Shown here piece after piece: positions 1-64,000 of a DNA stretch of 64,000 nt. A model generated the notes under the pieces. It was given only the letters and a program-made list of their open reading frames with translations. It made no database searches and was not told the DNA's origin. The first letter of the stretch is position 1. Each line of letters opens with the position of its first letter. Made by a program: the position numbers and the translations under genes. Source of the DNA: Streptomyces sp. KMM 9044 (GTDB lineage Bacteria > Actinomycetota > Actinomycetes > Streptomycetales > Streptomycetaceae); NCBI RefSeq assembly GCF_024701375.2, contig NZ_CP113910.1, positions 4,898,001-4,962,000 of the forward strand, read 5' to 3'.

Positions 1-555
1 CTCGGCTCGGTCACGGTCGTGGTCGGGCAGCGGTTGAAACTGAAGGTCAACCGGGACAGGTCGACGGTGGTCCCAGCTTCTCGTGTGACGATGCTGGGGT
101 TCGGCTTCTACTTCGTCCGGGGCGGGGAGGTCGGGATCCGGGTCGGCCCGAAGGCGCTCGCGCGCTGGAAGGTACGGATCAAGGAACGGACGTCTCGCCG
201 GTGGAGTATCGCGGTGGAGGAACGCATCGCGAGGATCAACCGCTTCGCCACTGGCTGGATGGGCTGCTTCCAGCTCGCGGACACTCCCGGGGTGTTCCAG
301 GGGCTGGACAAGTGGCTCCACCGCAGGATGCGGCAGATCCGCTGGAAGGAATGGAAACGGCACGCGACCAGACGTCGTGACCTGCGGGCGCTCGGGATCG
401 GTGAGCGTTCCGCTCGGGAACGGGCGGTCGGCAGCAAGGGCTACTGGCGGACCGCGGGACCGGTGGTCCTCCAGCGGGCGCTGCCCAACTCTCACGGGGA
501 GGATCCTGGTCTGCGCATGCTCAAGCCGACCTGGCAACGGGTGAGGTCAGCTTGA
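1..555 (+). CDS. Group II intron reverse transcriptase/maturase, C-terminal part
   Basis: The frame is open to the left window edge, so only the last ~185 residues are visible. They match the post-RT part of group II intron-encoded proteins: the end of the RT fingers/palm (VTMLGFGFYFVRGG), a basic segment, and the maturase (GIIM-like) region with RINRFATGWMGCFQLADTP and the motif WLHRRMRQIRWKEWKR. Such proteins assist splicing and reverse-transcribe the intron RNA at the target DNA. No HNH endonuclease domain follows, as is usual for bacterial class C introns. The intron RNA 3' domains start right after the stop codon. Confident in family; the subclass is inferred. Confidence 0.88.
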   Translation, partial: LGSVTVVVGQRLKLKVNRDRSTVVPASRVTMLGFGFYFVRGGEVGIRVGPKALARWKVRIKERTSRRWSIAVEERIARINRFATGWMGCFQLADTPGVFQGLDKWLHRRMRQIRWKEWKRHATRRRDLRALGIGERSARERAVGSKGYWRTAGPVVLQRALPNSHGEDPGLRMLKPTWQRVRSA

Positions 556-629
556 CGAACCGCCGGATGCGTGGCCCGCATGTCCGGTGGTGTGAGAGGA
601 GGGACGGGCGACCGTCCCTCCTACTCGAT
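556..629 (+). ncRNA. Group II intron domains V and VI with 3' splice end
   Basis: Directly after the maturase stop lies a domain V-like hairpin (GCCGGATGCG pairing with CGCATGTCCGGTGG), then a perfect 10-bp domain VI-like stem (598-607 with 612-621, loop GCGA), and the end TACTCGAT. This layout is typical for the 3' end of bacterial group II introns, so the intron/exon junction should be at about 629. The 5' part of the intron is outside the window. Confidence 0.75.
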
Positions 630-714
630 TGTGCACTCGTTCGCCGCGCGGCGGTGACCACGTGCCAGGTCCGGCGGTTAGAGCGGCGACAACCGTTCGA
701 ACAAGGAGTGGATC

Positions 715-1227
715 ATGGTCGTCGCCGCTGGCTCGGCATCCGTGGGTGCCGAGGACACGACGCCGGGCCCGGCGCTGCCCGGGCCGGGGGGCAGAACACG
801 GCGGGACGTGGCACGCGGTCTGCGGGCCGGCGTCCTCGCCGGAGCCCTGGCTCCGGTGCTTGCCGCCTTCCGGTCTCCGCGCCCCGGACCCGCGGCATTC
901 GCGGCAACGGACGCGCCGGACCGTGCCGCCTTCGGGCAGACCCATCGCGGCCGTCGCATCCGAGGGGTGTGGGCGCCGGGGCGCACCGCGGCCGAGGACG
1001 GGCGGTGGCACGTCACGGTGGACGGTCACCCCCTGCACCTGATGCGCCGCGCCGACGGCGGCTGGCTGAGCACGGTCGACCACTACTGCTCCTACCGGAC
1101 ACCGCTCGAGGCCGCCCGCGCCGCCGTCGACGCGCTCGGTCCCGGCGAGCGGCTGCGTGCTGCGGCGTCGGCACCGGCGGGCGCGGGACACGCGCACGGG
1201 GAGGACCGGCATGACGTACGTGCGTAA
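715..1227 (+). CDS. melC1: Tyrosinase copper-transfer chaperone MelC1
   Basis: MelC1 binds apo-tyrosinase, delivers copper and carries the enzyme out of the cell by the Tat route. The 170-residue product has a twin-arginine region near residue 28 (GGRTRRDVARG followed by an Ala/Leu-rich stretch ending in AAFAATDAP), then the conserved caddie core: GRRIRGVW, VDGHPLHLMRRADGGWLS and DHYCSYRTPLEAARAAVD. The His/Met of HLMRR and the Cys/His of DHYCSY are the residues implicated in copper handling in this family. An AAGGAG ribosome binding site lies 7 bp before the ATG. The gene overlaps melC2 by 17 bp, which suggests coupled translation. The N-terminus is somewhat longer than in classical MelC1. 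Confidence 0.93.
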   Translation: MVVAAGSASVGAEDTTPGPALPGPGGRTRRDVARGLRAGVLAGALAPVLAAFRSPRPGPAAFAATDAPDRAAFGQTHRGRRIRGVWAPGRTAAEDGRWHVTVDGHPLHLMRRADGGWLSTVDHYCSYRTPLEAARAAVDALGPGERLRAAASAPAGAGHAHGEDRHDVRA

Positions 1228-2077
1228 AGACGCCGGCACGCTCACGGCGGCCGAGAGGCGACGGTTCGTCAAGGCGTTGCTGGAGGTCAAACGGCGGGGC
1301 GAGTACGACGAGTTCGTGCGGATGCACCTCGCGTACTACTCCTCCGACGGCGAACGCGGTCTGCGCACCGCCCATATGGCTCCCTCGTTCCTGCCCTGGC
1401 ACCGCCGGTTCCTGCTCGACCTGGAGGACGCCCTGCGCCGGGTGGACCCGGCGGTGACCCTTCCGTACTGGGACTGGACCCGTGACCGTACGACCACGTC
1501 CGCACCGTGGACGGAGGACCTCCTCGGCGGCGACGGACGCCGCTCGGACCAGCAGGTGATGACGGGGCCGTTCGCGTACGGGCAGGGCAACTGGACCATT
1601 GAGGTGGGTGTGACCGAAGGGGCGTTCCTGACCCGGAACCTCGGCCGCCGGAGCGACCCGATCGCCCTGCCCACCGCGAGTGACCTGGAGCAGGCACTGA
1701 CGGACCCTGTCTACGACGTGCGGCCCTGGGACTCGACGGCCACGCGGGGATTCCGCAACAGGCTGGAGGGCTGGAGCACCGGCCGGGGCAGTGGCTCCTG
1801 GCGCAACCACAACCGGGTGCACCGCTGGGTCGGCGGGGCCATGCTCGGTTCCGCCTCTGTCAACGACCCTGCCTTCTGGCTGCACCACGCCTTCGTCGAC
1901 CTGCAGTGGTATCGCTGGCAGCGTCGACACGGGGGAGCCCGCTACCTCCCTGCCACGCCGCCGGGCCAGGGCGACGAGCAGCAGGGCCGGGTCGTGGCAC
2001 GGCACGAGAAGCTGCCGCCGTGGGACGTGACGCCCGACGAACTGGAGGACGTCGGCCGGATCTACCGGTACGCCTGA
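1211..2077 (+). CDS. melC2: Tyrosinase (monophenol oxidase)
   Basis: A secreted type-3 copper enzyme that oxidises tyrosine/DOPA to quinones, giving melanin. All six copper-ligand histidines can be placed. Copper A: H39 (RMHLAYY), H55 (TAHMAPSF) and H64 (LPWHRRF). Copper B: the HNRVH pair near residue 200 and HHAFVDLQW near 226. The PYWDWT motif follows copper A. At 288 residues it has the usual Streptomyces length and no signal peptide, since it leaves the cell with MelC1. The ATG at 1211 inside the end of melC1 is preferred over upstream in-frame starts because it gives the canonical N-terminus (MTYVRKDAG). A terminator-like hairpin follows at 2101. Confidence 0.96.
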   Translation: MTYVRKDAGTLTAAERRRFVKALLEVKRRGEYDEFVRMHLAYYSSDGERGLRTAHMAPSFLPWHRRFLLDLEDALRRVDPAVTLPYWDWTRDRTTTSAPWTEDLLGGDGRRSDQQVMTGPFAYGQGNWTIEVGVTEGAFLTRNLGRRSDPIALPTASDLEQALTDPVYDVRPWDSTATRGFRNRLEGWSTGRGSGSWRNHNRVHRWVGGAMLGSASVNDPAFWLHHAFVDLQWYRWQRRHGGARYLPATPPGQGDEQQGRVVARHEKLPPWDVTPDELEDVGRIYRYA

Positions 2078-2100
2078 AGGCGGTCACCGGTATACGGGAA

Positions 2101-2130
2101 GAGCCCCGGCGCTCGGGTGTGCCGGGGTTC
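2101..2130. terminator. Hairpin terminator between melC2 and chaplin pseudogene
   Basis: A 10-bp stem (GAGCCCCGGC with GCCGGGGTTC, one G-T pair) around a 10-nt loop, 24 bp after the melC2 stop and 21 bp before the 3' end of the convergent chaplin. It probably ends both transcripts. Confidence 0.6.
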
Positions 2131-2150
2131 TCGGGTCGCTGCGACGGACG

Positions 2151-2401
2151 TCAGCCGGCGTGGCCGCCGTTCAGGCAGGTGTTGCCGAACGCCGGGTTCA
2201 GCACGCCGATGACGTTGACGGTGCTGCCGCACACATTGACCGGCACGTGCACCGGAACCTGGACCACGTTGCCGGAGGCGCCCCCGGAGAGTGGGCCGCC
2301 ACGGCGTCGGCGTCGGCGTCCGCCGCGGCCGTACCGGCCCTGCCGAGCACCACGGTCCCCGTGCCGAGAGCGACAGCGCCGACCTTCGCGATGCGGGACA
2401 T
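2151..2401 (-). pseudogene. Short chaplin with a -1 frameshift
   Basis: Short chaplins are secreted amyloid proteins that coat aerial hyphae. The N-terminal frame gives the family signal peptide and early mature part (MSRIAKVGAVALGTGTVVL ... AVAAHSPG). The C-terminal half sits in another frame and reads SGNVVQVPVHVPVNVCG, STVNVIGVLNPAFGNTC and LNGGHAG before a stop at 2151. Comparison with the intact chaplin at 5231-5521 (HSPGVLSGNLVQ) places a one-base loss near 2284, between HSPG and SGN. The two Cys residues of the chaplin domain are kept. Translation as given would produce a non-chaplin tail. Either the gene is dead or the base is a sequencing error. It lies tail to tail with melC2, a position like chpG next to melC2 in S. 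coelicolor (from memory). Confidence 0.85.
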
Positions 2402-2630
2402 CACGTTCTCCCCTGCTGATCCAGTGAGCGCGGCAGCATGACGCGTGGCCGCACGCCCCGCTCCACGCGAGGACCTCGCCGCGGTTGCGGTGCTCGTCCC
2501 GGGGTCACCCCTTGAAGGTGGCCGAACCGGACAGGCAGCCACCGGTTGAGCCATCCGGTGGACCCACCACAGGTCTCTGACCAGTGTCTTCGCAAGAAAA
2601 TTACGCGGATGGGCGTTTTGACTGTCCAAA

Positions 2631-2665
2631 GTCGCAAACGTCACTTACGTTAACCACTGAAAGTG
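2631..2665 (+). promoter_or_regulatory. Conserved upstream element, copy 1
   Basis: A 35-bp block identical at 26 of 35 positions, without gaps, to the block at 3105-3139. The shared core is AAACGTC followed by TAC, TTA and ACTG-AAGTG. Both blocks end 43-44 bp before the start codons of the two paralogous secreted-protein genes, where a promoter is expected. The sigma factor cannot be assigned. Confidence 0.55.
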
Positions 2666-2709
2666 GCGGACCGGTAACGGTTCGTATTCACTCGGGAATC
2701 GGAGAAGTA

Positions 2710-2979
2710 ATGCGTAAGCACCAGAAGGCCGCTGTCGTCATGGCCATGCTCGGTAGCGTCGGCTTCCTCGGCGCCGGCGTCAGCCACGCCGGTGACGGCC
2801 CGGAGTACGAGCTCAACAACAAGCAGGCCACGACCTGCGCCCAGGACAACTCCGTCCAGGGCCTCGTCAATATCGACGACATCAACGCGGGTGTCGGTGC
2901 CCTGGTGGGTCTCGGTGCCGCGGAGAACACCGAGACCAACTCGGTGGCCTGCGCCTCCAGCCTCACCCTCGACGGCTGA
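2710..2979 (+). CDS. Small secreted protein, paralogue A
   Basis: An 89-residue protein with a clear Sec signal peptide (MRKHQKAAVVMAMLG ... GVSHA, cleavage after about residue 27). The short mature part is polar, with two cysteines (TTCAQDN and SVACASS), and contains NIDDINAGVGALVGLG. The gene at 3183 encodes a close paralogue. GGAGAAG 3 bp upstream serves as ribosome binding site. The family is not recognised with certainty. Size, Cys pair, hydrophobic Gly/Val core and position among chaplins suggest a hyphal surface protein. Rodlin was considered, but the typical rodlin motifs (QNQQC, NSTQAK) are absent. An upstream in-frame start at 2584 is disfavoured because it precedes the probable promoter. 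Confidence 0.75.
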   Translation: MRKHQKAAVVMAMLGSVGFLGAGVSHAGDGPEYELNNKQATTCAQDNSVQGLVNIDDINAGVGALVGLGAAENTETNSVACASSLTLDG

Positions 2980-3004
2980 TCACCGACAGGTGATCCAGGT
3001 GGGT

Positions 3005-3038
3005 CCCGGGGCTCAGGGTCGGTGTCCGAGCCCCGGGG
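3005..3038 (+). terminator. Hairpin terminator after paralogue A
   Basis: A 10-bp stem (CCCGGGGCTC with GAGCCCCGGG) around a 13-nt loop, 26 bp behind the stop at 2979. A related hairpin follows paralogue B, so the duplication included the terminator. Confidence 0.65.
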
Positions 3039-3104
3039 TCGCTCGGCAGCGGGTGCGGTGGCACTCATTTCCGAAGACGCGGCGCGGCGTTTCATCTATC
3101 GACT

Positions 3105-3139
3105 GGCGTAAACGTCGTCTACATTAGCGACTGTAAGTG
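3105..3139 (+). promoter_or_regulatory. Conserved upstream element, copy 2
   Basis: Second copy of the 35-bp block described at 2631-2665, ending 43 bp before the GTG of the paralogue at 3183. Conservation outside coding DNA at constant spacing points to a shared promoter or operator. Confidence 0.55.
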
Positions 3140-3182
3140 ACTGATTCATCACGGATCGTGTCATTGTGAGAATGGAGCAGTA

Positions 3183-3452
3183 GTGCGCAAGTACCAGAAG
3201 GCCGCTGCCGTCATGGCCATGCTCGGAAGCGCCAGCTTCCTCGGCGCCGGCGTCGGCCACGCCAGCGATGGGGTGGAGGCCGAGCTCAACAACGAGCAGA
3301 CCACCACTTGCGTCCAGGACAACTCGAAGCAGGGTCTCATCAACATCGACGACATCAACCTCGCGGTCGGCATCCTGGGCCTCGGCAACGCCGAGAACAC
3401 CGAGACCAACTCGGTGGCCTGCGCCTCCAGCTCCGCCATCGGCGACGAGTGA
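3183..3452 (+). CDS. Small secreted protein, paralogue B
   Basis: An 89-residue paralogue of the protein at 2710. The signal peptide is nearly identical (MRKYQKAAAVMAMLGSASFL). The mature part keeps ELNNEQTTTCVQDNS, NIDDIN, AENTETNSVACASS and the same two cysteines, but is shorter in the Gly/Val loop (ILGLG instead of ALVGLG). The GTG start aligns with the ATG of copy A, with GGAG 6 bp upstream. The tandem copies share promoter-like and terminator-like flanks, so this looks like a recent tandem duplication of a whole transcription unit. Function unknown; a role at the hyphal surface is inferred from the chaplin neighbours. Confidence 0.75.
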   Translation: MRKYQKAAAVMAMLGSASFLGAGVGHASDGVEAELNNEQTTTCVQDNSKQGLINIDDINLAVGILGLGNAENTETNSVACASSSAIGDE

Positions 3453-3477
3453 TCACTGCCAGGTGATCAGGGCAGGT

Positions 3478-3511
3478 CTCGGGGCTCGAACCAGGTGTTC
3501 GAGCCCCGGAG
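3478..3511 (+). terminator. Hairpin terminator after paralogue B
   Basis: Stem of about 13 bp (CTCGGGGCTCGAA with TTCGAGCCCCGGAG) and a short loop, 25 bp after the stop at 3452. It is related in sequence to the hairpin at 3005. Confidence 0.65.
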
Positions 3512-3583
3512 TCGTCCGGTCCGGGTGTCCGGAACGGCTCCGCCGCTCAGTAGCGGCAGGTCGACCGGCGAGGAAAAAGGCAG

Positions 3584-3862
3584 ATGCTCAAGTCGAAGAA
3601 GACCGCAGCGGTGGCGGGAGTTCTCGGAGGGCTCACGCTGATCGGCGCCGGTGCTGTTCAGGGCTTCGGTGCCGATGCCCTGGGCAAGTGCGTCAAGGGC
3701 GAAGAAGGCACTGTTCGCTGCGTGCAGGTGAGTGAGCAGGAAATCATGACCGACCAGTACGGAAAGATCCACTTCGTCAACGAGTCGGAGCAGTCCTGCT
3801 CCGGTGAGAGCGCCGAGGTCTCCTGCGTCAACAGAGTTGTCCTCCCGGACGAGAAGTCCTGA
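3584..3862 (+). CDS. Small secreted protein of unknown family
   Basis: A 92-residue protein beginning MLKSKKTAAVAGVLGGLTL, with a Sec-type signal peptide (probable cleavage near GFGADA, residue 31). The mature part is acidic, with four cysteines (KCVKGEEGTVRCVQVSEQE, QSCSGESAEVSCVNRV), so two disulfides are possible. GAGGAAAAAG lies just before the ATG. It is not a paralogue of the two preceding genes but shares their size, export signal and location. No family recognised. Confidence 0.7.
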   Translation: MLKSKKTAAVAGVLGGLTLIGAGAVQGFGADALGKCVKGEEGTVRCVQVSEQEIMTDQYGKIHFVNESEQSCSGESAEVSCVNRVVLPDEKS

Positions 3863-3892
3863 CGTCTCCCGTCGGCGGAGTACCGTCGTTCA

Positions 3893-3937
3893 CGGCATCC
3901 CCCGCGTCGGCATCCCCCGCGTCGGCATCCCCCGCGT
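3893..3937. repeat. 15-bp tandem repeat, three copies
   Basis: Three perfect head-to-tail copies of CGGCATCCCCCGCGT behind the small secreted protein gene. The unit length is a multiple of three, but no gene runs through it. Confidence 0.8.
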
Positions 3938-4005
3938 CGGACCACCTGTACAGCGGACAGTGGCCGGGACCCGGTACCGGGTCCCGGCCACTCGTCATAT
4001 GTCCG

Positions 4006-4902
4006 TCACCGGCCTGCCGTCGTGCAGACGAGACCGGCACCCGGCGACTCCGCGGGGGCGCAGTACGGCAGGCCGTCGGTGGGGAGGCCGGTGCAGAAGC
4101 GGCCGACCAGGTCCGACGACTCCTGCCTGCGCTCGACCGTGACCAGATGGTCTGCCTCCTTGACCGTCGTGAACCACGCCGCCGGAATCGTCGCGGCGAG
4201 CTCCCGGCCCATCCGGGGGGTGCACGGGGTGTCGTATTCACCGGTGAACACGAGGGCCGGCACATCGGGGACGGGCAGGGGCTCGTAACAGCCGTGCGTC
4301 ACCAGCCGTGTGTTGTGTTCGACCGCCTTCTCCAGCTCGTCCGGCGTCTGGCTCATGAACTGGTGACGCAGGAGACGTGCGACGGCCGCGTGCCTGCGGA
4401 CCTGACCGGCGCCCGGGTTCGACATGAACAGCTCCACCAGACCGCCGGCCGCCGCTTCGATCTCACCTTGTTCCAGTGCCCGCGACAGACGCGGTACCGC
4501 GTCTGTGCAGACGGCGGGGAGACATATCGCGGCGCCGCAGAAGACGAGGCGACGGACGGAACCGGGATGCAGCCGCGCGAAGCGAAGGCCGACGACTTCA
4601 CCGAAGCAGCCACCGAAGAGATTCACCGGCGGCACCCCGGTCTCCACCAGCATGTGCTGGACCGAGGCGGCGAGGAAATCGATCCCGTGGCGGGAGGGCG
4701 GGAAGTCCGCACTGCCGTATCCGGGAAGATCCACGGTGATCACTGTGCACAACGGTGCCAGCCATTTTTCGTGCGCCTGCCAGGAGTACCGGTCCTGGGG
4801 CGATCCGCCGGGCAACAGCAGCGGGGCCGTTCTCGGAGCACTTCGATGGACGATCCGGCACCCGTACGTGAAGCCCTCGAAAACCAGGTTCCGCTCCTCC
4901 AC
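4006..4902 (-). CDS. Alpha/beta hydrolase with Cys at the nucleophile elbow
   Basis: A 298-residue alpha/beta-hydrolase fold protein. LLLPGGSPQD fits the oxyanion-hole loop. The elbow reads NLFGGCFGEVVG, which puts Cys99 where Ser is usual (G-x-S-x-G). Asp224 (TGEYDTPC) and His252 (KEADHLVTVE) complete a triad. A Cys nucleophile is known in dienelactone hydrolases, but the overall sequence looks more like the esterase/haloperoxidase-type fold. Substrate unknown. The GTG start has GGAG 7 bp upstream. No signal peptide. It lies between secreted-protein genes and an intact chaplin but on the minus strand, with no obvious operon partner. Confidence 0.85.
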   Translation of the reverse strand: MEERNLVFEGFTYGCRIVHRSAPRTAPLLLPGGSPQDRYSWQAHEKWLAPLCTVITVDLPGYGSADFPPSRHGIDFLAASVQHMLVETGVPPVNLFGGCFGEVVGLRFARLHPGSVRRLVFCGAAICLPAVCTDAVPRLSRALEQGEIEAAAGGLVELFMSNPGAGQVRRHAAVARLLRHQFMSQTPDELEKAVEHNTRLVTHGCYEPLPVPDVPALVFTGEYDTPCTPRMGRELAATIPAAWFTTVKEADHLVTVERRQESSDLVGRFCTGLPTDGLPYCAPAESPGAGLVCTTAGR

Positions 4903-5168
4903 CTGCTCCGACGAAGGAGAAGAGGACCCGTGGCGCTGTGGTCAGTGAACCCTGGGCGGTGGTGAGGGCAGTGCGCATGGACAGCTCCGGGACAGGGAAA
5001 TGATGGCGAACCAGTCCATGATTACCAGCGATGACGCCTTTACCCGTAATCACCCATCTGTGGGCGATCCAGGCAACAAGGCATATGCGACCCGCAAGGC
5101 GACAACCATCGGCGGATCCACCGCCGAGCCTGAGTGCCGGGGCTTCAGGGAGGGCGCCAGGAGCGGCG
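4903..5168. other. Intergenic region upstream of the hydrolase
   Basis: Between the hydrolase start and the chaplin terminator. It must hold the hydrolase promoter. The AT-richer stretch around 5000-5100 is the best place for it. No gene was found. Confidence 0.4.
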
Positions 5169-5199
5169 AGGGCCCCGGCGTGCGAGGCGCCGGGGCCCT
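5169..5199 (-). terminator. Chaplin terminator
   Basis: Perfect 12-bp stem (AGGGCCCCGGCG with CGCCGGGGCCCT) and 7-nt loop, 32 bp past the stop codon of the chaplin at 5231. Confidence 0.75.
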
Positions 5200-5230
5200 G
5201 GACGTTACTGCTGATGACGCGTACGGGAGG

Positions 5231-5521
5231 TCAGTTCCCGTACGCGTTCTCGTGGTTCTCGCGGTGCCTGTGGCCCTGGCCGTCCTCGTTCACGCAGGTG
5301 TTGCCGAACGCCGGGTTCAGCGCACCGATGGCATTGACGGTGTTCCCGCACACGTTGACCGGCGCGTGGACCGGGGCCTGGACGAGGTTGCCCGACAGGA
5401 CTCCCGGGGAGTGGGCGGCGACGCCCTGGGCGCCCGCGTCCGCCAGAGCCGTACCGGCCCCGCTCAGGGCCACAGCACCCGTGCCGAGTGCGACGCAGGC
5501 AACCTTCGCGATGCGCGACAT
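5231..5521 (-). CDS. Short chaplin (hydrophobic aerial-hyphae protein)
   Basis: A 96-residue short chaplin. The signal peptide MSRIAKVACVALGTGAVAL ends at ALADAG. The single chaplin domain follows: HSPGVLSGNLVQAPVHAPVN, then VCGNTVNAIGALNPAFGNTC, with the two conserved cysteines that form the intramolecular disulfide. Chaplins are secreted, assemble into amyloid fibrils and lower surface tension so that aerial hyphae can emerge. A polar, His/Asn-rich tail (EDGQGHRHRENHENAYGN) follows the domain and is longer than in most short chaplins. AAGGAGAA lies 6 bp before the ATG. The gene stands alone with its own terminator. Confidence 0.95.
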   Translation of the reverse strand: MSRIAKVACVALGTGAVALSGAGTALADAGAQGVAAHSPGVLSGNLVQAPVHAPVNVCGNTVNAIGALNPAFGNTCVNEDGQGHRHRENHENAYGN

Positions 5522-5639
5522 CACGTTCTCCTTCTGATTCGATGAGCGCGGCCGCAGGGGGCGCGGCCGTGCTCCCCGTTCAACGTGAAGACGCACGACG
5601 GGTCACGGGGCCAGCCGCGGATCACCCTGGGCGAGGGTG

Positions 5640-6325
5640 ATTTTTTTCTGGCCCCGGCCCTCGGCCATCGGCCCTTTCCGGGCAGGCGCCGGACCGGCGC
5701 GCCGTCGAGGAGGGCACGGATGCCCTCGATCGCCCGGCCGTAGTACGCGGCGTAGCCGGCGCGGGAGACATGGCCGAGGTGCGGGGTGGCCGGCAGACGC
5801 GGGGCGGTGCGCATCCGGTGGCCGGCGGGCAGCGGTTCGACGTCGAAGACGTCCCCGCCGGCACCGGCGATACGGCCTTCGCGCGGCGCGGCGAGCAGGG
5901 CGTCCTGGCCGACGATCGCCGCGCGGGAGGTGTTGACCAGGTAGGCGGTCGGCGCGCAGGTCGTTGCCCTCCTCGACGATGCCGCGCGCCAGGCCGAGGA
6001 GCAGGGCCCAGGTCGGTTCGACGGGCGGGGCGGAGGAACTGGCCGTACCGCACACGGTGACGCCGTGCGCCTCGGCGGCGGCGTAGTCGATGACCGAGTT
6101 GCGCATGCCGGAGGCGATGATCAGCCTCAGCCGCGGCAGCCGGGCGATCAGCGACCCGGGGAAGGACACCCGTTCCCGCAGTGTCACCACGGTGTCCGCG
6201 TCGGTGAAGTGACCGTCGCACGAGACCACTTCGACGTTCTTCGCGACCGGTCCCCAGCCGGCGGCCCCGGCGGCCCCGGCGGCCGCAGCCTGGCGGTCGT
6301 CCAGCACCGCACACCGCACCCGCAT
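5640..6325 (-). pseudogene. D-2-hydroxyacid dehydrogenase, NAD-binding core deleted
   Basis: The N-terminal part (MRVRCAVLDDRQ through VTLRERVSFPG, LPRLRLIIASGMRNSVIDYAAAEAHGV, LLLGLARGIVEEGNDLR) is a normal substrate-domain half of NAD-dependent 2-hydroxyacid dehydrogenases. Near 5957 the frame breaks and the sequence resumes as PTAYLVNTSRAAIVGQDALL, then DVFDVEPLPAGHRMRTAP and PATPHLGHVSRAGYAAYYG. The catalytic Arg (NTSR), Glu (DVEP) and His (PHLGH) survive, but the ~100-residue Rossmann segment with GxGxxG is missing. It therefore looks like an internal deletion plus frameshift, not a simple base error. The 3' end is not sharply defined. An unusual GGAGGAGG repeat precedes the start. Confidence 0.85.
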
Positions 6326-6386
6326 GCTCCTCCTCCTCCTCCTTCGCCTCCTCCTCCTCCTCCTTCGCCTCCTCCTCCTCCTCCTT
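6324..6386. repeat. 21-bp tandem repeat rich in GGAGG
   Basis: Three copies (6324-6344, 6345-6365, 6366-6386) of a 21-bp unit whose minus strand is AAGGAGGAGGAGGAGGAGG plus two bases. It abuts the ATG of the dehydrogenase remnant at 6325, so the minus-strand leader consists of many overlapping perfect Shine-Dalgarno sequences. Confidence 0.85.
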
Positions 6387-6516
6387 CGCCGGTGGTCCGG
6401 GGTGATCAAGTTACTCCTCCTGCGGCCGGCGCCCGGTCCGGGAAGTCCTCCTCCAGGAGTGCTTTTCGGACGTTCCGCCGGGACGTGGTTCGCGAGCGGT
6501 GACCTGCCCCTATGCT

Positions 6517-6532
6517 TCTACATGCGTGTAGA
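6517..6532. promoter_or_regulatory. Palindrome TCTACA-TGCG-TGTAGA
   Basis: A perfect 6-bp inverted repeat with 4-nt spacer, in the divergent intergenic region between the dehydrogenase remnant and the gene at 6689. The shape fits a dimeric repressor site. No regulator gene is adjacent. Confidence 0.35.
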
Positions 6533-6688
6533 TGACGTGCGGGGTGGCCCGGATGTTTCCGGTTGCCCTGCGGGCGGCGGACAAGGGGGCGGGAGGGTGC
6601 GCGCCGGTCGGGCGGGAACGGCCCGCCGGTCGCACCCCCGGCGGTACGTCGCCCGGACCATCCAACCGTTTTCCCTGGGAGGGCTGTC

Positions 6689-6907
6689 GTGGCTTCGATC
6701 GACCTGGACAAAATGCTGGACAAGGCGTGGGCGGACAAGAGCCTGCCGGAGATTCTCGCCGCACCGGTCGCCGCGCTGAAGGGGGTCTCGGACCGGGACG
6801 GCGAACTCCTGCAGGAGGCGTTCGGAGTCAAGACGGTCGCCGATCTGGCCGAGCTGAAGTACGCGCGCTGGGCGCAGGCCCTGGCCGCACTCGACGCCAC
6901 CGGGTAA
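6689..6907 (+). CDS. 72-residue helical protein, helix-hairpin-helix-like
   Basis: A small acidic protein (starts VASIDLDKMLDKAWADKSLP). Its C-terminal half, LKGVSDRDGELLQEAFGVKT followed by VADLAELKYARWAQALAAL, resembles a helix-hairpin-helix pattern (G-x-x-x-x-x-x-L-L-x-x-x-G-V-x-T-V-x-D-L). GGGAGGG 5 bp before the GTG supports this start. No signal peptide or membrane segment. Function unknown. It is followed within 90 bp by the Spo0M remnant, so the two may once have been co-transcribed. Confidence 0.75.
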   Translation: MASIDLDKMLDKAWADKSLPEILAAPVAALKGVSDRDGELLQEAFGVKTVADLAELKYARWAQALAALDATG

Positions 6908-6988
6908 CCCTTCCGCCGGGCGGCGGGCTCCACTCCCTTCGGGGTCTGCCGCCCGGCGGAGTCGAGAACCGTACATACACATGATGGA

Positions 6989-7131
6989 GTGAACGCCACG
7001 ACGGTGTTCAAGCGTCTGCTCGGCTCGCTCGGCGTGGGTGGGCCCACGGTGGACACGGTCCTCACCCCGGGCGCGGTGCTGCCCGGCGAGGCCCTGGCGG
7101 GCAGGTCCACCTGAGGGGCGGTGACGCCGAC
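6989..7131 (+). pseudogene. Spo0M-like sporulation protein, N-terminal stub
   Basis: The GTG-initiated frame reads VNATTVFKRLLGSLGVGGPT then VDTVLTPGAVLPGEALAG, the N-terminus of Spo0M (SpoOM) arrestin-like proteins. At about 7105 one base is missing: the original frame frame-shifts to GQVHLRGGDA, while the actual frame stops at 7114. The match ends near 7131, where IS-associated DNA begins. More than 80% of a normal Spo0M is absent, so the gene was truncated by the mobile elements to its right. Confidence 0.75.
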
Positions 7132-7265
7132 TGAGGGGCCACGCGTTTTCCGGACAGCTACCGTGAAGATGGCCAGGACAGTGGTGACCAGTCTTGGATG
7201 GGGGGTGCCCCTATCTGTTTCGTCAACCCCGGTGGGGTCGGCTTGTAGGGGTTGATCCTGGTTTT

Positions 7266-7297
7266 CGGGAACGTCCCGCGAAGCGGGATGTTCCCGG
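7266..7297 (-). terminator. Hairpin downstream of IS110 transposase remnant
   Basis: A 14-bp stem (CGGGAACGTCCCGC with GCGGGATGTTCCCG, one G-T pair) with loop GAA, about 100 bp past the stop of the IS110 transposase. Confidence 0.55.
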
Positions 7298-7399
7298 CGG
7301 ATCGGGTGGCTGATAGGCAGCCCGGTGGCCGGCAAGGCCGCAGTGGCCGTGCCGGTGCGCGGGCGTGATGGGGCCTGGAGGGTAGGGGCGGTGGAGTCG

Positions 7400-8525
7400 T
7401 CAGGCTGCGAGGTCGACGTCGCTGGGGGTGCGTGGTTCGTAGAGGGCGCCGGTGCGGATCATCGCGTGGATGACGTTCACGCGTTGGCGGGCGAGGCGGA
7501 GGATCGCCTGGGTGTGGGTCTTGCCGCGTGCGCGCTGGCGGTCGTAGTAGGTCCGGGAGGACGGGTCGGCTTTGCAGCCGATCGCGACTCTGCTGCTCAA
7601 TTCGAGGGATGGTCACGCACCGCATCTGAGAGGGGCCGGACCGCCTCCTCGCGAGGCCCGTTCCACGCGCCCCGTCGACGGGCCGGCGTCACTCTCCGCA
7701 ATTGAGCAACAGAGTCGATCGCGGCGAACGCGGCCTGGAACAGGGCTCGTTTGAGGAGCCGGTTGCCGCGGTGGGGTGCGTGTTCGCCACGGATCGAGGT
7801 GCCCGAGGACTTCGTGGCCGGGGCGAGTCCGGCGTAGGAGGCGAGGTGTCCGGCGGTGGGGGAGCCGGTGCCGTCACCGATCGCGACGATCACGGCGGCC
7901 GTGGTCCTGACGCCCAGGCCGGGCAGGGACGTCAGGAGGTGGAAAAGAGGGAGGGCCTCCAGCAGGGCGGCGATCTCCTGCTCGGTGGCCCGGCGCTGGG
8001 TGTGGGCGGCGGCGAGCTGGGCGGCCAGGCCGGGCACGATCAGCGCGGATGCCTCGGTGCCGGGAACGACGAGGGTCTGCTCGGCGAGCGCGTCGAAGAT
8101 CTCGGTGGTGAGGTGGTGTGCCTTGCGCGAGCCGTGCGCCCTGAGCAGGGCCTCGCAGCGGGCCCGGCCCAGTTTCCTCAGTCTCGCCGGGGAGCCGTGC
8201 CGTTGGAGGAGGGCCTGGATGTAGGGGTAGGCCAGGCGGGGGCCGAGCACGCGTTCGAGGGAGGGGTGGATCTGGGAGAGCAGACCGCGCAGCCGGTTGG
8301 TGGTGCGGTTGACCTCGCCGGCCAGGTCGTTGTCGTAGCCGGTGAGCATGGTCAGCTCGGCCAGTACCTCGTCGTCACGGTCCACCGCGCGCAGGGTGTG
8401 CGGCATGGTGCGGGCGGTCTCGGCGATCACGAACGCGTCGCGGGCGTCGGTCTTGGCCTCGCCCGGGTGCAGGTCGGCGGCCCGCCGCATCGACAGCCCG
8501 GGCAGGTAGGCCACCCGTGAAGCGG
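7400..8525 (-). pseudogene. IS110-family transposase, truncated and split by a MITE
   Basis: The visible part starts at VAYLPGLSMRRAADLHPGEA and keeps KTDARDAFVIAETAR, then the transposase_20 part (LTSLPGLGVRTTAAVIVAIG, LASYAGLAPATKSSG, GNRLLKRALFQAAFAAI). The first catalytic Asp region is missing. After FAAI the frame runs into a 131-bp insertion (7586-7716) and gains a foreign tail. Beyond the insertion the original frame resumes as IGCKADPSSRTYYDRQRARG and ends GALYEPRTPSDVDLAA. Removing the insertion and one GCGATC copy restores FAAIGCKADPSS exactly. Inactive on both counts. Confidence 0.9.
7586..7716. mobile_element. 131-bp MITE, copy 1
   Basis: A non-coding element with 17-bp terminal inverted repeats GACTCTGYTGCTCAATT (one mismatch) and a 6-bp target duplication GATCGC at 7580-7585 and 7717-7722. 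It sits inside the IS110 transposase. A second copy at 56723-56853 is almost identical. It encodes no protein and should depend on a transposase in trans. Confidence 0.9.
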
Positions 8526-8699
8526 CCCGGCATTGCGCCGGACCAGGCGGTCGTCAGGCCCCTCATCAGCGGTCAAGCGGTGCCCCGAAGCCCGGCGGCA
8601 ACACCCCCCAGGTCATCGACTTCGACAGGGGGCACACAGCCATACCGGACCCGGGGGCCAGGCGCCCCATTGCGGGGCCACGAAAAAGGTAACGGGGGC

Positions 8700-9325
8700 G
8701 GCCTCGGCGCCCTCGGGGGCGACGAGCAGGGTGGCACCGAAGCAGAGAGGGGCGAGCACCACCCAGAACGAGCAGTCGAAAACCAGTGATCCCCAGTGGA
8801 CGACGGTGTCGTCGGAGCCGAGAGGGTAGAGCGACTGCCCCCACAAGAAACGATTCTGCACAGCGCTGTGCGGCACCTGCACCGGCTTCGGCCGTCCCGA
8901 GGAGCCGGAGGTGTGCAGCACGTACGCGAGGTCCGTCGGTCCCGGACCGGGCGGCGCCGCCCGGTCCGGAACCCGGTCCGCGGACAGTAGGTCGTCGAGG
9001 CGCAGTGCGTCGGGGAAGAGCGCCGCCCCCTCGTCGTCGGCGAGGACGGCGGCGGGCGCGAGCCGCGCCACGTTCTCGCGTACGGCCGTGGCAGCCTGGC
9101 GCACATCGAAGGGCGCTACGGCGGCTCCGGACGCGAGGACGCCGACCAGGGCCAGCACCTGCTCCACGGAACGGACGGAGCACAGCGCCACGGTGTCTCC
9201 CGGCCCGATGCCCGCGCCGCGCAGGACAAGTGCGGCGCGCGTGGCCGCTGCGGTCAGTTCCGCATAGGTGAACCGACGCAGTCCGTCGGTCAGGGCTACC
9301 GCATCGGGTCGACCTGCATTCGTCT
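8700..9325 (-). pseudogene. Adenylation (AMP-binding) domain fragment
   Basis: Reading on the minus strand from about 9325: GRPDAVALTDGLRRFTYAEL, GIGPGDTVALCSVRSVEQVLA, LADDEGAALFPDALRLDDLL, then the P-loop-like core motif YVLHTSGSSGRPKPVQVPHS and VHWGSLVFDCSFWVVLAPL. This is the N-terminal third of an NRPS-type or stand-alone adenylation domain. Both ends are cut: homology starts abruptly beside IS66 DNA and ends near 8700. No start codon, no later core motifs and no carrier domain. A relic of a peptide-synthetase gene trapped between insertion sequences. Confidence 0.82.
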
Positions 9326-9408
9326 CACAGATCGTGACTGTTTAGGACGGCTGCTGAGTTGCGGCGATGCCGTTCGGGGTGGCCGTTCCGGTCGGGTGGG
9401 TTGATCTT

Positions 9409-9504
9409 GTGTCCGTCAGCCCGCCGTCGCCGCCTTCCTACGAGGAGTTGGCCACGCTGGTCACGGAGTTGAAGCTCCTGGTGTCCGCGCAGGCGGAGCG
9501 GATC
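9409..9504 (+). pseudogene. IS66-family transposase N-terminal stub
   Basis: The 32 codons VSVSPPSPPSYEELATLVTE and LKLLVSAQAERI match the coiled-coil start of a different IS66 transposase. The stub ends exactly at the inverted repeat of the IS66 element that begins at 9505. The rest of the older copy was not found on the other side. Confidence 0.65.
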
Positions 9505-11103
9505 GTAAGCATTCAGTAGGAGTGGGCGCGGGCGGTGGCGCTGTGTGGTGCTGCCTGGTCAGGCGGTCTGCTCGATCGGGGGCATCCAGAGGTTGCCGGT
9601 GAAGGCGCGGTGGATGGCTTCGAAGGCGCTGATGCCGTGCTTGCGGGCGGAGTCCAGGTAGGAGCGCACGGTGAGCCAGGCCGTCGCGCCGTGTTCGGAC
9701 TGGTGGCAGCCGGAGATCTTCAACTGGGTCTTCACCGGGCGCAGGGCGCGTTCGCCGCAGTTGTTGGTGAAGGGCACGTGGCGTGGGCCGTCGGCGTACC
9801 GGAGCACGTTGTGGGCTTGATCGCGCAGTCGTTCCAGGAGGTTGCGGGCGGTGGACTGTTTTCGCCCCTCGGTCCGCGGATGCTTGGACAGGCCGACCTT
9901 GATGCCCTGGTGGAAGGCTTCAAGGTGCGGGAGCAGGGCGTCCGGGGCGATCTCGGTGATCTCTCCGTTGCGGACGCGGACGGCCTGCTTGTTCAACCCG
10001 GCCAGGGCCCAGCGGATCTGCTGGTGCCACTTCTGGTCGGGGAAGTCCTCCTCGGCCGTGGTGAGTTCGCGGATCAGGTGGGCCCCGCACAGTTGGTGGG
10101 TGCAGGCAGCGTATCCGGCATACGGCGACAGCGAGTCGTGCACCAGCACACCGCGGTAGTGCGGCAGCACCCCGCCCGTATCGGCGTCGGCCCGCGAGCG
10201 CGGGGCGAGGTGGAGCAGGGTGGGGAACTCGGTGCAGGCCACGTGCAGCCACCGGCGGGTCGCACCGATCCGGGTGGTGGTCTCATCCGCGTGCAGGATG
10301 TGGCCCATGACCAGCAGAGCGCGGATCAGGTTCACGGAGTCGGCGACCGGGCTCTCGGCTTCGGGCAGCAGGGAGGCGACCCAGCCGGTGGACACCGCAG
10401 CCCCGGTCACGTCCGCGATCAGCTGCGCGGTCCGCTCGACGGGGATGTGCTGGAAGACCACCAGGTAGACGGCCAACGCCCGCAGGTTCGGGCCGTGGGA
10501 CGACGGCGAGCCGGCCACCGTCCCGGCCACCGTCCCGGGCATCGGCTCGGCCGTGACCGTCCCGCACGCACAGTGGCAGCGATGCGCCCGGTGCTCGGTC
10601 ACCACCACCGTGACCAGCGGAATGTCCCGCACCTGGCGCCGCTCGAAGCCGACACTGTCGCGCTCGCCCAGCTCACTCCCGCAGCCACTGCAGGCAGCCG
10701 GAAGGTGATCCTCGGTGCGATCCGGATCGGCGACCATACTCAGCCCGCCACCCGGGGCACCGGACTGACGGCCCCGCTTGCGCCCGCCGGACGCGGCGGC
10801 CTTCTTCACCGGACGGCCGAAGGTATCGGTCGAGGGCGGCATCGAGGAGTTGCCCGAGTCTCGGCCCAGGCGCCGCTCCAGCTCCGCGACCCAAGCAGTC
10901 AACCGCTCGTTGGCCTCGACCAGGCGCTCATTCGCAGCAGCCAGCTCCTCGTTCTGCCGCTGGAGCAGCCCGATCAACGCGAGGAGATCCTCACGCGACG
11001 CAGACCCCAACCCCGACGACATGACCACGGATCCTGCCCCACCCAACCCCGACCTGCCACATCGTCAGGACCGGGACGGACGACCGACCTGCTGAATGCT
11101 TAC
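9505..11103 (-). mobile_element. IS66-family insertion sequence
   Basis: A 1599-bp element bounded by 16-bp inverted repeats GTAAGCATTCAGTAGG and its partner at 11088-11103 (one mismatch). It holds a single transposase gene. The 8-bp flanks (AGCGGATC, CGTTATCA) do not match, so the usual IS66 target duplication is missing and one flank has probably been rearranged. Confidence 0.85.
9559..11022 (-). CDS. IS66-family transposase
   Basis: A 487-residue DDE transposase in one intact frame. An N-terminal coiled coil (LLALIGLLQRQNEELAAANE) leads to a zinc-binding segment (ACSGCGSELGERDS with a second HRCHCACG pair), then the DDE_Tnp_IS66 core with HADETTTRIG, VHDSLSPYAGY, QLCGAHLIREL and the NNCGERALRPVK region carrying the catalytic Glu. 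The ATG at 11022 was chosen over an upstream TTG. No IS66 accessory genes (TnpA/TnpB) are present, as in single-gene members common in Streptomyces. The element looks complete. Confidence 0.9.
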   Translation of the reverse strand: MSSGLGSASREDLLALIGLLQRQNEELAAANERLVEANERLTAWVAELERRLGRDSGNSSMPPSTDTFGRPVKKAAASGGRKRGRQSGAPGGGLSMVADPDRTEDHLPAACSGCGSELGERDSVGFERRQVRDIPLVTVVVTEHRAHRCHCACGTVTAEPMPGTVAGTVAGSPSSHGPNLRALAVYLVVFQHIPVERTAQLIADVTGAAVSTGWVASLLPEAESPVADSVNLIRALLVMGHILHADETTTRIGATRRWLHVACTEFPTLLHLAPRSRADADTGGVLPHYRGVLVHDSLSPYAGYAACTHQLCGAHLIRELTTAEEDFPDQKWHQQIRWALAGLNKQAVRVRNGEITEIAPDALLPHLEAFHQGIKVGLSKHPRTEGRKQSTARNLLERLRDQAHNVLRYADGPRHVPFTNNCGERALRPVKTQLKISGCHQSEHGATAWLTVRSYLDSARKHGISAFEAIHRAFTGNLWMPPIEQTA

Positions 11104-11140
11104 CGTTATCAAGCGCTGGCCAGAGTGGCCAGAGCCAGCA

Positions 11141-11185
11141 GAGAGCCCCGAACACTTGTGGGCAGTGCGAGCGCTCGGGGCTCTC
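11141..11185. terminator. Hairpin terminator at the end of integrative element 1
   Basis: A perfect 11-bp stem GAGAGCCCCGA / TCGGGGCTCTC with a 23-nt loop, 16 bp beyond the stop of the minus-strand gene at 11201. Confidence 0.65.
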
Positions 11186-11200
11186 GTCTAGGGGTGGCGC

Positions 11201-11527
11201 CTACTTGTCGGCGTCGTCGGGCTCGGCGTACGGCGGGATGCGCTGGCCCCTGCTCTCAGCGATGACCAGGAGTTCGGACAGGCTCTCGATGAGCCGCCGT
11301 GCGGCCCAACGGAGTTCAGGCACCGTGAGCTTCGCGCCGTCCTCGACCATCGGCTTGGTCAGTTTCAGGGCAATGGCGGCTGTCTCGATCTGCTGCTCTT
11401 CCACCCTGTCGGCGAGACGGGGCAGGTACGTCTCCGTACCGTCGGTCGACAGGAGAGCCGTCTTGCCGTCGTCATCGCTCCACGGCAGGAGACGGAGAAG
11501 CCTGCTGTCGGGCTCGGGCTGGGTCAT
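11201..11527 (-). CDS. Integrative-element protein, module gene 2 (copy 1)
   Basis: A 108-residue acidic helical protein (LLRLLPWSDDDGKTALLSTD, YLPRLADRVEEQQIETAAIA, LTVPELRWAARRLIESLSEL). It is clearly homologous to the product of 61181-61546 (RLLPW, YLSRLADN, LTEAL, similar length). The start codon overlaps the stop of the preceding gene in ATGA, so the two are translationally coupled, as are their counterparts at 61.5 kb. Function unknown. The pair recurs beside GntR and integrase genes in actinobacterial integrative elements, so a maintenance or transfer role is inferred. Confidence 0.7.
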   Translation of the reverse strand: MTQPEPDSRLLRLLPWSDDDGKTALLSTDGTETYLPRLADRVEEQQIETAAIALKLTKPMVEDGAKLTVPELRWAARRLIESLSELLVIAESRGQRIPPYAEPDDADK

Positions 11528-11829
11528 GCCGCTACTCCGTGGAAGTCGATGCCGAGGGTTGCGAGGGTGAGCGCGGTTCGCCTGTCCCGCTGTCGTCGTC
11601 GCTCCTGCTCTCGCTCGTGGGCGATGAGGTAGGGCCGTACGAGCGGCAACCCGTCGACCTCGATGAATGCGGCGGGACGTCCCACACCCACCGCGTCGCG
11701 CGTGATGATCAGCCGCCGGGTAGGTGCCGTGTCATACGTCGAGACCATCGACGTCTGCTCGGCGGGACGGCGTCGCCTGCCGCTGGACGGCAAGAGCCAC
11801 GAGAGGATCAGGGCCAGTAGAGTTCGCAC
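11524..11829 (-). CDS. Integrative-element protein, module gene 1 (copy 1)
   Basis: A 101-residue protein from a GTG at 11829 with AAGGAG 7 bp upstream; a longer frame to 11910 would cross the conserved leader hairpin and is rejected. An N-terminal hydrophobic stretch (VRTLLALILSWLLP) may be a membrane anchor. The C-terminus LVRPYLIAHEREQERRRQRD is basic and charged and matches the paralogue at 61546-61854 (LVRPYLLAHEQREQQRRR). The same ribosome binding site, leader hairpin and coupling to the next gene are found in both copies. No known family. Confidence 0.7.
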   Translation of the reverse strand: MRTLLALILSWLLPSSGRRRRPAEQTSMVSTYDTAPTRRLIITRDAVGVGRPAAFIEVDGLPLVRPYLIAHEREQERRRQRDRRTALTLATLGIDFHGVAA

Positions 11830-11858
11830 GTCTGCACTCCTTGCTAGTGCGGGCCATG

Positions 11859-11887
11859 CCCCCGGACCGTTCGCGCGGTCGCGGGGG
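11859..11887 (-). promoter_or_regulatory. Conserved leader hairpin, copy 1
   Basis: An interrupted hairpin, CCCCCG and ACCG pairing with CGGT and CGGGGG around TTCGC, 30 bp upstream of the GTG at 11829. The hairpin and its flanks are conserved with 61884-61912, differing at one position within the hairpin. Position in the leader suggests attenuation or a structured 5' UTR. A regulator-binding site is the alternative. Confidence 0.5.
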
Positions 11888-11998
11888 TCTTGCGTTGTGC
11901 TCGCAGTCACACTGGCGACCTCAGTTTATACCTGTCTATTCCTACCTATGGACCCGCCTGCACATGCCTGCCCGAGTACGCGTACGTAGCGTCCGAGT

Positions 11999-12235
11999 AT
12001 GGGAGAGGTGCAGTGGGACCCGAAACGGCCGAGGTGGCAGCAGATTGCCGACGTCATCAGGCAGCGCATCCAGAACGGCACTTACCCGCCTGACACGCTG
12101 ATCAGCGAATCGCGGATCCAGAGTGAATGGGGCGTAGCCAAGATGACCGCACGGAAAGTGGTGGCTGCTCTCCGCGCGGAAGGACTGCTCGTGACCACGC
12201 CAGGCATGGGCTCATTCGTGACGGGCGACGAGTAG
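11999..12235 (+). CDS. Short GntR-family regulator
   Basis: A 78-residue protein that is almost only a GntR winged helix: WQQIADVIRQRIQNGTYPPD, LISESRIQSEWGVAKMTARK and VVAALRAEGLLVTTPGMGSF. No effector domain follows. Regulators of this type (KorSA-like) repress transfer and replication genes of Streptomyces integrative elements. It is divergent from the module genes at 11524. The shared 170-bp spacer has an AT-rich TATACCTGTCTATTCCTACC tract that could be its operator. Start ATG at 11999 has GAG-rich sequence but no strong ribosome binding site upstream. Confidence 0.85.
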   Translation: MGEVQWDPKRPRWQQIADVIRQRIQNGTYPPDTLISESRIQSEWGVAKMTARKVVAALRAEGLLVTTPGMGSFVTGDE

Positions 12236-12301
12236 AGGGCTGGTGTGGAACGTTCCACACCAGCCCTCGGCTGTGCTCGCCGGCCTGTGCTTAACCGCTG
12301 G

Positions 12302-13450
12302 TCAGTAGCGGTCGCCCATCCGCTTGACGGCGTTCACCGCTCGGGTTGCTGCCATGTCGGCCGCGTACCGCCGGAGCATCGTCGGGTCCTTCCATCCCGC
12401 GATGGTCATCACGTCGCCCTCGGAGACGCCAGCGGACAGTAGGTCGTCCACGGTCGTGTGACGGAACTGGTGGGGGTGAACGATGCTCTTGGAGTCGGGG
12501 TTGTCAGGGTTGCCGTACCCAGCGTCAGCAGCCCGACGGTTCAGCATCCGATACAGACCCGAGTACGTGAGCCGGTCTCGGTCTCGTGTCCCGAGCCAGA
12601 GCCATTCGGTGTAGTCGGGTGAGTTCGGGTTGGCTCGGCGGTGACTCTCTCGCGCCCGCAGGTACCGCGTGATCGCCACGACTGTCCGGGGCCGAAGCGG
12701 GATGATGCGGCCCTCACCACTGGCCCTCGCCTCCTTCAGTGGGGTCACTGGGCCGATGAGCCCTTGGTCCAGGTGCAAGTGGTCGAGTCGCAGGGACAGG
12801 AGTTCCTCAGCCCGCAGGCCCTCCGTTAGTACCCGGACGATGGCGTGGTCCCTGACCTTCTCGAATGCGAGGACCCGAGGATTGCCCCCGCCTGTGACCT
12901 GGAGCAGATCACGGATGAACTCGACGGAGAGCGTCTGTGGGCGTACGTCCTCCGGGTGCGCGTAGCTCTGGAGCCGTGCGTCGTTGTAGGGGTTCTCGTG
13001 GTCGTACTCGGCTTCCAGCCACTTAATAAAGAAGGGGCGCAAGTTCCGCTGGAGGGTGTGAGTGCCGCCCTGTCGGTCGCCCTTCCCGCCGTCGTAGTGC
13101 GCGCGGAAGAAGAGGTTCAGGGCTGGGGCGTCGCATTCCAGGAAGCTAGTGGGCTGTGCCACACCCGCCCTCTGCGCTGCGCTGATGTCCGCCTGTGCTG
13201 CGCTGACCTGCGGAGATGTGCTCAGCCAGCGGTCGAGGGTGCGCGCTGCCTTGGTGTACGCGGTGACTGTCTTCTCGGCGTAGGGCCTACCGCGCTTGTT
13301 GTTGCTGGCTCGCAGGTGCGTTGCGTAGTCGCTCAATACGTGTGCGCGCGTGCTAGCAGCGTCCTCACGCTCGTGTGTGCTCCGTACGGACGTGAGACGA
13401 CGTGCGCTCTTGCTCGTGCTCTGCTGTGTGCGCAGAGGGCTCCGTGTCAT
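12302..13450 (-). CDS. int: Tyrosine site-specific integrase
   Basis: A 382-residue phage-type integrase. The N-terminal SAM-like core-binding part (YATHLRASNNKRGRPYAEKT, LNLFFRAHYDGGKGDRQGG) precedes the catalytic domain with the first Arg in LTEGLRAEELLSLRLDHL, HPHQFRHTTVDDLLSAGV (HxxR) and the nucleophile in DPTMLRRYAADM. ATG at 13450 is preferred to a TTG at 13480. The gene starts 130 bp from tRNA-Arg(UCU), the expected attachment site, and points away from it. No excisionase, replication or transfer gene accompanies it, so the element is probably immobile. Confidence 0.92.
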   Translation of the reverse strand: MTRSPLRTQQSTSKSARRLTSVRSTHEREDAASTRAHVLSDYATHLRASNNKRGRPYAEKTVTAYTKAARTLDRWLSTSPQVSAAQADISAAQRAGVAQPTSFLECDAPALNLFFRAHYDGGKGDRQGGTHTLQRNLRPFFIKWLEAEYDHENPYNDARLQSYAHPEDVRPQTLSVEFIRDLLQVTGGGNPRVLAFEKVRDHAIVRVLTEGLRAEELLSLRLDHLHLDQGLIGPVTPLKEARASGEGRIIPLRPRTVVAITRYLRARESHRRANPNSPDYTEWLWLGTRDRDRLTYSGLYRMLNRRAADAGYGNPDNPDSKSIVHPHQFRHTTVDDLLSAGVSEGDVMTIAGWKDPTMLRRYAADMAATRAVNAVKRMGDRY

Positions 13451-13581
13451 GCCTGTGGCTCTCTCGTGAGAGCTGGGCAAAGTCGAGTCGGCGGCTCACC
13501 TTGCCCAACTATCGGACGGGTGAGTCACAGCGCTCCGGCTGGGGCGCTTGAGCCACGTTTCCGCAGCTCAGACAGCGTGTG

Positions 13582-13654
13582 CGCCCCCGGCAGGACTCGA
13601 ACCTGCGGCCAAGCGCTTAGAAGGCGCCTGCTCTATCCACTGAGCTACGGGGGC
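13582..13654 (-). tRNA. tRNA-Arg(UCU)
   Basis: A 73-nt cloverleaf: acceptor stem GCCCCCG/CGGGGGC, D arm GCTCA-GTGGATA-GAGC, anticodon stem GGCGC/GCGCT with loop CTTCTAA (anticodon TCT), T arm GCAGG-TTCGAGT-CCTGC. CCA is not encoded. The neighbouring integrase suggests its 3' half serves as attB. Confidence 0.95.
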
Positions 13655-13975
13655 CGGGTGTGGTGGCCTCTGTCGTGGTGCCCGGGTGGCCCCGGTCCCT
13701 GACGTGCCGGGGACAAGGATAGGGCTCCCACGTCCTTGCCCCTGGCGCCTCTCCTCCGTGGCTCGATGTGGAGGTTCGGTGAAGCGGTCCCGATAATCGC
13801 AGACAGGTACGAATCGTGCACCGCTTTTGGCTTCTCGTGCATCGGGTGTTGTGCACTCGTTATGCCTCGACTGCGCGCGCGCCCCCACGCGTCCCTTCCG
13901 TCCACTTGTGTTCGATCGGCGCGCAGGCATGGTCATATGCTTCAGAATTCCCATGAAGTTGGGCATTCTTCACAT
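13655..13975. other. Intergenic region between tRNA-Arg and dynA
   Basis: A 321-bp divergent spacer that must carry both the tRNA and dynA promoters. No gene was found. In-frame ATGs at 13736 and 13937 upstream of dynA are judged unlikely starts. Confidence 0.45.
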
Positions 13976-15580
13976 GTGGTGACCTTGGACGTACGGCCTC
14001 AGCTGCTCGACGCACTTTCCGCCCTGCGCGACCGTGTCGCCGCCGCGCGCTTCCCACTGCCTGTGGCGGGGGCCTCACGCGCGCGTGCCAACCGCGACGA
14101 ACTGCTCGCGCAGCTCGACGACTACCTGGTGCCCCGCCTGAGAGAGCCCCAGTCGCCGCTGCTCGCCGTGGTGGGGGGGTCCACCGGGGCCGGCAAGTCC
14201 ACCCTGGTGAACTCACTCGTGGGGCGGCGTGTCAGTGAGGCGGGCGTGCTGCGGCCGACGACGCGGACACCGGTACTCGTCTGCCACCCCGAGGACCACC
14301 ACTGGTTCAGCGGCATGCGCGTGCTGCCCGACCTCACGCGTGTGTGGGGGCCCCGACGGGAGACCGACGACCTGCTGCTTCCGGGCGAGAACCCCGCGCG
14401 CGTCCTGCGCATCGAGACCGCCGAGACCGTCCCGCCCGGCCTCGCTCTGCTCGATGCCCCCGACATCGACTCCCTCGTCGCCGACAACCGCGTCCTCGCC
14501 GCCGAACTCATCTGCGCCGCGGACATCTGGGTCATGGTCACCACTGCCGCCCGCTACGCCGACGCCGTGCCCTGGCACATGCTGCGTGCCGCCAAGGAGT
14601 ACGACGTCAGTCTGGTGACCGTCCTGGACCGGGTGCCCCACCAGGTCGTGTCCGAGGTGTCCCGGCAGTACGGCGCCCTCCTCACCAAGGCCGGACTCGG
14701 CCACGTACCGCGCTTCACCGTGCCCGAACTTCCCGAGTCGGCCTGGGGCGGCGGGCTTCTGCCGGCTTCCGCCGTGGCGTCGTTGCGGACCTGGCTCGTC
14801 CACCAGACGCAGGACCCCGCCGCCCGCGCGCACGTCATGGCGCGCACCGCCCACGGCATCCTCGACTCCCTCAACTCCCGCATGCCGGAACTCGCCGGTG
14901 CCGCCGCAGCGCAGCACGCCGCCGCACTGCGGCTCACCTCCGCAGTCGAGGGGGCGTACAACAGGGAGCACGCGCGCCTGCGCGGCCGGCTGCAGGCCGG
15001 AACCGTGCTCGCCGGTGACGCGCTCAAGCGGTGGCGCGCCTTCCCGCTCGACTGCACGCCCCGGGAGCTCCTCGACACCCTCGTGGAGGGCCTGGGCACC
15101 CTGCTGCTGTGCGCCGTCGCCGCCGCCGACGAGCGGGTCGACGCCGCCTGGAGACGCGAACCGGCCGCGAGGGCACCGGAGTTCACCGAACGCGAAGGGG
15201 CGGCGGAGGGCGCCGAGCACCGGATCGGGCTGGCCGTACGGCGATGGCGGCGCGAACTGGAGGAGTACGCCGAGGAAGAGGTCCGCGAGCTCGACCGCGG
15301 TGCCGCCGCCGATCCCGAGACGGTCGCCGCCCTGGTCGCCACGGCGCTGCTGAGCGGGCGCCGGGCGCGGACCGCGGGGGAGAAGCTCGCCCAACGGGCC
15401 GGCGCGCGCGGGGCGGTGCGGCTGCGTGACCGGGGCGGGCGGCTGCTCATCGAGCACGTGGACCGGATCATGCACACCGAACGTGAACGCCGGCTCGCAC
15501 CGCTCGACGCGCTCGAGGTCCATCCGGAGCCCCAGGCCGAACTCATCGCCGCGTTGTCCGTACTGCAGAAGGAGAGGTGA
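13976..15580 (+). CDS. dynA: Dynamin-like GTPase DynA
   Basis: A 534-residue dynamin-superfamily GTPase. The P-loop [10 protein letters not shown] is at residues 67-76, switch I-type Thr lies in [16 protein letters not shown] sequence, the G3 region is [10 protein letters not shown] and the G4-like region [10 protein letters not shown] helical, charge-rich C-terminal part follows. No transmembrane segment. In Streptomyces DynA and DynB form a complex at sporulation septa and stabilise FtsZ rings. Adjacent dynB 3 bp downstream supports this. Start taken at a GTG-GTG pair giving [14 protein letters not shown]; the exact start is uncertain because no clear ribosome binding site is visible. Confidence 0.88.
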
Positions 15581-15583
15581 CCG

Positions 15584-17728
15584 GTGACCTCCGTCACTGA
15601 CCAGGACCACACCGAGCACCCTGAGCGTCCCCAGTCCTCCTCCGAGAGGCCGGAGAGGCCGGAGAGGTGTGAGCGGCCCGAGAGGTCCGAGAGACCAGAG
15701 GGGTCCAAGAGGCCAGAGGGGCCAGAGGGGCCAGAGGGGCCAGAGGGGCCAGACCACCCCGAGGAGGGACGCGCGGAGGACGGGCGGGAGGAGAAGCAGC
15801 GCAGGCACGGGCAGCACCCGCACGGGGAGGACAAGTACGGGGACGACGTCTACGAGGACGACACGTACGAGGAGGACGAGGCGGACGAGGAGGACGACGG
15901 GGAGCCCGGGGCGGGACCGGCCGCGCAGGCCTCGTGGGCCGACGGGCTGATCGCGCGCCGGGTGAGTGAGACAGCCGGGTCCGGGACGAGGACCCGGATC
16001 CGGACCGGGGCAGGTACCGGGGCGGAGGGCAGAGCAGGTACCGGGGCGGAGGGCGGGGCCGGTTTCGGGTTCGGAGCCGAACCGTGCGCCCCCCCGGGGG
16101 CCCGCGCGCCCGCGCCACAGAGGGTGACCCCTCTGGTGTACGAGGCGCCCCTGGCGTCCCGGCTGGAGGCGTTGCGTGAGCTGGTGGGGTTGTCCCGGGC
16201 CCGGCTCGACAGCCGGACGCTGGCCGGGGCGGGCCGGGTCCTCGACGAGGCCGCCGCGCGGCGCGGGCTCTCCGGGCAGCACACCGTCGTCGCCATCGCG
16301 GGCGCGACCGGCAGCGGCAAGTCGCAGCTGTTCAACACGCTCGCCGGAGTCGTCATTTCGGAGACCGGTGTACGACGGCCGACCACCGCCGCGCCCATCG
16401 CGTGCAGTTGGAGTGACGGTGCTGCGGGCCTCATCGAACGGCTCGGCATCCCGCCCAGGTTGCGCCGGCGCCCGCTGCAGGCGACGGCGGACGCGGACGA
16501 GCGGCTGCGCGGACTCATCCTCGTCGACCTGCCGGACCACGACTCGGCGGCCGTGCAGCACCGCGAACAGGTCGACCGGGTGCTGGCCGTGGTTGACGCC
16601 GTCATCTGGGTCGTCGACCCGGAGAAGTACGCCGACGCGATGCTGCATGAGCGTTATCTGCGGCCCATGGCGGCCCACGCGGAGGTCATGTTCGTCGTCC
16701 TCAACCAGGTCGACCGGCTGCCCGGGGAGGCCGCCGAACAGGTCCTGGACGATCTGCGCCGCCTGCTCGACGAGGACGGCATCGCCCTGGGCGAGTACGG
16801 CGAACCCGGTACGACGGTCCTCGCGCTGTCCGCGCTCACCGGCGACGGGGTCGGCGAACTCCGCGAAGCGCTCGGCCGGTTCGTGGCCGAGCGGGGGGCG
16901 GCCGGCCGCCGTATCGCCGCGGACGTGGACATCGCCGCGGCCCGGCTGTGGCCCGTCTACGCCAACCGCCGCTGGGCCGGGCTCAGTGAGGAGGCACGGG
17001 AGGAGTTCACGGACCGGCTCGCGGACGCCGTGGGCGCCACCGCGGCGGGTGAGGCGGCGGAACGCGCATGGCTGCGCAACGCCAACCGCGCGTGCGGCAC
17101 CCCGTGGCTGCGGCTGTGGCGCTGGTACGAGGACCGGGGCGGGCTGCCCACCGGAAAGCTTCCGCAGCGGACGCAGCCCGACGAGGAGACCGCCGCCAGG
17201 CAGCGGGTGGAGCAGGCGGTGCGCACGGTGTCCGACCGGGCCTCGGACGGGCTGCCGGAGCCGTGGGCCCTGGCGGTGCGCGAGGCGGCCGTACGGGGCT
17301 CCCAGGGGCTGCCGGAGGCACTGGACGCCCTCGCCGCGCGCGCCGCGCTGCCGCCGGGGCGGCCACCGCGGCCCGGATGGTGGCCGGCGGCCGTGCTCGC
17401 CCAGGCGTCCATGACGATCATCCAGTTCATCGGCGGGCTGTGGCTGGTGGGCCAGATCATCGGGTTCATGTCGCCGAACCTGGGGGTTCCGGTGCTGCTG
17501 ATGGCGATCGGCATCGTCGGCGGTCCGATCGTCGAGTGGAGCTGCCGGATGGCGGCCCGCGGGCCGGCCCGGCGGCACGGGCTGGAGGCGGAGAGACGGC
17601 TGCGGGAGGCCGCCGCGGGGTGCGGCCGCGCCAGGGTCCTGGACCCGGTGGCCTCGGAGCTGCTGCGGTACCGGGAGGTACGGGAGGAGTACGGACGGGT
17701 GGCGGGGGCGGGCATCGGGGTGAGCTGA
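15584..17728 (+). CDS. dynB: Dynamin-like GTPase DynB, membrane-associated
   Basis: A 714-residue partner of DynA. Residues 1-120 are low complexity and highly charged, with a 9-bp DNA repeat giving PEGPEGPEGPEGP near residues 44-56 and acidic runs (DDVYEDDTYEEDEADEEDD). The GTPase domain has P-loop GATGSGKSQ near 246, GVRRPTTAAPIACSWSDG, LVDLPDHDS (G3) and LNQVDRL (G4). Two C-terminal hydrophobic segments (about 608-650: MTIIQFIGGLWLVGQIIGFM and VPVLLMAIGIVGGPIVEW) anchor it to the membrane. It starts 3 bp after dynA stops, so an operon is likely. Assignment to sporulation septation rests on family knowledge. Confidence 0.88.
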   Translation: MTSVTDQDHTEHPERPQSSSERPERPERCERPERSERPEGSKRPEGPEGPEGPEGPDHPEEGRAEDGREEKQRRHGQHPHGEDKYGDDVYEDDTYEEDEADEEDDGEPGAGPAAQASWADGLIARRVSETAGSGTRTRIRTGAGTGAEGRAGTGAEGGAGFGFGAEPCAPPGARAPAPQRVTPLVYEAPLASRLEALRELVGLSRARLDSRTLAGAGRVLDEAAARRGLSGQHTVVAIAGATGSGKSQLFNTLAGVVISETGVRRPTTAAPIACSWSDGAAGLIERLGIPPRLRRRPLQATADADERLRGLILVDLPDHDSAAVQHREQVDRVLAVVDAVIWVVDPEKYADAMLHERYLRPMAAHAEVMFVVLNQVDRLPGEAAEQVLDDLRRLLDEDGIALGEYGEPGTTVLALSALTGDGVGELREALGRFVAERGAAGRRIAADVDIAAARLWPVYANRRWAGLSEEAREEFTDRLADAVGATAAGEAAERAWLRNANRACGTPWLRLWRWYEDRGGLPTGKLPQRTQPDEETAARQRVEQAVRTVSDRASDGLPEPWALAVREAAVRGSQGLPEALDALAARAALPPGRPPRPGWWPAAVLAQASMTIIQFIGGLWLVGQIIGFMSPNLGVPVLLMAIGIVGGPIVEWSCRMAARGPARRHGLEAERRLREAAAGCGRARVLDPVASELLRYREVREEYGRVAGAGIGVS

Positions 17729-17937
17729 GGCGTACGGGCGGCCACTTCCGCAGGGCATGAAGAACCTGCTGGGCCACTCGTACGGGTGGCGGAGTTGTCC
17801 ACAGTCCGGCGGTGGTCCACAGGCTTCGGCGGGCCCGGCCCGACGGCGGCAGTCTGAGGCCCAGCCGTACGGGGCGGGCCCGTACGCGTATCCGTCCGGC
17901 GGCCGGTGGCGGTGTCCGGGTGGGGGAGGCAGGCACG

Positions 17938-18498
17938 ATGAACGAGACGATGATCTGCGCGGTGGGCAACGTGGCGACGCAGCCGGTGTTCCGGGAGACG
18001 GCGTCCGGACCGGTGGCGAGGTTCCGGCTGGCGGTCACGTCGCGGTACTGGAACCGGGACAAGGCCATGTGGGCGGACGGACACACCAACTTCTTCACGG
18101 TGTGGGCCAACCGCCGGCTCGCCACCAACACCACTGCCTCGCTGTCGGTGGGCGAACCCGTGATCGTGCAGGGGCGGCTGAAGGTGCGCACGGAGACACG
18201 CGAGGGTCAGCAGGGCCGTACCTCGGCGGACATCGACGCGGTCGCGATCGGCCACGACCTGGCCCGGGGCACGGCGGCCTTCCGCCGCGCGGGCCGCTCG
18301 GACCGGCAACAGGCCTCCCCGGACCGGCCGGAGCCCACGTGGGAGACCAGGCCACCGGACGAGCCGGGTGAGGCAGCCGAAGCAGCCGAGGAGGTTGAGG
18401 AGGTTGAGGCAGCCGAACGGGCGGAAGCAGCAGGTGTGTCCGACGCGTCCGGGCCGGTCGTCGCCCAGCAGGCTCCGGAACCAGCCATGGTGACGTGA
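17938..18498 (+). CDS. ssbB: Single-stranded DNA-binding protein, SsbB type
   Basis: A 186-residue protein with an N-terminal OB fold (MNETMICAVGNVATQPVFRE, FRLAVTSRYWNRDKAMWADG, TNFFTVWANRRLATN, GEPVIVQGRLKVRTE). The C-terminal third is Ala/Glu-rich and ends APEPAMVT, so the acidic DDDIPF-like tip of main SSBs is missing. This fits the second Streptomyces SSB (SsbB), which acts in chromosome segregation during sporulation. GGGGGAGG lies 8-15 bp before the ATG. It follows dynB by 209 bp on the same strand, as in S. coelicolor (from memory). Confidence 0.9.
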   Translation: MNETMICAVGNVATQPVFRETASGPVARFRLAVTSRYWNRDKAMWADGHTNFFTVWANRRLATNTTASLSVGEPVIVQGRLKVRTETREGQQGRTSADIDAVAIGHDLARGTAAFRRAGRSDRQQASPDRPEPTWETRPPDEPGEAAEAAEEVEEVEAAERAEAAGVSDASGPVVAQQAPEPAMVT

Positions 18499-18778
18499 TG
18501 TCACCGATCGGCCCTCGACATCGGAGCTGGCCGAAGTGCGGCCTATTGGCCCATCCATGCTGAATGATCCCGAGTTGGTTTGTTGACAGATCCTGTTCGT
18601 ACACGCCTCGGCGATAACGATTCCACGTCGGATCAGGCCTCCGACCTGATCACCGGCAGGCGCGGTTCGTGGCGTACTTAGGATGCCGGGCATGGCTCCC
18701 GGGGTTCTCGGGGCCGGTGATTCTGCTGGTGGGACCCGTTCCCCTCACGTCAACGGGTTCCGCTCGGAAGGGAAATCG

Positions 18779-20203
18779 GTGTTTGCTGCGTCCTCTGGGT
18801 TCTCGGCGTTGTCCGCACGCGGGTTCGGGCCGGTGAGACGTCTCACCGCCGGGACGCTGGTGGCCGGATTCGCCGCCGCCGGTGTACTGGCCGGCGCCGG
18901 GACGGCGGCCGCCGGCGACGGGACGACGCGGGGTGAGGGCGGGGCTGCCGCGACCGTGGACGGCCTGAAGACGTACGGCGAGGCCGTGATCCGCAGCGCC
19001 GCCGGGAACCAGCAGGTGTCGGCGGGGCTGTTCGAGATGTCCGTCGAGGGCGGCGGCATGCTGCAGACGTACTGCGTCGACATCCACACTCCCACGCAGA
19101 CGGACGCCGAGTACGACGAGACCGCCTGGAGCGGCACCTCGCTGGGCGCCAACGAGGACGCCGGCAGGATCCACTGGATCCTGCGGAACTCCTACCCCCA
19201 GGTGAACGACCTCGCGGCGCTCGCCGACCGGGCGGGCGTCCGGGGCGAGCTGACCGAACAGGACGCGGCGGCCGGTACGCAGGTGGCGATCTGGCGCTAC
19301 TCCGACGACGTGGACGTGGACGCCGTCGACCCGCAGGCGGAGCAGCTCGCGGACTACCTGGAGAAGAACGCGCGGAACCAGCCGGAGCCGAAGGCGTCAC
19401 TGACCCTGGACCCGCCGGCCGTCTCCGGACGCCCCGGAGGGCTGCTCGGCCCGGTGACGGTACGTACGGACGCGGGCAGCGTGACGGTGTCGCCGCCGGC
19501 GGACGCCACCACGAGCGGGATCCGGATCCTGGACGCGGACGGCCTGCCGGTCACCACCGCGGTGGACGGCACCAGGGTGTTCTTCGAGATACCCGAGGAC
19601 GCGCAGGCGGATACGGTCCAGCTGACCGCGCAGGCCTCGACCACGGTGCCGGTCGGCCGGGCGTTCGCCTCCGGGAGCCGCAGCCAGACGCAGATCCTGG
19701 CCGGCTCCAGCACCTCGACGGTCTCCGCGACGGCGAGCGCGACCTGGGCGGAGCAGGGCGCGATACCGGCGATGTCCGCCCGGAAGAACTGCGCCGAGGG
19801 CGGCGTCGATGTCATCACCGCCAACCAGGACGACGAGCCCTTCACCTTCGAACTCGCCGGGCGCGAGTACACCGTGGAGCCGGGCGGGACCCGCACGGTG
19901 ACGGTCCCGGTGGCCGAGGACCGGACGTACGACTTCGCGGTCCAGGGCGCGGACGGCTTCGAGAAGCGGTTCACCGGCATGCTCGACTGCCGGACCAAGG
20001 CCGCCGGGACCGGCGGCGACGTCCACACCCTCAACGGCCCCACCCCCACCCCCGTGGTGGTCGGCCCCGGCGACGTCAACCTCGCCGAAACCGGCACCAC
20101 CGGCGCGGCCCCCTGGATCGTCGGCACCGCCATCACCCTGGTCGTCCTCGGCGGAACAGCGTTGGTCGTCGCCCGCCAGCGCGATACGGGACGTGGCAAC
20201 TGA
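18779..20203 (+). CDS. Sortase-anchored surface protein with thioester (TQXA) domain
   Basis: A 474-residue exported protein. A signal peptide (RRLTAGTLVAGFAAAGVLAG, cleavage near GTAAAGDG) leads to a TQXA/thioester domain: Cys99 in LQTYCVDIHTP and Gln168 in AAGTQVAIWRYSDD can form an internal Cys-Gln thioester, as in adhesins that bind covalently to surfaces. An Ig-like region follows. The C-terminus has LAETG (about 435-439), a hydrophobic helix (APWIVGTAITLVVLGGTALV) and a basic tail, the substrate pattern of class E sortases. GTG at 18779 with GGAAGGGAAA upstream is preferred to the ATG at 18683, which would bury the signal peptide. Confidence 0.85.
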   Translation: MFAASSGFSALSARGFGPVRRLTAGTLVAGFAAAGVLAGAGTAAAGDGTTRGEGGAAATVDGLKTYGEAVIRSAAGNQQVSAGLFEMSVEGGGMLQTYCVDIHTPTQTDAEYDETAWSGTSLGANEDAGRIHWILRNSYPQVNDLAALADRAGVRGELTEQDAAAGTQVAIWRYSDDVDVDAVDPQAEQLADYLEKNARNQPEPKASLTLDPPAVSGRPGGLLGPVTVRTDAGSVTVSPPADATTSGIRILDADGLPVTTAVDGTRVFFEIPEDAQADTVQLTAQASTTVPVGRAFASGSRSQTQILAGSSTSTVSATASATWAEQGAIPAMSARKNCAEGGVDVITANQDDEPFTFELAGREYTVEPGGTRTVTVPVAEDRTYDFAVQGADGFEKRFTGMLDCRTKAAGTGGDVHTLNGPTPTPVVVGPGDVNLAETGTTGAAPWIVGTAITLVVLGGTALVVARQRDTGRGN

Positions 20204-20680
20204 CGCGCCCGTCGGGCGGCCATCCCTGGATGGCAGGATCCGGACGAGCGGAGGGGAAGACCACGTAAAGGATCGCCGCTGTCGCCCCCGGCAGGGCCGG
20301 CGCACCGCCGACCACGTCGCGTGGCCTGCTCGTTCGACCGCGGGCCGATGCCCGGTGCTCGGCACCGGCCCGCACCGGCCCGGCGAGGGCCAGGGGTGAC
20401 GCGAGGAAGCAGACGACCGTCCAGACCGGGCAACCGTCCGGAGCGGGCAGCAGAACCAGCACGCGACAAACGTCCCGCCGAACGGGACCGCGAGCGCCGG
20501 CAGCGATGCGACGGCGACCGGGATGGCTTGCCGGTTCGGCGGGTGCGGTGGTTGACGACGTCGGTGCGGTTGTCGCACAGGCCTGAGGTTCGGGAATCCG
20601 GGCGGCTTCCAGTGGCGTTCGGTCAGCAGCCGCTTCTACGGACCCGCCCCGTCCGGGAGACCTCTCGCAGGTCAGAGCCA
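20204..20680. other. Region without a convincing gene
   Basis: 477 bp of GC-rich sequence between the surface protein and the dehalogenase remnant. Overlapping open frames on both strands have no recognisable domain and no ribosome binding site. It may include the lost 5' end of the dehalogenase gene. Confidence 0.4.
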
Positions 20681-21357
20681 GAGATCGACGCCCTCGTGTT
20701 CGACGGGCTCGGCACGCTCGTCGACGAACCCGCCGGTCTCCGTACCGGTATTCGTGAACTCGCCCCTCGCTCGACGATTCCGGGGTCGAGCAGTTTTTGT
20801 CGCTGTGGCAGCAGCACGTCGACCGCGCACAACGCCGCGTTCTCGACGGCGCCCGGCCCTATCTCACCAGCGACGCCCTCGATCTGGAAGCCGCCCGGCT
20901 CGTCACCCGCGCCGCCGGTGTCGACGACCCGGCCGCCGCAGCGGCGCTGGCCCTGTCAGTTCGCAGGCTTCCGCCGTGGCCCGACACCGTGACAGGACTC
21001 GCCCGGTTTGCCGAACGGTTCCCACTGACCGGACTCCCCCACGCGAGCCGGACGACGCTGCTGGGACTCAACGCCCACGCCGGACTGCGCTGGCACCAGG
21101 CCCTGTCCGCCGAGGACGCCCGGACCTACAAGCCGGACCCGGCGGTCTACCAGCTGGCCGTCACCGTCTCCGGACGACCGCCGGAGCGGCTCCTGATGGT
21201 CGCCGCCCATGCCTGGGACCTGCGCGGAGCACAGAGCCTCGGTCCGCGCACCGCCTACGTCGCCCGCCCGGTCAGTCACCCGCCCACCTCCTCGGACCGG
21301 TTCGACCTGTACGCCGACGATCTTTCCGGCCTGGCCGACCGACTCGACCATGCCTAG
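20681..21357 (+). pseudogene. Haloacid dehalogenase-like hydrolase, frameshifted
   Basis: The 5' frame reads EIDALVFDGLGTLVDEPAGL, HAD motif I with the nucleophilic Asp in FDGLGT. After RELAPR the frame is lost, and from about 20777 a second frame continues DDSGVEQFLSLWQQHVDRAQ through SRTTLLGLNAHAGLRWHQAL (motif II region), EDARTYKPDPAVYQLA (motif III Lys) and MVAAHAWDLRGAQSLG (motif IV). The halves together form a complete type II L-2-haloacid dehalogenase-like protein of normal size. One base is lost near 20776, and no start codon is seen in front of motif I. Decayed gene or sequencing error. Confidence 0.8.
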
Positions 21358-21685
21358 GGGGTGCCCGGCGTGTCATCGGCGAAGGCGGAGGCGGACTGTC
21401 GCCGCCGAGGCGGTCCGGCCGGGTGCGCGGGTGGCGTCCGCCCCCACCGGCGGGACCCAAAGGGGACGCCGGGCCGGCCCCGGGCCCAGGTCGCAGTGCC
21501 CGGCCGCCCTGCCGGAGCGCGGGATTCGGCGGTGACGACCGACCGTGACCGTCGGGCTGCCTCCGCGACCGACGAAGCCCCAGCTCAGAGGCTCCGGGCG
21601 GAACGCGTTTCCTCCAAGGGGTGGCGGTGCGGCAAGATGGGGTGTATCTGCCCACTGCCAGTTTCAAGCTGCCGGACGGTTTCTC
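21358..21685. other. Upstream region of ettA
   Basis: 328 bp with no supported gene. It should contain the ettA promoter. An in-frame extension of ettA to 21545 has no homology character. Confidence 0.4.
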
Positions 21686-23350
<1,665 letters not shown>

Positions 23351-23354
23351 TCCC

Positions 23355-23801
23355 TTGCGGCACATCTACCACTGCCCGCTGCGCTGGGCGGACATGGACG
23401 CGTACGGCCACGTCAACAACGTGGTCTTCCTCCGGTATCTGGAGGAGGCCCGTATCGACTTCCTGTTCCGCCCGGACAAGGACTTCCAGCAGGGGTCCGT
23501 GGTGGCGCGCCACGAGATCGACTACAAGCGGCAGCTCGTCCACCGGCGCGCACCCGTGGACATCGAGCTGTGGGTCACGGAGATGCGGGCCGCGTCCTTC
23601 ACCCTCACCTACGAGGTGAAGGACGGCGACCAGGTCTACGTCCGCGCGTCCACGGTGATCGTGCCGTTCGACTTCGAGGCGCAGCGTCCGCGCCGCATCA
23701 CCCAGGAGGAGCGGGAGTTCCTCCAGGAGTACACGGACGACGGCGGCAGCGAGGGCGACGCCGCCGCCGGCACCGAACAGGACGAGGCCGTCGCGGCATG
23801 A
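23355..23801 (+). CDS. Hot-dog fold acyl-CoA thioesterase
   Basis: A 148-residue 4-hydroxybenzoyl-CoA thioesterase/YbgC-like protein. The catalytic motif region is RWADMDAYGHVNNVVFLRYL with the Asp of DxxGHVNN, followed by VARHEIDYKRQL and a hot-dog beta pattern (VYVRASTVIVPFDFEAQRPR). It hydrolyses acyl-CoA thioesters in the cytoplasm; the natural substrate is unknown. An acidic tail (SEGDAAAGTEQDEAVAA) is extra. It starts with TTG 4 bp after ettA and overlaps the next gene by 4 bp (ATGA), so ettA, this gene and the next form one operon. Confidence 0.9.
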   Translation: MRHIYHCPLRWADMDAYGHVNNVVFLRYLEEARIDFLFRPDKDFQQGSVVARHEIDYKRQLVHRRAPVDIELWVTEMRAASFTLTYEVKDGDQVYVRASTVIVPFDFEAQRPRRITQEEREFLQEYTDDGGSEGDAAAGTEQDEAVAA

Positions 23802-24508
23802 CGGCGCTCCACCTCGCCGACGAGAGGGAGGCGGCGGACCTCGCGGCCTTCCTCTCCCGGCTGCTCCACTACGACCGTGGGGCCGCGGTGCGCCTGCAGG
23901 CGTCGGGCACCGCCCTCGCGGTGTTCGGCCGGCCGCCCTCCTTCGAGGTGCTGGCCATCCGCGCGGTACGTCTGGCCAAGCCGTACGAGGACGGTCTCGA
24001 GGTCACCCTGGACGTGACCGTGTCCGCCGGTGAGCTGCTGGAATCGGTGGACGAGACCGCTGCCACCGCCGCCGTTCCGGGCGCGGTGACCGGGCCGCCG
24101 TGGGCCGGGGTGCTGCCCCCGCGCAAGGGCTGGCAGGCGGCCGAACCGGGGCTGCCCGCACCGGACGCCCTGCGGGCGCTCGTCGCCGCAGCGGTCGCCG
24201 AGTTCAGGGCGCGCACGGGAGAGCTGACGCCCGAGTCGCGTACCCGGGCCGAACTCGACCGGATCGGGCGGGAGATCTGGTCCCGCACGGTCGCCCGGAC
24301 CGACCTCCCGGTGCGGGCCGTGCACGCGGCCCAGTCGCTGGGATTCCTGCGGGCGGCGGCAGCGGGCCCGTTTGCCGGTACGGCCGGCGATTCCGGCGAG
24401 CCGGTGCTGCTCGCCTCGGGGTCCTGGCTCCGGCTGCGGACCCCGTACGGGTCCATCGCCCTGCGGCGGGCGGGATCGGGCGGGGCGCTGGGGCTCAGCG
24501 TGCGCTGA
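23798..24508 (+). CDS. Conserved actinobacterial protein of unknown function
   Basis: A 236-residue cytoplasmic protein without signal or membrane segment. Visible features are an N-terminal helical region (HLADEREAADLAAFLSRLLH), FGRPPSFEVLAIRAVRLA, a middle GPPWAGVLPPRKGW segment and a C-terminal GFLRAAAAGPFAGTAG / LASGSWLRLRTPYGSIALR. No catalytic motif recognised. The ATGA overlap with the thioesterase gene argues for translational coupling and a linked function. Confidence 0.75.
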   Translation: MTALHLADEREAADLAAFLSRLLHYDRGAAVRLQASGTALAVFGRPPSFEVLAIRAVRLAKPYEDGLEVTLDVTVSAGELLESVDETAATAAVPGAVTGPPWAGVLPPRKGWQAAEPGLPAPDALRALVAAAVAEFRARTGELTPESRTRAELDRIGREIWSRTVARTDLPVRAVHAAQSLGFLRAAAAGPFAGTAGDSGEPVLLASGSWLRLRTPYGSIALRRAGSGGALGLSVR

Positions 24509-24540
24509 ACCCCGAGGGTGCCCGAGCCCCGGAGGGCGGC

Positions 24541-24945
24541 TCAGCCCGGGGAGTTGATCATCGAGGCCGCCGCGTACGTCAGGTACTTCCACAGCGTCTC
24601 GTCGTGCTCCTCGGACAGGCCCAGTTCGTCGAGGGCGTCGCGCATGTGCTTCAGCCAGGCGTCGTGCGCGGCCCGGTCGACCTTGAACGGCACGTGCCGC
24701 ATCCGCAGCCGGGGATGACCCCGGTCCTGGCTGTACGTGGTCGGACCGCCCCAGTACTGGATCAGGAACAACGTGAACCGCTCCTCGGCCGGGCCGAGGT
24801 CCTCCTCCGGGTACATGGGACGCAGCAACGGGTCCTCGGCCACGCCCTCGTAGAAACGGTGGACGAGCCGACGGAAGGTCTCCTCCCCGCCGACCTGCTC
24901 GTAGAACGTCTGCTCCGGAAGCGTGCCGCGCCGAATCTCTGTCAC
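24541..24945 (-). CDS. glbO: Group II truncated haemoglobin
   Basis: A 134-residue 2-on-2 globin. B10 Tyr32 (HRFYEGV), the group II loop with PMYPEEDLGPAEERFTLFL, IQYWGGPTTYS, the proximal His84 in RMRHVPF and G8 Trp97 (AWLKHM) are the diagnostic residues of the GlbO class. Members bind O2 and NO and are thought to act in oxygen or NO chemistry near the membrane. The gene converges on the operon ending at 24508 and is divergent from the methyltransferase at 25053. Confidence 0.95.
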   Translation of the reverse strand: MTEIRRGTLPEQTFYEQVGGEETFRRLVHRFYEGVAEDPLLRPMYPEEDLGPAEERFTLFLIQYWGGPTTYSQDRGHPRLRMRHVPFKVDRAAHDAWLKHMRDALDELGLSEEHDETLWKYLTYAAASMINSPG

Positions 24946-25040
24946 CCCTCCATCGTCTCAGACAGGGCGGCATAGGCCTCAAGGCCTAGGTCCCGCCTTC
25001 CGGCCCCCGGCTCTCCCGCCCGCCCCCGGGCCGGTGCTCG

Positions 25041-25046
25041 TACTGT
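25041..25046 (+). promoter_or_regulatory. -10 element for a leaderless transcript
   Basis: TACTGT fits the actinobacterial -10 consensus TANNNT and ends 6 bp before the ATG at 25053, which would make the A of the start codon the transcription start. GGAGG lies only 2 bp before the ATG, too close to work as a ribosome binding site. Confidence 0.4.
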
Positions 25047-25052
25047 GGAGGT

Positions 25053-26048
25053 ATGGGCGGGCACGCTGCTCAGCAGGATCCCGACGACCTCGCCGGTGCG
25101 GCGCGGGCGGCGCTGGTGCGTGAGATCGGCGCGGGTGGCGCGTTCGACGCCGACCCGGTGTGGCGGGAGGCGTTCGCGGCCGTCCCGCGCCATCTGTTCG
25201 TGCCGTCCTACTACGTGGGCGTCGTCGGGGGCTACGAGCGGCGGTGGGGCGGGAGCGCCGACCCCCGGGCGCGCGAGGCCTGGCTGCGTGGCGTGTACGA
25301 GGACGTCCCGCTGGCCATCCGGATGCGTGACGGAGAACTGCTCTCCTCCAGCAGTCAGCCGTCCCTCATGGCGGTGATGCTCGTCGAACTGGGCGTCCGC
25401 GACGGCGACCGGGTCCTGGAGATCGGCACCGGCAGCGGCTACAACGCCGCCCTGCTCGCGCACCGGCTCGGGGACGACGACCTGGTCACCACCGTCGACC
25501 TCGACCCGGAGATCGCCGAGTCGGCCCGCCGGCACCTGGACGCCGCCGGTCACCACCCGGTGGTCGTCACCGGCGACGGCGCCCACGGGGTGCCCGCACG
25601 TGCCCCCTACGACCGGATCATCGTGACCTGCGCGCTGCCGTCCGTGCCCGGAACCTGGCTCCCCCAGTGCCGGCCCGGCGCCCGTGTGCTCGCCCCGTTC
25701 GCCACCGGCCTGGTCGCCCTCACCGTGCACGGTCCGACGCACGCCGAGGGCCGGTTCCTGCGCACGCCCGCCTACTTCGTGCCGCTGCGCGGCGCGAACC
25801 GGTCGCGGGGGGTGCCGGCCGGTGCGAGCGACCTGGCCGACGTGCCGCGCCGGGCCAGGGAGCACGACCGGTTCCGGTTCCTGCTGACCCTGACCGCGGG
25901 CAGCGTCGGGGCCCGGGAGGCGTACGACGTGTGGCGGCACGAGGGGAGGCCGCAGCGTGAACGCTACGGACTCACGGTCGGCGAGAAGCACTGCTGGGCA
26001 TGGCTGGACGACCCAGGAGGGCCGCACCGCTGGGTGCTGCCCTCCTGA
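25053..26048 (+). CDS. PCMT-like SAM-dependent methyltransferase
   Basis: A 331-residue protein related to protein-L-isoaspartate O-methyltransferase. The N-terminal substrate part has FAAVPRHLFVPSYY and a loop before the core (LLSSSSQPSLMAVMLVEL, corresponding to the PCMT TISQP motif). The SAM site is RVLEIGTGSGYNAALLAHRL, followed by VTTVDLDPEIAESARRHL and YDRIIVTCALPSVPGTWL. A C-terminal extension of about 100 residues (YFVPLRGANRSRGVP to HCWAWLDDPGGPHRW) is absent from housekeeping PCMTs. Actinobacterial members of this kind often modify precursor peptides or repair proteins. No precursor gene is visible here, so the substrate is open. Confidence 0.88.
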   Translation: MGGHAAQQDPDDLAGAARAALVREIGAGGAFDADPVWREAFAAVPRHLFVPSYYVGVVGGYERRWGGSADPRAREAWLRGVYEDVPLAIRMRDGELLSSSSQPSLMAVMLVELGVRDGDRVLEIGTGSGYNAALLAHRLGDDDLVTTVDLDPEIAESARRHLDAAGHHPVVVTGDGAHGVPARAPYDRIIVTCALPSVPGTWLPQCRPGARVLAPFATGLVALTVHGPTHAEGRFLRTPAYFVPLRGANRSRGVPAGASDLADVPRRAREHDRFRFLLTLTAGSVGAREAYDVWRHEGRPQRERYGLTVGEKHCWAWLDDPGGPHRWVLPS

Positions 26049-26070
26049 TACGCGCGTACGTGCCGTCCGC

Positions 26071-27453
26071 TCAGCCGCGGCGGATGGTGAGGGTCGTCCA
26101 GGCGCCCACGTGGACGCGGTCGCCGTCCTGGAGCGGGACCGGGACGAACGGCTGAATCGGTTCCTCCCCGCCGTTGACCGTCGTGCCGTTCGTCGAGTTC
26201 TGGTCCACGACCGCCCAACTGCCGTCCGGCTGCTGCACCAGCACCGCGTGCTGGTGCGAGACGCCCGGGTCCTCCGGCGGCGTCGACAGGTCGATGTCGG
26301 GGGTGTCACCGGTGGAGTGGCGCCGACGGCCGATCGTGAGCTGGTTACCGGTGAGGGTGCGCTGCTGCTCGGGCGAGTACGCGGGCAGGTGCAGGCCCGT
26401 GGCCTCGGGGCCGGAGCGGTGCATCATCGCCATGAAGTAGTCGCGGTCCGGACCGATCGTCGCGGTCCAGGTCACCGGACCCCGGGGCTGCTGCGGGAAG
26501 CCGCCGGGACCGGGCGGCGCCTGGGTCGCACCGGGCTGCGGGTAGCCGTAGCCACCGTGCTGTCCCTGCCCGTGCTGTCCCTGCCCGTGCTGTCCCTGCC
26601 CGTGCTGACCGGGGCCGCCCTGGCCGCCACCGGGGCCACCGGACGGCGGGGAGATGACCCAGTCGTCGTCACCGCCGAAGGCGGGACCGCCCTGCGGCGG
26701 CCGACCGGTCTCCTGCGGGAATCCCGGCGGGGCGGGCGGACCGGACCGGTACGCCTGCGGACCGCCGGGGCCGTTCGGACCACTGGGGCCTCCGGGGCCG
26801 TTCGGGCCACCGGGACCCCCATATCCGCCCTGGCCGCCCGGACCGCCCTGTCCACCGTGCGGACCGGGTCCACCGGGACCGTTCGGACCACCGGGTCCAC
26901 CGGGTCCACCGGGACCTCCGTATCCGCCCGGACCGGGCGGCGGCGGTACCGGACGTGAGGGGGCGCCGCCGAAGCCGGGCGGGCCCTGTGGGATCGGCTC
27001 GGCCGGCCGGTTCACCTGGGACGGGCGGGAGCCCTGGTAGTCGTAGGAGTCATCGCCGTTGCCACCGCCGTACGACGGCGGGGGCGGCTGCTGGTACCCG
27101 CCGTGACCACCCGGGCCGCCGGGGCCGGGTCCGCCCGGTCCGGGACCGGCGGGGCGCGGGGCGGCCGGGGTGTACGAGGTCGCCGTGTTCGTCAGGAAGT
27201 TCCACCGGCACTCTTCGCAGAACGGCGCGGCGCCCTCACGCGGCGTGCGGCACTGCGGGCACGGCTCGGCTCTGCCACCGGGGCCGGGACCGCCGGGTGC
27301 CCCGTAGCCGCTCTGGCCGCCGGGAGGAGGGAATCCGTAGCCACCGCCGGGCGGCGGGGGAGGGGGCGGCGGCACGGGCCCCGCCATGCGGTGGCCGCAC
27401 ACCTCGCACCAGTCCTCGGAACCCGACTGGTGTCCGTTCGGGCAGGTCGGCAT
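26071..27453 (-). CDS. FHA-domain protein with two zinc ribbons and Gly/Pro-rich linker
   Basis: A 460-residue phosphothreonine-binding protein. Two N-terminal zinc ribbons: C4/H8 with C16/C19 (CPNGHQSGSEDWCEVCG) and C65/C68 with C79/C82 (CPQCRTPREGAAPFCEEC). A disordered linker of about 250 residues follows with collagen-like GPGGPGG runs and four HGQGQ units. The C-terminal FHA domain (about 370-455) has TIGRRRHS, SHQHAVLV and NSTNGTTVNG, the Arg, Ser, His and Asn of the phosphopeptide site. It is the last gene of the minus-strand signalling cluster, so it is a candidate target or scaffold for the PknG-like kinase. The ATG at 27453 follows a GGAGAGGGGG tract. Confidence 0.88.
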   Translation of the reverse strand: MPTCPNGHQSGSEDWCEVCGHRMAGPVPPPPPPPPGGGYGFPPPGGQSGYGAPGGPGPGGRAEPCPQCRTPREGAAPFCEECRWNFLTNTATSYTPAAPRPAGPGPGGPGPGGPGGHGGYQQPPPPSYGGGNGDDSYDYQGSRPSQVNRPAEPIPQGPPGFGGAPSRPVPPPPGPGGYGGPGGPGGPGGPNGPGGPGPHGGQGGPGGQGGYGGPGGPNGPGGPSGPNGPGGPQAYRSGPPAPPGFPQETGRPPQGGPAFGGDDDWVISPPSGGPGGGQGGPGQHGQGQHGQGQHGQGQHGGYGYPQPGATQAPPGPGGFPQQPRGPVTWTATIGPDRDYFMAMMHRSGPEATGLHLPAYSPEQQRTLTGNQLTIGRRRHSTGDTPDIDLSTPPEDPGVSHQHAVLVQQPDGSWAVVDQNSTNGTTVNGGEEPIQPFVPVPLQDGDRVHVGAWTTLTIRRG

Positions 27454-27534
27454 GTCGGCGCTTCCCCCTCTCCTTGTCCGGTCGCTTCCGACCGAAGTTC
27501 TCCGGCCCACAGGCCAGGCTCGTTCAGTTCAGTT

Positions 27535-28905
27535 TCACTTCTTTACACGAACAGTCTTGGTGGACCGGGTTTCGAGTGTCATCTCGTCGGCCTCCTCGAC
27601 CCTCGCTTTCAGTCGCACAGTACCGGTCGCGGCGTCGACGACGTCCACCACCTTCGCAAGCAGTTTCGCAGTATCGGCGTTGCCGGAGGCACTCGCGAGC
27701 TGAACGGCCCGGCCCAGTTTGGACGTTGCTCCATCGAGATCGCCCGCTTTGCGAAGGTCGAGACCCTGTTGGATGACTTGCGCCAGTTCGGCCTGCCCGG
27801 TGTAGTGGGCGACCTGGGGGTTGATCGACGTCGAGGCGGCCGTGTCCTCCGTCCACACGGCGCGCACGAGACCCTGCGCGCCGAACTTCCGGACACCGTC
27901 CGCGCCGCTGCCGGCCGAGGCGCCGGCGGGTTGCGGGATGACCAGCGAGAGCCGGGCGGCGAGCATCTCCTGCCCCACGTCGGCGGCCGGGACCTCGACG
28001 CAGACGTGGTAGTCACGGGACTCGTCGCCCCAGGAACCCAGCGGGTAGTCGCCCGCGCGGGGGCCGGCCTCGGTACGCCGCCCGGTCATTTCCTCGACCG
28101 TCGGCGCGACCTGTTTGACGAACTTCACCGTCGCGCCCAGCGGGGTCCACAGCCGCAGAACGACGTCCGCGACCTCCTTGCCCATCGCCGTCTCCATCAT
28201 CCGTGTGAAGTCGTCGGCGAGTCCGGCCGGATCGGCGACGATGTCGGCGCTGCCGAGGAGACCGGAAGCGATCGCTGTGACTTCTTTCACTTCCCAGTCG
28301 GTGCCCACGCCACGGGCGTCGCAGGTGAAGCGTCCGGCGCACGCCTGAAGGGTCGCCTCCAGATCCTCGGGCGACTCGTGCTCGTTGCGCCCGTCGGTGA
28401 GCAGGATGCCGTGCCGGATCGCCACGTCCGCCGACGCGAGCAGCCGGTCGGCCAGCTTCAGCCAGGTGCCGATGGCGGTGCCCCCGCCCGCGCTCAGCGT
28501 GCGCAGCGCCCGCTTGGCCTGCTCGCGGGTGGCGGCGTCGGCCGCCGCGAGCAGGCCGGCGCCGGGATAGACCTCCTTCGCCACATGCGTGCCGCCGACC
28601 ACCGCGAAGTGCACGCCGTCGCGCAGGACGTCGACCGCGGCGGCCGTGGCGTCGCGGGCGTTGCGCATCTTGGCCGGCGGATAGTCCATCGAGCCGGAGC
28701 AGTCGACCATGAGCACCACGGCCGCCGACGGCCCCTCCCCGGGTGCGTAGAGGCGAGGGGCCGCCACCGCGCTGCCGATGGTGCCGCCGCCGGTCGCGGT
28801 CACCGTGACGATGGCGTTGACCTCGCGGCCGCCCTCCGGCAGGTACTCGTTCTGGTACACGTCCACCGAGAACCGCGGCACGTTCGACTTCGCGAAATTG
28901 GCCAT
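27535..28905 (-). CDS. VWA-domain protein
   Basis: A 456-residue cytoplasmic protein. After VPRFSVDVYQNEYLPEGGRE comes a von Willebrand A domain: MIDAS motif VLMVDCSGSMDYPPAKM (DxSxS near residue 68), the Thr in LSAGGGTAIGTWL and the Asp in ILLTDGRNEH, so metal binding should be intact. A beta-rich middle part and a C-terminal helical segment resembling TPR (AQVIQQGLDLRKAGDLDGAT, KLGRAVQLASASGNADTAKL) follow. No signal peptide. VWA proteins of this type assemble with PP2C phosphatases and kinases in TerY-P-like triads. The neighbours here fit that pattern. Confidence 0.9.
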   Translation of the reverse strand: MANFAKSNVPRFSVDVYQNEYLPEGGREVNAIVTVTATGGGTIGSAVAAPRLYAPGEGPSAAVVLMVDCSGSMDYPPAKMRNARDATAAAVDVLRDGVHFAVVGGTHVAKEVYPGAGLLAAADAATREQAKRALRTLSAGGGTAIGTWLKLADRLLASADVAIRHGILLTDGRNEHESPEDLEATLQACAGRFTCDARGVGTDWEVKEVTAIASGLLGSADIVADPAGLADDFTRMMETAMGKEVADVVLRLWTPLGATVKFVKQVAPTVEEMTGRRTEAGPRAGDYPLGSWGDESRDYHVCVEVPAADVGQEMLAARLSLVIPQPAGASAGSGADGVRKFGAQGLVRAVWTEDTAASTSINPQVAHYTGQAELAQVIQQGLDLRKAGDLDGATSKLGRAVQLASASGNADTAKLLAKVVDVVDAATGTVRLKARVEEADEMTLETRSTKTVRVKK

Positions 28906-29049
28906 GCCTGTTTCTCTCCCCCTGGAGAACCCCGACGAACGGGGCGACGACAGAAGGCGGACCGGTCCCCTCCGGTTCGCCTGTGCTTGTCCGCAGCTCT
29001 TCTGCGGTTTCCCTGTACTTTCCCCGTCAAGGGCCTGCCGTACGCGGCC

Positions 29050-30555
29050 TCAGGCCGATCCTGCCCCCTGCGGCACGGCCGGGAACGGGACGAGGGCCAC
29101 TGTTACGTTGTCGTGGCCCCCGCCGTCGAGAGCGTGACCGACCAGGACCCGCGCGCCGTGCAGCGGGCGGACGGCCGCGTCGGCGGGGACGGTCCTGGCC
29201 ATCTCCTCTGCCGACTCCGCGTAGTTCCACAGCCCGTCCGTGCAGACCACGACCACTCCGGGCCGGTCCGGTTTGAACGACGCGGTGTGCGGGTCGAGTT
29301 CGTACGCGTCGGCGCCGAGCCAGCCCGTGATCGCGTGGGCGCGCTGGTCGGCGTACGCCTCGGCCTCGCCCATCAGGCCCGCGGCGACCATCTGCGCGGC
29401 CCACGAGTCGTCCTCGGTGAGCCGGGCCGGGGGCGCGGAGCGGTCCACCGGGACCCAGTAGACACGGCTGTCGCCGACCCAGCCGACGACCAGCAGACCG
29501 TCCGTCACCACGGCGCCGACGAAGGTGCAGGCCGGGGAGTTCTGGTGCGGGGCACGCTCCCGTTCCGTCTCGGGCTCGTCGGCCAGCGCGTTGACCGCCT
29601 CCGACGCGGCGATGATCGCCTCGTGCATCGCCTGCTGCGGGTGCGTGCCGCGCGGCAGGGCCGCGAGCAGCGACTCGCTCGACGCCCGGGACGCGGCCAG
29701 CGAGGCATCGTCGGGCCGGGTCGCGGAGGAGACGCCGTCGCAGACGATCGCGACGCAGGCGGGGGAGCCGTCGGGCAGTGTGGTGGTGCCGATGCCGAAG
29801 GCGTCTTCGTTGCGGTGGTGGCGCAGGCCGCGGTCGCTGACCGCAGCCAGCGGGCCGCATTCCTGTTCCATGTGGTCCCGTTCGCGTGGCTGGGCGTGGC
29901 CACAGTTCTCGCAGTAGCCGTCGTCGTCCACCCTGCCCGCACGACAGGCCACGCACACGGTGCCCCCCGGAGCCGCCGAACTCTCTTCGGCACCCTGTTC
30001 GGAGGCCACGCGCGGGTCCGGGGCCTGGAGCGGGTACTCCTCGGGCTGCCCGGCCGTCGGCTCGGCGACCGGCTGGGCCGGGCGGTCGAAGCGCACACCG
30101 GAGGGGCGGGGAGCCCCGGCGGGGGGTGCCGGGGGTGCGGGCGGGGGCGGAGGAGCGGGGGCGGAGTGCTGGGGGTGGGGGTGAGGACGGGGACCGCCGG
30201 TCAGCGGCAGGCCGCTCGAGCCGGTGCCCGCCAGGTCCGCGGGCCGGTGCGTCGGAGCGGACACGCCGGAACCGTCCGGGCCGGCGGTGGGCCAGCCCGG
30301 CCCGTCCGGCGCCGGACGGGCCACCGGAGGCGCGGCCGGAGGCCGGGGCACCCCGCGCTCCGCCGGACTCGGCGACGGCACCGAGCCGCTCCCGCCGCTC
30401 CCGGCGTTCATGGTGATCGTCGGGTGATCCGTCGGCGGTGCCGGGACGGCTGACAGGTCGTATCCGCACGCACCGCAGAAACGGTCACCCGACTCGAGGG
30501 GTTCCTCGCAGCTCGGGCACTTCGACAGGGCGGCCTGCTGGGGCATCTGCGACAT
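29050..30555 (-). CDS. PP2C-family Ser/Thr phosphatase with two zinc ribbons
   Basis: A 501-residue protein. First zinc ribbon at C13/C16/C27/C30 (CPSCEEPLESGDRFCGACG), a Pro-rich linker of about 150 residues, second ribbon near 200-217 (CVACRAGRVDDDGYCENCG), then the PP2C domain (about 228-500). Metal-binding and catalytic motifs: SDRGLRHHRNEDAFGIG, VAIVCDGVSSATRPD, VGWVGDSRVYWVP, VVVVCTDGLWNYAES and GGGHDNVTVALVPF. It dephosphorylates Ser/Thr and is the natural counterpart of the kinase whose stop codon lies 3 bp upstream of this start region (TTG-ATG; ATG at 30555 chosen). Confidence 0.92.
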   Translation of the reverse strand: MSQMPQQAALSKCPSCEEPLESGDRFCGACGYDLSAVPAPPTDHPTITMNAGSGGSGSVPSPSPAERGVPRPPAAPPVARPAPDGPGWPTAGPDGSGVSAPTHRPADLAGTGSSGLPLTGGPRPHPHPQHSAPAPPPPPAPPAPPAGAPRPSGVRFDRPAQPVAEPTAGQPEEYPLQAPDPRVASEQGAEESSAAPGGTVCVACRAGRVDDDGYCENCGHAQPRERDHMEQECGPLAAVSDRGLRHHRNEDAFGIGTTTLPDGSPACVAIVCDGVSSATRPDDASLAASRASSESLLAALPRGTHPQQAMHEAIIAASEAVNALADEPETERERAPHQNSPACTFVGAVVTDGLLVVGWVGDSRVYWVPVDRSAPPARLTEDDSWAAQMVAAGLMGEAEAYADQRAHAITGWLGADAYELDPHTASFKPDRPGVVVVCTDGLWNYAESAEEMARTVPADAAVRPLHGARVLVGHALDGGGHDNVTVALVPFPAVPQGAGSA

Positions 30556-30558
30556 CAA

Positions 30559-33417
30559 CTACACCCACGTCCGGGGGCGGTAACGGTTGGCACGTTCCAC
30601 CAGGTCGATCCTTTCCTCACCGCTCCGCGCCAGCCGGGCCAGCGTGCGGTACGAGCGCTCGAGTCCGAAGCGCAGGTCCCGCTCGTCCAGTCCGTTGCCG
30701 AGCAGTGTCCGTCCCCCGGCGGCGGCCCGCTGCCCCCGTCCCGGCTGAGCCGGAAGCGGAAGCGGAACGGAACCCTGGCCCCCGGAGAGTACCCAGTCGA
30801 GCGCGCGGCCGAGGACCTCGACCGCCAACTGCTCCCGGCGCGCCGGGTCCAGACCGTACGAGTCCAGGGCCTCGACCTGGTCCGCCGCGGCACTCAGGTC
30901 GTCAAGGAACGGTACGTCACCCGTGGTCGTGGCCGGCCCCCGCAGCCGGGCGCGTACGGCTGCCACCCGCGCGGCCGTGTAGTGGATCGAGGACTCCGGC
31001 ACCGACTCCAGCGTCCGTACGGCGCCCCGCCGGTCGCCTGTGGCGAGGCGTACCCGGGCCAGGCCGAACGCCGCGCTCACATGGCTCGGGTCGGTGGACC
31101 ACACCAGGCGGTAGTACTCGGCCGCGTTGTCGAGCTGGCCCAGCACCTCGGCGCACAGGCCGAGCGCCAGCTTCGGCGCGATCTCGCCGGGGAAGGCGTC
31201 GTAGATCGCGTCGAAGGCGAGCGCGGCGCCCTCGTGGTCGCCGGTGACCAGGGCGGCGACCCCGCGGTACCAGACCACCCGCCAGTCGTCGGGGTCCTGC
31301 TCCTCCAGGGTCCGCAGCGCGGCCAGCGCGTGGTCCGGCTCGCCGGTCTCCAGCCAGGCGCGGACCTGCCGCAGCCGGGTCTCGGCAGACGGCGCGGGCG
31401 CCGCGGCCAGGGCGTTGACCAGCTCCGCGGGCGCGGAGGCCGGCAGGCCCGCGAGGAAACCGGCGTTGGGGTCGGCCGGGTCGACGTGCGGGACGGGCAG
31501 CGCGAGCGCCGCCGCGGCGGTGTCGACGGGTCTGACGAGACCTCCCGGGGCGGTGCCCGAAGAAGCACCCGGGGACACGGAGGCGCCCGGCTGTCCGCCC
31601 GCCGCGCCCCCGCCCGGCCCTCCGGGAAACCGCTCGGGTCGCGCGCCCCGCGTCAGCCGCTTCGGCCGGACGCGTCCCGGCCCTCCTCGGGGTACCGCCC
31701 GCGCCCCCAGCCGGGACACGTCGCCGTACGGCCGGGGGAACAGCTCGGTGTCCGTCGCCCGCAGTTCCGGGCCGAACAGGGTCGACAGGGCAGGACGGGC
31801 GTGGCCCGACTCAACCGAGACGACCTCGCGCAGGACGCCGGTGAGCTGCTCGGCCATCTCCCGCGCGGAGGCGAACCGGCGGGCCGGGTCGGGGTCGGTG
31901 GCGCGCACCAGCAGCCGGTAGAACGACTCGTACCTGCGGAAGACGTCGATGTGGTCCGGGTCGGGCAGAGAGTCCGCGTAGACGGTCGTGTAGCCCTGGA
32001 AGTCGAACGTGAGGACGGCGAGCGTACGGGCGACCGTGTACAGGTCGGAGGCGACCGAGGGGCCGGCCCCGGCGACCTCCGGGGCCTGGTAGCCGACCGT
32101 GCCGTAGATGGCCGACCGGTCGTCGTCCACCCGGCGCACCGCGCCCATGTCGATCAGCTTGAGCTCGTCCTCGGTCTGGATCGCGTTGTCGGCCTTGAAG
32201 TCGCAGTACAGCAGGTTGCGGGAGTGCAGATGACCCAGCGCCTCGAGCGCCTCGATGCCGTACGCGCACGCCTGCTCCACCGGCAGCGGGTCCCGCCTGC
32301 CGTCCGGTGTGCGGCGGCCGTTGGCGATGTCCTTGAGGGCCTTGCCGCCGACGTACTCCATGACGATGTAGCCGTCCAGCGAACCGGTGCGCTGGTCGAG
32401 ATGCTCCACGAAGTTGTAGATCCGCACGATGTTGGCGTGCTCGATCTCCGCGAGGAAGCGCCGCTCGGAGATCGCCGCCTCCATCGCGTCCTGGTCGCCC
32501 GTGTCCAGCAGGCCCTTGAGGACCACCCAGCGTTCCGAGACCGCCCGGTCCACGGCGAGGTAGATCCAGCCCAGGCCGCCGTGCGCCAGGCAGCCGACCA
32601 CCTCGTACTGGCCGTGCACCACGTCACCGGCCCGCAGCTTCGGGACGAACGAGTACGGGTGGCCGCACTTGGTGCAGAACCCCTCGGTGCGGCCCGGCCG
32701 GCCGGCCCGTGCACGGCCCACCCGGGCCCCGCAGTCCGAACGCGAGCAGAAGCGCTTGCGCTCCGGCACCTCGGGGGTGTCCAGGACCATCGCGCGCGGG
32801 TCGGGCCGCGGGATCGGCGGGACCTGGACCAGCCCCGCGCCCAGCCGGCCCCGGCCGGAGGAACCGCCGGCGGACCCGGAGCCGCGCACCGACACCGAGC
32901 GCTCGGCCCTCCCGCCCGCAACCGAGCGGGAGAGCCGCCCGGGCACCGAACGCCGTGACTTCGCCGACTGCGACGTCCTGTCCGACGACGTACGCGAACT
33001 GCGGCCGCCGGAACGGGAACGGCCGGCCGAGCCGTGTGAACCGCGCGACTCCCGGCCGCCCGCGGTGACGCCGGTCGGGACCGAGCCGACCGTGCCGACC
33101 GTGCCTTCCCCAAGCTCTCGGCTGCGCTCGAGCAGGGGGGACCCCAGTGAAGACACGACCGGGGCGAGCCCGCAGGTGTCGCAGTACAGCTCGCCGCCGC
33201 CGACGTCCTCGTAGGCGCCCTCGCAGCCGGGACGCTGACAGGCACGGGGCGCCGCAGCGGCGGCCTGCGACGACCGCGCCTGCTGCTCCCCGGTCCCGTT
33301 CCGTCCGCCGGTCCCGCTCCGCTCCCCCGAACCACCGTCGGGCCCCTGGGACCGGCCCTGACGGTGTGTCCGGTTCTCCGCCCGGCTCATGCGCCCGCCC
33401 TCCCCCTCGTCGCTCAT
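30559..33417 (-). CDS. pknG: PknG-like Ser/Thr kinase with zinc ribbons and TPR
   Basis: A 952-residue soluble kinase. Zinc site 1 at C60/C65/C79/C82 (CQRPGCEG..LYCDTCG), a Ser/Arg-rich linker, zinc site 2 near 222-248 (FCSRSDCG..GFCTKCG) corresponding to the PknG rubredoxin-like module, and a kinase domain from about 265: YEVVGCLAHGGLGWIYLAVD, WVVLKGLL (ATP Lys), VMEYVGG hinge, LLYCDFKADNAI catalytic loop, LIDMGAVRRVDD in place of DFG, and YGTVGYQAPEVAG. A C-terminal TPR region (720-930) follows, as in mycobacterial PknG. In mycobacteria PknG phosphorylates GarA to control 2-oxoglutarate flux in response to GlnX/GlnH. The start at 33417 overlaps the previous stop as ATGA. Confidence 0.92.
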   Translation of the reverse strand: MSDEGEGGRMSRAENRTHRQGRSQGPDGGSGERSGTGGRNGTGEQQARSSQAAAAAPRACQRPGCEGAYEDVGGGELYCDTCGLAPVVSSLGSPLLERSRELGEGTVGTVGSVPTGVTAGGRESRGSHGSAGRSRSGGRSSRTSSDRTSQSAKSRRSVPGRLSRSVAGGRAERSVSVRGSGSAGGSSGRGRLGAGLVQVPPIPRPDPRAMVLDTPEVPERKRFCSRSDCGARVGRARAGRPGRTEGFCTKCGHPYSFVPKLRAGDVVHGQYEVVGCLAHGGLGWIYLAVDRAVSERWVVLKGLLDTGDQDAMEAAISERRFLAEIEHANIVRIYNFVEHLDQRTGSLDGYIVMEYVGGKALKDIANGRRTPDGRRDPLPVEQACAYGIEALEALGHLHSRNLLYCDFKADNAIQTEDELKLIDMGAVRRVDDDRSAIYGTVGYQAPEVAGAGPSVASDLYTVARTLAVLTFDFQGYTTVYADSLPDPDHIDVFRRYESFYRLLVRATDPDPARRFASAREMAEQLTGVLREVVSVESGHARPALSTLFGPELRATDTELFPRPYGDVSRLGARAVPRGGPGRVRPKRLTRGARPERFPGGPGGGAAGGQPGASVSPGASSGTAPGGLVRPVDTAAAALALPVPHVDPADPNAGFLAGLPASAPAELVNALAAAPAPSAETRLRQVRAWLETGEPDHALAALRTLEEQDPDDWRVVWYRGVAALVTGDHEGAALAFDAIYDAFPGEIAPKLALGLCAEVLGQLDNAAEYYRLVWSTDPSHVSAAFGLARVRLATGDRRGAVRTLESVPESSIHYTAARVAAVRARLRGPATTTGDVPFLDDLSAAADQVEALDSYGLDPARREQLAVEVLGRALDWVLSGGQGSVPLPLPAQPGRGQRAAAGGRTLLGNGLDERDLRFGLERSYRTLARLARSGEERIDLVERANRYRPRTWV

Positions 33418-34760
33418 GCGCCGGATCCCCCACGCTCCTCGGACGCGCCCCGGCCCGGCGGGCCGGGCACCCGGGGCTGCGTCGTGCCGAGGAGTTCGAC
33501 GGCGGCGTGCTGGTAGCGCAGCACCGCCTCCGCGGCGGCCCGCAGGTCGCAGGGCGCGCTCCACAGCATGCGGCGCGCCTTCTCGTACCGCTCGGCCAGC
33601 ACGGTGTCCTCCGCGCGGCCGTGCCGGGCCACCTTCGCCTTGTACGCGTCGAGCCGGCCGCGCAGCTCGGCGCGGATCGCCAGCGGCGCGGTGACCGCGG
33701 TCAACGACTCACGGGCGCGCACCAGTTCGTCCTCCGCCTTCTGCTCCAGGGAATCCAGGAGCGGGGACAGCCGGTGCCACTGGGCGTGCCTGCGGTACCC
33801 GGCGGCCGTCGCCAGCTGCTCCTGCAGCACGGTCGGCGGGCCGCTGACGACCGGCACCTCCGTCGCCGCGATCTTCGCGAGCACCTCGACGCGCGCCGTA
33901 CGTGCCTCGGCGAGCGTGCGGTCGGCGCGCGAGAGGACGTCCCGCAGCCGCACGATCCGCTTCTCGGAGTCCTGGCGGACCGCGAGCACCGCGTCGATCT
34001 CGCGGCGCACCTCCTCCAGGGCGCGCGCCTCACGGTCGTACACCGTCGTGTCCGGCCGGCCGCCGCCCGGCGCCGAACTGCCCTCCAGGGGCTTCCAGAA
34101 GGCCAGCGGGTCACAGATCACCTGCTCGCGCAGCCGGGTCAGGGTGCGGGTGATCCGCTCCAGGTCGTCGCCCGCCGGGTGCTCTCCGGGGCGGACGCCG
34201 ACGGGATGGGCGAGCCTGCGGGTGCGCTGGAGCTCGGCGGCCAGTAAGTCGATCCGCGCGGGCAGCGCCGACCACACCGCGTCCGCGGCAACGATCATGT
34301 CCAGCGAGGACGCGTACAGCTCGTTCATCAGCTCGACCAGCGTGGCCAGCGCGTAGCGCTCGCCGAGGCGGCCCGCGCGTCCGTGGAGCGCCGGCGCGTT
34401 CGCGGGGACGGTGGCCGGGCCCGGGAGCATGACGCACTCGCCGCGCAGCAGTTCCGTCAGCTCCACGAGGTCGTCGTGGCTGGACCAGCGGCGCCGGGCG
34501 CGGATCTCGCGGGCGGTGCGCAACGCGCCCGAGTACGCGTCGAAGTACGTCCACAGCAGCGTGATCGACGCCTCGGTGGCCTGCCAGCGCTCCTCGGTAC
34601 GGCCGGTGAGGCGGGCGCCCTCCAGGAGTCTGCGGCCCGCGTGGTCCTGCAGGGCGAGGAGCGAGGTCTCGACCGCCTCGTGCTCCGCGCCGAGCCGCGC
34701 GAGCGCACGGTCCACCTCGTCCCGGTCCATTACCGGCCCGGTGGGATCCGTGTCGCCCAT
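33414..34760 (-). CDS. Helical protein of the PknG cluster, unknown function
   Basis: A 448-residue, mostly alpha-helical cytoplasmic protein. Long heptad-like stretches include LARLGAEHEAVETSLLALQD, LTRLREQVICDPLAF, ALEEVRREIDAVLAVRQDSE, RIVRLRDVLSRADRTLAEA and LLDSLEQKAEDELVRARESL. No known domain, signal or membrane segment. It is translationally coupled to the kinase (ATGA overlap) and sits between the GlnH-like sensor and the kinase, a slot absent from the mycobacterial operon. A linker or adaptor between membrane sensor and kinase is a reasonable inference. GAGAGG lies 7 bp before the ATG. Confidence 0.75.
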   Translation of the reverse strand: MGDTDPTGPVMDRDEVDRALARLGAEHEAVETSLLALQDHAGRRLLEGARLTGRTEERWQATEASITLLWTYFDAYSGALRTAREIRARRRWSSHDDLVELTELLRGECVMLPGPATVPANAPALHGRAGRLGERYALATLVELMNELYASSLDMIVAADAVWSALPARIDLLAAELQRTRRLAHPVGVRPGEHPAGDDLERITRTLTRLREQVICDPLAFWKPLEGSSAPGGGRPDTTVYDREARALEEVRREIDAVLAVRQDSEKRIVRLRDVLSRADRTLAEARTARVEVLAKIAATEVPVVSGPPTVLQEQLATAAGYRRHAQWHRLSPLLDSLEQKAEDELVRARESLTAVTAPLAIRAELRGRLDAYKAKVARHGRAEDTVLAERYEKARRMLWSAPCDLRAAAEAVLRYQHAAVELLGTTQPRVPGPPGRGASEERGGSGA

Positions 34761-34851
34761 CGATCACCTCTCGCTGCGGGACGGTCGTTGACGTTCGTGA
34801 GGAGCTCTGCGTTCTGCGGGGCCCGTGGGCCGAAAAGCGACGGTCGGTCGG

Positions 34852-35907
34852 TCAGCTCGCGCGCAGGTACTGCGGTGCCGGTGGTTCGGAACTCCCCGGA
34901 TCCTTGCCCAGAGTCTGGGAGAGCCAACGCTCGTACGAGGTCCGCCATCCGTCCGTGGTGTCCTCGCGGAAGTCCACCAGGATCCGGTTGACCCGGCGGA
35001 CCAGGTCGTCCGCGTCGGCCTTCATCGCCACGCCGTAGTACTCGGTCGTGAAGGAGCCGCCCTTGAGCTCGACCGTCGGGTCCTGCGCGGCCTGGCTCGC
35101 GGCGAGCGCGGCGTCGGTGACGACCGCGTCGACCCTGCCGAGCTGCAGCCGTACCAGGCAGTCGAGCTGGTTGGGGACGGTGGTGCGGATGTCGACGGAC
35201 TGCGGGAGGGCGCCTCTGGCCTTGTCCTCCTCCAGCGTCGTGAACGCGGTGGAGCCCGCCGCCGTGCAGACCTTCCGGTCCGCGAGCGTGGGGCCGTACC
35301 CCTCGACCGGGGACTCCTTCTGGGCCAGCACCTGCTGTCCGGTCCTGAAGTACGGGGCGGAGAACGCCACGTCCTTCAGGCGGTCGCAGGCGATCGTCAT
35401 GGTGCGGACCACCATGTCGACCCGGCCGCTCTCGATCGCCGGGATGCGCTGGTCGGTGGGGATCGCCTTGAACTGGACCGCGTTCCGGTCGCCGAGTATG
35501 TCCTCGGCGATGCGGTGCGCCAGGTCGATGTCGAAGCCCTCGAGTCCGGAGCTCCCCCGGCTGTTGGGGTCGCGGTAGCCCCAGCGGTAGCTGTTCTGGT
35601 CCACGCCGACCATCAGCTTGCGCTTCTCGCCCTCGCGGGCCCTGATCCCGTCGATCGTCGGGCCGTCGTCCCCGGAGGGGGTCAGGGTCTGCTTCTCCGG
35701 ATCGTCGCACTCCTCGGCCGCCTTCGCACCCGCGGCGTCCGTCACGGCCCGGCCGGCGCTCCCCGGCTCCTTGCCGCCGGCCTTGGAAGAGGATCCGGTC
35801 CTGGTCAGTACCAGCGCGAAGACCAGCACGAGCGCGCAGAGGGTGGCCATCGCGCCCACCCCGCCCCAGCCCCGCAGCCCGGTCCGCAGACGTCGTACGT
35901 TCCTCAT
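34852..35907 (-). CDS. glnH: GlnH-like amino-acid-binding protein
   Basis: A 351-residue periplasmic-binding-protein family 3 member. The N-terminus has a hydrophobic export or anchor helix (GVGAMATLCALVLVFALVLT) without a clear lipobox Cys. The ligand domain shows LMVGVDQNSYRWGYRDPNSR, LEGFDIDLAHRIAEDIL, VQFKAIPTDQRIPAIESGRV, DMVVRTMTIACDRLKDVAFS and VVTDAALAASQAAQDP. In mycobacteria GlnH binds Asp/Glu/Gln and signals through GlnX to PknG. No ABC permease or ATPase gene is present, which supports sensing over transport. A strong GGAAGGGGG precedes the ATG. It starts 18 bp after the glnX-like gene ends. Confidence 0.87.
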   Translation of the reverse strand: MRNVRRLRTGLRGWGGVGAMATLCALVLVFALVLTRTGSSSKAGGKEPGSAGRAVTDAAGAKAAEECDDPEKQTLTPSGDDGPTIDGIRAREGEKRKLMVGVDQNSYRWGYRDPNSRGSSGLEGFDIDLAHRIAEDILGDRNAVQFKAIPTDQRIPAIESGRVDMVVRTMTIACDRLKDVAFSAPYFRTGQQVLAQKESPVEGYGPTLADRKVCTAAGSTAFTTLEEDKARGALPQSVDIRTTVPNQLDCLVRLQLGRVDAVVTDAALAASQAAQDPTVELKGGSFTTEYYGVAMKADADDLVRRVNRILVDFREDTTDGWRTSYERWLSQTLGKDPGSSEPPAPQYLRAS

Positions 35908-35924
35908 CGCGCCCCCTTCCGCTC

Positions 35925-37409
35925 TCACCGGTACTCCGACAGCCTGCGCCCGACGCCCAGCACCGTGCCCGCCGCACCCAGCACGGCGAGGCCCGCGGAG
36001 CCCTGCGGGAGGCCCGTCAGGGCGTCCCGGCCACCGGTGGCCGCCTCCTCGAACTCGTGCCTCTCGTGCGTCAGCGCCGCGGCCAGGTTCTCGTCGACGC
36101 CGGCGAAGCACTCGCCGGTCGCGCCCTCGCCGCCGATCACCAGGTCCAGCGCCTGCTGGTAGTTGCCGCTCTCGTCCTGCTCCCGGGCGGCGTCGTGGCG
36201 CTTCCTCCATTCCGTCATGTTGCTCACGGCGGCGGCGACGGGCTTCCCGCCGGCGCTGTCGTCCGCGAGTTCACCGGCCCGGGCCAGACCCTTGTCGAGG
36301 GCGGCCATGTCACGCCGGAAGTCGTGGTCGTAGGCGTCGTACGTCTCGTCGCCGACCTTCTTCGTCTCGGCGCCGCGGGCCACCAGCGTCAGGTTCTCGT
36401 TGCCGCGGGCCTTCAGGGACGCGATCCGGGCGTCGTGCAGCACGCCGAGCGAGCGGACGCCGTGGTCGTAGGAGCCGTTCAGCCCCGAGCGGGCGAGGCT
36501 GTGACCGACGACCAGCCAGAGCAGCACGACCGTCGCCGCCGTCGTGGCCGCGACCAGGCCGTGGTTGAACACCCGGCGGGTCCGCAGGTACATACGGCGC
36601 TGCACCCGGGCGAGCGCGGCGAGGACGACGACACCGAGCGCGATCGCGGCCCACGGGTAGGGGGTCGCGTCCGCGTAGTCGGCGTCGAGACGCCGGGCCT
36701 CCTTCTCGTAGAGATCCTCCGCCGCCGGGAGCATCTCCTCCTGCATCTTCTCGTTCGCGTACCGCAGATAGGCGCCCCCCACGGGGTAGCCCTGCCGGTT
36801 GTACGTACGGGCCCGCTCCACCAGGCCCTTGTACTCGGGCAGCAGCCGGTTGAGCTCGGTGATCGTCGCCGCGGACGAGGAACCCGGCTCGGAATGGGCC
36901 GCGGCGCCCACGAGTTTGCCGGCGGCGGTGCGGATGCCCTTCTCGTAGCTGTCCCGGGAGGCGGCGGTCTCCTGACCGCCGGCCAGGAACCCGCTGGAGG
37001 CCGCGGTGTTGGCGTCCGCGAGGGAGCGGTAGATGTCCGCGGCGTCCGAGGCGAGCGGCTCGCTGCTGGTGAGGACGTCGTCGGCGGCCGTGGCCCGGTC
37101 GGACATCTGCCAGGCGGCGACCGCGCCGAAGGCGACGAGGAGGGCCGCCAGGACTGCGCCGATGATCCTGAGGCGGCCGGGTTCGGTGGCGGCGGCCCCG
37201 CGCAGACGGACGACACCCTCGGCGAACGCCGTGCGCCGTGGTGCCTCCGGCTGCCGCCGGGACGCGAGGGGCCGAGAGCCGCCGCCGGTTACCTGCCGCG
37301 GGGCCGGGGCACCGCCCGGCCCGGACTGCGGCGGTACGGCGGGCAGGGCGCCGGTCGAGGGCACGGCCGCACCCGGCGGCGCCGCGCCACCTCTCGGCGT
37401 GTGGGTCAC
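35925..37409 (-). CDS. glnX: GlnX-like membrane signalling protein
   Basis: A 494-residue integral membrane protein. A Pro-rich cytoplasmic N-terminus (about 75 residues) is followed by TM1 (RIIGAVLAALLVAFGAVAAW, about 80-100), an extracellular helical domain (LTSSEPLASDAADIYRSLAD, FLAGGQETAASRDSYEKGIR), TM2 and TM3 (WAAIALGVVVLAALARV near 255 and AATTAATVVLLWLVVGHSLA near 290), a second helical domain, and a terminal hydrophobic segment (LAVLGAAGTVLGV). This matches GlnX of the mycobacterial GlnX-GlnH-PknG operon, which relays GlnH occupancy across the membrane. GTG at 37409 has GGGGGAGG 6 bp upstream. It is probably the first gene of the operon. Confidence 0.82.
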   Translation of the reverse strand: MTHTPRGGAAPPGAAVPSTGALPAVPPQSGPGGAPAPRQVTGGGSRPLASRRQPEAPRRTAFAEGVVRLRGAAATEPGRLRIIGAVLAALLVAFGAVAAWQMSDRATAADDVLTSSEPLASDAADIYRSLADANTAASSGFLAGGQETAASRDSYEKGIRTAAGKLVGAAAHSEPGSSSAATITELNRLLPEYKGLVERARTYNRQGYPVGGAYLRYANEKMQEEMLPAAEDLYEKEARRLDADYADATPYPWAAIALGVVVLAALARVQRRMYLRTRRVFNHGLVAATTAATVVLLWLVVGHSLARSGLNGSYDHGVRSLGVLHDARIASLKARGNENLTLVARGAETKKVGDETYDAYDHDFRRDMAALDKGLARAGELADDSAGGKPVAAAVSNMTEWRKRHDAAREQDESGNYQQALDLVIGGEGATGECFAGVDENLAAALTHERHEFEEAATGGRDALTGLPQGSAGLAVLGAAGTVLGVGRRLSEYR

Positions 37410-37794
37410 TTGACCTCCCCCAGGGTCATTCGTCCCCGCAAGTATCGCCGCAGGAACCGACATATGCACCGACCTTGGCACGATCTTGATCCAAGGGGCC
37501 GGAGAGAACTGGCGATTCGGGCACACGCGAGCGATCCGGACCGCCCCCTCACACCACCCCCTGCCCACGGACACGCCGGGGGAACCCGGCTGGTTCCGGG
37601 CGGAGTCCGCGGGCGTTCGGAGAGCGGGGCGGGTCGGCGGGTCGCCGCAGGGTCTGTCCGGTGGGTCCGGCCCGTCCGGCGGAGCGTCGGAGCCGACCGG
37701 CCGCCTGGCCCGCTTCCCGGGGCCCGTCCGGTGGACGGGGCGCGGACAGCCGTCCGTGCCTGCCCCGTACGGGGTGGGGGACGGGGAACTGGAG
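37410..37794. other. Promoter region of the PknG cluster
   Basis: 385 bp between the sugar kinase and the glnX-like gene, both on the minus strand. The part near 37430-37500 is less GC-rich than its surroundings and is the likely glnX promoter. No gene was found. Confidence 0.4.
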
Positions 37795-38811
37795 CTACCG
37801 GCCCCGGTTCGGCGTGCCCCCTCCGGCACGTTTTCCCTGCCCCCGCTCGTAATGGGCCCGCAGCCGCCCCTGGGCGCCCGGTGGGGCCGTCAGGTGGTCC
37901 AGGCCCAGGAGGGCCGCACCCAGGACCGGGGCCGCGGTGACGACCCGGGGGACGGCCCGGGGGGCCTGCTCGGCGAGCAGGGCGCGGATCCGGTCGTCGA
38001 GCCGGGGGTGCCGGGCGGCCAGGACGCTGCCGCCCAGCAGGACGGGTGTCTCCTCGGCGAGCAACTCCAGGCGGGTCAGCGCCACGACGGCCATCGCCAC
38101 CACCTCGTCGGCCTGCCGGTCGACGATCGCACCCGCGACCGGGTCGCCGCCCGCCGCCGTGGTGAAGAGCACCGGCGACAGCTCGTGGCGGCGCTCCGGC
38201 GCGAGGTGCCCCAGGTGCAGGGCCTCGACGAGGGCCGGCATGCCGGGGAGGCCGAAGTGCGCCGGGAGGGTGCCGGCCAGGGCGGTGGCGGCGCCGCGGC
38301 CGTCCTGGGCGCGTGCCGCGTGCCACAGGGCCTCCTCCGCCAGCGCCCAGCCGCCGCCCCAGTCGCCGGAGACGCGGCCGAGCGCCGGGAAGCGCGCGGT
38401 GCGGCCGTCCGGGCGCATGCCGACGCAGTTGATGCCCGCCCCGCACACGACGGCCACCCCGCGCGGCTCGGTGACCCCGGCGCGCAGGACGGCGAAGGTG
38501 TCGTTGCGGACCTCCACGGTGGCGCCCCAGCCCCGTGCCGCCAGAGCTGCCGCCAGCCGCTCCTCCTCGACGGGGAGGTCCGCGTTGGCCAGGCAGGCCG
38601 AGACGTGGGCGACGCCACCGGCACCGGCGGCGGCGAGCGCGGCGGCGACGGTCTCCGCCAGGGCGTCCACGGCCGCCTCCACGCCGACGGAGGGCGGCCG
38701 GAACCCCCCGCCCCGCGCGGTGGCCAGGACCTCGCCGTCGTGGGCGACCACGGCGACGTCCGTCTTGCTGTTGCCGGCGTCGACGGCGAGGACGCCCGCG
38801 GTCAGGCCCAT
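37795..38811 (-). CDS. BadF/BcrA-type sugar kinase (N-acetylglucosamine kinase-like)
   Basis: A 338-residue ASKHA-fold kinase. Phosphate-1 motif GVLAVDAGNSKTDVAVVAHD, the central ALAAAGAGGVAHVSACLAN, VEVRNDTFAVLRAG with the catalytic-base Asp, phosphate-2 GVAVVCGAGINCVGMRPDG, RVSGDWGGGWALAEEALW and adenosine motif ETPVLLGGSVLAARHP match bacterial N-acetylglucosamine/glucosamine kinases. Its start overlaps the end of the GH4 gene by 10 bp, so both act in one pathway, probably phosphorylating sugars released from (chito)oligosaccharides. The C-terminal tail is basic and divergent. Confidence 0.88.
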   Translation of the reverse strand: MGLTAGVLAVDAGNSKTDVAVVAHDGEVLATARGGGFRPPSVGVEAAVDALAETVAAALAAAGAGGVAHVSACLANADLPVEEERLAAALAARGWGATVEVRNDTFAVLRAGVTEPRGVAVVCGAGINCVGMRPDGRTARFPALGRVSGDWGGGWALAEEALWHAARAQDGRGAATALAGTLPAHFGLPGMPALVEALHLGHLAPERRHELSPVLFTTAAGGDPVAGAIVDRQADEVVAMAVVALTRLELLAEETPVLLGGSVLAARHPRLDDRIRALLAEQAPRAVPRVVTAAPVLGAALLGLDHLTAPPGAQGRLRAHYERGQGKRAGGGTPNRGR

Positions 38812-40067
38812 GCGAGGTGCTCCCGGTTGTGTGCGACGAGCCGGTCGGTGAGCTTCTCGGCGTACGCGTACTGGCCGACCAGGGGGTGGGCGAGCAGGGC
38901 GCGGAACACCCGCTCGCGGCCGCCGCGCAGGGCCGCGTCGAGCGCCAGCTCCTCGTAGGCGGTGACGGTCGCCATCAGTCCCGAGAAGAGGGGGTCCACG
39001 TGCGGGACGGGCAGCGGGCTGGCGCCCTTCGGTCCCACGGCCGCCTGCACCTCGATCACGGCGCCCTCGGAGAGGAACGGCAGCGTGGAGCCGTTGCGTG
39101 TGTTCACCACCTGGTACGGGCTGCCGGCGCCGGCCAGCAGGGCCGCCGCCAGGTCCACGGCCGCCTCGGAGTAGTAGGCGCCGCCGCGCTCGGCCAGCAG
39201 CGCCGGTTTCCCGTCGAGGTCGGGGTCGGCGTAGAGGGCGAGCAGCCGGCGCTCCATGCCGGCCACCTCGGCGGCCCGGGACGGCTTGGTGCGCAGCTCC
39301 CGTACGACCTCGTCGTGCGCGTAGTAGTACCGCAGGTAGGACGAGGGGACCACGCCCAGCCGGTCCAGGACGGCCCGGGGCAGCCGGAGGTCGGCGGCGA
39401 TCGCGTCGCCGTGCTCGTGCAGCAGCGCGGGCAGGACGTCCTCGCCCCCGGGGCCGCCCCGGCGCACCGCGGTCTCCCAGGTGAGATGGTTCAGGCCCAC
39501 GTGGTCGAGGTGCAGGTCGGCGGGGCCGACGCCCAGACGCGCGGCGAACTTCCGCTGGAGTCCGATGGCGACGTTGCACAGCCCCACCGCCCGGTGCCCG
39601 GCCTCCAGCAGCGCCCGGGTGACGATGCCGACGGGGTTGGTGAAGTCGATGATCCAGGCGTCCGGGCTGGCGCGCCGGACCCGCTCGGCGATGTCCAGCA
39701 CCACCGGGACGGTGCGCAGCGCCTTGGCGAGGCCGCCGGCCCCGGTGGTCTCCTGGCCGACGCAGCCGCACTCCAGCGGCCAGGTCTCGTCCTGCTGCCT
39801 GGCCGCCTGCCCGCCCACCCGCAGCTGGAGCAGTACCGCGTCGGCGCCGTCCACGGCCGCGTCCAGGTCCGACGTGGTGACGATCCGTCCGCCGTGCCCC
39901 TGGCGCGCGAAGATCCGGCGGGCCAGACCGCCCACCAGCTCCAGCCGGTCCGTGGCCGGATCGACCAGCACCAGCTCCTGGACCGGCAGGGTGTCCCGCA
40001 ACCGGGCGAACCCGTCGACGAGTTCGGGCGTGTAGGTCGAACCGCCGCCGACCACGGTGAGTTTCAT
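38802..40067 (-). CDS. GH4 family 6-phospho-beta-glucosidase-like enzyme
   Basis: A 421-residue NAD- and metal-dependent glycosidase. NAD site MKLTVVGGGSTYTPELVDGF, DAVLLQLRVGGQAARQQDE, DFTNPVGIVTRAL, the metal-binding Cys164 in GLCNVAIGLQRKFA and His194 in LNHLTWE are the GH4 hallmarks. The enzyme works by an oxidation-elimination mechanism. The CNVAIG variant and coupling to a sugar kinase fit the 6-phospho-beta-glucosidase branch. The ATG at 40067 gives the canonical N-terminus. No sugar transporter gene lies in the window. Confidence 0.93.
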   Translation of the reverse strand: MKLTVVGGGSTYTPELVDGFARLRDTLPVQELVLVDPATDRLELVGGLARRIFARQGHGGRIVTTSDLDAAVDGADAVLLQLRVGGQAARQQDETWPLECGCVGQETTGAGGLAKALRTVPVVLDIAERVRRASPDAWIIDFTNPVGIVTRALLEAGHRAVGLCNVAIGLQRKFAARLGVGPADLHLDHVGLNHLTWETAVRRGGPGGEDVLPALLHEHGDAIAADLRLPRAVLDRLGVVPSSYLRYYYAHDEVVRELRTKPSRAAEVAGMERRLLALYADPDLDGKPALLAERGGAYYSEAAVDLAAALLAGAGSPYQVVNTRNGSTLPFLSEGAVIEVQAAVGPKGASPLPVPHVDPLFSGLMATVTAYEELALDAALRGGRERVFRALLAHPLVGQYAYAEKLTDRLVAHNREHLAWA

Positions 40068-40160
40068 GCCGTCAGACCTCTCAGCCCTCTGTTCCGGTGA
40101 GCGCGGCACCCCGGACGGGCGCCTTCGGGGCCAAGAGGACCACGGGACGGGCGGTGCGCG

Positions 40161-40197
40161 GGAGGGCGGCGCCCGGAAGTTCCGGACGCCGCCCTCC
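40161..40197 (-). terminator. Terminator of the MscS gene
   Basis: A perfect 11-bp stem GGAGGGCGGCG / CGCCGCCCTCC with a 15-nt loop, 30 bp after the MscS stop. Confidence 0.65.
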
Positions 40198-40226
40198 GGG
40201 CCGGTCTCTCCCCGGGCCGCCGCCGG

Positions 40227-41312
40227 CTACTTCGTGATGTTCGGCGGGGTGATCGGCGACGCCGCGATGGACTGCGGCGAGATGCTGCTCGCGTAGGCGG
40301 ACGGGGGCGCGACGGCCGCCGCCGGGTCGGGGCCCTCCATCTCCACCGGGGCCGTGGCGCCGCCGACGATGCGGATGCCGGCCGCGTCGAAGGCGCGCTT
40401 GATGCGCCAGCGCAACTCGCGCTCCACGGTCAGGGACTTGCCGGGCATCGTCTTCGCCGAGACGCGGACCACCATCGAGTCCAGCAGGACGGAGTCGAGG
40501 CCGAGGATCTCGATGGAGCTCCAGAGCAGCTCGTTCCAGGGCTCCTCCTTGGTCATCTTCTCGGCGACGGCGACGAGCGTGGACCTCACGTGGTCCAGGT
40601 CCTCGTCCGAGCGGACCGTGACGTCGACGTTGGCGGTCGCCCAGCCCTGGGAGAGGTTCCCGATGCGCTTGACCTCGCCGTTGCGGACGTACCAGATCTC
40701 GCCGTCGGCGCCGCGCAGCTTGGTCACCCGCAGGCCGACCTCGATGACCTCGCCGGTGGCGACACCCGCGTCGACGGTGTCACCCACGCCGTACTGGTCC
40801 TCGAGGATCATGAACACGCCGGAGAGGAAGTCCGTCACCAGGTTGCGGGCGCCGAAACCGATCGCGACACCGGCGACACCGGCCGAGGCCAGCAGCGGGG
40901 CCAGGTTGATCTGGAAGGTGCCCAGGACCATCAGCGCGGCCGTGCCCACGATCATGAAGGACGCGACCGAGCGCAGCACCGAACCGATCGCCTGCGAGCG
41001 CTGGCGCCGCCGCTCGGCGTTGACCAGCAGTCCGCCGAGCCCGGGGCCGTCCACGGCGTCGCCGGTCCGCGACATCCGGTCGATGAGCTTGGTGATCGCC
41101 CGCCGCACGACCACTCTCAGGACGGTCGCGATCACCACGATGAGCAGGACCCTGAGCCCGATCGCGAGCCAGGTGGACCAGTTCTCCTCCACCCAGCCGG
41201 CGGCGTTGGTGGCGCTCTCGTGGGCGTCCTCGAGTGTGGGCACCATCGGGGTCCCGGAATCCGAGGGGGGCGGGGACGGCTCCTCGGCCGGGAGGACGGC
41301 GGACAGGGACAC
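40227..41312 (-). CDS. MscS-family mechanosensitive channel
   Basis: A 361-residue small-conductance mechanosensitive channel. TM1 near 47-68 (WLAIGLRVLLIVVIATVLRV), TM2 (SVASFMIVGTAALMVLGTF) and the pore helix TM3 with the MscS signature LLASAGVAGVAIGFGARNLV, then the beta domain (FMILEDQYGVGDTVDAG, GVATGEVIEVGLRVTKLRG, IWYVRNGEVKRIGN) and the C-terminal alpha/beta domain. It opens on membrane tension to release solutes in hypo-osmotic shock. GTG at 41312 is chosen for the GGAGG 7 bp upstream. A Pro/Ser tail ends ITPPNITK. Confidence 0.93.
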   Translation of the reverse strand: MSLSAVLPAEEPSPPPSDSGTPMVPTLEDAHESATNAAGWVEENWSTWLAIGLRVLLIVVIATVLRVVVRRAITKLIDRMSRTGDAVDGPGLGGLLVNAERRRQRSQAIGSVLRSVASFMIVGTAALMVLGTFQINLAPLLASAGVAGVAIGFGARNLVTDFLSGVFMILEDQYGVGDTVDAGVATGEVIEVGLRVTKLRGADGEIWYVRNGEVKRIGNLSQGWATANVDVTVRSDEDLDHVRSTLVAVAEKMTKEEPWNELLWSSIEILGLDSVLLDSMVVRVSAKTMPGKSLTVERELRWRIKRAFDAAGIRIVGGATAPVEMEGPDPAAAVAPPSAYASSISPQSIAASPITPPNITK

Positions 41313-41681
41313 GGCGGGTACCTCCAGGTGGCACGGTCTGCCCCCGGTGCGGCGGTCGGGGTGCCACGAACTTCGGGGCCTGCATGATTTCAAGGCCTGT
41401 TGGATTACGAAAAGGTCACCGGCCGGGCAGAATCACCACACTAACGGGGCATTGTGGGGGGGCCTGCCCGATGCGTGGGGAAGAGACGGCCCTCACGCGC
41501 GACCGGCCGTGATCCCGCGGGCCGGGGGGGCGGGGCGCCCGCGGGCCGGAGGGCTGTGTGGTCGAAAACACCTCCAGCCCGTTACCGGGACATGGTGGCG
41601 CTACGACCAGGGCTGAGGAGAGACTGACTTACGGATCGTCCCGGCGCGAGCCACGCGCCGCCGGCGTACAAGGAGGCATCC
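41313..41681. other. Divergent promoter region, MscS / HNH endonuclease
   Basis: 369 bp between divergent genes. No gene was found. GC-rich inverted repeats occur near 41515-41560, but no regulatory site can be named. Confidence 0.4.
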
Positions 41682-42236
41682 GTGCCGCACGTCCTGGTTC
41701 TCAACGCGTCGTACGAGCCGCTCGGCGTCGTACCGCTCCGCCGCGCGCTCGTCCTCGTCCTCGAGAACAAGGCCGTGTGCCTCGAGGAGTCCGGCGCCTA
41801 CCTGCACAGCGCGACCGTCACAGTCCCCGCACCCAGCGTGGTCCGGCTCAAGCGATTCGTACGGGTCCCCTACCGGGGGCCCGTTCCCCTCACCCGCCGG
41901 GCGCTCTTCGCCCGCGACGGGGGCCGGTGCATGTACTGCGGTGGCGTCGCGACCAGTGTCGACCACGTCATCCCGCGCAGCCGCGGGGGCAAGCACGTCT
42001 GGGACAACGTGGTGGCGTCCTGCCGCCGCTGCAACCACGTGAAGGCCGACCGACACCTGTTCGAGCTGGGCTGGCGCCTGCGTCACAAACCGGCCCCGCC
42101 CACCGGCCTGGCCTGGCGCATCATCGGCACCGGCCACCGCGACCCGCGCTGGCTCCCGTACCTCCAGCCGTACGGCGCGGCCGACGCGATGGCCCGCATC
42201 GACGGTCTGTCCCGCGTGGACGGGATATCCGCCTGA
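41682..42236 (+). CDS. HNH endonuclease
   Basis: A 184-residue protein. N-terminal conserved part VLVLNASYEPLGVVPLRRAL, then the HNH nuclease: RRALFARDGGRCMYCGG (zinc CxxC), ATSVDHVIPRSRGGKHVWDN (catalytic His in DHVIPRS) and VVASCRRCNHVKADR (second CxxC and the N-x-x-K). This is the stand-alone actinobacterial HNH type found in a conserved chromosomal place, not a homing or toxin nuclease. Its biological role is not established. GTG start with AAGGAGG 6 bp upstream. Confidence 0.9.
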   Translation: MPHVLVLNASYEPLGVVPLRRALVLVLENKAVCLEESGAYLHSATVTVPAPSVVRLKRFVRVPYRGPVPLTRRALFARDGGRCMYCGGVATSVDHVIPRSRGGKHVWDNVVASCRRCNHVKADRHLFELGWRLRHKPAPPTGLAWRIIGTGHRDPRWLPYLQPYGAADAMARIDGLSRVDGISA

Positions 42237-42870
42237 GGGGCCGGGCCGGGCCGGGCTTCCGCGGGCGCGGTACGGGGGTACGGGGGTACAGGGGTACGGG
42301 GGTCGGTCCCGGTCCCGGTCCCGGTACTGCGGGCGGCCCGGGCCTGGCCGGGCTGCGACGTCCTGGGTGGCCGGTGTCCGGCGGGCGGGCCCGGGCGGGC
42401 CCGGGCGGGCGGAGCTGCTGGAGGACGGAGGCACGACGGGCGCTGTCGGCCTGGACCGGGGAGTGGCCGTCGCATTCGACTACGCGGACATGCGCCACGT
42501 GGTGGACTGGCTCACGCAGCCGTGCGGGGCGGATGCGCGCTGACCCGCGTTGACGGCCTGTTCCGCGTGGAGGGCTCCTTTCCCCGGCCGGCCGCAGCGG
42601 GCCTTTGCCTGCGTGGTGCCGGCACCAGAGGTGAGGGCGGCCGTGGTCAGGCTGTCGGCTGTTCGCCTGGAACGTTCCACCGGAGCGCCATGGAACCGCT
42701 TTCTCACCGAAACGCGATCAAGCTTCGCAGCGCACCCGTCAAACGTAATGATCATCACGTGTGCTAAGCGGAACTTGTCCTGCCATTGCCCGTTTACTGC
42801 CCCTTGACGTGACGCTCCGTAAGGCGATTGGTTACGTCAGGCAACTGTGTAAGCGCTGTGGGCGGGGTGT
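42237..42870. repeat. Non-coding region with GC-rich tandem repeats
   Basis: 634 bp without a convincing gene. 42271-42302 is four copies of the 8-bp unit TACGGGGG (one with a change), 42307-42324 three copies of TCCCGG, and 42384-42415 a repeat of GGGCGGGCCC. The AT-richer end (42700-42860) should carry the promoter of the LamG gene. Confidence 0.6.
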
Positions 42871-45800
42871 GTGACGAATATGTGGAGCCGAAGTCGGTTA
42901 GCTGCCAGGGCCGTTGGGGTCCTGCTGGGGGTGACGCTGGCCGTCGGGTCGGTTCCTGCGACGGCCACCGCGGCGGTGGCGGGCGTGCCGGCATCGCCGA
43001 CGAGCGCGGACGGGCGGGCCGACCGTACCGAGGGGACGACGGAAGCGGAAGCGGAAGCGCTTGCCAAGGCCGAGCGGTCCGGTGAGCCGGTGGAGATCGC
43101 CTCGCTGCGCGGGGAGAGCAGCGAGGTCTTCGTGACTCCGGAGGGGGACCTGCAGGCACGGGAGTATCTGCGCCCGGTCTGGTCGCGGGTCGGGGGAGGG
43201 TGGAAGCGTGTCGACACCGATCTGGCGGCCACCGGTGAGGGAACCGTCGCTCCGAAGGTGTCGACGCTGGGCGTGGAGTTCTCCGGCGGCGGTGACAGCC
43301 CGCTGGTGAGCATGTGGCGTGCCGGACGGGAACTGAGCCTGTCGTGGCCCACGCCGCTGCCCGTGCCCGAACTGGCGGGCCCGGTCGCCACCTACCCGTC
43401 CGTCCTGCCGGACGTCGACCTGCGGATGACGGCTTCGGCGGACGGGTTCACGCAGTTGCTGGTGGTGAAGACGGCCGAGGCGGCGGCCGGTCCGGAACTG
43501 GCCGAGCTGCGGCTGGGGCTGGACGCGCGGGGCCTCTCGGTCCAGGAGACGGACGAGGGCGGTCTGGAGGCGCTCGACGAGGGTGCCGCGGGGACCGTGT
43601 TCGAGGTGCCGAAGCCGATGATGTGGGACTCCGGCACCGGCGGGCCCCCGGAGGGTGCCGCGGAGGCCCGGACGGCAGCGGTCGCCCCGAAGGCGGCATC
43701 TGCCGACGCCGATGCCGACGAGGAGCCGGGCGCGGGGGAGTCGGGCAAGCTCGCCCCGGTCGGGGTGGAGGTGTCCGCCGGGCAGGACGAACTGGTCCTG
43801 ACCCCGGACGCCGACGTCCTCAAGGGCGAGGACACCACCTACCCGGTCTTCATCGACCCGCAGTGGTACACGCCGCGGGCGGCCGCGTGGACGATGGTCT
43901 CCAAGTACTGGGCGAACTCGCCGCAGTGGAAGTTCAACGGCGAGTCCGACGCCGGCATGGGCTACTGCAACTGGTCCTACTGCAAACCGCACGACACCAA
44001 GCGTCTCCTCTACCGCATTCCTATCTCCAGGTTCGCGGGCAAGTCCGTCCTGTCGGCGGAGTTCGTGGTGCGCAACACTTGGTCGGCGTCCTGTTCGGCC
44101 CGCACGGTGGCCCTGTACCAGACCAAGAACATCTCCTCGTCGACGACGTGGAGCGATCAGTACGACAACGGTTTCTGGACCAAGCAGCTGGCGTCGGATT
44201 CGTTCGCGTACGGCCACTCGGGCTGCGCCGCCAAGGACGCGGAGTTCAACGTGAAGTCGGCGGTGCAGGCGGCCGCCGACGACAAGGACCCGACGATGAC
44301 GTTCGGCCTGAAGGCGGCGAGCGAATCGGACGCGTACGGGTGGAAGCGGTTCGCGGACAAGGCGTACCTGCGGGTGAGGTACAACCGCCCGCCGGCGCAG
44401 ATCAAGATGTCGCAGCTCACCATGGAGTACGGCGGCGCCTGCAAGAAGCCGTCCGCCGCGGCCCGGGTGCGCACTCTGGGCAAGGTCTACGCCAACAACG
44501 TCACCGACCCCGACGGCGACAGCGTCGCGGTGCAGTTCCAGGCCAAGTGGGACGCCGGCGACGGCAAGGGGGTGATCGCCCGCTGGACGCCTGCACGGAC
44601 CTCCCTCAAGAAGTCCGGCTCCGACTTCTCGGTCAGCCTTCCCTCCTCGGTGACGGAGAACAAGCAGGTCTACTGGTACGCCCGCAGTTACGACGGCGCG
44701 CAGTACTCACCGTGGTCGTCCGCCGGAGACCCGACGGCCTGCTACTTCGTCTACGACACCAAGGTGCCCAAGGCGCCCGCCCTCGCGTCCGACGAGTACC
44801 CGGCCTCGAACCCGGAGGACCCGGACGACCCCTGGTTCGACGGAGTGGGCAAGTACGGCTCGTTCGACCTCAAGGCCGCCGAGTCCGACGTGACCAGGTA
44901 CTGGTTCGGCATCAACGGCGACCCCACCTCCAAGAACACGGTCACCACCTCGGCCGGGGCGGCGAGGACGATGAGGATGCTTCCCGCGAAGGCCGGGCTG
45001 AACTTCGTCACGGCCCAGGCGTTCGACCAGGCGGGCAACGGCAGTGAGATCCGCACCTACCAGTTCCGCGTCAAGGCCGGACAGCCCGAGCGGGCCATGT
45101 GGCAGCTCGACGACGCCGCCACCGCCACCTCCGCGAAGGGCACCGCGCCACAGCGCACCGCCGATCTCATAGGCGGTCCGACCTCCGGAGCGACCGGCGC
45201 CAAGGGCACCGCGGTCCGGTTCGACGGCGTCGACGACTACGCGGTCACCGACATCCCCACCGTCGACACCTCCACCGGTTTCTCCGTCTCGGCCTGGGCC
45301 AACCTGGCCGAGACGCCCGGCCATGCCGCCATCGTCGCCTCCCAGCCCGGCAACCACGCCCCCGGCTTCGAGCTGTACTACTCCCACGCCTACGACCGAT
45401 GGGCGTTCAACCAGTACACCGCCGACACCGAGAACGCCGGCATCGCCCGCGCCATGCAGGCGTCCCCGGGCGGCGCGCAGGCGGGGCAGTGGACCCACCT
45501 GGTGGGCACCTACAGTGCCTCCTACGACGAACTGAAGCTGTACGTGAACGGGCAACTGGCCGGCACGACCACCTACGACTCGCCCTGGGACGCACGCCGG
45601 GGCCTGCAGATCGGCGCCGGCCGCTACGACGGCAAGCCGGGCTCCTTCTTCCCCGGCGCCATCGACGAACTGCAGATCTTCGACAAGCCGCTCTCGGCCG
45701 GCGAGGTCACCCGGCTCAACAGCAAGCAGTCCGTCATCTCCGGACGCGCCGCACGCGCCGTCTTCCCCCTGGACGAACCCGCCACCAGGCAGGACGGCAC

Positions 45801-47187
45801 GCCCACCACGCAGATCACCGCCACCGCCGAGGTCCCGGCCGCGACCCTCCACGGAGGCGCCACCCCGGGGACGAGCGGGATCGCCGGCACCGCCCTCACC
45901 CTGGACGGCACCGACGACTACGCCACCACCGGCCGGCCCCTGCTGAACAACCAGCGCAGCTTCGCCGTCTCCGCCTGGGCGAAACTGCCGAAGACCAAAC
46001 CCGGCCACGCGGCGATCGTCCTCACCCAGACCGGCGAGCACAGGCCGGGACTGGAGCTGTACTACTCCGCCGCCTACGACCGCTGGGCGGTCAACCAGTA
46101 CTCCGCCGACGACCCCGACGCCACCCCGATCCGCGCCATGCAGGCCGAGGGCACCACCGCCCACGGTGACACCTGGACCCACCTGGCCGGCGTGCACGAC
46201 ACCGTCGCCAACAAACTCACCCTCTACGTCAACGGCATTGAGGCCGGATCCACCACCCTGCAGGCCGACTGGTACGCCGGCGGCGCCGTCCAGATAGGCG
46301 CCGGCTCCTACGACGGAAACCTCGGCTCGTTCTTCGACGGCCAGATCGACGACGTCCGCATGTTCGACCGGCCGGTCTCCGCCGAAGAGGTGCAGCAGCT
46401 CTTCAAGCAGCGGCCCCTGGTCAAGGGCCGCTGGACCTTCGAGACGGCATCCGGTTCCCCGCTGGTGACACCGGACGCGTCCGCGGCAGGCAACGCCATG
46501 ACGCTCAACGGCGGCGCGACACTCGGCTCCGGCTGGGTCGACGGTGGCGTGCAACTGGACGGCGTCAACGACTACGGCGTCACGTCATCCGTACCGGTGG
46601 ACACCAGTGCCAGCTTCACCGTCACGGCATGGGCGCAGGCAGCGGGTACCCCCGAACGGCGTGCGGCTCTGCTCAGCGTGCCCGGCACCACCGCCCAGAG
46701 CGCATTCACAGTGCGCTATGAGCCCAGCGCCACGCCAGGGGCAGGCCCTGGCCGCTGGCGGATCGCGATGACCTCGGCCGACACTGCTGACGCAGCCGTC
46801 ACTCAGGTCGACAACGGATGGTTCTTCAGCCCCACGGACTGGACCCACCTGGCCCTCGTCTACGACGGCTTCGCCAAACACCTCTCCCTGTACGTGAACG
46901 GCGAACTGGAAGAGGTCGCCTGCACGGACGCGGACGGTGACGGTGAGGCGGACGACACCGCCTGCACGGACAGGCTCTCCTGGGCGGACGACGTGCTCGT
47001 CTTCAAGTCGGCACAGCCCCTGCACCTCGGCCGGGCCAAGACCGGAGCCGGAATGTGGGGCGACTACTGGCCCGGTGCCGTGTCCGACGTGTGGGCCTTC
47101 CAGGGCGCGCTGACGGGCGACCAGGTCAGGGCACTGTCAGTCGGTATGCCTGGCCTTCCGACCGACGTCCCTGGCAGCGGCTCCTGA
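42871..47187 (+). CDS. Secreted LamG/DNRLRE-domain protein of the RHS locus
   Basis: A 1438-residue exported protein. A signal peptide (RSRLAARAVGVLLGVTLAVG, cleavage near ATATAAVAG) leads to a region seen in RHS-partner proteins (YLRPVWSRVGGGWKRVDTDL), a DNRLRE-like beta domain (about 330-510: YWANSPQWKFNGESDAGMGY, RLLYRIPISRFAGKSVLSAE), an Ig-like stretch and three LamG/concanavalin jelly rolls (about 770-935, 990-1150, 1190-1410; each with FDGVDDYAV / LDGTDDYATT / LDGVNDYGVT and GQWTHLVGTY-type strands). Such domains bind glycans or cell walls. The RHS gene starts 128 bp after this stop, so it likely helps anchor or deliver the RHS protein. The start is GTG at 42871 or ATG at 42880. Confidence 0.85.
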   Translation: MTNMWSRSRLAARAVGVLLGVTLAVGSVPATATAAVAGVPASPTSADGRADRTEGTTEAEAEALAKAERSGEPVEIASLRGESSEVFVTPEGDLQAREYLRPVWSRVGGGWKRVDTDLAATGEGTVAPKVSTLGVEFSGGGDSPLVSMWRAGRELSLSWPTPLPVPELAGPVATYPSVLPDVDLRMTASADGFTQLLVVKTAEAAAGPELAELRLGLDARGLSVQETDEGGLEALDEGAAGTVFEVPKPMMWDSGTGGPPEGAAEARTAAVAPKAASADADADEEPGAGESGKLAPVGVEVSAGQDELVLTPDADVLKGEDTTYPVFIDPQWYTPRAAAWTMVSKYWANSPQWKFNGESDAGMGYCNWSYCKPHDTKRLLYRIPISRFAGKSVLSAEFVVRNTWSASCSARTVALYQTKNISSSTTWSDQYDNGFWTKQLASDSFAYGHSGCAAKDAEFNVKSAVQAAADDKDPTMTFGLKAASESDAYGWKRFADKAYLRVRYNRPPAQIKMSQLTMEYGGACKKPSAAARVRTLGKVYANNVTDPDGDSVAVQFQAKWDAGDGKGVIARWTPARTSLKKSGSDFSVSLPSSVTENKQVYWYARSYDGAQYSPWSSAGDPTACYFVYDTKVPKAPALASDEYPASNPEDPDDPWFDGVGKYGSFDLKAAESDVTRYWFGINGDPTSKNTVTTSAGAARTMRMLPAKAGLNFVTAQAFDQAGNGSEIRTYQFRVKAGQPERAMWQLDDAATATSAKGTAPQRTADLIGGPTSGATGAKGTAVRFDGVDDYAVTDIPTVDTSTGFSVSAWANLAETPGHAAIVASQPGNHAPGFELYYSHAYDRWAFNQYTADTENAGIARAMQASPGGAQAGQWTHLVGTYSASYDELKLYVNGQLAGTTTYDSPWDARRGLQIGAGRYDGKPGSFFPGAIDELQIFDKPLSAGEVTRLNSKQSVISGRAARAVFPLDEPATRQDGTPTTQITATAEVPAATLHGGATPGTSGIAGTALTLDGTDDYATTGRPLLNNQRSFAVSAWAKLPKTKPGHAAIVLTQTGEHRPGLELYYSAAYDRWAVNQYSADDPDATPIRAMQAEGTTAHGDTWTHLAGVHDTVANKLTLYVNGIEAGSTTLQADWYAGGAVQIGAGSYDGNLGSFFDGQIDDVRMFDRPVSAEEVQQLFKQRPLVKGRWTFETASGSPLVTPDASAAGNAMTLNGGATLGSGWVDGGVQLDGVNDYGVTSSVPVDTSASFTVTAWAQAAGTPERRAALLSVPGTTAQSAFTVRYEPSATPGAGPGRWRIAMTSADTADAAVTQVDNGWFFSPTDWTHLALVYDGFAKHLSLYVNGELEEVACTDADGDGEADDTACTDRLSWADDVLVFKSAQPLHLGRAKTGAGMWGDYWPGAVSDVWAFQGALTGDQVRALSVGMPGLPTDVPGSGS

Positions 47188-47189
47188 CA

Positions 47190-47211
47190 GAGGCGGGGCC
47201 GACCCCGCCTC
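47190..47211 (+). terminator. Hairpin between LamG and RHS genes
   Basis: A perfect 9-bp stem GAGGCGGGG / CCCCGCCTC with loop CCGA, 2 bp past the LamG gene stop. It may reduce read-through into the RHS gene. Confidence 0.6.
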
Positions 47212-47315
47212 ACGGTAGGTCCGGCCCCGCCCTCCCCGCTCGACAGGCAACTTCCACCCCACCCCCGTGTCCGCCGGGCAGGCCGGCCCCCAGCGAAGTG
47301 AAGGACGAAGACAGG

Positions 47316-50300
47316 ATGAACGGCAGATCCAGCAAGCGGATCCGTGCCCTGCGACGGCGTATCGCACTCACCTCGGCCGCGATCATGGTCGGCTCGCTCT
47401 TGCAGGCAGTGACACAGCCCGCCCTCGCCGCGGACCACGACGTGCAGGTCGCTCCGCCCGTATTCGAGAAGCCAGTCCCCACCACGACGGGCAAAGTCAA
47501 GCCGCGCACCGTGATGAAGGGTCCGCGTACACCCGCCACTCCACCCGAGAACACGTGGCCGAAGGCGGCGACCACGGTGGTGGACCTGCCTGATGCCAAG
47601 GCCGGTGCCGAAAAGTCCGCCCGCGTCCCAGGCCTGTCCCTGACCCTGGGTGCCGGCGTGAAGTCCGGAACGAAGACCGCCCGCGGCGGTGTCGAGACGC
47701 GCGTCCTGAGCCGCAAGGCAGCCCAGCAGGCCGGTGTCGAGGGGGTGCTGTTCACCCTGCGCGGCAGGGACAGCAAGAACGGCAGGACCAAGGCCCAGCC
47801 GGGACAGGTCCGCAGCACACTGGACTACTCCTCCTTCGCCGGGGCCTACGGCGGCGGTTACGCCTCCCGGCTGACCCTGGTCGAACTACCGGCCTGCGCG
47901 CTCACCACGCCCAGCAAGGAGGCGTGTCGCACGGCCGAGCCGGTCAAGGCGGTCAACGACCCCGAAGAGCAGACACTTACGGCGCAGAGCGTGGCGCTGA
48001 GCGCCGACGCTCCCACGGTGCTCGCCGCGGTGGCGGACACCGAAAGCGCGAACGGTGACTACAAGGCGACCTCCCTCTCTCCTTCCGCCACGTGGACCAC
48101 CAATCTCAACACCGGTGACTTCGGCTGGTCGTACGCCATGCCCGTGCCCGATGTGCCCGGCGGGCTGACCCCCAATGTGGGGCTCTCGTACACATCCGGT
48201 GCCGTCGACGGCCGTACCGGCAACACCAACAACCAGGCGTCCTGGGCGGGTGACGGCTTCGACCTGTGGCCCGGCTACATCGAACGCCGGTACAAGGCGT
48301 GTGCCGACGACGGTGTGGAGAACTCGGACGGCAACAAGCCGGGTGACCTGTGCTGGGCCTACGACAACGCGTTCATCTCCTTCAACGGCAAGGCCGGGGA
48401 ACTGGTGCCCGACGGCACCAACTCCTGGAAGCTGAAGAACGACGACGGCACGAAGATCGACCACCTGACCTCCAGCAACCGGGGCAACGGCGACAACAAC
48501 GGTGAGTACTGGAGAGTGACCGCCCCGGACGGCACCCGCTACTACTTCGGCTACAACCGGCTGCCCGGCTGGGCGGACGGCAAGGAGACCACCGACTCCA
48601 CCTGGACCGTCCCCGTCTACGGCGACGACTCGGGCGAACCGTGCCACGCCGACACGTTCGCGGGGTCATGGTGCCAGCAGGGCTGGCGCTGGAACCTCGA
48701 CTACGTCGTCGACACCCACAGTAACGCGGTCACGTACTTCTACGACAAGGAGGACAACCACTACGGCCGCAACCTGGAGGCCGAGGACGGCACCCCCTAC
48801 GTCCGCGGCGGCACCCTCGACCGCATCCAGTACGGTCTGAAGTCCTCCTCGCTCTACGGCACCAAGCCGCAGGCCAAGGTCACCTTCACCAACAGGGAGC
48901 GCTGCATCCGTGACTCCCACACGACCTGTTCCGACATCGACGCTGATGCCCCCTACTGGTACGACACCCCCTGGGACCTGAACTGCGACAGCGCGGAGGA
49001 GTGCGACCAGGGACGCCTGTCCCCGGCGTTCTTCACCCGCAAGCGGCTCACGCAGGTGACGACCCAGGTCTACGACGGCAGCGCCTACCAGGACGTCGAC
49101 TCCTGGAAACTCGCTCACCGCTGGGGCATGGCCGACACCGACTACCAGCTGCTGCTCGACTCCGTCCAGCACACCGGCCACAGCGCCGAGCCGGCCGTCA
49201 CGCTCCCGAAGACCACCTTCGCCTACACCCAGCTCGCCAACCGCCTTGACAAGACCGGCGACGGCTACGCGCCGTTCATCAAGAGCCGCCTGTCCGCCGT
49301 CGCCGACGAGTCCGGTGGCCAGATCGACGTCAACTATTCTGCCGAGTCCTGTTCCTGGGACGACCTGCCGACCCCGCACAGCAACACCACGCGCTGCTTC
49401 CCGCAGTACATCGGCGGCAGCGCCGACGACGACCCCGAACGCCAGTGGTTCAACAAGTACGTCGTCAACTCCGTGACCGCGACCGACCGCACCGGCGGAG
49501 CCCCCGACCAGGTGACCAGCTACGACTACCTGGACGGCGCCGCCTGGCACTACGACGATGACGACGGCCTGACCAAGGAGAAGTTCAAGACCTGGTCCCA
49601 GTGGCGTGGCTACGGCCACGTCCGTGTCCGGACCGGCGGCCAGGGCGGTGCCTCGGCCATGAAGTCCCAGCAGGACACCTATTTCCTGCGCGGTATGGAC
49701 GGCGACCGCAAGGACACGTCCGGCGGGACCAGGACCGTTGCTGTCACCCTCGGTGAGGGCGAAGGCGACCCGATCACCGACCACGAAGCCGCCACCGGCT
49801 TCGCCTACAAGACCGTCAGCTACTCCGGGCCCGGCGGCAAGGTGCTCGGTAAGACGGTCAGCCGGCCGTGGCACCACCAGACGGCGAAAGAAGTCCGCGA
49901 CTGGGGCACGGTGACCGCCAACTTCACCGGCACCGGCCGCGTACGCACCTGGACCTCCCTCGACGACGGCGCCGGTTCCAGCTGGCGGATCACCATGGTG
50001 GACACCGACTACGACACGATCGCTGGACGGGTCACCCAGGTCCACGACCGTGGCGACGTCGGTAAGTCCTCCGACAACACCTGCACCCGCACCACCTACG
50101 GCACCGTTGCCGTCGACAAGATCCTCACTCTGCCCTCACGCGTCGAGACCGTCGCCAAGGCCTGTGACGCCACACCCGGCCGCCCCGCCGACGTCATCTC
50201 CGACGTGCGTTCCGCCTACGACGGCGAGACCTACGGCAGCGCTCCCGTCAAGGGCGACGCCACGGCCACGGCCGTGCTGAAGAAGTACGACGGCACGACG

Positions 50301-53300
50301 GCCGTCTATCTGGAGTCGGGTTCCACCTACGACGCCTATGGCCGTGTCCTGACCAGCACCGACCTGACAGCCGACGTCAAGGTCACCACAGCCGGGGGCC
50401 TCACCCGTACCGCGCGAAGCGACGGACGCGCCACGACCACCGTCCGAACGCCCGCCACCGGCTTCCCCACCACGGTCGAGACCATCACGCCCCCGGCCAC
50501 CGCGGGGGAGGCGGGCACGGCGCAGACCTCGACCACGACGCACGAACTCCTCCGCGGCCTGCCGCTGACCCAGACCGACACCAACGGCAAGGTCACCAAC
50601 TTCGCTTACGACGCGCTGGGCCGCTCGACCAAGGTGTGGCTGCCCGACCGGCTCACCGGCCATACCCCCACCTACGAGTTCACCTACACCGTCGCCGAAG
50701 ACGAACCGGTCGCGGTCGGCGCCAGGACCATCGGCAACAACGGGACGCAAAGCACCTCCTACGCCCTCTACGACGGCTTCCTGCGCCCGCGCCAGACCCA
50801 GGAACCGGGCCCGGACAACGGACGTCTCCTCGCCGACACCTTCTACGACGAACGCGGACTGATCAGTTCGGAGTTCGCCCCCTACTACACGGAGGGAGCA
50901 CCTTCCGCCGACCTGCGCACGCCCGAAGAAGCCCTCAGCGTCGAAACACAGAACCGCTACACACACGACGGGCTGGGTCGTCAGACCGAGTCCAGGCAGA
51001 TCGCAGGCAACGGCGACGGAGGCACCGTCCTCGGCGCGACGCAGACCATCTACGGCGGCGATCGCACCACGGTCGTCCCGCCCGTCGGCGGCACCGCCAC
51101 CACCACCCTCAGCGACGCCCGGGGCCGGACCACCGAACTGCGCCAGCACCGGACCCGGAGCGCCACGGCCCCTTACGACACCACCCGTTACGACTACACC
51201 CCGCGCGGGGAACTGGCGGAAGTCACCGACCCGGCCGGCAATTCCTGGACCTACGAATACGATCTTCTCGGCCGCCAGACCAAGTCCGTCGACCCCGACA
51301 AGGGGACCAGCCTCAGCGCATACGACGACCGAGGCCAGCTCACGACCACCGACGACGCCCGGCCGGACACCCCCGCCCTGTGGCACGGTTACGACAACCT
51401 CGGCCGGCAGACGCAGCTGCGCGAAGGCTCCTCCAGCGGCACGCTGCGTGCCAAGTGGGTGTACGACACCCTCAGCGGTGCCAAGGGCCACCTCGCCGAA
51501 ACCATCCGCTACGACGACGGCAACGCGTACAGCTCCAAGGTCGTCGCATACGACCGCCTCTACCGCCCGCTGCGTACCTCCGTCACCATCCCGTCGTCCG
51601 AGGGAGACCTTCGGGGCACCTACCTCAGCGCGACCACGTACAACGCCTCGGGCACGGTGCAGGGCATCGGCTATCCGAAGGCCGGCGCCCTGCCGGCTGC
51701 GACCGTGACCTACGGGTACGAAGACAAGACGCTGCGCCCCATCACAATGAGCAGCAGCCAGGGCCTCGTTGCCAAGACCGGTTACAGCCTCACGGGCAAG
51801 CCGTCGTACTACGAACTGTCCAAGAGCGGCAGCAAAACGATCAAGGCAACCAACACCTATGAGTGGGGCACCCAGCGCCTGGCCACGTCCCGGGTGGACC
51901 GCCAGGACATCGCCGGTGTCGACCAGCACAACACCTACCGCTACGACCAGGCGGGCAACGTGCTGTCCGTGTCGGACATGTCCCGCTCCGGCACCGACAC
52001 CCAGTGCTTCACCTACGACGGCTTCCGCCGCCTGACCGAAGCATGGACCCAGAGCACGACCGCCTGCGCCACCGACCCCAGCGGCAGCGTCCTGGGCGGC
52101 CCGGCCCCCTACTGGCACTCGTACACCTACGACAAGGCCGGCAACCGCCAGACCGAGACACTCCACGACATCACCGGGAACACCGCCGACGACACCGAGC
52201 GGACCTACGACTACCCCGGCGCGGGAAACCCCCAGCCGCACACCCTGACCTCGGTCACCACGGCGGGGCCGACCGGGGAGGCGAGGGACACCTACACCTA
52301 CGACGAATCCGGCAACACGCTCACGCGTCGGCTGGGTGGTGACACCCAGGAACTCACCTGGGACGCCGAGGGCCACCTCGCCAAGGTCACGGAACCGGTC
52401 GAGGGCGGCAGCGACAAGGTCACGGAGTACCTCTACGACACCGAGGGCAACCGCCTCATCGGCCGTACCCCCACCGAGACCACCCTCTACCTCGGCAGCA
52501 CCGAGATCACTCTGGCCAAGGGCTCCAGCACCCCCGAGGCCACGCGCTACTACACACTCGGCGGCGGCCACCAGGCGGTCCAGGAGAACGACGGCAGCTT
52601 CTCCGTCACGCTCGCCGACCACCACGGCACCGCCCAGCTCGCCATCGACACGGCCACCGACAAACTCACCCAGCGCCGCACCCTCCCCTTCGGCGGCACC
52701 CGCGGCACCGAACCCACCGACTGGCCGGGCACCAAGGGCTTCGTAGGCGGCACCGACGACACCAGGACCACCGGCCTCACCCACCTCGGCGCCCGCGAAT
52801 ACGATCCGTCAACCGGCCGCTTCATCAGCGTCGACCCCCTCCTGGAAATCGACAAACCCCAAACCCTCAACGGATACACCTACGCAGCCCAAAACCCCCT
52901 GGCCTTCTCCGATCCCACCGGCCTGGGGCTCGCCTGCGGCGGAGCCGGCGGAGCACAAGAAGGCTGCGGAACAGGAGTGGTTACCCGCGCCGACGGCTCG
53001 CTGTCCCAAAACGGGCGACCCACGGGCGGTGGCACTATCTACAAGCGCCCGACTGGTCCCACCTTGGCAGGCGCGGAGACCTACGGACCGGTGACCGTCA
53101 AACCCTATGGCGCGTCGATCACCATCCAAGGTGTCTATATCCCCACGCAGGAAGAACTCGCCGTAACCTTCTCCAATTATCACGAGAACAGCAGCTACCA
53201 GCACAATCTGGAGAACTGGGGAAGAAGTCGGTGTACAGGGTCAGGAAGCGATTTCTGTCATACGATCGGTAAACTCGGATGGTTCGGTGGCGACCCTGAA

Positions 53301-54269
53301 ATTGACGTTCTTGAAGTCATTGGCGTTCGCTCCTACATCAAATGTTATAAAGGTGAAGGCTGTAGCGAAGCTGCCGCAGATGTCGTAATATCTGCTGTCT
53401 CCGCTGGAGTCGGCAAGGGGATCAAGGCCCTGGCCAAAGTTATCAAGCAAGGCATGAAGCGCGGAGACAGTATCCCCGCCAGTTGCCTGGTCGGGGCCGC
53501 CCACAGCTTCACTGCCGGCACCGAAGTCCTCATGGCTGACGGCACCACCAAACCCATAGAGGACGTAAGGATCGGTGACAAGGTCACTGTCACCGATCCT
53601 GTAACAGGCGAAACCGCAGTCCGGGAAGTAACCGCGACCATCGTCACCGAGGACGACAAGCACTTCGTCGACCTCGCCATCGCCACAGAGACCGGTACCG
53701 CAACGCTCAAGAGCACCACCACGCATCCCTTCTGGTCCGACTCCGAAAAACGCTGGATGCGGGCCGGTCAACTTGAGCTAGGCATGACAATCCGCACCGC
53801 CGACGGAAGAGCTGTACCGGTCACGGGGGCTCACGCCACAATCGAACGCCAGCGCACATACGACCTCACGATTCACGACATCCACACGTACTATGTGCTG
53901 GCGGGGGCCACGCCGGTTCTGGTTCACAATTCGAATGGGTTGTGCGGAACTGCGGCGCTGGACAATGGAGACTGGCAGCACATCGTGGATCGACACCGCC
54001 CTGGCGGTGTGAAGGTCGATGATAAGGCTGGAATCTTTTCAGGCGAAGCCAAGCATGTTCGCGGGCGAATAGCGGAGACCATCAACCGAGGGACGCCAAG
54101 GGCGAACACTCCGGACCCTGAAACCGGTAGGCCGCGCGCCGGGCAGATATATGAGTGGGATTTCGGCGTCCCCGTGGGAAGGGCGGGTCCGGCGAATGGT
54201 GGGGGAGACTTGACTGGCATCCGTGTCGTCGTAAATGACGGCAAAGTCGTGACGGCATTCCCGTTCTAG
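47316..54269 (+). CDS. RHS-repeat polymorphic toxin with HINT domain
   Basis: A 2317-residue exported toxin. Signal peptide (RIALTSAAIMVGSLLQAVTQ, cleavage at PALAAD), an N-terminal beta-rich part with Cys-containing loops, many RHS/YD repeats (YTHDGLGRQTESRQ, YDYTPRGELAEVTDPAGNSW, YDQAGNVLSV, YDTEGNRLIG), the RHS core boundary (REYDPSTGRFISVDPLLE), then a spacer and a HINT/pretoxin autoprocessing domain from Cys2057 (SFTAGTEVLMADGTTKPIED) to VLVHN with His2204-Asn2205. The final 112 residues are the toxin: GDWQHIVDRHRPGGVKV, GIFSGEAK, ETINRG and LTGIRVVVNDGKVVTAFPF, a pattern resembling BECR-fold RNases (EndoU/colicin-like). ATG at 47316; longer frames lack a signal peptide. Confidence 0.9.
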   Translation: MNGRSSKRIRALRRRIALTSAAIMVGSLLQAVTQPALAADHDVQVAPPVFEKPVPTTTGKVKPRTVMKGPRTPATPPENTWPKAATTVVDLPDAKAGAEKSARVPGLSLTLGAGVKSGTKTARGGVETRVLSRKAAQQAGVEGVLFTLRGRDSKNGRTKAQPGQVRSTLDYSSFAGAYGGGYASRLTLVELPACALTTPSKEACRTAEPVKAVNDPEEQTLTAQSVALSADAPTVLAAVADTESANGDYKATSLSPSATWTTNLNTGDFGWSYAMPVPDVPGGLTPNVGLSYTSGAVDGRTGNTNNQASWAGDGFDLWPGYIERRYKACADDGVENSDGNKPGDLCWAYDNAFISFNGKAGELVPDGTNSWKLKNDDGTKIDHLTSSNRGNGDNNGEYWRVTAPDGTRYYFGYNRLPGWADGKETTDSTWTVPVYGDDSGEPCHADTFAGSWCQQGWRWNLDYVVDTHSNAVTYFYDKEDNHYGRNLEAEDGTPYVRGGTLDRIQYGLKSSSLYGTKPQAKVTFTNRERCIRDSHTTCSDIDADAPYWYDTPWDLNCDSAEECDQGRLSPAFFTRKRLTQVTTQVYDGSAYQDVDSWKLAHRWGMADTDYQLLLDSVQHTGHSAEPAVTLPKTTFAYTQLANRLDKTGDGYAPFIKSRLSAVADESGGQIDVNYSAESCSWDDLPTPHSNTTRCFPQYIGGSADDDPERQWFNKYVVNSVTATDRTGGAPDQVTSYDYLDGAAWHYDDDDGLTKEKFKTWSQWRGYGHVRVRTGGQGGASAMKSQQDTYFLRGMDGDRKDTSGGTRTVAVTLGEGEGDPITDHEAATGFAYKTVSYSGPGGKVLGKTVSRPWHHQTAKEVRDWGTVTANFTGTGRVRTWTSLDDGAGSSWRITMVDTDYDTIAGRVTQVHDRGDVGKSSDNTCTRTTYGTVAVDKILTLPSRVETVAKACDATPGRPADVISDVRSAYDGETYGSAPVKGDATATAVLKKYDGTTAVYLESGSTYDAYGRVLTSTDLTADVKVTTAGGLTRTARSDGRATTTVRTPATGFPTTVETITPPATAGEAGTAQTSTTTHELLRGLPLTQTDTNGKVTNFAYDALGRSTKVWLPDRLTGHTPTYEFTYTVAEDEPVAVGARTIGNNGTQSTSYALYDGFLRPRQTQEPGPDNGRLLADTFYDERGLISSEFAPYYTEGAPSADLRTPEEALSVETQNRYTHDGLGRQTESRQIAGNGDGGTVLGATQTIYGGDRTTVVPPVGGTATTTLSDARGRTTELRQHRTRSATAPYDTTRYDYTPRGELAEVTDPAGNSWTYEYDLLGRQTKSVDPDKGTSLSAYDDRGQLTTTDDARPDTPALWHGYDNLGRQTQLREGSSSGTLRAKWVYDTLSGAKGHLAETIRYDDGNAYSSKVVAYDRLYRPLRTSVTIPSSEGDLRGTYLSATTYNASGTVQGIGYPKAGALPAATVTYGYEDKTLRPITMSSSQGLVAKTGYSLTGKPSYYELSKSGSKTIKATNTYEWGTQRLATSRVDRQDIAGVDQHNTYRYDQAGNVLSVSDMSRSGTDTQCFTYDGFRRLTEAWTQSTTACATDPSGSVLGGPAPYWHSYTYDKAGNRQTETLHDITGNTADDTERTYDYPGAGNPQPHTLTSVTTAGPTGEARDTYTYDESGNTLTRRLGGDTQELTWDAEGHLAKVTEPVEGGSDKVTEYLYDTEGNRLIGRTPTETTLYLGSTEITLAKGSSTPEATRYYTLGGGHQAVQENDGSFSVTLADHHGTAQLAIDTATDKLTQRRTLPFGGTRGTEPTDWPGTKGFVGGTDDTRTTGLTHLGAREYDPSTGRFISVDPLLEIDKPQTLNGYTYAAQNPLAFSDPTGLGLACGGAGGAQEGCGTGVVTRADGSLSQNGRPTGGGTIYKRPTGPTLAGAETYGPVTVKPYGASITIQGVYIPTQEELAVTFSNYHENSSYQHNLENWGRSRCTGSGSDFCHTIGKLGWFGGDPEIDVLEVIGVRSYIKCYKGEGCSEAAADVVISAVSAGVGKGIKALAKVIKQGMKRGDSIPASCLVGAAHSFTAGTEVLMADGTTKPIEDVRIGDKVTVTDPVTGETAVREVTATIVTEDDKHFVDLAIATETGTATLKSTTTHPFWSDSEKRWMRAGQLELGMTIRTADGRAVPVTGAHATIERQRTYDLTIHDIHTYYVLAGATPVLVHNSNGLCGTAALDNGDWQHIVDRHRPGGVKVDDKAGIFSGEAKHVRGRIAETINRGTPRANTPDPETGRPRAGQIYEWDFGVPVGRAGPANGGGDLTGIRVVVNDGKVVTAFPF

Positions 54270-54295
54270 GTGAGAAACGACGATCTGAGGAATTC

Positions 54296-54784
54296 GTGAT
54301 TCACTTCTCTTTCGAGGTGCCGAAAGCCGGGTCGGCCTGGCGTGATACCTGGGACAGGGCTTTCCAGGTCAAGCCAGCGACCATCAGCGAGATGGACCTC
54401 TGCTACAAGTACTTCGGGGTAAGCGTCGAACTTGTGGTTGACGAGGTTGAGATCATCTCCAGCGAGGGGCATGTGACCCTCGTCGATCTAGCCCTGTCTC
54501 TTTGCCATGCGGTGAGCCGTCTCTCGGCAGGAGAAGATACGGCGATCGGCTTCACGGAGGATGACGAAGTCATCCGCTTGCGACGTGAGGAAGATCTAGT
54601 TGTAATGACGTCATCGAAGCATCAATGGCAGGTCTCCATGGAGCAGGAAGAGCTCGTAGGTGCTTTCGTTGACTTCCTGCGAGAGGCGCATGCTCGTCTG
54701 GCTGCGAACATCCCCGGACTGGCAGATAACCCAGTAATTCAGCGGTTCTCACCGGAGCGGCTGGACTCGACGCCAGGCGAATAG
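54296..54784 (+). CDS. Likely immunity protein for the RHS toxin
   Basis: A 162-residue acidic cytoplasmic protein (IHFSFEVPKAGSAWRDTWDR, FGVSVELVVDEVEIISSEGH, LVDLALSLCHAVSRLSAGED, MTSSKHQWQVSMEQEELVGA). The GTG start lies 26 bp after the toxin stop with TGAGG 5 bp upstream. No family recognised. Small acidic proteins directly behind RHS toxin modules are normally the cognate immunity proteins, so the role is inferred from position, size and charge. Its base composition is less GC-rich than the RHS core, as is that of the toxin tip, which suggests the two were acquired together. Confidence 0.7.
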   Translation: MIHFSFEVPKAGSAWRDTWDRAFQVKPATISEMDLCYKYFGVSVELVVDEVEIISSEGHVTLVDLALSLCHAVSRLSAGEDTAIGFTEDDEVIRLRREEDLVVMTSSKHQWQVSMEQEELVGAFVDFLREAHARLAANIPGLADNPVIQRFSPERLDSTPGE

Positions 54785-54963
54785 AGGTAGCTATTGAACC
54801 CTTCTCGGTAACGTCTCGTGACGGTTTGTGATCTTCGTTCAGGTGGTGCGGCCGTGTTCCATCTGGAGCAGGACGAGGGCGGCTCGGGCGATCCGGGTGA
54901 TGCTGCCAGGGTCGAGGCTGACCCGGCGCAGAGCCTTGAACGTGACTTTGAGCAGGGCATTGA

Positions 54964-56720
54964 CCTCGATTCTTCACTTGCGGTGTGACGTCGGCCGGTT
55001 CGGCGGTTTGCCCGTAATGTCCCCTGCCGTTCGAGGACGGGCCGTCGCGTGACGCTGCGGGGCGTCGGGTTCCACGGGCCCGAGGGTGCTGCGGGTCCTC
55101 TCCTCTCCGCTGTCGTCGGGGCGGGGCCGACCGTCAGGTGTGGGCCGGAAGCTGGGTGGCCCGCTGCCAGGCGGTGGCGAACGCCGGCGCCCAGGGCCAG
55201 GTGCGGTCGAGGTGGAGGGTGCGTCTGCGTGCGTGGGCGGTGAGCCGGGCGGGCAGGTGGTAGAGCCTCCTGCGGATCGTCTCCGGTTCGGCGGCGGCGA
55301 GTTCGGGCTCGTCATGCAGGAGAAGGAGCCTGGTCCATGCGTCGAGGTCCGCGGCGATAGTGGCAGCCAGCACCCAGGCGGCGTTCAGCTGCCAGGACTT
55401 CGAGGGCAGCAGCCCGAGGCCGATCCGCTTGATCGCCTTGACACGATCCTCGACCTCGGCATGATCACGGTAGAGAGCATCGACGAACCACACCTGCCCG
55501 GAGCCGGACACCCCGGAAAGCCCCTGGTGGGCGGGGATGTTCGTGGCGACGATCTGGTAACGCCAGCCGGTGCGCTGCTCGAACGCGGTCAGCTTCTTCA
55601 GATCGCGGCGCGAGGGCTTGACCCGGCGCACGATCAGCCGCATCCCCTCGGGCCAGCCGCTCAGGTCGCGCACCCCGGTCAGCTCGGCGACCTGGTAGGT
55701 GACCTTCTGTCCGTCCGGGCCCTTGATCTCGTGGACCTCGCCGTCCTGCCGCAGCGCGTCGTTCCACACGTCCGCGGGCAGCAGTGCGATCGCGGCCTCG
55801 TCGGCGGTATTGATGGCCCAGCCGGTCACCCAGCGCACTCGGCGGCGGCTGGTGGTCAGCGCCTGCAGATGCTCAAGGAGGCCGTGGCTGAAGGCCGCGC
55901 CGTCGATCCTCACCAGCAGCTTCGACCACAGCGGCAGCGGAGTTGCCGCAGCGCGGCGGCCAGCACCGTCTTGTGGTCGGCGACGTCGTTGGACGCCGCG
56001 TTGCCCGGCCGTAGCAGCATGGTCACGCACTCGCGGGTATTGGCCAGCCAGGCGCCCAGCGGGTGATGTCCGTAGCCGCCCTTGAACGTGCCGGCCGCGC
56101 CGTCCTTCTTGCTGGTGCAGGTCACCAAGGTGGCATCGAGATCCAGGACGTACCAGTTGGTGAGCGTGCGCCCGCATACCGAGATCCACGGGAACCCACC
56201 GGGCCGCAGGGCGAGCAGCGTCCACACCCCACGCCGTATCACGGCGCGCACGCGCTCCACCCGGGCTCCGACAGGGCCGTCGATGGCTTCCAGCGTGCGC
56301 CACAGGGTGCTGTCCGAGACCGGACGGGGAAGAACGGCCTCCAGTGCTGCTGCAGTTGCTCGGCCTGCAGGACATTCCTCGCGCCGAGGACGATCGCGCA
56401 GGCCAGCTGGACCAGGGCCATCCCGCGATCCCGCCACCCCGGCCCGACGCCGCGGGGCAGCGCGGCGGCCAGGGCGCGGGTCAGCCCGACCCGGTCCGCG
56501 ATCCGGTGCAGCAGCACCACGCCCGCATGCCCGACCAGGTTCTTGCCGTCGGCCCGCACAACGAGCCGACGATCCCATTCGGTAGCCTGCACCTGTTGGG
56601 TGCCCCCACTCTGCGACGTTCTTGATCTAGGAAATTCAGATCATCGCAGGTCAGGGGCACCCTTCCGCTATCAGGGCGTCACATCACTGACGGACGGCCC
56701 TCGTAGCTGAATACACGAGG
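54964..56720. mobile_element. IS1380-family insertion sequence
   Basis: The ends CCTCGATTCTTCAC (54964) and, on the other strand, CCTCGTGTATTCAGC (56720) fit IS1380-family termini, which begin CCTAGATTCT in ISEcp1. The 4-bp target duplication TTGA lies at 54960-54963 and 56721-56724. The target is the extreme left end of the MITE, 2 bp inside it. Confidence 0.8.
55134..56592 (-). pseudogene. IS1380-family transposase with two frameshifts
   Basis: Three successive frames together form one IS1380 transposase. Frame 1 (56592 to about 56340): DRRLVVRADGKNLVGHAGVV, LLHRIADRVGLTRALAAALP. Frame 2 (about 56340 to 55935): PVSDSTLWRTLEAIDGPVGA, WYVLDLDATLVTCTSKKDGA, containing the first catalytic Asp. 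Frame 3 (about 55935 to 55134): KLLVRIDGAAFSHGLLEHLQ with the next Asp, VWFVDALYRDHAEVEDRVKA, LLPSKSWQLNAAWVLAATIA. Two single-base changes separate the frames. IS1380 elements do not use programmed frameshifting, so the copy is probably inactive unless the bases are errors. Confidence 0.85.
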
Positions 56721-56722
56721 TT

Positions 56723-56853
56723 GACTCTGCTGCTCAATTCGAGGGATGGTCACGCACCGCATCCGAGAGGGGCCGGACCGCCTCCTCGCGAGGCCCGTTC
56801 CACGCGCCCCGTCGACGGGCCGGCGTCACTCTCCGCAATTGAGCAACAGAATC
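56723..56853. mobile_element. 131-bp MITE, copy 2
   Basis: Nearly identical to the element at 7586-7716 (differences include CATCCGAG for CATCTGAG and AGAATC for AGAGTC at the right end). It is inserted in the IS5-family transposase. The target duplication GGCATT is at 56854-56859 and at 54956-54961; the two bases after the latter (GA, 54962-54963) are the MITE left end, cut off by the IS1380 insertion. Confidence 0.88.
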
Positions 56854-57768
56854 GGCATTCGCGCGCTCGGCGACGCCGTGGATGCCACGGATCACCTTGT
56901 TGAACGTCTGCTGTTCGAGGTCGAGTTCGCCGCCCTGCGGCTTCTTGGCCGGGTGGCGGAAGCCGTCGCCGGCGTTCTCGTAGCCGAGATCGGTCAGAGT
57001 CGGGATGTCCAGAGTGGCGGCGAGCCGGTTCAGCGCGCCGATCAGGCCGTGGGTGCGCGCGCAGGTGGTGTCGTGCTCGCGGCCGGGGCGGACCGGGGAC
57101 ACCCAGAGCGGCCAGCCGTCCGGGGCGGAGATGACCTGCACATTCCCGCCATGATGCTTGTGCTTCCCGGACCACCAGAGATCTGCCCCGTTGGGACCGG
57201 GGGCGGCGACGCGGTCGGTGCGGATGACAGTGCCGTCCAGGTTGAGGTGGGTGTACCCGGCGGCCGCCGCCCGCTCCAGTGCGGTGGCCAGGTCCGGGGC
57301 GTGGTCGGCGAGCACGGTCAGCCCCTCGTGGAGATAGCGGTAGGCGGTCGGCACCGAGATCCGGCTGTCCCGGGCGAGTTGGGCCAGCCGGGTTCCGTCG
57401 ACGAACCACCGCAGGACGAGGATCCCCTGCTTGAAGACGCCCAGGGCGCGGGTGTTCTTGCGGGTGCCGAGCCGGTCGCGGTGCTCGCGCAGGAGCCGGG
57501 CCAGGGTCTCGGCGGTCTCCCTGCCGACATCGAGCACGGCGGTGTAGGTGATACTGGTCAACGTGTGAAGCCTCTGGCCGTACGGAACTTGATTTTCGCA
57601 GACCTGTTCCTACCAGGGGCTTCACCCATATCTGACAGCGGGGCACTCGACGCGGTCCGGCTCACCCCGCACGCGGTCACGCACCGCAACCGTCACGTTG
57701 CCGAGAAGACCTCAGTGACAGTGGCTCGTGTTCCGACGGAACCGAGCGATCCAAGCCTCGGCGGCACT

Positions 57769-57793
57769 GTCTGACGGCAACGTTGACGGCAAC
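57769..57793. repeat. 25-bp flanking repeat, left copy
   Basis: Contains TGACGGCAACG followed by GACGGCAAC at 12-bp spacing. It is identical to 63806-63830 except for two bases (TT here, CC there). It lies 68 bp beyond the integrase stop. An attachment core or integrase arm site is possible. Confidence 0.6.
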
Positions 57794-57806
57794 GCCAGCG
57801 GACGAC

Positions 57807-57840
57807 GGAGCCCGGACTGTGGTGCCTCGGTCCGGGCTCC
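57807..57840 (-). terminator. Terminator of the integrase stub
   Basis: A perfect 11-bp stem GGAGCCCGGAC / GTCCGGGCTCC with a 12-nt loop, 20 bp past the integrase stop. Confidence 0.7.
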
Positions 57841-57860
57841 GGTTGCTCAATCCTGCGGAG

Positions 57861-58215
57861 TCAGCAGGAGGGTGGAATGTCGCCCGAGTCGCGGTCAAGG
57901 AGGGCGTCGCTGAGACGGCTGATGGCTTGGTGTTGGAGGCGGAGTCGGACATGAGCGTAGACGCCGGCGGTGACGCCGATGTGGGCGTGCCCGAGAAGTT
58001 CTTTGATGACGACGAGGTCGACGCCTTGCTCCAGGAGCAGGGTGGCCGTCGAGTGTCGTAGGTCATGGAAGCGGATGCGGCGGAGCCCGGCCCGATTGAG
58101 CAGTCGGCCGAAGCGCCGGGTCATGTTGGCCGGGTCGATCGGTCCGCCGGTCGGCGTAACGAATACGAGACCGCTGTCCTTCCAGCCCACCTCGGCCACC
58201 TTGCGTTCTGCTTCC
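57861..58215 (-). pseudogene. Tyrosine integrase, C-terminal stub
   Basis: Reads [40 protein letters not shown], then the catalytic box [20 protein letters not shown] (HxLRH), [17 protein letters not shown] with the GH and nucleophilic Tyr, ending [11 protein letters not shown]. The first catalytic Arg and the N-terminal domains are missing. The IS3 element at 58216 removed them; no N-terminal half is found beyond the IS. It is unrelated in detail to the integrase at 12302. Confidence 0.85.
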
Positions 58216-58278
58216 TGGGGGCTTCACCCCGGATCGTAGACACCTTGGACACTGGACCTTGAGGGTCCAGAGGAAGAG

Positions 58279-58617
58279 ATGTCACTGATGGTGATGAAGG
58301 TGTACTCGGCGGAGTTCAAGACGGATGCTGTCGCGCTGTACCTGTCGGACCCGAAGAACACGTTCGAGAGCGTGAGCAAGGACCTGGGCGTCAGCCGGGA
58401 GACGCTGCGGAATTGGGTGCGGGTCGAGCGCACCCGGCAGGGCCGTGCGGCGGCCGCGAGTCGCTCGCCGCGGGCGGTACAGGCCGTTGATGTACCCTCC
58501 GACGATGTGCTGAAAGAGGAGAACAAGCAGCTCAGGGCTCGGATCAGGGAGCTGGAGACCGAGCGGGAGATCCTGCGGAGGGCCGCGAAGTATTTCGCCG
58601 GCGAGACCAACTGGTGA
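58279..58617 (+). CDS. IS3-family OrfA (helix-turn-helix)
   Basis: A 112-residue transposase_8 protein: KVYSAEFKTDAVALYLSDPK, TFESVSKDLGVSRETLRNWV (helix-turn-helix) and a leucine-zipper-like end (LKEENKQLRARIRELETERE). It binds the IS ends. GAGGAAG precedes the ATG. The stop overlaps the orfB start (GTGA). Confidence 0.93.
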   Translation: MSLMVMKVYSAEFKTDAVALYLSDPKNTFESVSKDLGVSRETLRNWVRVERTRQGRAAAASRSPRAVQAVDVPSDDVLKEENKQLRARIRELETEREILRRAAKYFAGETNW

Positions 58618-59504
58618 GCCGTTTCCAGTTCGTTGATGATCATCGCGGCGCGTTCGGCGTCAAGCGGCTGTGCCGGGTCCTGGAGGTCTCCAGGTCCGGG
58701 TTCTACCGGTGGCTGAAGGCCGCCCCGGCCCGCCTGGCGCGAGCCCGGGACGATGCCCGCCTCGCGCGGCGGATCCGGGAGATCCACAAGGAGTCCGACG
58801 GCACCTACGGCATCCCGCGCATCACCGCCGAGCTGAAGGCCGCCGGGAGCGACGTCAACCACAAGCGCGTCGAGCGGGTGATGCGCCGCATCGGCCTCCA
58901 GGGCGTGCACCTGCGCAAGAAGGTCCGCACCACGATCCCCGAGCCGGAAGCGGCCCCGGTGCCGGACCTGCTGCGGCGCGACTTCACCGCCGACGAACCG
59001 AACACCAAGTACGTCGGCGACATCACGTATCTGCCCATCGGCGATGGTCAATTCCTCTATCTCGCAACGGTGTTGGACCTGCATTCCAGGCGGCTCGCGG
59101 GCTGGTCGATCGCCGACCACATGCGCACCGAGCTGGTCACCGACGCGCTCGAAGCCGCCGCCCGCACCCGGGGCGGCAGCCTCGACGGGGCGGTCTTCCA
59201 CAGCGACAACGGCGCGCAATACGCATCGAAGGAGTTCGCGAAGGTGTGCCGCCGGCTCGGTGTGACCCGCTCGCGCGGCGCGGTCGGCACCAGCGCGGAC
59301 AACGCCGCCGCGGAGAGCTTCAACGCAACCCTGAAAAGAGAGACCCTGCAAGGGAAGAGGCACTGGTCAGGAGCACGCGAGGCCCGCCTCGCGGTGTTCC
59401 GGTGGGTCACCCGCTACAACACGCGACGCAGGCACTCGGGGCTTGGCTACATCAGCCCGATCGCCTTCGAACAGCGATCAGCTACGCTGGCCTCTGCCGC
59501 ATAG
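58614..59504 (+). CDS. IS3-family OrfB transposase
   Basis: A 296-residue rve-domain transposase. HTH_21 region (RRIREIHKESDGTYGIPRIT), then the DDE core: first Asp in YVGDITYLPIGDG, second in FHSDNGAQYASKEF, Glu in NAAAESFNATLKRE, and the IS3-typical YNTRRRHSGLGYISPIAFE. In IS3 elements orfAB is made by -1 frameshifting. Here the 4-bp GTGA overlap also allows coupled translation. Probably still active. Confidence 0.93.
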   Translation: MSRFQFVDDHRGAFGVKRLCRVLEVSRSGFYRWLKAAPARLARARDDARLARRIREIHKESDGTYGIPRITAELKAAGSDVNHKRVERVMRRIGLQGVHLRKKVRTTIPEPEAAPVPDLLRRDFTADEPNTKYVGDITYLPIGDGQFLYLATVLDLHSRRLAGWSIADHMRTELVTDALEAAARTRGGSLDGAVFHSDNGAQYASKEFAKVCRRLGVTRSRGAVGTSADNAAAESFNATLKRETLQGKRHWSGAREARLAVFRWVTRYNTRRRHSGLGYISPIAFEQRSATLASAA

Positions 59505-59583
59505 CAAACGGTGTCCACGCTTCAGGGGAAGCCCCCGAGGCCGACGACGGCCAAGGGCGCGAGCCCGAGAGAGGTCCCGGGCA

Positions 59584-59919
59584 TCAGGCGCCCGCCTTGG
59601 CGGTAACGGCGTCGCCGCGCACGGAGATGCCGTGCCGGTCCTTGCCGTTGATCTCGTTCTCCCAGGCCGAGGCGACCAGGCCGGTGAAGGCGACGGGCAT
59701 GCCGACCTTGAGGCCCTTGCCGAGGCCGGGCTCGGGCACGTTCACGGTGATCACTTCGGCGCGGCCGTTGAACGCGAACATCACGTCCACCTGGTGCAGG
59801 TGGGCGCCGGTCGTGCGGTCGATCGCGGGCTCCCGGCCGTCACGGTCCTTGAAACGCGGCCGGGGCTCGGAGGCCAGGATCACCAAGGCCTGGGACTGGT
59901 CGATGGGCATGGTCTTCAC
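59584..59919 (-). CDS. Pra-like integrative-element protein
   Basis: A 111-residue protein (VKTMPIDQSQALVILASEPR, DREPAIDRTTGAHLHQVDVM-like core, VNVPEPGLGKGLKVGMPVAF, NEINGKDRHGISVRGDAV). Layout and size resemble small proteins annotated in Streptomyces integrative elements as activators of replication, integration and excision (Pra of pSAM2), which are repressed by KorSA-type GntR proteins. The divergent GntR gene 220 bp away fits. The beta-rich, OB-like pattern also leaves a DNA-binding accessory role open. GTG start with GGAGG 6 bp upstream. Confidence 0.6.
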   Translation of the reverse strand: MKTMPIDQSQALVILASEPRPRFKDRDGREPAIDRTTGAHLHQVDVMFAFNGRAEVITVNVPEPGLGKGLKVGMPVAFTGLVASAWENEINGKDRHGISVRGDAVTAKAGA

Positions 59920-60138
59920 GGCAAACCTCCAGGTAGAAGGGTGCGAATCACCCACGCGGGTGATCGCTCAACCCGACCCTACCTGACTCAATCCAACTCT
60001 ATCCATCCCTATTCGTTGTTGTTCTGCTCCCGCCCTGTCCATGGGGTCGCTAATCTGGCCGGTGCAGCGCGCTGTGCTGCGGGAACGGCGGCCGGCCCGT
60101 CCTTCCACCACCGACATACGCCGATCCGAGGGAAGACG

Positions 60139-61068
60139 ATGGCTCCTGCTGACGAGGCACGCCTGGCGTTCGAGCGCATCGCGGACGATCTCAAGCAGCA
60201 GATCCGTGGTGAGAAGCTCCAGCCGGGGCAGTTGCTGCCGTCGCACAGCCAGCTGATGGAGGCGTACGGCGCATCGAGCCTGACCGTGCAGAAGGCGGTG
60301 CGGCTCCTGCGCAGCGAGGGCTGGGTCATGACCCGCCAGGGCAAGGGCACCTTCGTGAGCAGGTCTGCGGACTTCGAGCACGCCTTCGAGAAAGTCGTCA
60401 AGGATCTGGAACGCCGGATCCGCTCCGGCAGCCTCACGCCAGGGATCAAGCTGCCGGGCAGTGAAGCGCTCGCCGACCACTACGCGGTACCGGTCCGTGT
60501 CATCGACACGGCGGTCAGCCTGCTCGTACGCAACGAATGGCTCCGCTACGAGGACGAAGAGCACAGCCACGACGCCTACGTACGCGACGCGGACGATCCC
60601 GCCCTCGGGCGGCACCTCGCCCAGGCAGCCCTTGTGCAGAAGATCCGCAATGGCTCGTTGCCCAAGGGCACCCGGCTGACCGCAGTGGAGGCCGCCGAGG
60701 CCATCGGCCACAGCGAAGAGAACACCGAGCAGGCCCTGGCCACGCTGGCCCTGGAAGGACATGCCCGCAAGGTCTACAAGAACCCGCGCAAGGAAATCCC
60801 CTCCCGCACCCGCCCGAGCGAGCCGCAGCCGGAAGAACTGGCGTACGTCATCGGCGAAAGCCTCTTCTGGGAAGAACCGCCAGACGCGGGCGGCACTGAC
60901 GACGGTTCCGCACAGTTGCCGCAGTCCGCGCCGCCCGGATCCTGGGACGTCGGCCTGGCGGGCAAGCTGGACCTGATCCTGGAGCAGATGGCCGACATGC
61001 GCGAGCGTCTTGAGCGCCTGGAGCAGGCAAGCCAGGGCCGAGGAGCCAAGCGCCCCAAGGGCGCCTGA
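60139..61068 (+). CDS. GntR-type regulator with three winged-helix repeats
   Basis: A 309-residue protein. Three successive GntR-like DNA-binding units can be seen: residues about 9-72 (FERIADDLKQQIRGEKLQPG, SLTVQKAVRLLRSEGWVMTR, GKGTFVS), 79-145 (FEKVVKDLERRIRSGSLTPG, LADHYAVPVRVIDTAVSLLV) and 155-205 (AQAALVQKIRNGSLPKGTRL, AAEAIGHSEENTEQALATLA). A linker and a C-terminal coiled coil (LDLILEQMADMRERLERLEQ) follow, probably for oligomerisation. No small-molecule domain. It is divergent from the Pra-like gene across an AT-richer spacer (CTACCTGACTCAATCCAAC) that may be its operator. A perfect terminator lies 13 bp behind it. Confidence 0.85.
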   Translation: MAPADEARLAFERIADDLKQQIRGEKLQPGQLLPSHSQLMEAYGASSLTVQKAVRLLRSEGWVMTRQGKGTFVSRSADFEHAFEKVVKDLERRIRSGSLTPGIKLPGSEALADHYAVPVRVIDTAVSLLVRNEWLRYEDEEHSHDAYVRDADDPALGRHLAQAALVQKIRNGSLPKGTRLTAVEAAEAIGHSEENTEQALATLALEGHARKVYKNPRKEIPSRTRPSEPQPEELAYVIGESLFWEEPPDAGGTDDGSAQLPQSAPPGSWDVGLAGKLDLILEQMADMRERLERLEQASQGRGAKRPKGA

Positions 61069-61081
61069 CTGCATGCAGTGA

Positions 61082-61115
61082 AAATCCCCGGAGAGCCATG
61101 GCTCTCCGGGGATTT
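61082..61115. terminator. Perfect 34-bp palindromic terminator
   Basis: AAATCCCCGGAGAGCC and its exact complement form a stem of up to 17 bp with A- and T-tracts at either end. It lies between the convergent genes ending at 61068 and 61181, so it acts in both directions. Confidence 0.9.
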
Positions 61116-61180
61116 CCGCTGCGGCCCTATCCGACCGGGTGCGACGGGCGCCGGCCGGAACAGGAGATCGTGATGGGCAG

Positions 61181-61546
61181 TCAGTCGAGCGGGACGGGGC
61201 GGCGGCTGTCCCGCTCCTCGTCTTCGGTCTCCAGGTCGTCCAGGGTGCCGAGGTCGTCGTAGGCGGGGGCGGGCAGACGTGCTCCCCGGCTCACCGCGAT
61301 CCGGTGGACGTTCGTCAATGCCTCGGTCAACTGGACTGCCAGCAGGTGCAGTTCGCCAGGCGTCCACTGGCGTCCGTCCAGAGCGTGTTGTGCCTCCTGA
61401 ACGAGTTCACCGGCCAGGCCGAGTTGGGCCGACTCCATGTTGTCAGCGAGGCGTGACAGGTATCCGGTCCCGTCGCCTGCGAGGTAGCAGGGTTTTCCTT
61501 CCGGCCCGGCCCAGGGGAGCAGGCGGACCTGATTCGTGAGGCTCAT
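61181..61546 (-). CDS. Integrative-element protein, module gene 2 (copy 2)
   Basis: A 121-residue homologue of 11201-11527: VRLLPWAGPEGKPCYLAGDG, YLSRLADNMESAQLGLAGEL, LHLLAVQLTEALTNVHRIAV. It has an extra acidic/basic tail (LGTLDDLETEDEERDSRRPV). The start ATG overlaps the upstream stop (TGATG). Unknown function; see copy 1. Confidence 0.7.
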   Translation of the reverse strand: MSLTNQVRLLPWAGPEGKPCYLAGDGTGYLSRLADNMESAQLGLAGELVQEAQHALDGRQWTPGELHLLAVQLTEALTNVHRIAVSRGARLPAPAYDDLGTLDDLETEDEERDSRRPVPLD

Positions 61547-61854
61547 CAGGCCCCCACCTCCATGCTGCGGGTCAGCAGGGGACCGATGTCGACTCCGTGC
61601 ACGGCCAGCCACAGTGCGCGCCGCGGTGCCCGTCGGCGCTGCTGCTCCCGCTGTTCGTGCGCGAGCAGGTACGGGCGGACCAGTCCGGTGTCCTCACCTT
61701 GCAGCACCGGGGCAGCGAGTGCGTGAGGCGGACATTCAGTGGATGCCTCCACAACGGGGAGGGTGGGGCGGGAATCCGGTGCGCGGTGGCGGCCTGGCGC
61801 GGGCCGTAGCAGCCGTAGCAGTGGTTCGAAGATGTGGGCGATACAGTGCGGCAC
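61546..61854 (-). CDS. Integrative-element protein, module gene 1 (copy 2)
   Basis: A 102-residue homologue of 11524-11829. The N-terminus (VPHCIAHIFEPLLRLLRPAP) is less hydrophobic. The C-terminus keeps LVRPYLLAHEQREQQRRRAP and VHGVDIGPLL. GTG start with AAGGAG 7 bp upstream, exactly as in copy 1, preceded by the conserved leader hairpin. Confidence 0.7.
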   Translation of the reverse strand: MPHCIAHIFEPLLRLLRPAPGRHRAPDSRPTLPVVEASTECPPHALAAPVLQGEDTGLVRPYLLAHEQREQQRRRAPRRALWLAVHGVDIGPLLTRSMEVGA

Positions 61855-61883
61855 GTCGGCGCTCCTTGTCAGCGTTGGCCACG

Positions 61884-61912
61884 CCCCCGGACCGTTCGCC
61901 CGGTCGCGGGGG
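61884..61912 (-). promoter_or_regulatory. Conserved leader hairpin, copy 2
   Basis: Same hairpin as at 11859-11887 with one base changed in the loop-side arm (TTCGCC for TTCGCG). It lies 30 bp upstream of the GTG at 61854, the same distance as in copy 1. Confidence 0.5.
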
Positions 61913-61992
61913 TCCTGACTGAGCGTCAGCCTGCCGACTGGCGATGCACACCGGTTGCACCGAGCGGTGCAACTCCTCTCGCCGGGAACCTG

Positions 61993-63189
61993 CTATATCC
62001 CGACCCAGTCCGCGTACTGCGCCAGCAAGCTGTTGCGCGTCCGTTCCTGCCGTTTGAGGGCCAGCACGGTGTCCCTCACGGTCGGGTGGTAGCGGGTCTG
62101 CTGTGGCGCGATGCGCCGGGCCTGGTGCAGGCAGTCCAGCGCTTCCTCCGGGTGGCCGGCCCAGGCATGGGAGCGGCCGAGGTCCATCCAGTGGTGTCCG
62201 GCCCGGGAACGGGTCCAGCCTCGCGGGATGTGTACATCCTGGGCGAGCTCGATCGCGCGACCGAAGTCGTCCATCTCCGAGGCGATGGCCACCGCATGCA
62301 CACCGACGTTCACCGGCCCCCAGGTAACGCCGAAATCGGGCAACTCGCCCGTGACCCGGGCCAGAGAACGGGCCTCGGCAAGGCGGGCATCCGCCTCATC
62401 CCGGTCCTGCATCCGCCCCGCGATCACCGCAGCCCGCAGATGCATCACACCCTGCATGGCCTCAACGCCTGCCGGGCGGCGCGCATCCAGGCCGTCGAGA
62501 TCCCGCAGAGCCCGGTCAATCACCCGCAGACCCACGTCGTATCGGCCGGACGACATCGTGGTCTGTGCGCGAAGGTAGGCATACATGGCGGCCAGCCCCG
62601 GCTCGTCGGCGCGCGGCGCGATCCACGCCAGCCGGTCCAGCGCAACGGTGGCCAGGTCGATATAGCCGAAGTTCCACGCCACGGTGAACACACACCGGAA
62701 CGTCCCCGCCAGACACTCGTAAGCCAGCCGCTGCTCTTCCCCGGTGCTGGTGTGCACCGCCTGCACCGACTCGTCGATCAACCCGGGCAGGTCGCGCACC
62801 ATGTCCGTGTACTGCGCCTGCCGGCGTTGCACGAGGGCCCGTTGGACATCAGCTCGGATCAACGCGGCCGGGCGCGGAGCCGTCTCCCAGTCGAGCGCGA
62901 CATCCCAGTTCTCCAGTCCCTCACGGATCGGCTGGATCAAGGCGTCCATGCGGTCCCGGCGCAACTCCTCGGCGTACGGCTGCCCCAGCAGATCGGACGT
63001 GGAGACGCCCAGCGAGCGGGCACAGGCAGCAACAAGAGCCGGGGAGGCAGCCTTCTGCCCACACTCCACCTTCGACAACAGCGACTTCGACACGTGAGCG
63101 CGCATCGCCAGCCCCTGCTGCGTCAGGCCGCGCTGCTTCCGGATGCGGGCGATCCGAGCGCCGGTGTGCTCCTCGATGCTCTGCGACAC
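61993..63189 (-). CDS. XRE-family regulator with TPR-like C-terminus
   Basis: A 398-residue protein. Helix-turn-helix at about 10-65 (ARIARIRKQRGLTQQGLAMR, HVSKSLLSKVECGQKAASPA) and a long alpha-helical C-terminal part with TPR-like repeats (LVQRRQAQYTDMVRDLPGLI, LAAMYAYLRAQTTMSSGRYD, HHWMDLGRSHAWAGHPEEAL). This build is typical for Streptomyces integrative-element and secondary-metabolism regulators that may respond to peptides. GTG at 63189 (VSQSIEEHTGARIA) with CGGAG 7 bp upstream is chosen. The frame stays open to 63342, but that stretch has no domain features. Confidence 0.85.
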   Translation of the reverse strand: MSQSIEEHTGARIARIRKQRGLTQQGLAMRAHVSKSLLSKVECGQKAASPALVAACARSLGVSTSDLLGQPYAEELRRDRMDALIQPIREGLENWDVALDWETAPRPAALIRADVQRALVQRRQAQYTDMVRDLPGLIDESVQAVHTSTGEEQRLAYECLAGTFRCVFTVAWNFGYIDLATVALDRLAWIAPRADEPGLAAMYAYLRAQTTMSSGRYDVGLRVIDRALRDLDGLDARRPAGVEAMQGVMHLRAAVIAGRMQDRDEADARLAEARSLARVTGELPDFGVTWGPVNVGVHAVAIASEMDDFGRAIELAQDVHIPRGWTRSRAGHHWMDLGRSHAWAGHPEEALDCLHQARRIAPQQTRYHPTVRDTVLALKRQERTRNSLLAQYADWVGI

Positions 63190-63906
63190 GGCGAACTCCG
63201 TTCTGCGGCAACACTCAGACGGTACCCCCGCAACACGGCCCCGGACCGGCCGAACAACGATCACCCCGGCTGTCCGCAGGAGCACACCCACCAGTCCGAT
63301 GCTTCGGACCGCACTCCAGCCGAACGACCAGCCGACGGCCACGGCGTAGCACCAAGGCGGGATGCGTCCAAACTTTCTCTACGTCTTCAAGGCGACCCGC
63401 TGACGCGGGTCGCGCGCGGCACGGCCGCCGACCCGGCCCGCTCTCGGCTCCGCCACCGCGGGCCGGTCAGCGACCAGGCCGCGCAGAAGCGCGTAGCGGA
63501 CGACCGGAAGCGAGCGAAGACCAGACGCTCCCGAACGGCGAGCGCCAGGCCGGCGGCGAGGCAGCGGCAGGGAGTTGGCCGGCGCGCAGGCCCGGCGGTG
63601 GGGTCGGTCGGCTCCATGGGCTTTACCCACCTCCCCGAGTCGGGGCCCGCGTCGGGCAAGGCCAGGGGGCCACTCGTTCACATTCCGGGCAGGGGCACAG
63701 CCTGCCCGAGTTGCCGGGCCAGCGTACGGCCCCCTGACCATGCCCGACCCCAACCCGGGCAGAACACCGGCCAAAGCCCACTCCACCGCCCTCACGCGCG
63801 TAGCCGTCTGACGGCAACGCCGACGGCAACACGGGCGCACAGCACGGCACTTCCACGCACCCCCACGGACCGGCGGGAATTCGCTGACCAGCGAATATGC
63901 AGGTGA
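63190..63906. other. Right end of integrative element 2, no gene supported
   Basis: 717 bp. Frames on both strands are Arg/Ala/Pro-rich shadows without homology character. A perfect 9-bp hairpin GCGACCCGC-TGAC-GCGGGTCGC is at 63392-63413. The right 25-bp repeat is at 63806. An 11-bp inverted repeat CTGACCAGCGA / TCGCTGGTCAG spans 63884-63948, overlapping the toxin fragment. Confidence 0.5.
63806..63830. repeat. 25-bp flanking repeat, right copy
   Basis: Direct repeat of 57769-57793 with two mismatches, 76 bp before the HINT/toxin fragment. The duplicated TGACGGCAAC core is identical in both. Confidence 0.6.
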
Positions 63907-64000
63907 CGACCGAATGGCGAGCACACGTACTATGTACTCGCTGGTCAGACGCCAGTGCTCGTTCACAACAGCAACTGCCGGACCGCATCGAAATACGAGG
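63907..64000 (+). pseudogene. Orphan HINT end plus new toxin start (RHS cassette)
   Basis: The frame directly after a TGA at 63904 reads RPNGEHTYYVLAGQTPVLVH, then NSNCRTASKYE to the window edge. HTYYVLAG-TPVLVHNSN is the same HINT C-terminal end as in the RHS protein (HTYYVLAGATPVLVHNSN), but the sequence behind it differs from that toxin. It has no start codon of its own, so it is a silent, displaced toxin cassette of the kind that can be swapped onto an RHS gene by recombination in the shared HINT end. It continues outside the window. Confidence 0.8.

Follow-up and report, generated by a model that had tools for sequence, protein, structure and literature searches.

The conserved seven-gene PknG cassette of Streptomyces: a candidate extended form of the GlnX-GlnH-PknG pathway

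The kinase, phosphatase, VWA and FHA genes that accompany a GlnX-GlnH-like sensor in Streptomyces sp. KMM 9044 raise the question whether they all serve one phospho-signaling pathway, and which known system this pathway resembles. Translation of the window (the whole stretch of 64,000 nt that was analysed) revealed seven intact open reading frames between positions 26071 and 37409, all co-directional on the minus strand, in the order GlnX, GlnH, helical protein (HEL), PknG, PP2C, VWA and FHA (Table 1). The intergenic gaps from GlnX to FHA were, in this order, 17, 91, -4, 3, 144 and 81 nt. Pfam assigned SBP_bac_3 to GlnH, PknG_TPR, PknG_rubred and Pkinase to PknG, PP2C_2 and Zn_Ribbon_1 to the phosphatase, VWA_3/VWA and VWA_3_C to the VWA protein and FHA to the last product; GlnX and HEL had no Pfam family. 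The linkers, judged by eye, were long and rich in Gly and Pro. A first-pass annotation of this DNA had named the same seven minus-strand genes in the same order, and translation, Pfam and NCBIfam agreed with it.

Table 1. Features of the cassette, with positions in the window.
Feature	Position	Strand	Basis
GlnX, signal-transduction membrane protein, GTG start	35925..37409	-	NCBIfam NF058618, frame and start
GlnH-like solute-binding protein	34852..35907	-	SBP_bac_3; best solved structure 6h1u
HEL, 448-aa helical protein, no known family	33414..34760	-	29-sequence alignment A1; AlphaFold2 model
PknG-like Ser/Thr kinase: N-terminal ribbon, rubredoxin-like domain, kinase, TPR	30559..33417	-	PF16918, PF16919, PF00069
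PknG N-terminal ribbon CQRPGC..YCDTC	33172..33240	-	ribbon pattern
PknG rubredoxin-like ribbon CSRSDC..CTKC	32665..32748	-	Pfam and ribbon pattern
PP2C phosphatase, two N-terminal ribbons	29050..30555	-	Pfam; metal-binding Asp in alignment
PP2C ribbon 1	30466..30519	-	ribbon pattern; Zn_Ribbon_1 match over cut-off
PP2C ribbon 2	29902..29955	-	ribbon pattern
VWA protein (VWA_3 + VWA_3_C), MIDAS residues, homologue of 4FX5	27535..28905	-	Pfam, structure-sequence search
VWA C-terminal Thr tail DEMTLETRSTKTVRVKK	27538..27588	-	alignment and motif counts
FHA protein, two N-terminal ribbons, Gly/Pro-rich linker	26071..27453	-	PF00498, 60 bits
FHA-protein ribbon 1 CPNGHQ..CEVC	27397..27444	-	ribbon pattern
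FHA-protein ribbon 2 CPQC..CEEC	27208..27261	-	ribbon pattern

Of 56 named Streptomyces-family loci whose flanks were complete, 55 had all seven genes in the same order and on one strand. Among 80 PknG regions, hand-chosen from a class-level sample, PknG, PP2C, VWA and FHA occurred together in 50, spread over seven family codes. The conserved neighborhood of sensor, PknG, PP2C, VWA and FHA genes, for which the first-pass annotation had asked to search, was thus found. HEL was absent or very divergent in families f7 and f90, and 9 of the 11 Mycobacteriaceae regions carried GlnX-GlnH-PknG alone. Four second PknG copies in Streptomyces had no PP2C, FHA or, by the profile used, VWA gene alongside. 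These data support that the seven genes are one conserved unit in Streptomyces and relatives. The conservation of GlnX-GlnH-PknG, Streptomyces included, is stated in the accessible part of PMC6069109; our literature search, which returned this published trio, found no text on the HEL, PP2C, VWA and FHA genes. New compared to the trio are the linked phosphatase, the phospho-reader and the tail-bearing VWA partner, with which the cassette would extend the GlnX-GlnH-PknG pathway.

Alternatively, the cassette may consist of two modules that merely share a locus, the GlnX-GlnH-PknG sensor and a separate PP2C-VWA-FHA triad, co-transcribed without direct cross-talk. PP2C-VWA-FHA triads without PknG do exist in family f75 (L128-L130, L134, L135), and in family f74 GlnX-GlnH sit at the opposite end of the cassette. 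However, the linkage survived this rearrangement and extends over the seven family codes, and two further triads (L131, L132) adjoin HEL and a PknG-like kinase without PknG_TPR match. We consider this two-module reading very unlikely.

GlnX was named by the NCBIfam subfamily NF058618 (490 bits, cut-off 250), while the score for the equivalog NF041460 (kinase G-activating) was 179 bits and below the cut-off of 780. By sequence, the nearest solved structure was M. tuberculosis GlnH (6h1u, 142 bits) for GlnH and M. tuberculosis PknG (2pzi, 533 bits) for the kinase, which also matched PF16918 with 289 bits, PF16919 and PF00069. The kinship to the proteins of the mycobacterial Asp/Glu pathway, as proposed in the first-pass annotation, was supported by these matches. 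We compared GlnH at the Asp-contact residues listed in the accessible part of PMC6069109. R147 was present in all ungapped rows, and T162, R169 and D250 were retained in nearly all Streptomyces rows. W232 was replaced by Gln in the window and in 22 of 24 rows of family f1; Trp was present only in Mycobacteriaceae (9/9) and family f94 (1/1). HEL was modeled by AlphaFold2 as a helical protein with confidence (pLDDT 90.7), and the model had no informative structural match; it may link sensor and kinase, as the first-pass annotation proposed.

The catalytic Lys, Asp, Asn and Asp of PknG were present in all 80 aligned rows, the metal-binding Asp residues of PP2C in 56-57 of 57 and the pThr-binding R/S/N of the FHA protein in 53-54 of 54. 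Since these residues are intact in nearly all copies, a module that writes, erases and reads phospho-marks appears to be the natural reading, as had been suggested before.

What would be written and read? By sequence, the VWA protein and 4FX5 are close homologues. Its MIDAS residues were present in 52 of 54 rows, with gaps in the remaining two, and PF18571 (VWA_3_C) had a single copy in the genome, in the cassette VWA, and none in 14 control genomes. A search against solved structures (E up to 1) returned only 4fx5 and a weak 4rck, with no link to archaeal chains. The ArnB authors, in the accessible parts of PMC6509490, PMC12852372 and PMC10470591, liken 4FX5 to archaeal ArnE/ArnB, with a common three-part vWA fold; the literature searched, as far as accessible, gave no functional description of the 4FX5 family.

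The last 17 residues form a Thr-rich tail with a column identity of 0.984, compared to 0.839 for the whole VWA (rank 4 of 440 windows; 80 named loci). Codon-pair differences in the tail were 15,969 synonymous versus 550 non-synonymous (73 loci). Of the 53 VWA proteins in the census, 47 had the strict motif L[DE][TA].S[TV].T, which was absent from all 3,416 other frames with 200 aa or more. When the 10-residue mycobacterial GarA core was compared to the frames of the window (80,684 positions), the VWA tail was the best match (score 31, next 23); with the 17-residue peptide it ranked only third. The host's own GarA motif was unlike the tail (rank 261 of 80,347, score 13), the f75 rows have Ala in place of T446, the residue aligned to GarA Thr21, and the peptide STKTVR was not found in the literature searched. 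The start of the tail resembles the mycobacterial GarA phosphosite at the sequence level, and we infer that the tail would be a PknG substrate.

The FHA protein could instead read autophosphorylated PknG, as the GarA FHA does in mycobacteria, and act as a kinase adaptor; VWA would then be a separate MIDAS-type partner, its tail conserved for other reasons, e.g., as a binding motif. According to the accessible part of PMC8546545, an N-terminal pThr of PknG recruits FHA substrates in two genera. VWA is moreover absent from cassettes L056 and L060 and reduced to a 32-bit remnant in L051, and a profile search for PF18571 in these three genomes gave no match; all three cassettes retain FHA and PP2C with two ribbons each. 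The tail, however, has many Ser and Thr residues and belongs to the best-conserved stretches of VWA, and in the archaeal precedent the ArnA zinc finger docks on ArnB and the ArnA FHA domain reads ArnB's phosphorylated C-terminal domain (accessible parts of PMC6509490, PMC12852372, PMC10470591). We regard the kinase adaptor as unlikely, although it is the strongest of the alternatives.

The ribbon pattern occurred twice each in kinase, PP2C and FHA protein of the window. The count given in the first-pass annotation was therefore correct, with two amendments: the second kinase ribbon corresponds to PF16919, the rubredoxin-like domain already known from PknG, and the first FHA ribbon (CPNGH..CEVC) probably uses a His ligand. 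The counts for the 80-region set do not include the window itself, the second copies L091-L094 or L025, a decayed locus: PP2C had two ribbons in 50 of 56 proteins and one in 6, the FHA protein two in 45 of 53 and one in 8. PknG had three, two, one or no ribbons in 11, 36, 15 and 2 of 64 proteins outside the Mycobacteriaceae, and a single one in all 11 of that family. Genome-wide, only PP2C ribbon 1 and GarA exceeded the Zn_Ribbon_1 cut-off.

The ribbons may gate the circuit as metal or redox sensors. The accessible part of PMC8546545 describes the rubredoxin-like domain as the sole element to modulate intrinsic PknG activity and cites a title that mentions an Fe-S centre of this domain in M. 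tuberculosis. Against this reading stands the solved ArnA-ArnB precedent, in which the ribbon docks on the vWA partner, and the restriction of one ribbon type to PP2C and GarA fits docking at least equally well; sensing is quite unlikely in our view. The earlier proposal of docking modules gains from the same precedent. Its simple version was weakened by ribbon-bearing cassettes without intact VWA, which also weaken VWA as an obligatory ribbon hub, and by the following survey of GarA.

The GarA-like protein (L002) is encoded elsewhere in the genome and has an ETT motif and a ribbon; its score against NF041660 was 185 bits, just below the cut-off of 200, so that the GarA call rests on the FHA match and the ETT motif. 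The cassette FHA protein was rejected as GarA (19 bits against the same cut-off). We had predicted that GarA carries a ribbon only in genomes having the cassette. Among 22 genomes without PknG match, 21 had GarA, with a ribbon in 11; cassette genomes searched alongside had it in 6 of 6. In a first set of 30 genomes the ribbon was present in G460, G256, G257 (no PknG) and G342 (decayed cassette), and absent from GarA of G192, G198 (no PknG), G435, six Mycobacteriaceae and G262, which has the cassette. Exclusive coupling of ribbon and cassette was rejected; the 21 GarA-bearing genomes, 11 of them with a ribbon, had been chosen for lacking a PknG match.

We propose an extended GlnX-GlnH-PknG pathway with membrane sensor, cytosolic writer, its own eraser and a reader pair built like ArnA/ArnB, and rate its chance of being correct as about even. 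Against it weigh the cassettes that lack an intact VWA, the triads without PknG, the four second PknG copies, the GarA ribbons in genomes without PknG match and the dissimilar GarA motif of the host. Ligand-bound GlnH would signal through GlnX to the PknG TPR domain, perhaps with HEL. Active PknG would phosphorylate the unlinked GarA and, as proposed, the VWA tail. The FHA protein would dock via its ribbons and bind either the tail in its phosphorylated state or the N-terminus of PknG, and PP2C would remove the marks. Gene content, its conservation, the intact catalytic and binding residues and the conserved tail were observed in this analysis, and the GlnH-GlnX-PknG-GarA/OdhI order and the ArnA-ArnB docking are published; each step that joins PP2C, VWA, FHA and HEL to PknG is our inference. 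More tentatively, and with somewhat less than an even chance, ancestral bacterial PknG signaling may have been a seven-part circuit, in which a vWA protein carried a detached GarA-like phosphotail, with a ribbon-FHA protein as its reader in trans and a dedicated PP2C as its eraser; the mycobacterial three-gene operon would descend from this circuit by loss of parts, and one ribbon-FHA/vWA design would underlie nutrient signaling in both archaea and actinobacteria.

PknG controls the 2-oxoglutarate node, and phosphoablative GarA doubled the erythromycin titre of Saccharopolyspora (accessible part of PMC12321487). The eraser and reader pair linked to PknG in dozens of named Streptomyces genomes offers concrete, deletable candidate components, and the VWA tail is a candidate phosphoacceptor motif that would give the 4FX5 family a testable function. 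For the published three-gene pathway, we are aware of neither a phosphatase nor a reader that is linked to it. The cassette supplies testable candidates for missing parts of the GlnX-GlnH-PknG pathway of tuberculosis bacteria.

In TerY-P triads, kinase, PP2C and vWA genes are adjacent, an arrangement common to the cassette, in which the kinase is PknG. The first-pass annotation had seen the design of such triads merged into the island, but membership in this group was not supported: the best TerY_C score in the genome, at a place other than the cassette, was 12.8 bits (cut-off 28.4), and VWA groups with 4FX5/VWA_3_C. Actinobacterial GAP1-N2 neighborhoods likewise combine a ribbon-fused kinase, PP2C and a standalone vWA; GlnX and GlnH are unmentioned in the accessible part of that account (PMC7159879). 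A stress or conflict system of either kind that borrowed the PknG kinase would fit this published arrangement but not the TerY_C result, nor the ten neighboring frames scanned, among which no Ter or GAP1 family was named; we consider it highly improbable.

The pathway published as GlnH-GlnX-PknG-GarA/OdhI in mycobacteria and corynebacteria has the same GlnX, GlnH and PknG domains. Here, in contrast, four more genes are linked, PknG has an additional N-terminal ribbon, GlnH has Gln for W232, and the GarA-like ETT protein is unlinked and carries a ribbon. The closest likeness to the FHA protein, which judged by its sequence has the N-terminal zinc ribbon, the linker and the FHA domain with pThr-binding residues of an ArnA-like protein, is found in Sulfolobus, where, in the accessible ArnA-ArnB papers, such a protein is paired with a vWA protein that likewise has Thr sites toward its C-terminus. 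The FHA protein has two ribbons and ArnA one, the tail of the cassette VWA lies at the extreme C-terminus, the phosphatase is PP2C here and PP2A there, and only the Streptomyces pair is linked to PknG and its sensor.

The seven-gene island proposed in the first-pass annotation was confirmed. It comprises GlnX, GlnH, a helical protein (HEL), PknG, PP2C, VWA and FHA genes, with intergenic gaps of between -4 and 144 nt; the nearest frame upstream of GlnX is 385 nt away. Because the flanking frames are a convergent PCMT-type frame downstream and BadF-type ATPase and GH4 frames upstream, the seven genes appear to be the whole unit. The PCMT-type frame possibly belongs to a peptide-modification locus.

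Coordinates of the cassette genes and the downstream neighbour in the window
Feature	Coordinates	Strand	Remark
GlnX	37409-35925	minus	gene 1 of unit
GlnH	35907-34852	minus	gene 2 of unit
HEL	34760-33414	minus	gene 3 of unit
PknG	33417-30559	minus	gene 4 of unit
PP2C	30555-29050	minus	gene 5 of unit
VWA	28905-27535	minus	gene 6 of unit
FHA	27453-26071	minus	gene 7 of unit
PCMT-type methyltransferase frame	25053-26048	plus	downstream neighbour, convergent with operon

GlnX passed NCBIfam NF058618, and the best PDB sequence matches of GlnH and PknG were the M. tuberculosis structures of the same proteins. Most Asp contacts are kept in GlnH and some are lost, so Asp is at most a candidate ligand. 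In PknG a rubredoxin-like domain is combined with a kinase and a TPR domain. The sole strong PDB match of the VWA protein was 4FX5 from Catenulispora (457 bits), which spans residues 5-456 including the C-terminal tail, and its closest named relative (S. hirsutus) is 94% identical. No description of the function of 4FX5 was found in the literature searched. The cassette FHA protein was rejected as GarA (19 bits versus an NCBIfam cut-off of 200). A separate GarA-like gene of the host, L002, reached 185 bits, slightly below the same cut-off. Its product (L002 919-1734, in the 6470470 region of the host genome) has an FHA domain and an ETT phospho-motif immediately preceded by a zinc ribbon. Many other actinomycete GarAs likewise have a ribbon before this motif, and none was seen in the GarAs of six Mycobacteriaceae genomes. 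The Zn_Ribbon_1 family, which misses the other ribbon types, passed its cut-off at only two places in the 7.43 Mb host genome, PP2C ribbon 1 of the cassette and GarA.

PknG_TPR was present in 95 of the 246 genomes of a class sample, with 93 exceeding the cut-off. Eighty regions (≤20 kb each) around a hand-picked subset of the matches were scanned with iterated profiles. The complete set of seven genes was found in 39 of the 80 regions and PknG, PP2C, VWA and FHA together in 50, some of the misses (L052, L055, L069, L078) being in regions truncated by contig ends. The four genes occurred together in 23/23 regions of the window's own genus (f1), including the decayed L025, in 11/18 regions of family f74, 8/14 of f75, 5/5 of f7 and 1/1 in each of f70, f80 and f90. 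They were found in 0/11 regions of Mycobacteriaceae (f3), 0/2 of f94 and 0/4 beside second Streptomyces PknG copies. Two f1 loci have a gene split into two frames, the kinase in L023 and the helical gene in L015. In L025 the matches to PknG, GlnX, GlnH and VWA are fragmentary, and HEL, PP2C and FHA scores are normal. The usual order in f74, which is related to Nocardiopsis and Actinomadura, is HEL-PknG-PP2C-VWA-FHA-GlnX-GlnH, so the linkage survives rearrangement. HEL is not indispensable, since it was missing or unrecognisable in f7 and f90. In the f75 loci L131 and L132 a PP2C-VWA-FHA triad sits next to HEL and a PknG-like kinase that scores much lower. In a second sample of 80 named loci, retrieved with the VWA alignment, the complete cassette was present in 55 of the 56 with full flanks; the exception, L193, has only PP2C-VWA-FHA. 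Judged by their titles, these loci are from Streptomyces or close kin and are therefore not an independent sample.

GlnX-GlnH-PknG stood alone in nine of the eleven f3 regions and PknG alone in two. An extra f3 copy, L133, has all seven genes. It matches Mycobacterium sp. Y57 at 100%, and its genome has further PknG_TPR matches elsewhere. Among the best 120 relatives of the L133 VWA protein, the named ones are mostly Mycobacterium or Mycolicibacterium. In a quick PknG tree of 59 rows with flagged long branches, built after five partial rows and another 20 had been removed, L133 branched as the sister of all eleven remaining f3 kinases (SH-aLRT 99). This would fit an operon that was reduced in the mycobacterial lineage, the root of the tree not being fixed. 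Duplication or transfer is also possible.

Some findings count against the write/erase/read phospho-circuit with zinc ribbons proposed earlier. Three f74 genomes without intact VWA retain the ribbons, and f75 has PP2C-VWA-FHA triads without PknG (L128-L130, L134, L135). The GarA ribbon is distributed more widely than the cassette, which argues against an exclusive coupling of ribbon and cassette.

In the VWA tail, D440, L444, S448 and T451 are invariant across 18 diverse proteins, and 65 of the 80 named loci end exactly in DEMTLETRSTKTVRVKK. The strict motif L[DE][TA].S[TV].T was present in 47 of 53 census VWA proteins (not in L061, L067, L068, L086, L087 and L088) and in 0 of 3,416 other frames of at least 200 aa, spurious frames included. 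Two second-type PknG loci of Streptomyces have the kinase followed by a VWA protein with an STKT motif (ESTKTARRP or DSTKTVAPR) ahead of a C-terminal ribbon (L140 7540-11221, L141 8061-12179). The mycobacterial GarA peptide SDEVTVETTSVFRADFL serves as PknG substrate (PMC8546545). The tail start, DEMTLET.S, is similar to it: the tail ranked 1 of 80,684 positions with the 10-residue core and 3 of 78,325 with the 17-residue peptide. Since the host's own GarA motif ranked the tail only 261 of 80,347, this apparent resemblance to the phosphosite peptide is at most suggestive. A tentative reading, to which we give slightly less than even weight, is that the tail is targeted by PknG and then recognised by the FHA protein.

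The combination of kinase, PP2C and vWA is known for TerY-P. It has also been published for GAP1-N2 systems (PMC7159879, section 29). Conservation of GlnX-GlnH-PknG, also in Streptomyces, was reported in PMC6069109. Among the matches listed (30 of 140 in one search) and the passages seen, no paper placed PP2C, VWA, FHA or HEL next to PknG, the search being thin on subscription journals. The cassette is a conserved extension of the known pathway, undescribed in the literature searched, and we are confident of its reading at the level of modules. A precedent for the possible mechanism comes from Sulfolobus (PMC6509490, PMC12852372, PMC7472852), where ArnA, made of a zinc finger, a linker and an FHA domain, is a partner of the vWA protein ArnB. 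In the cocrystal of the two, the zinc finger contacts both the beta-sandwich and the C-terminal domain of ArnB. ArnB phosphosites are in the C-terminal domain, two of the phosphorylated peptides contain IETT, the phosphates are removed by PP2A, and starvation lowers the interaction. The 2019 ArnA-ArnB authors assigned 4FX5 the same three-part fold as ArnB, and the 2026 authors placed it in a group mostly uninvolved in ArnB-type phosphorylation. Contrary to this grouping, the cassette neighbourhood suggests that the 4FX5-type VWA family takes part in phosphorylation after all.
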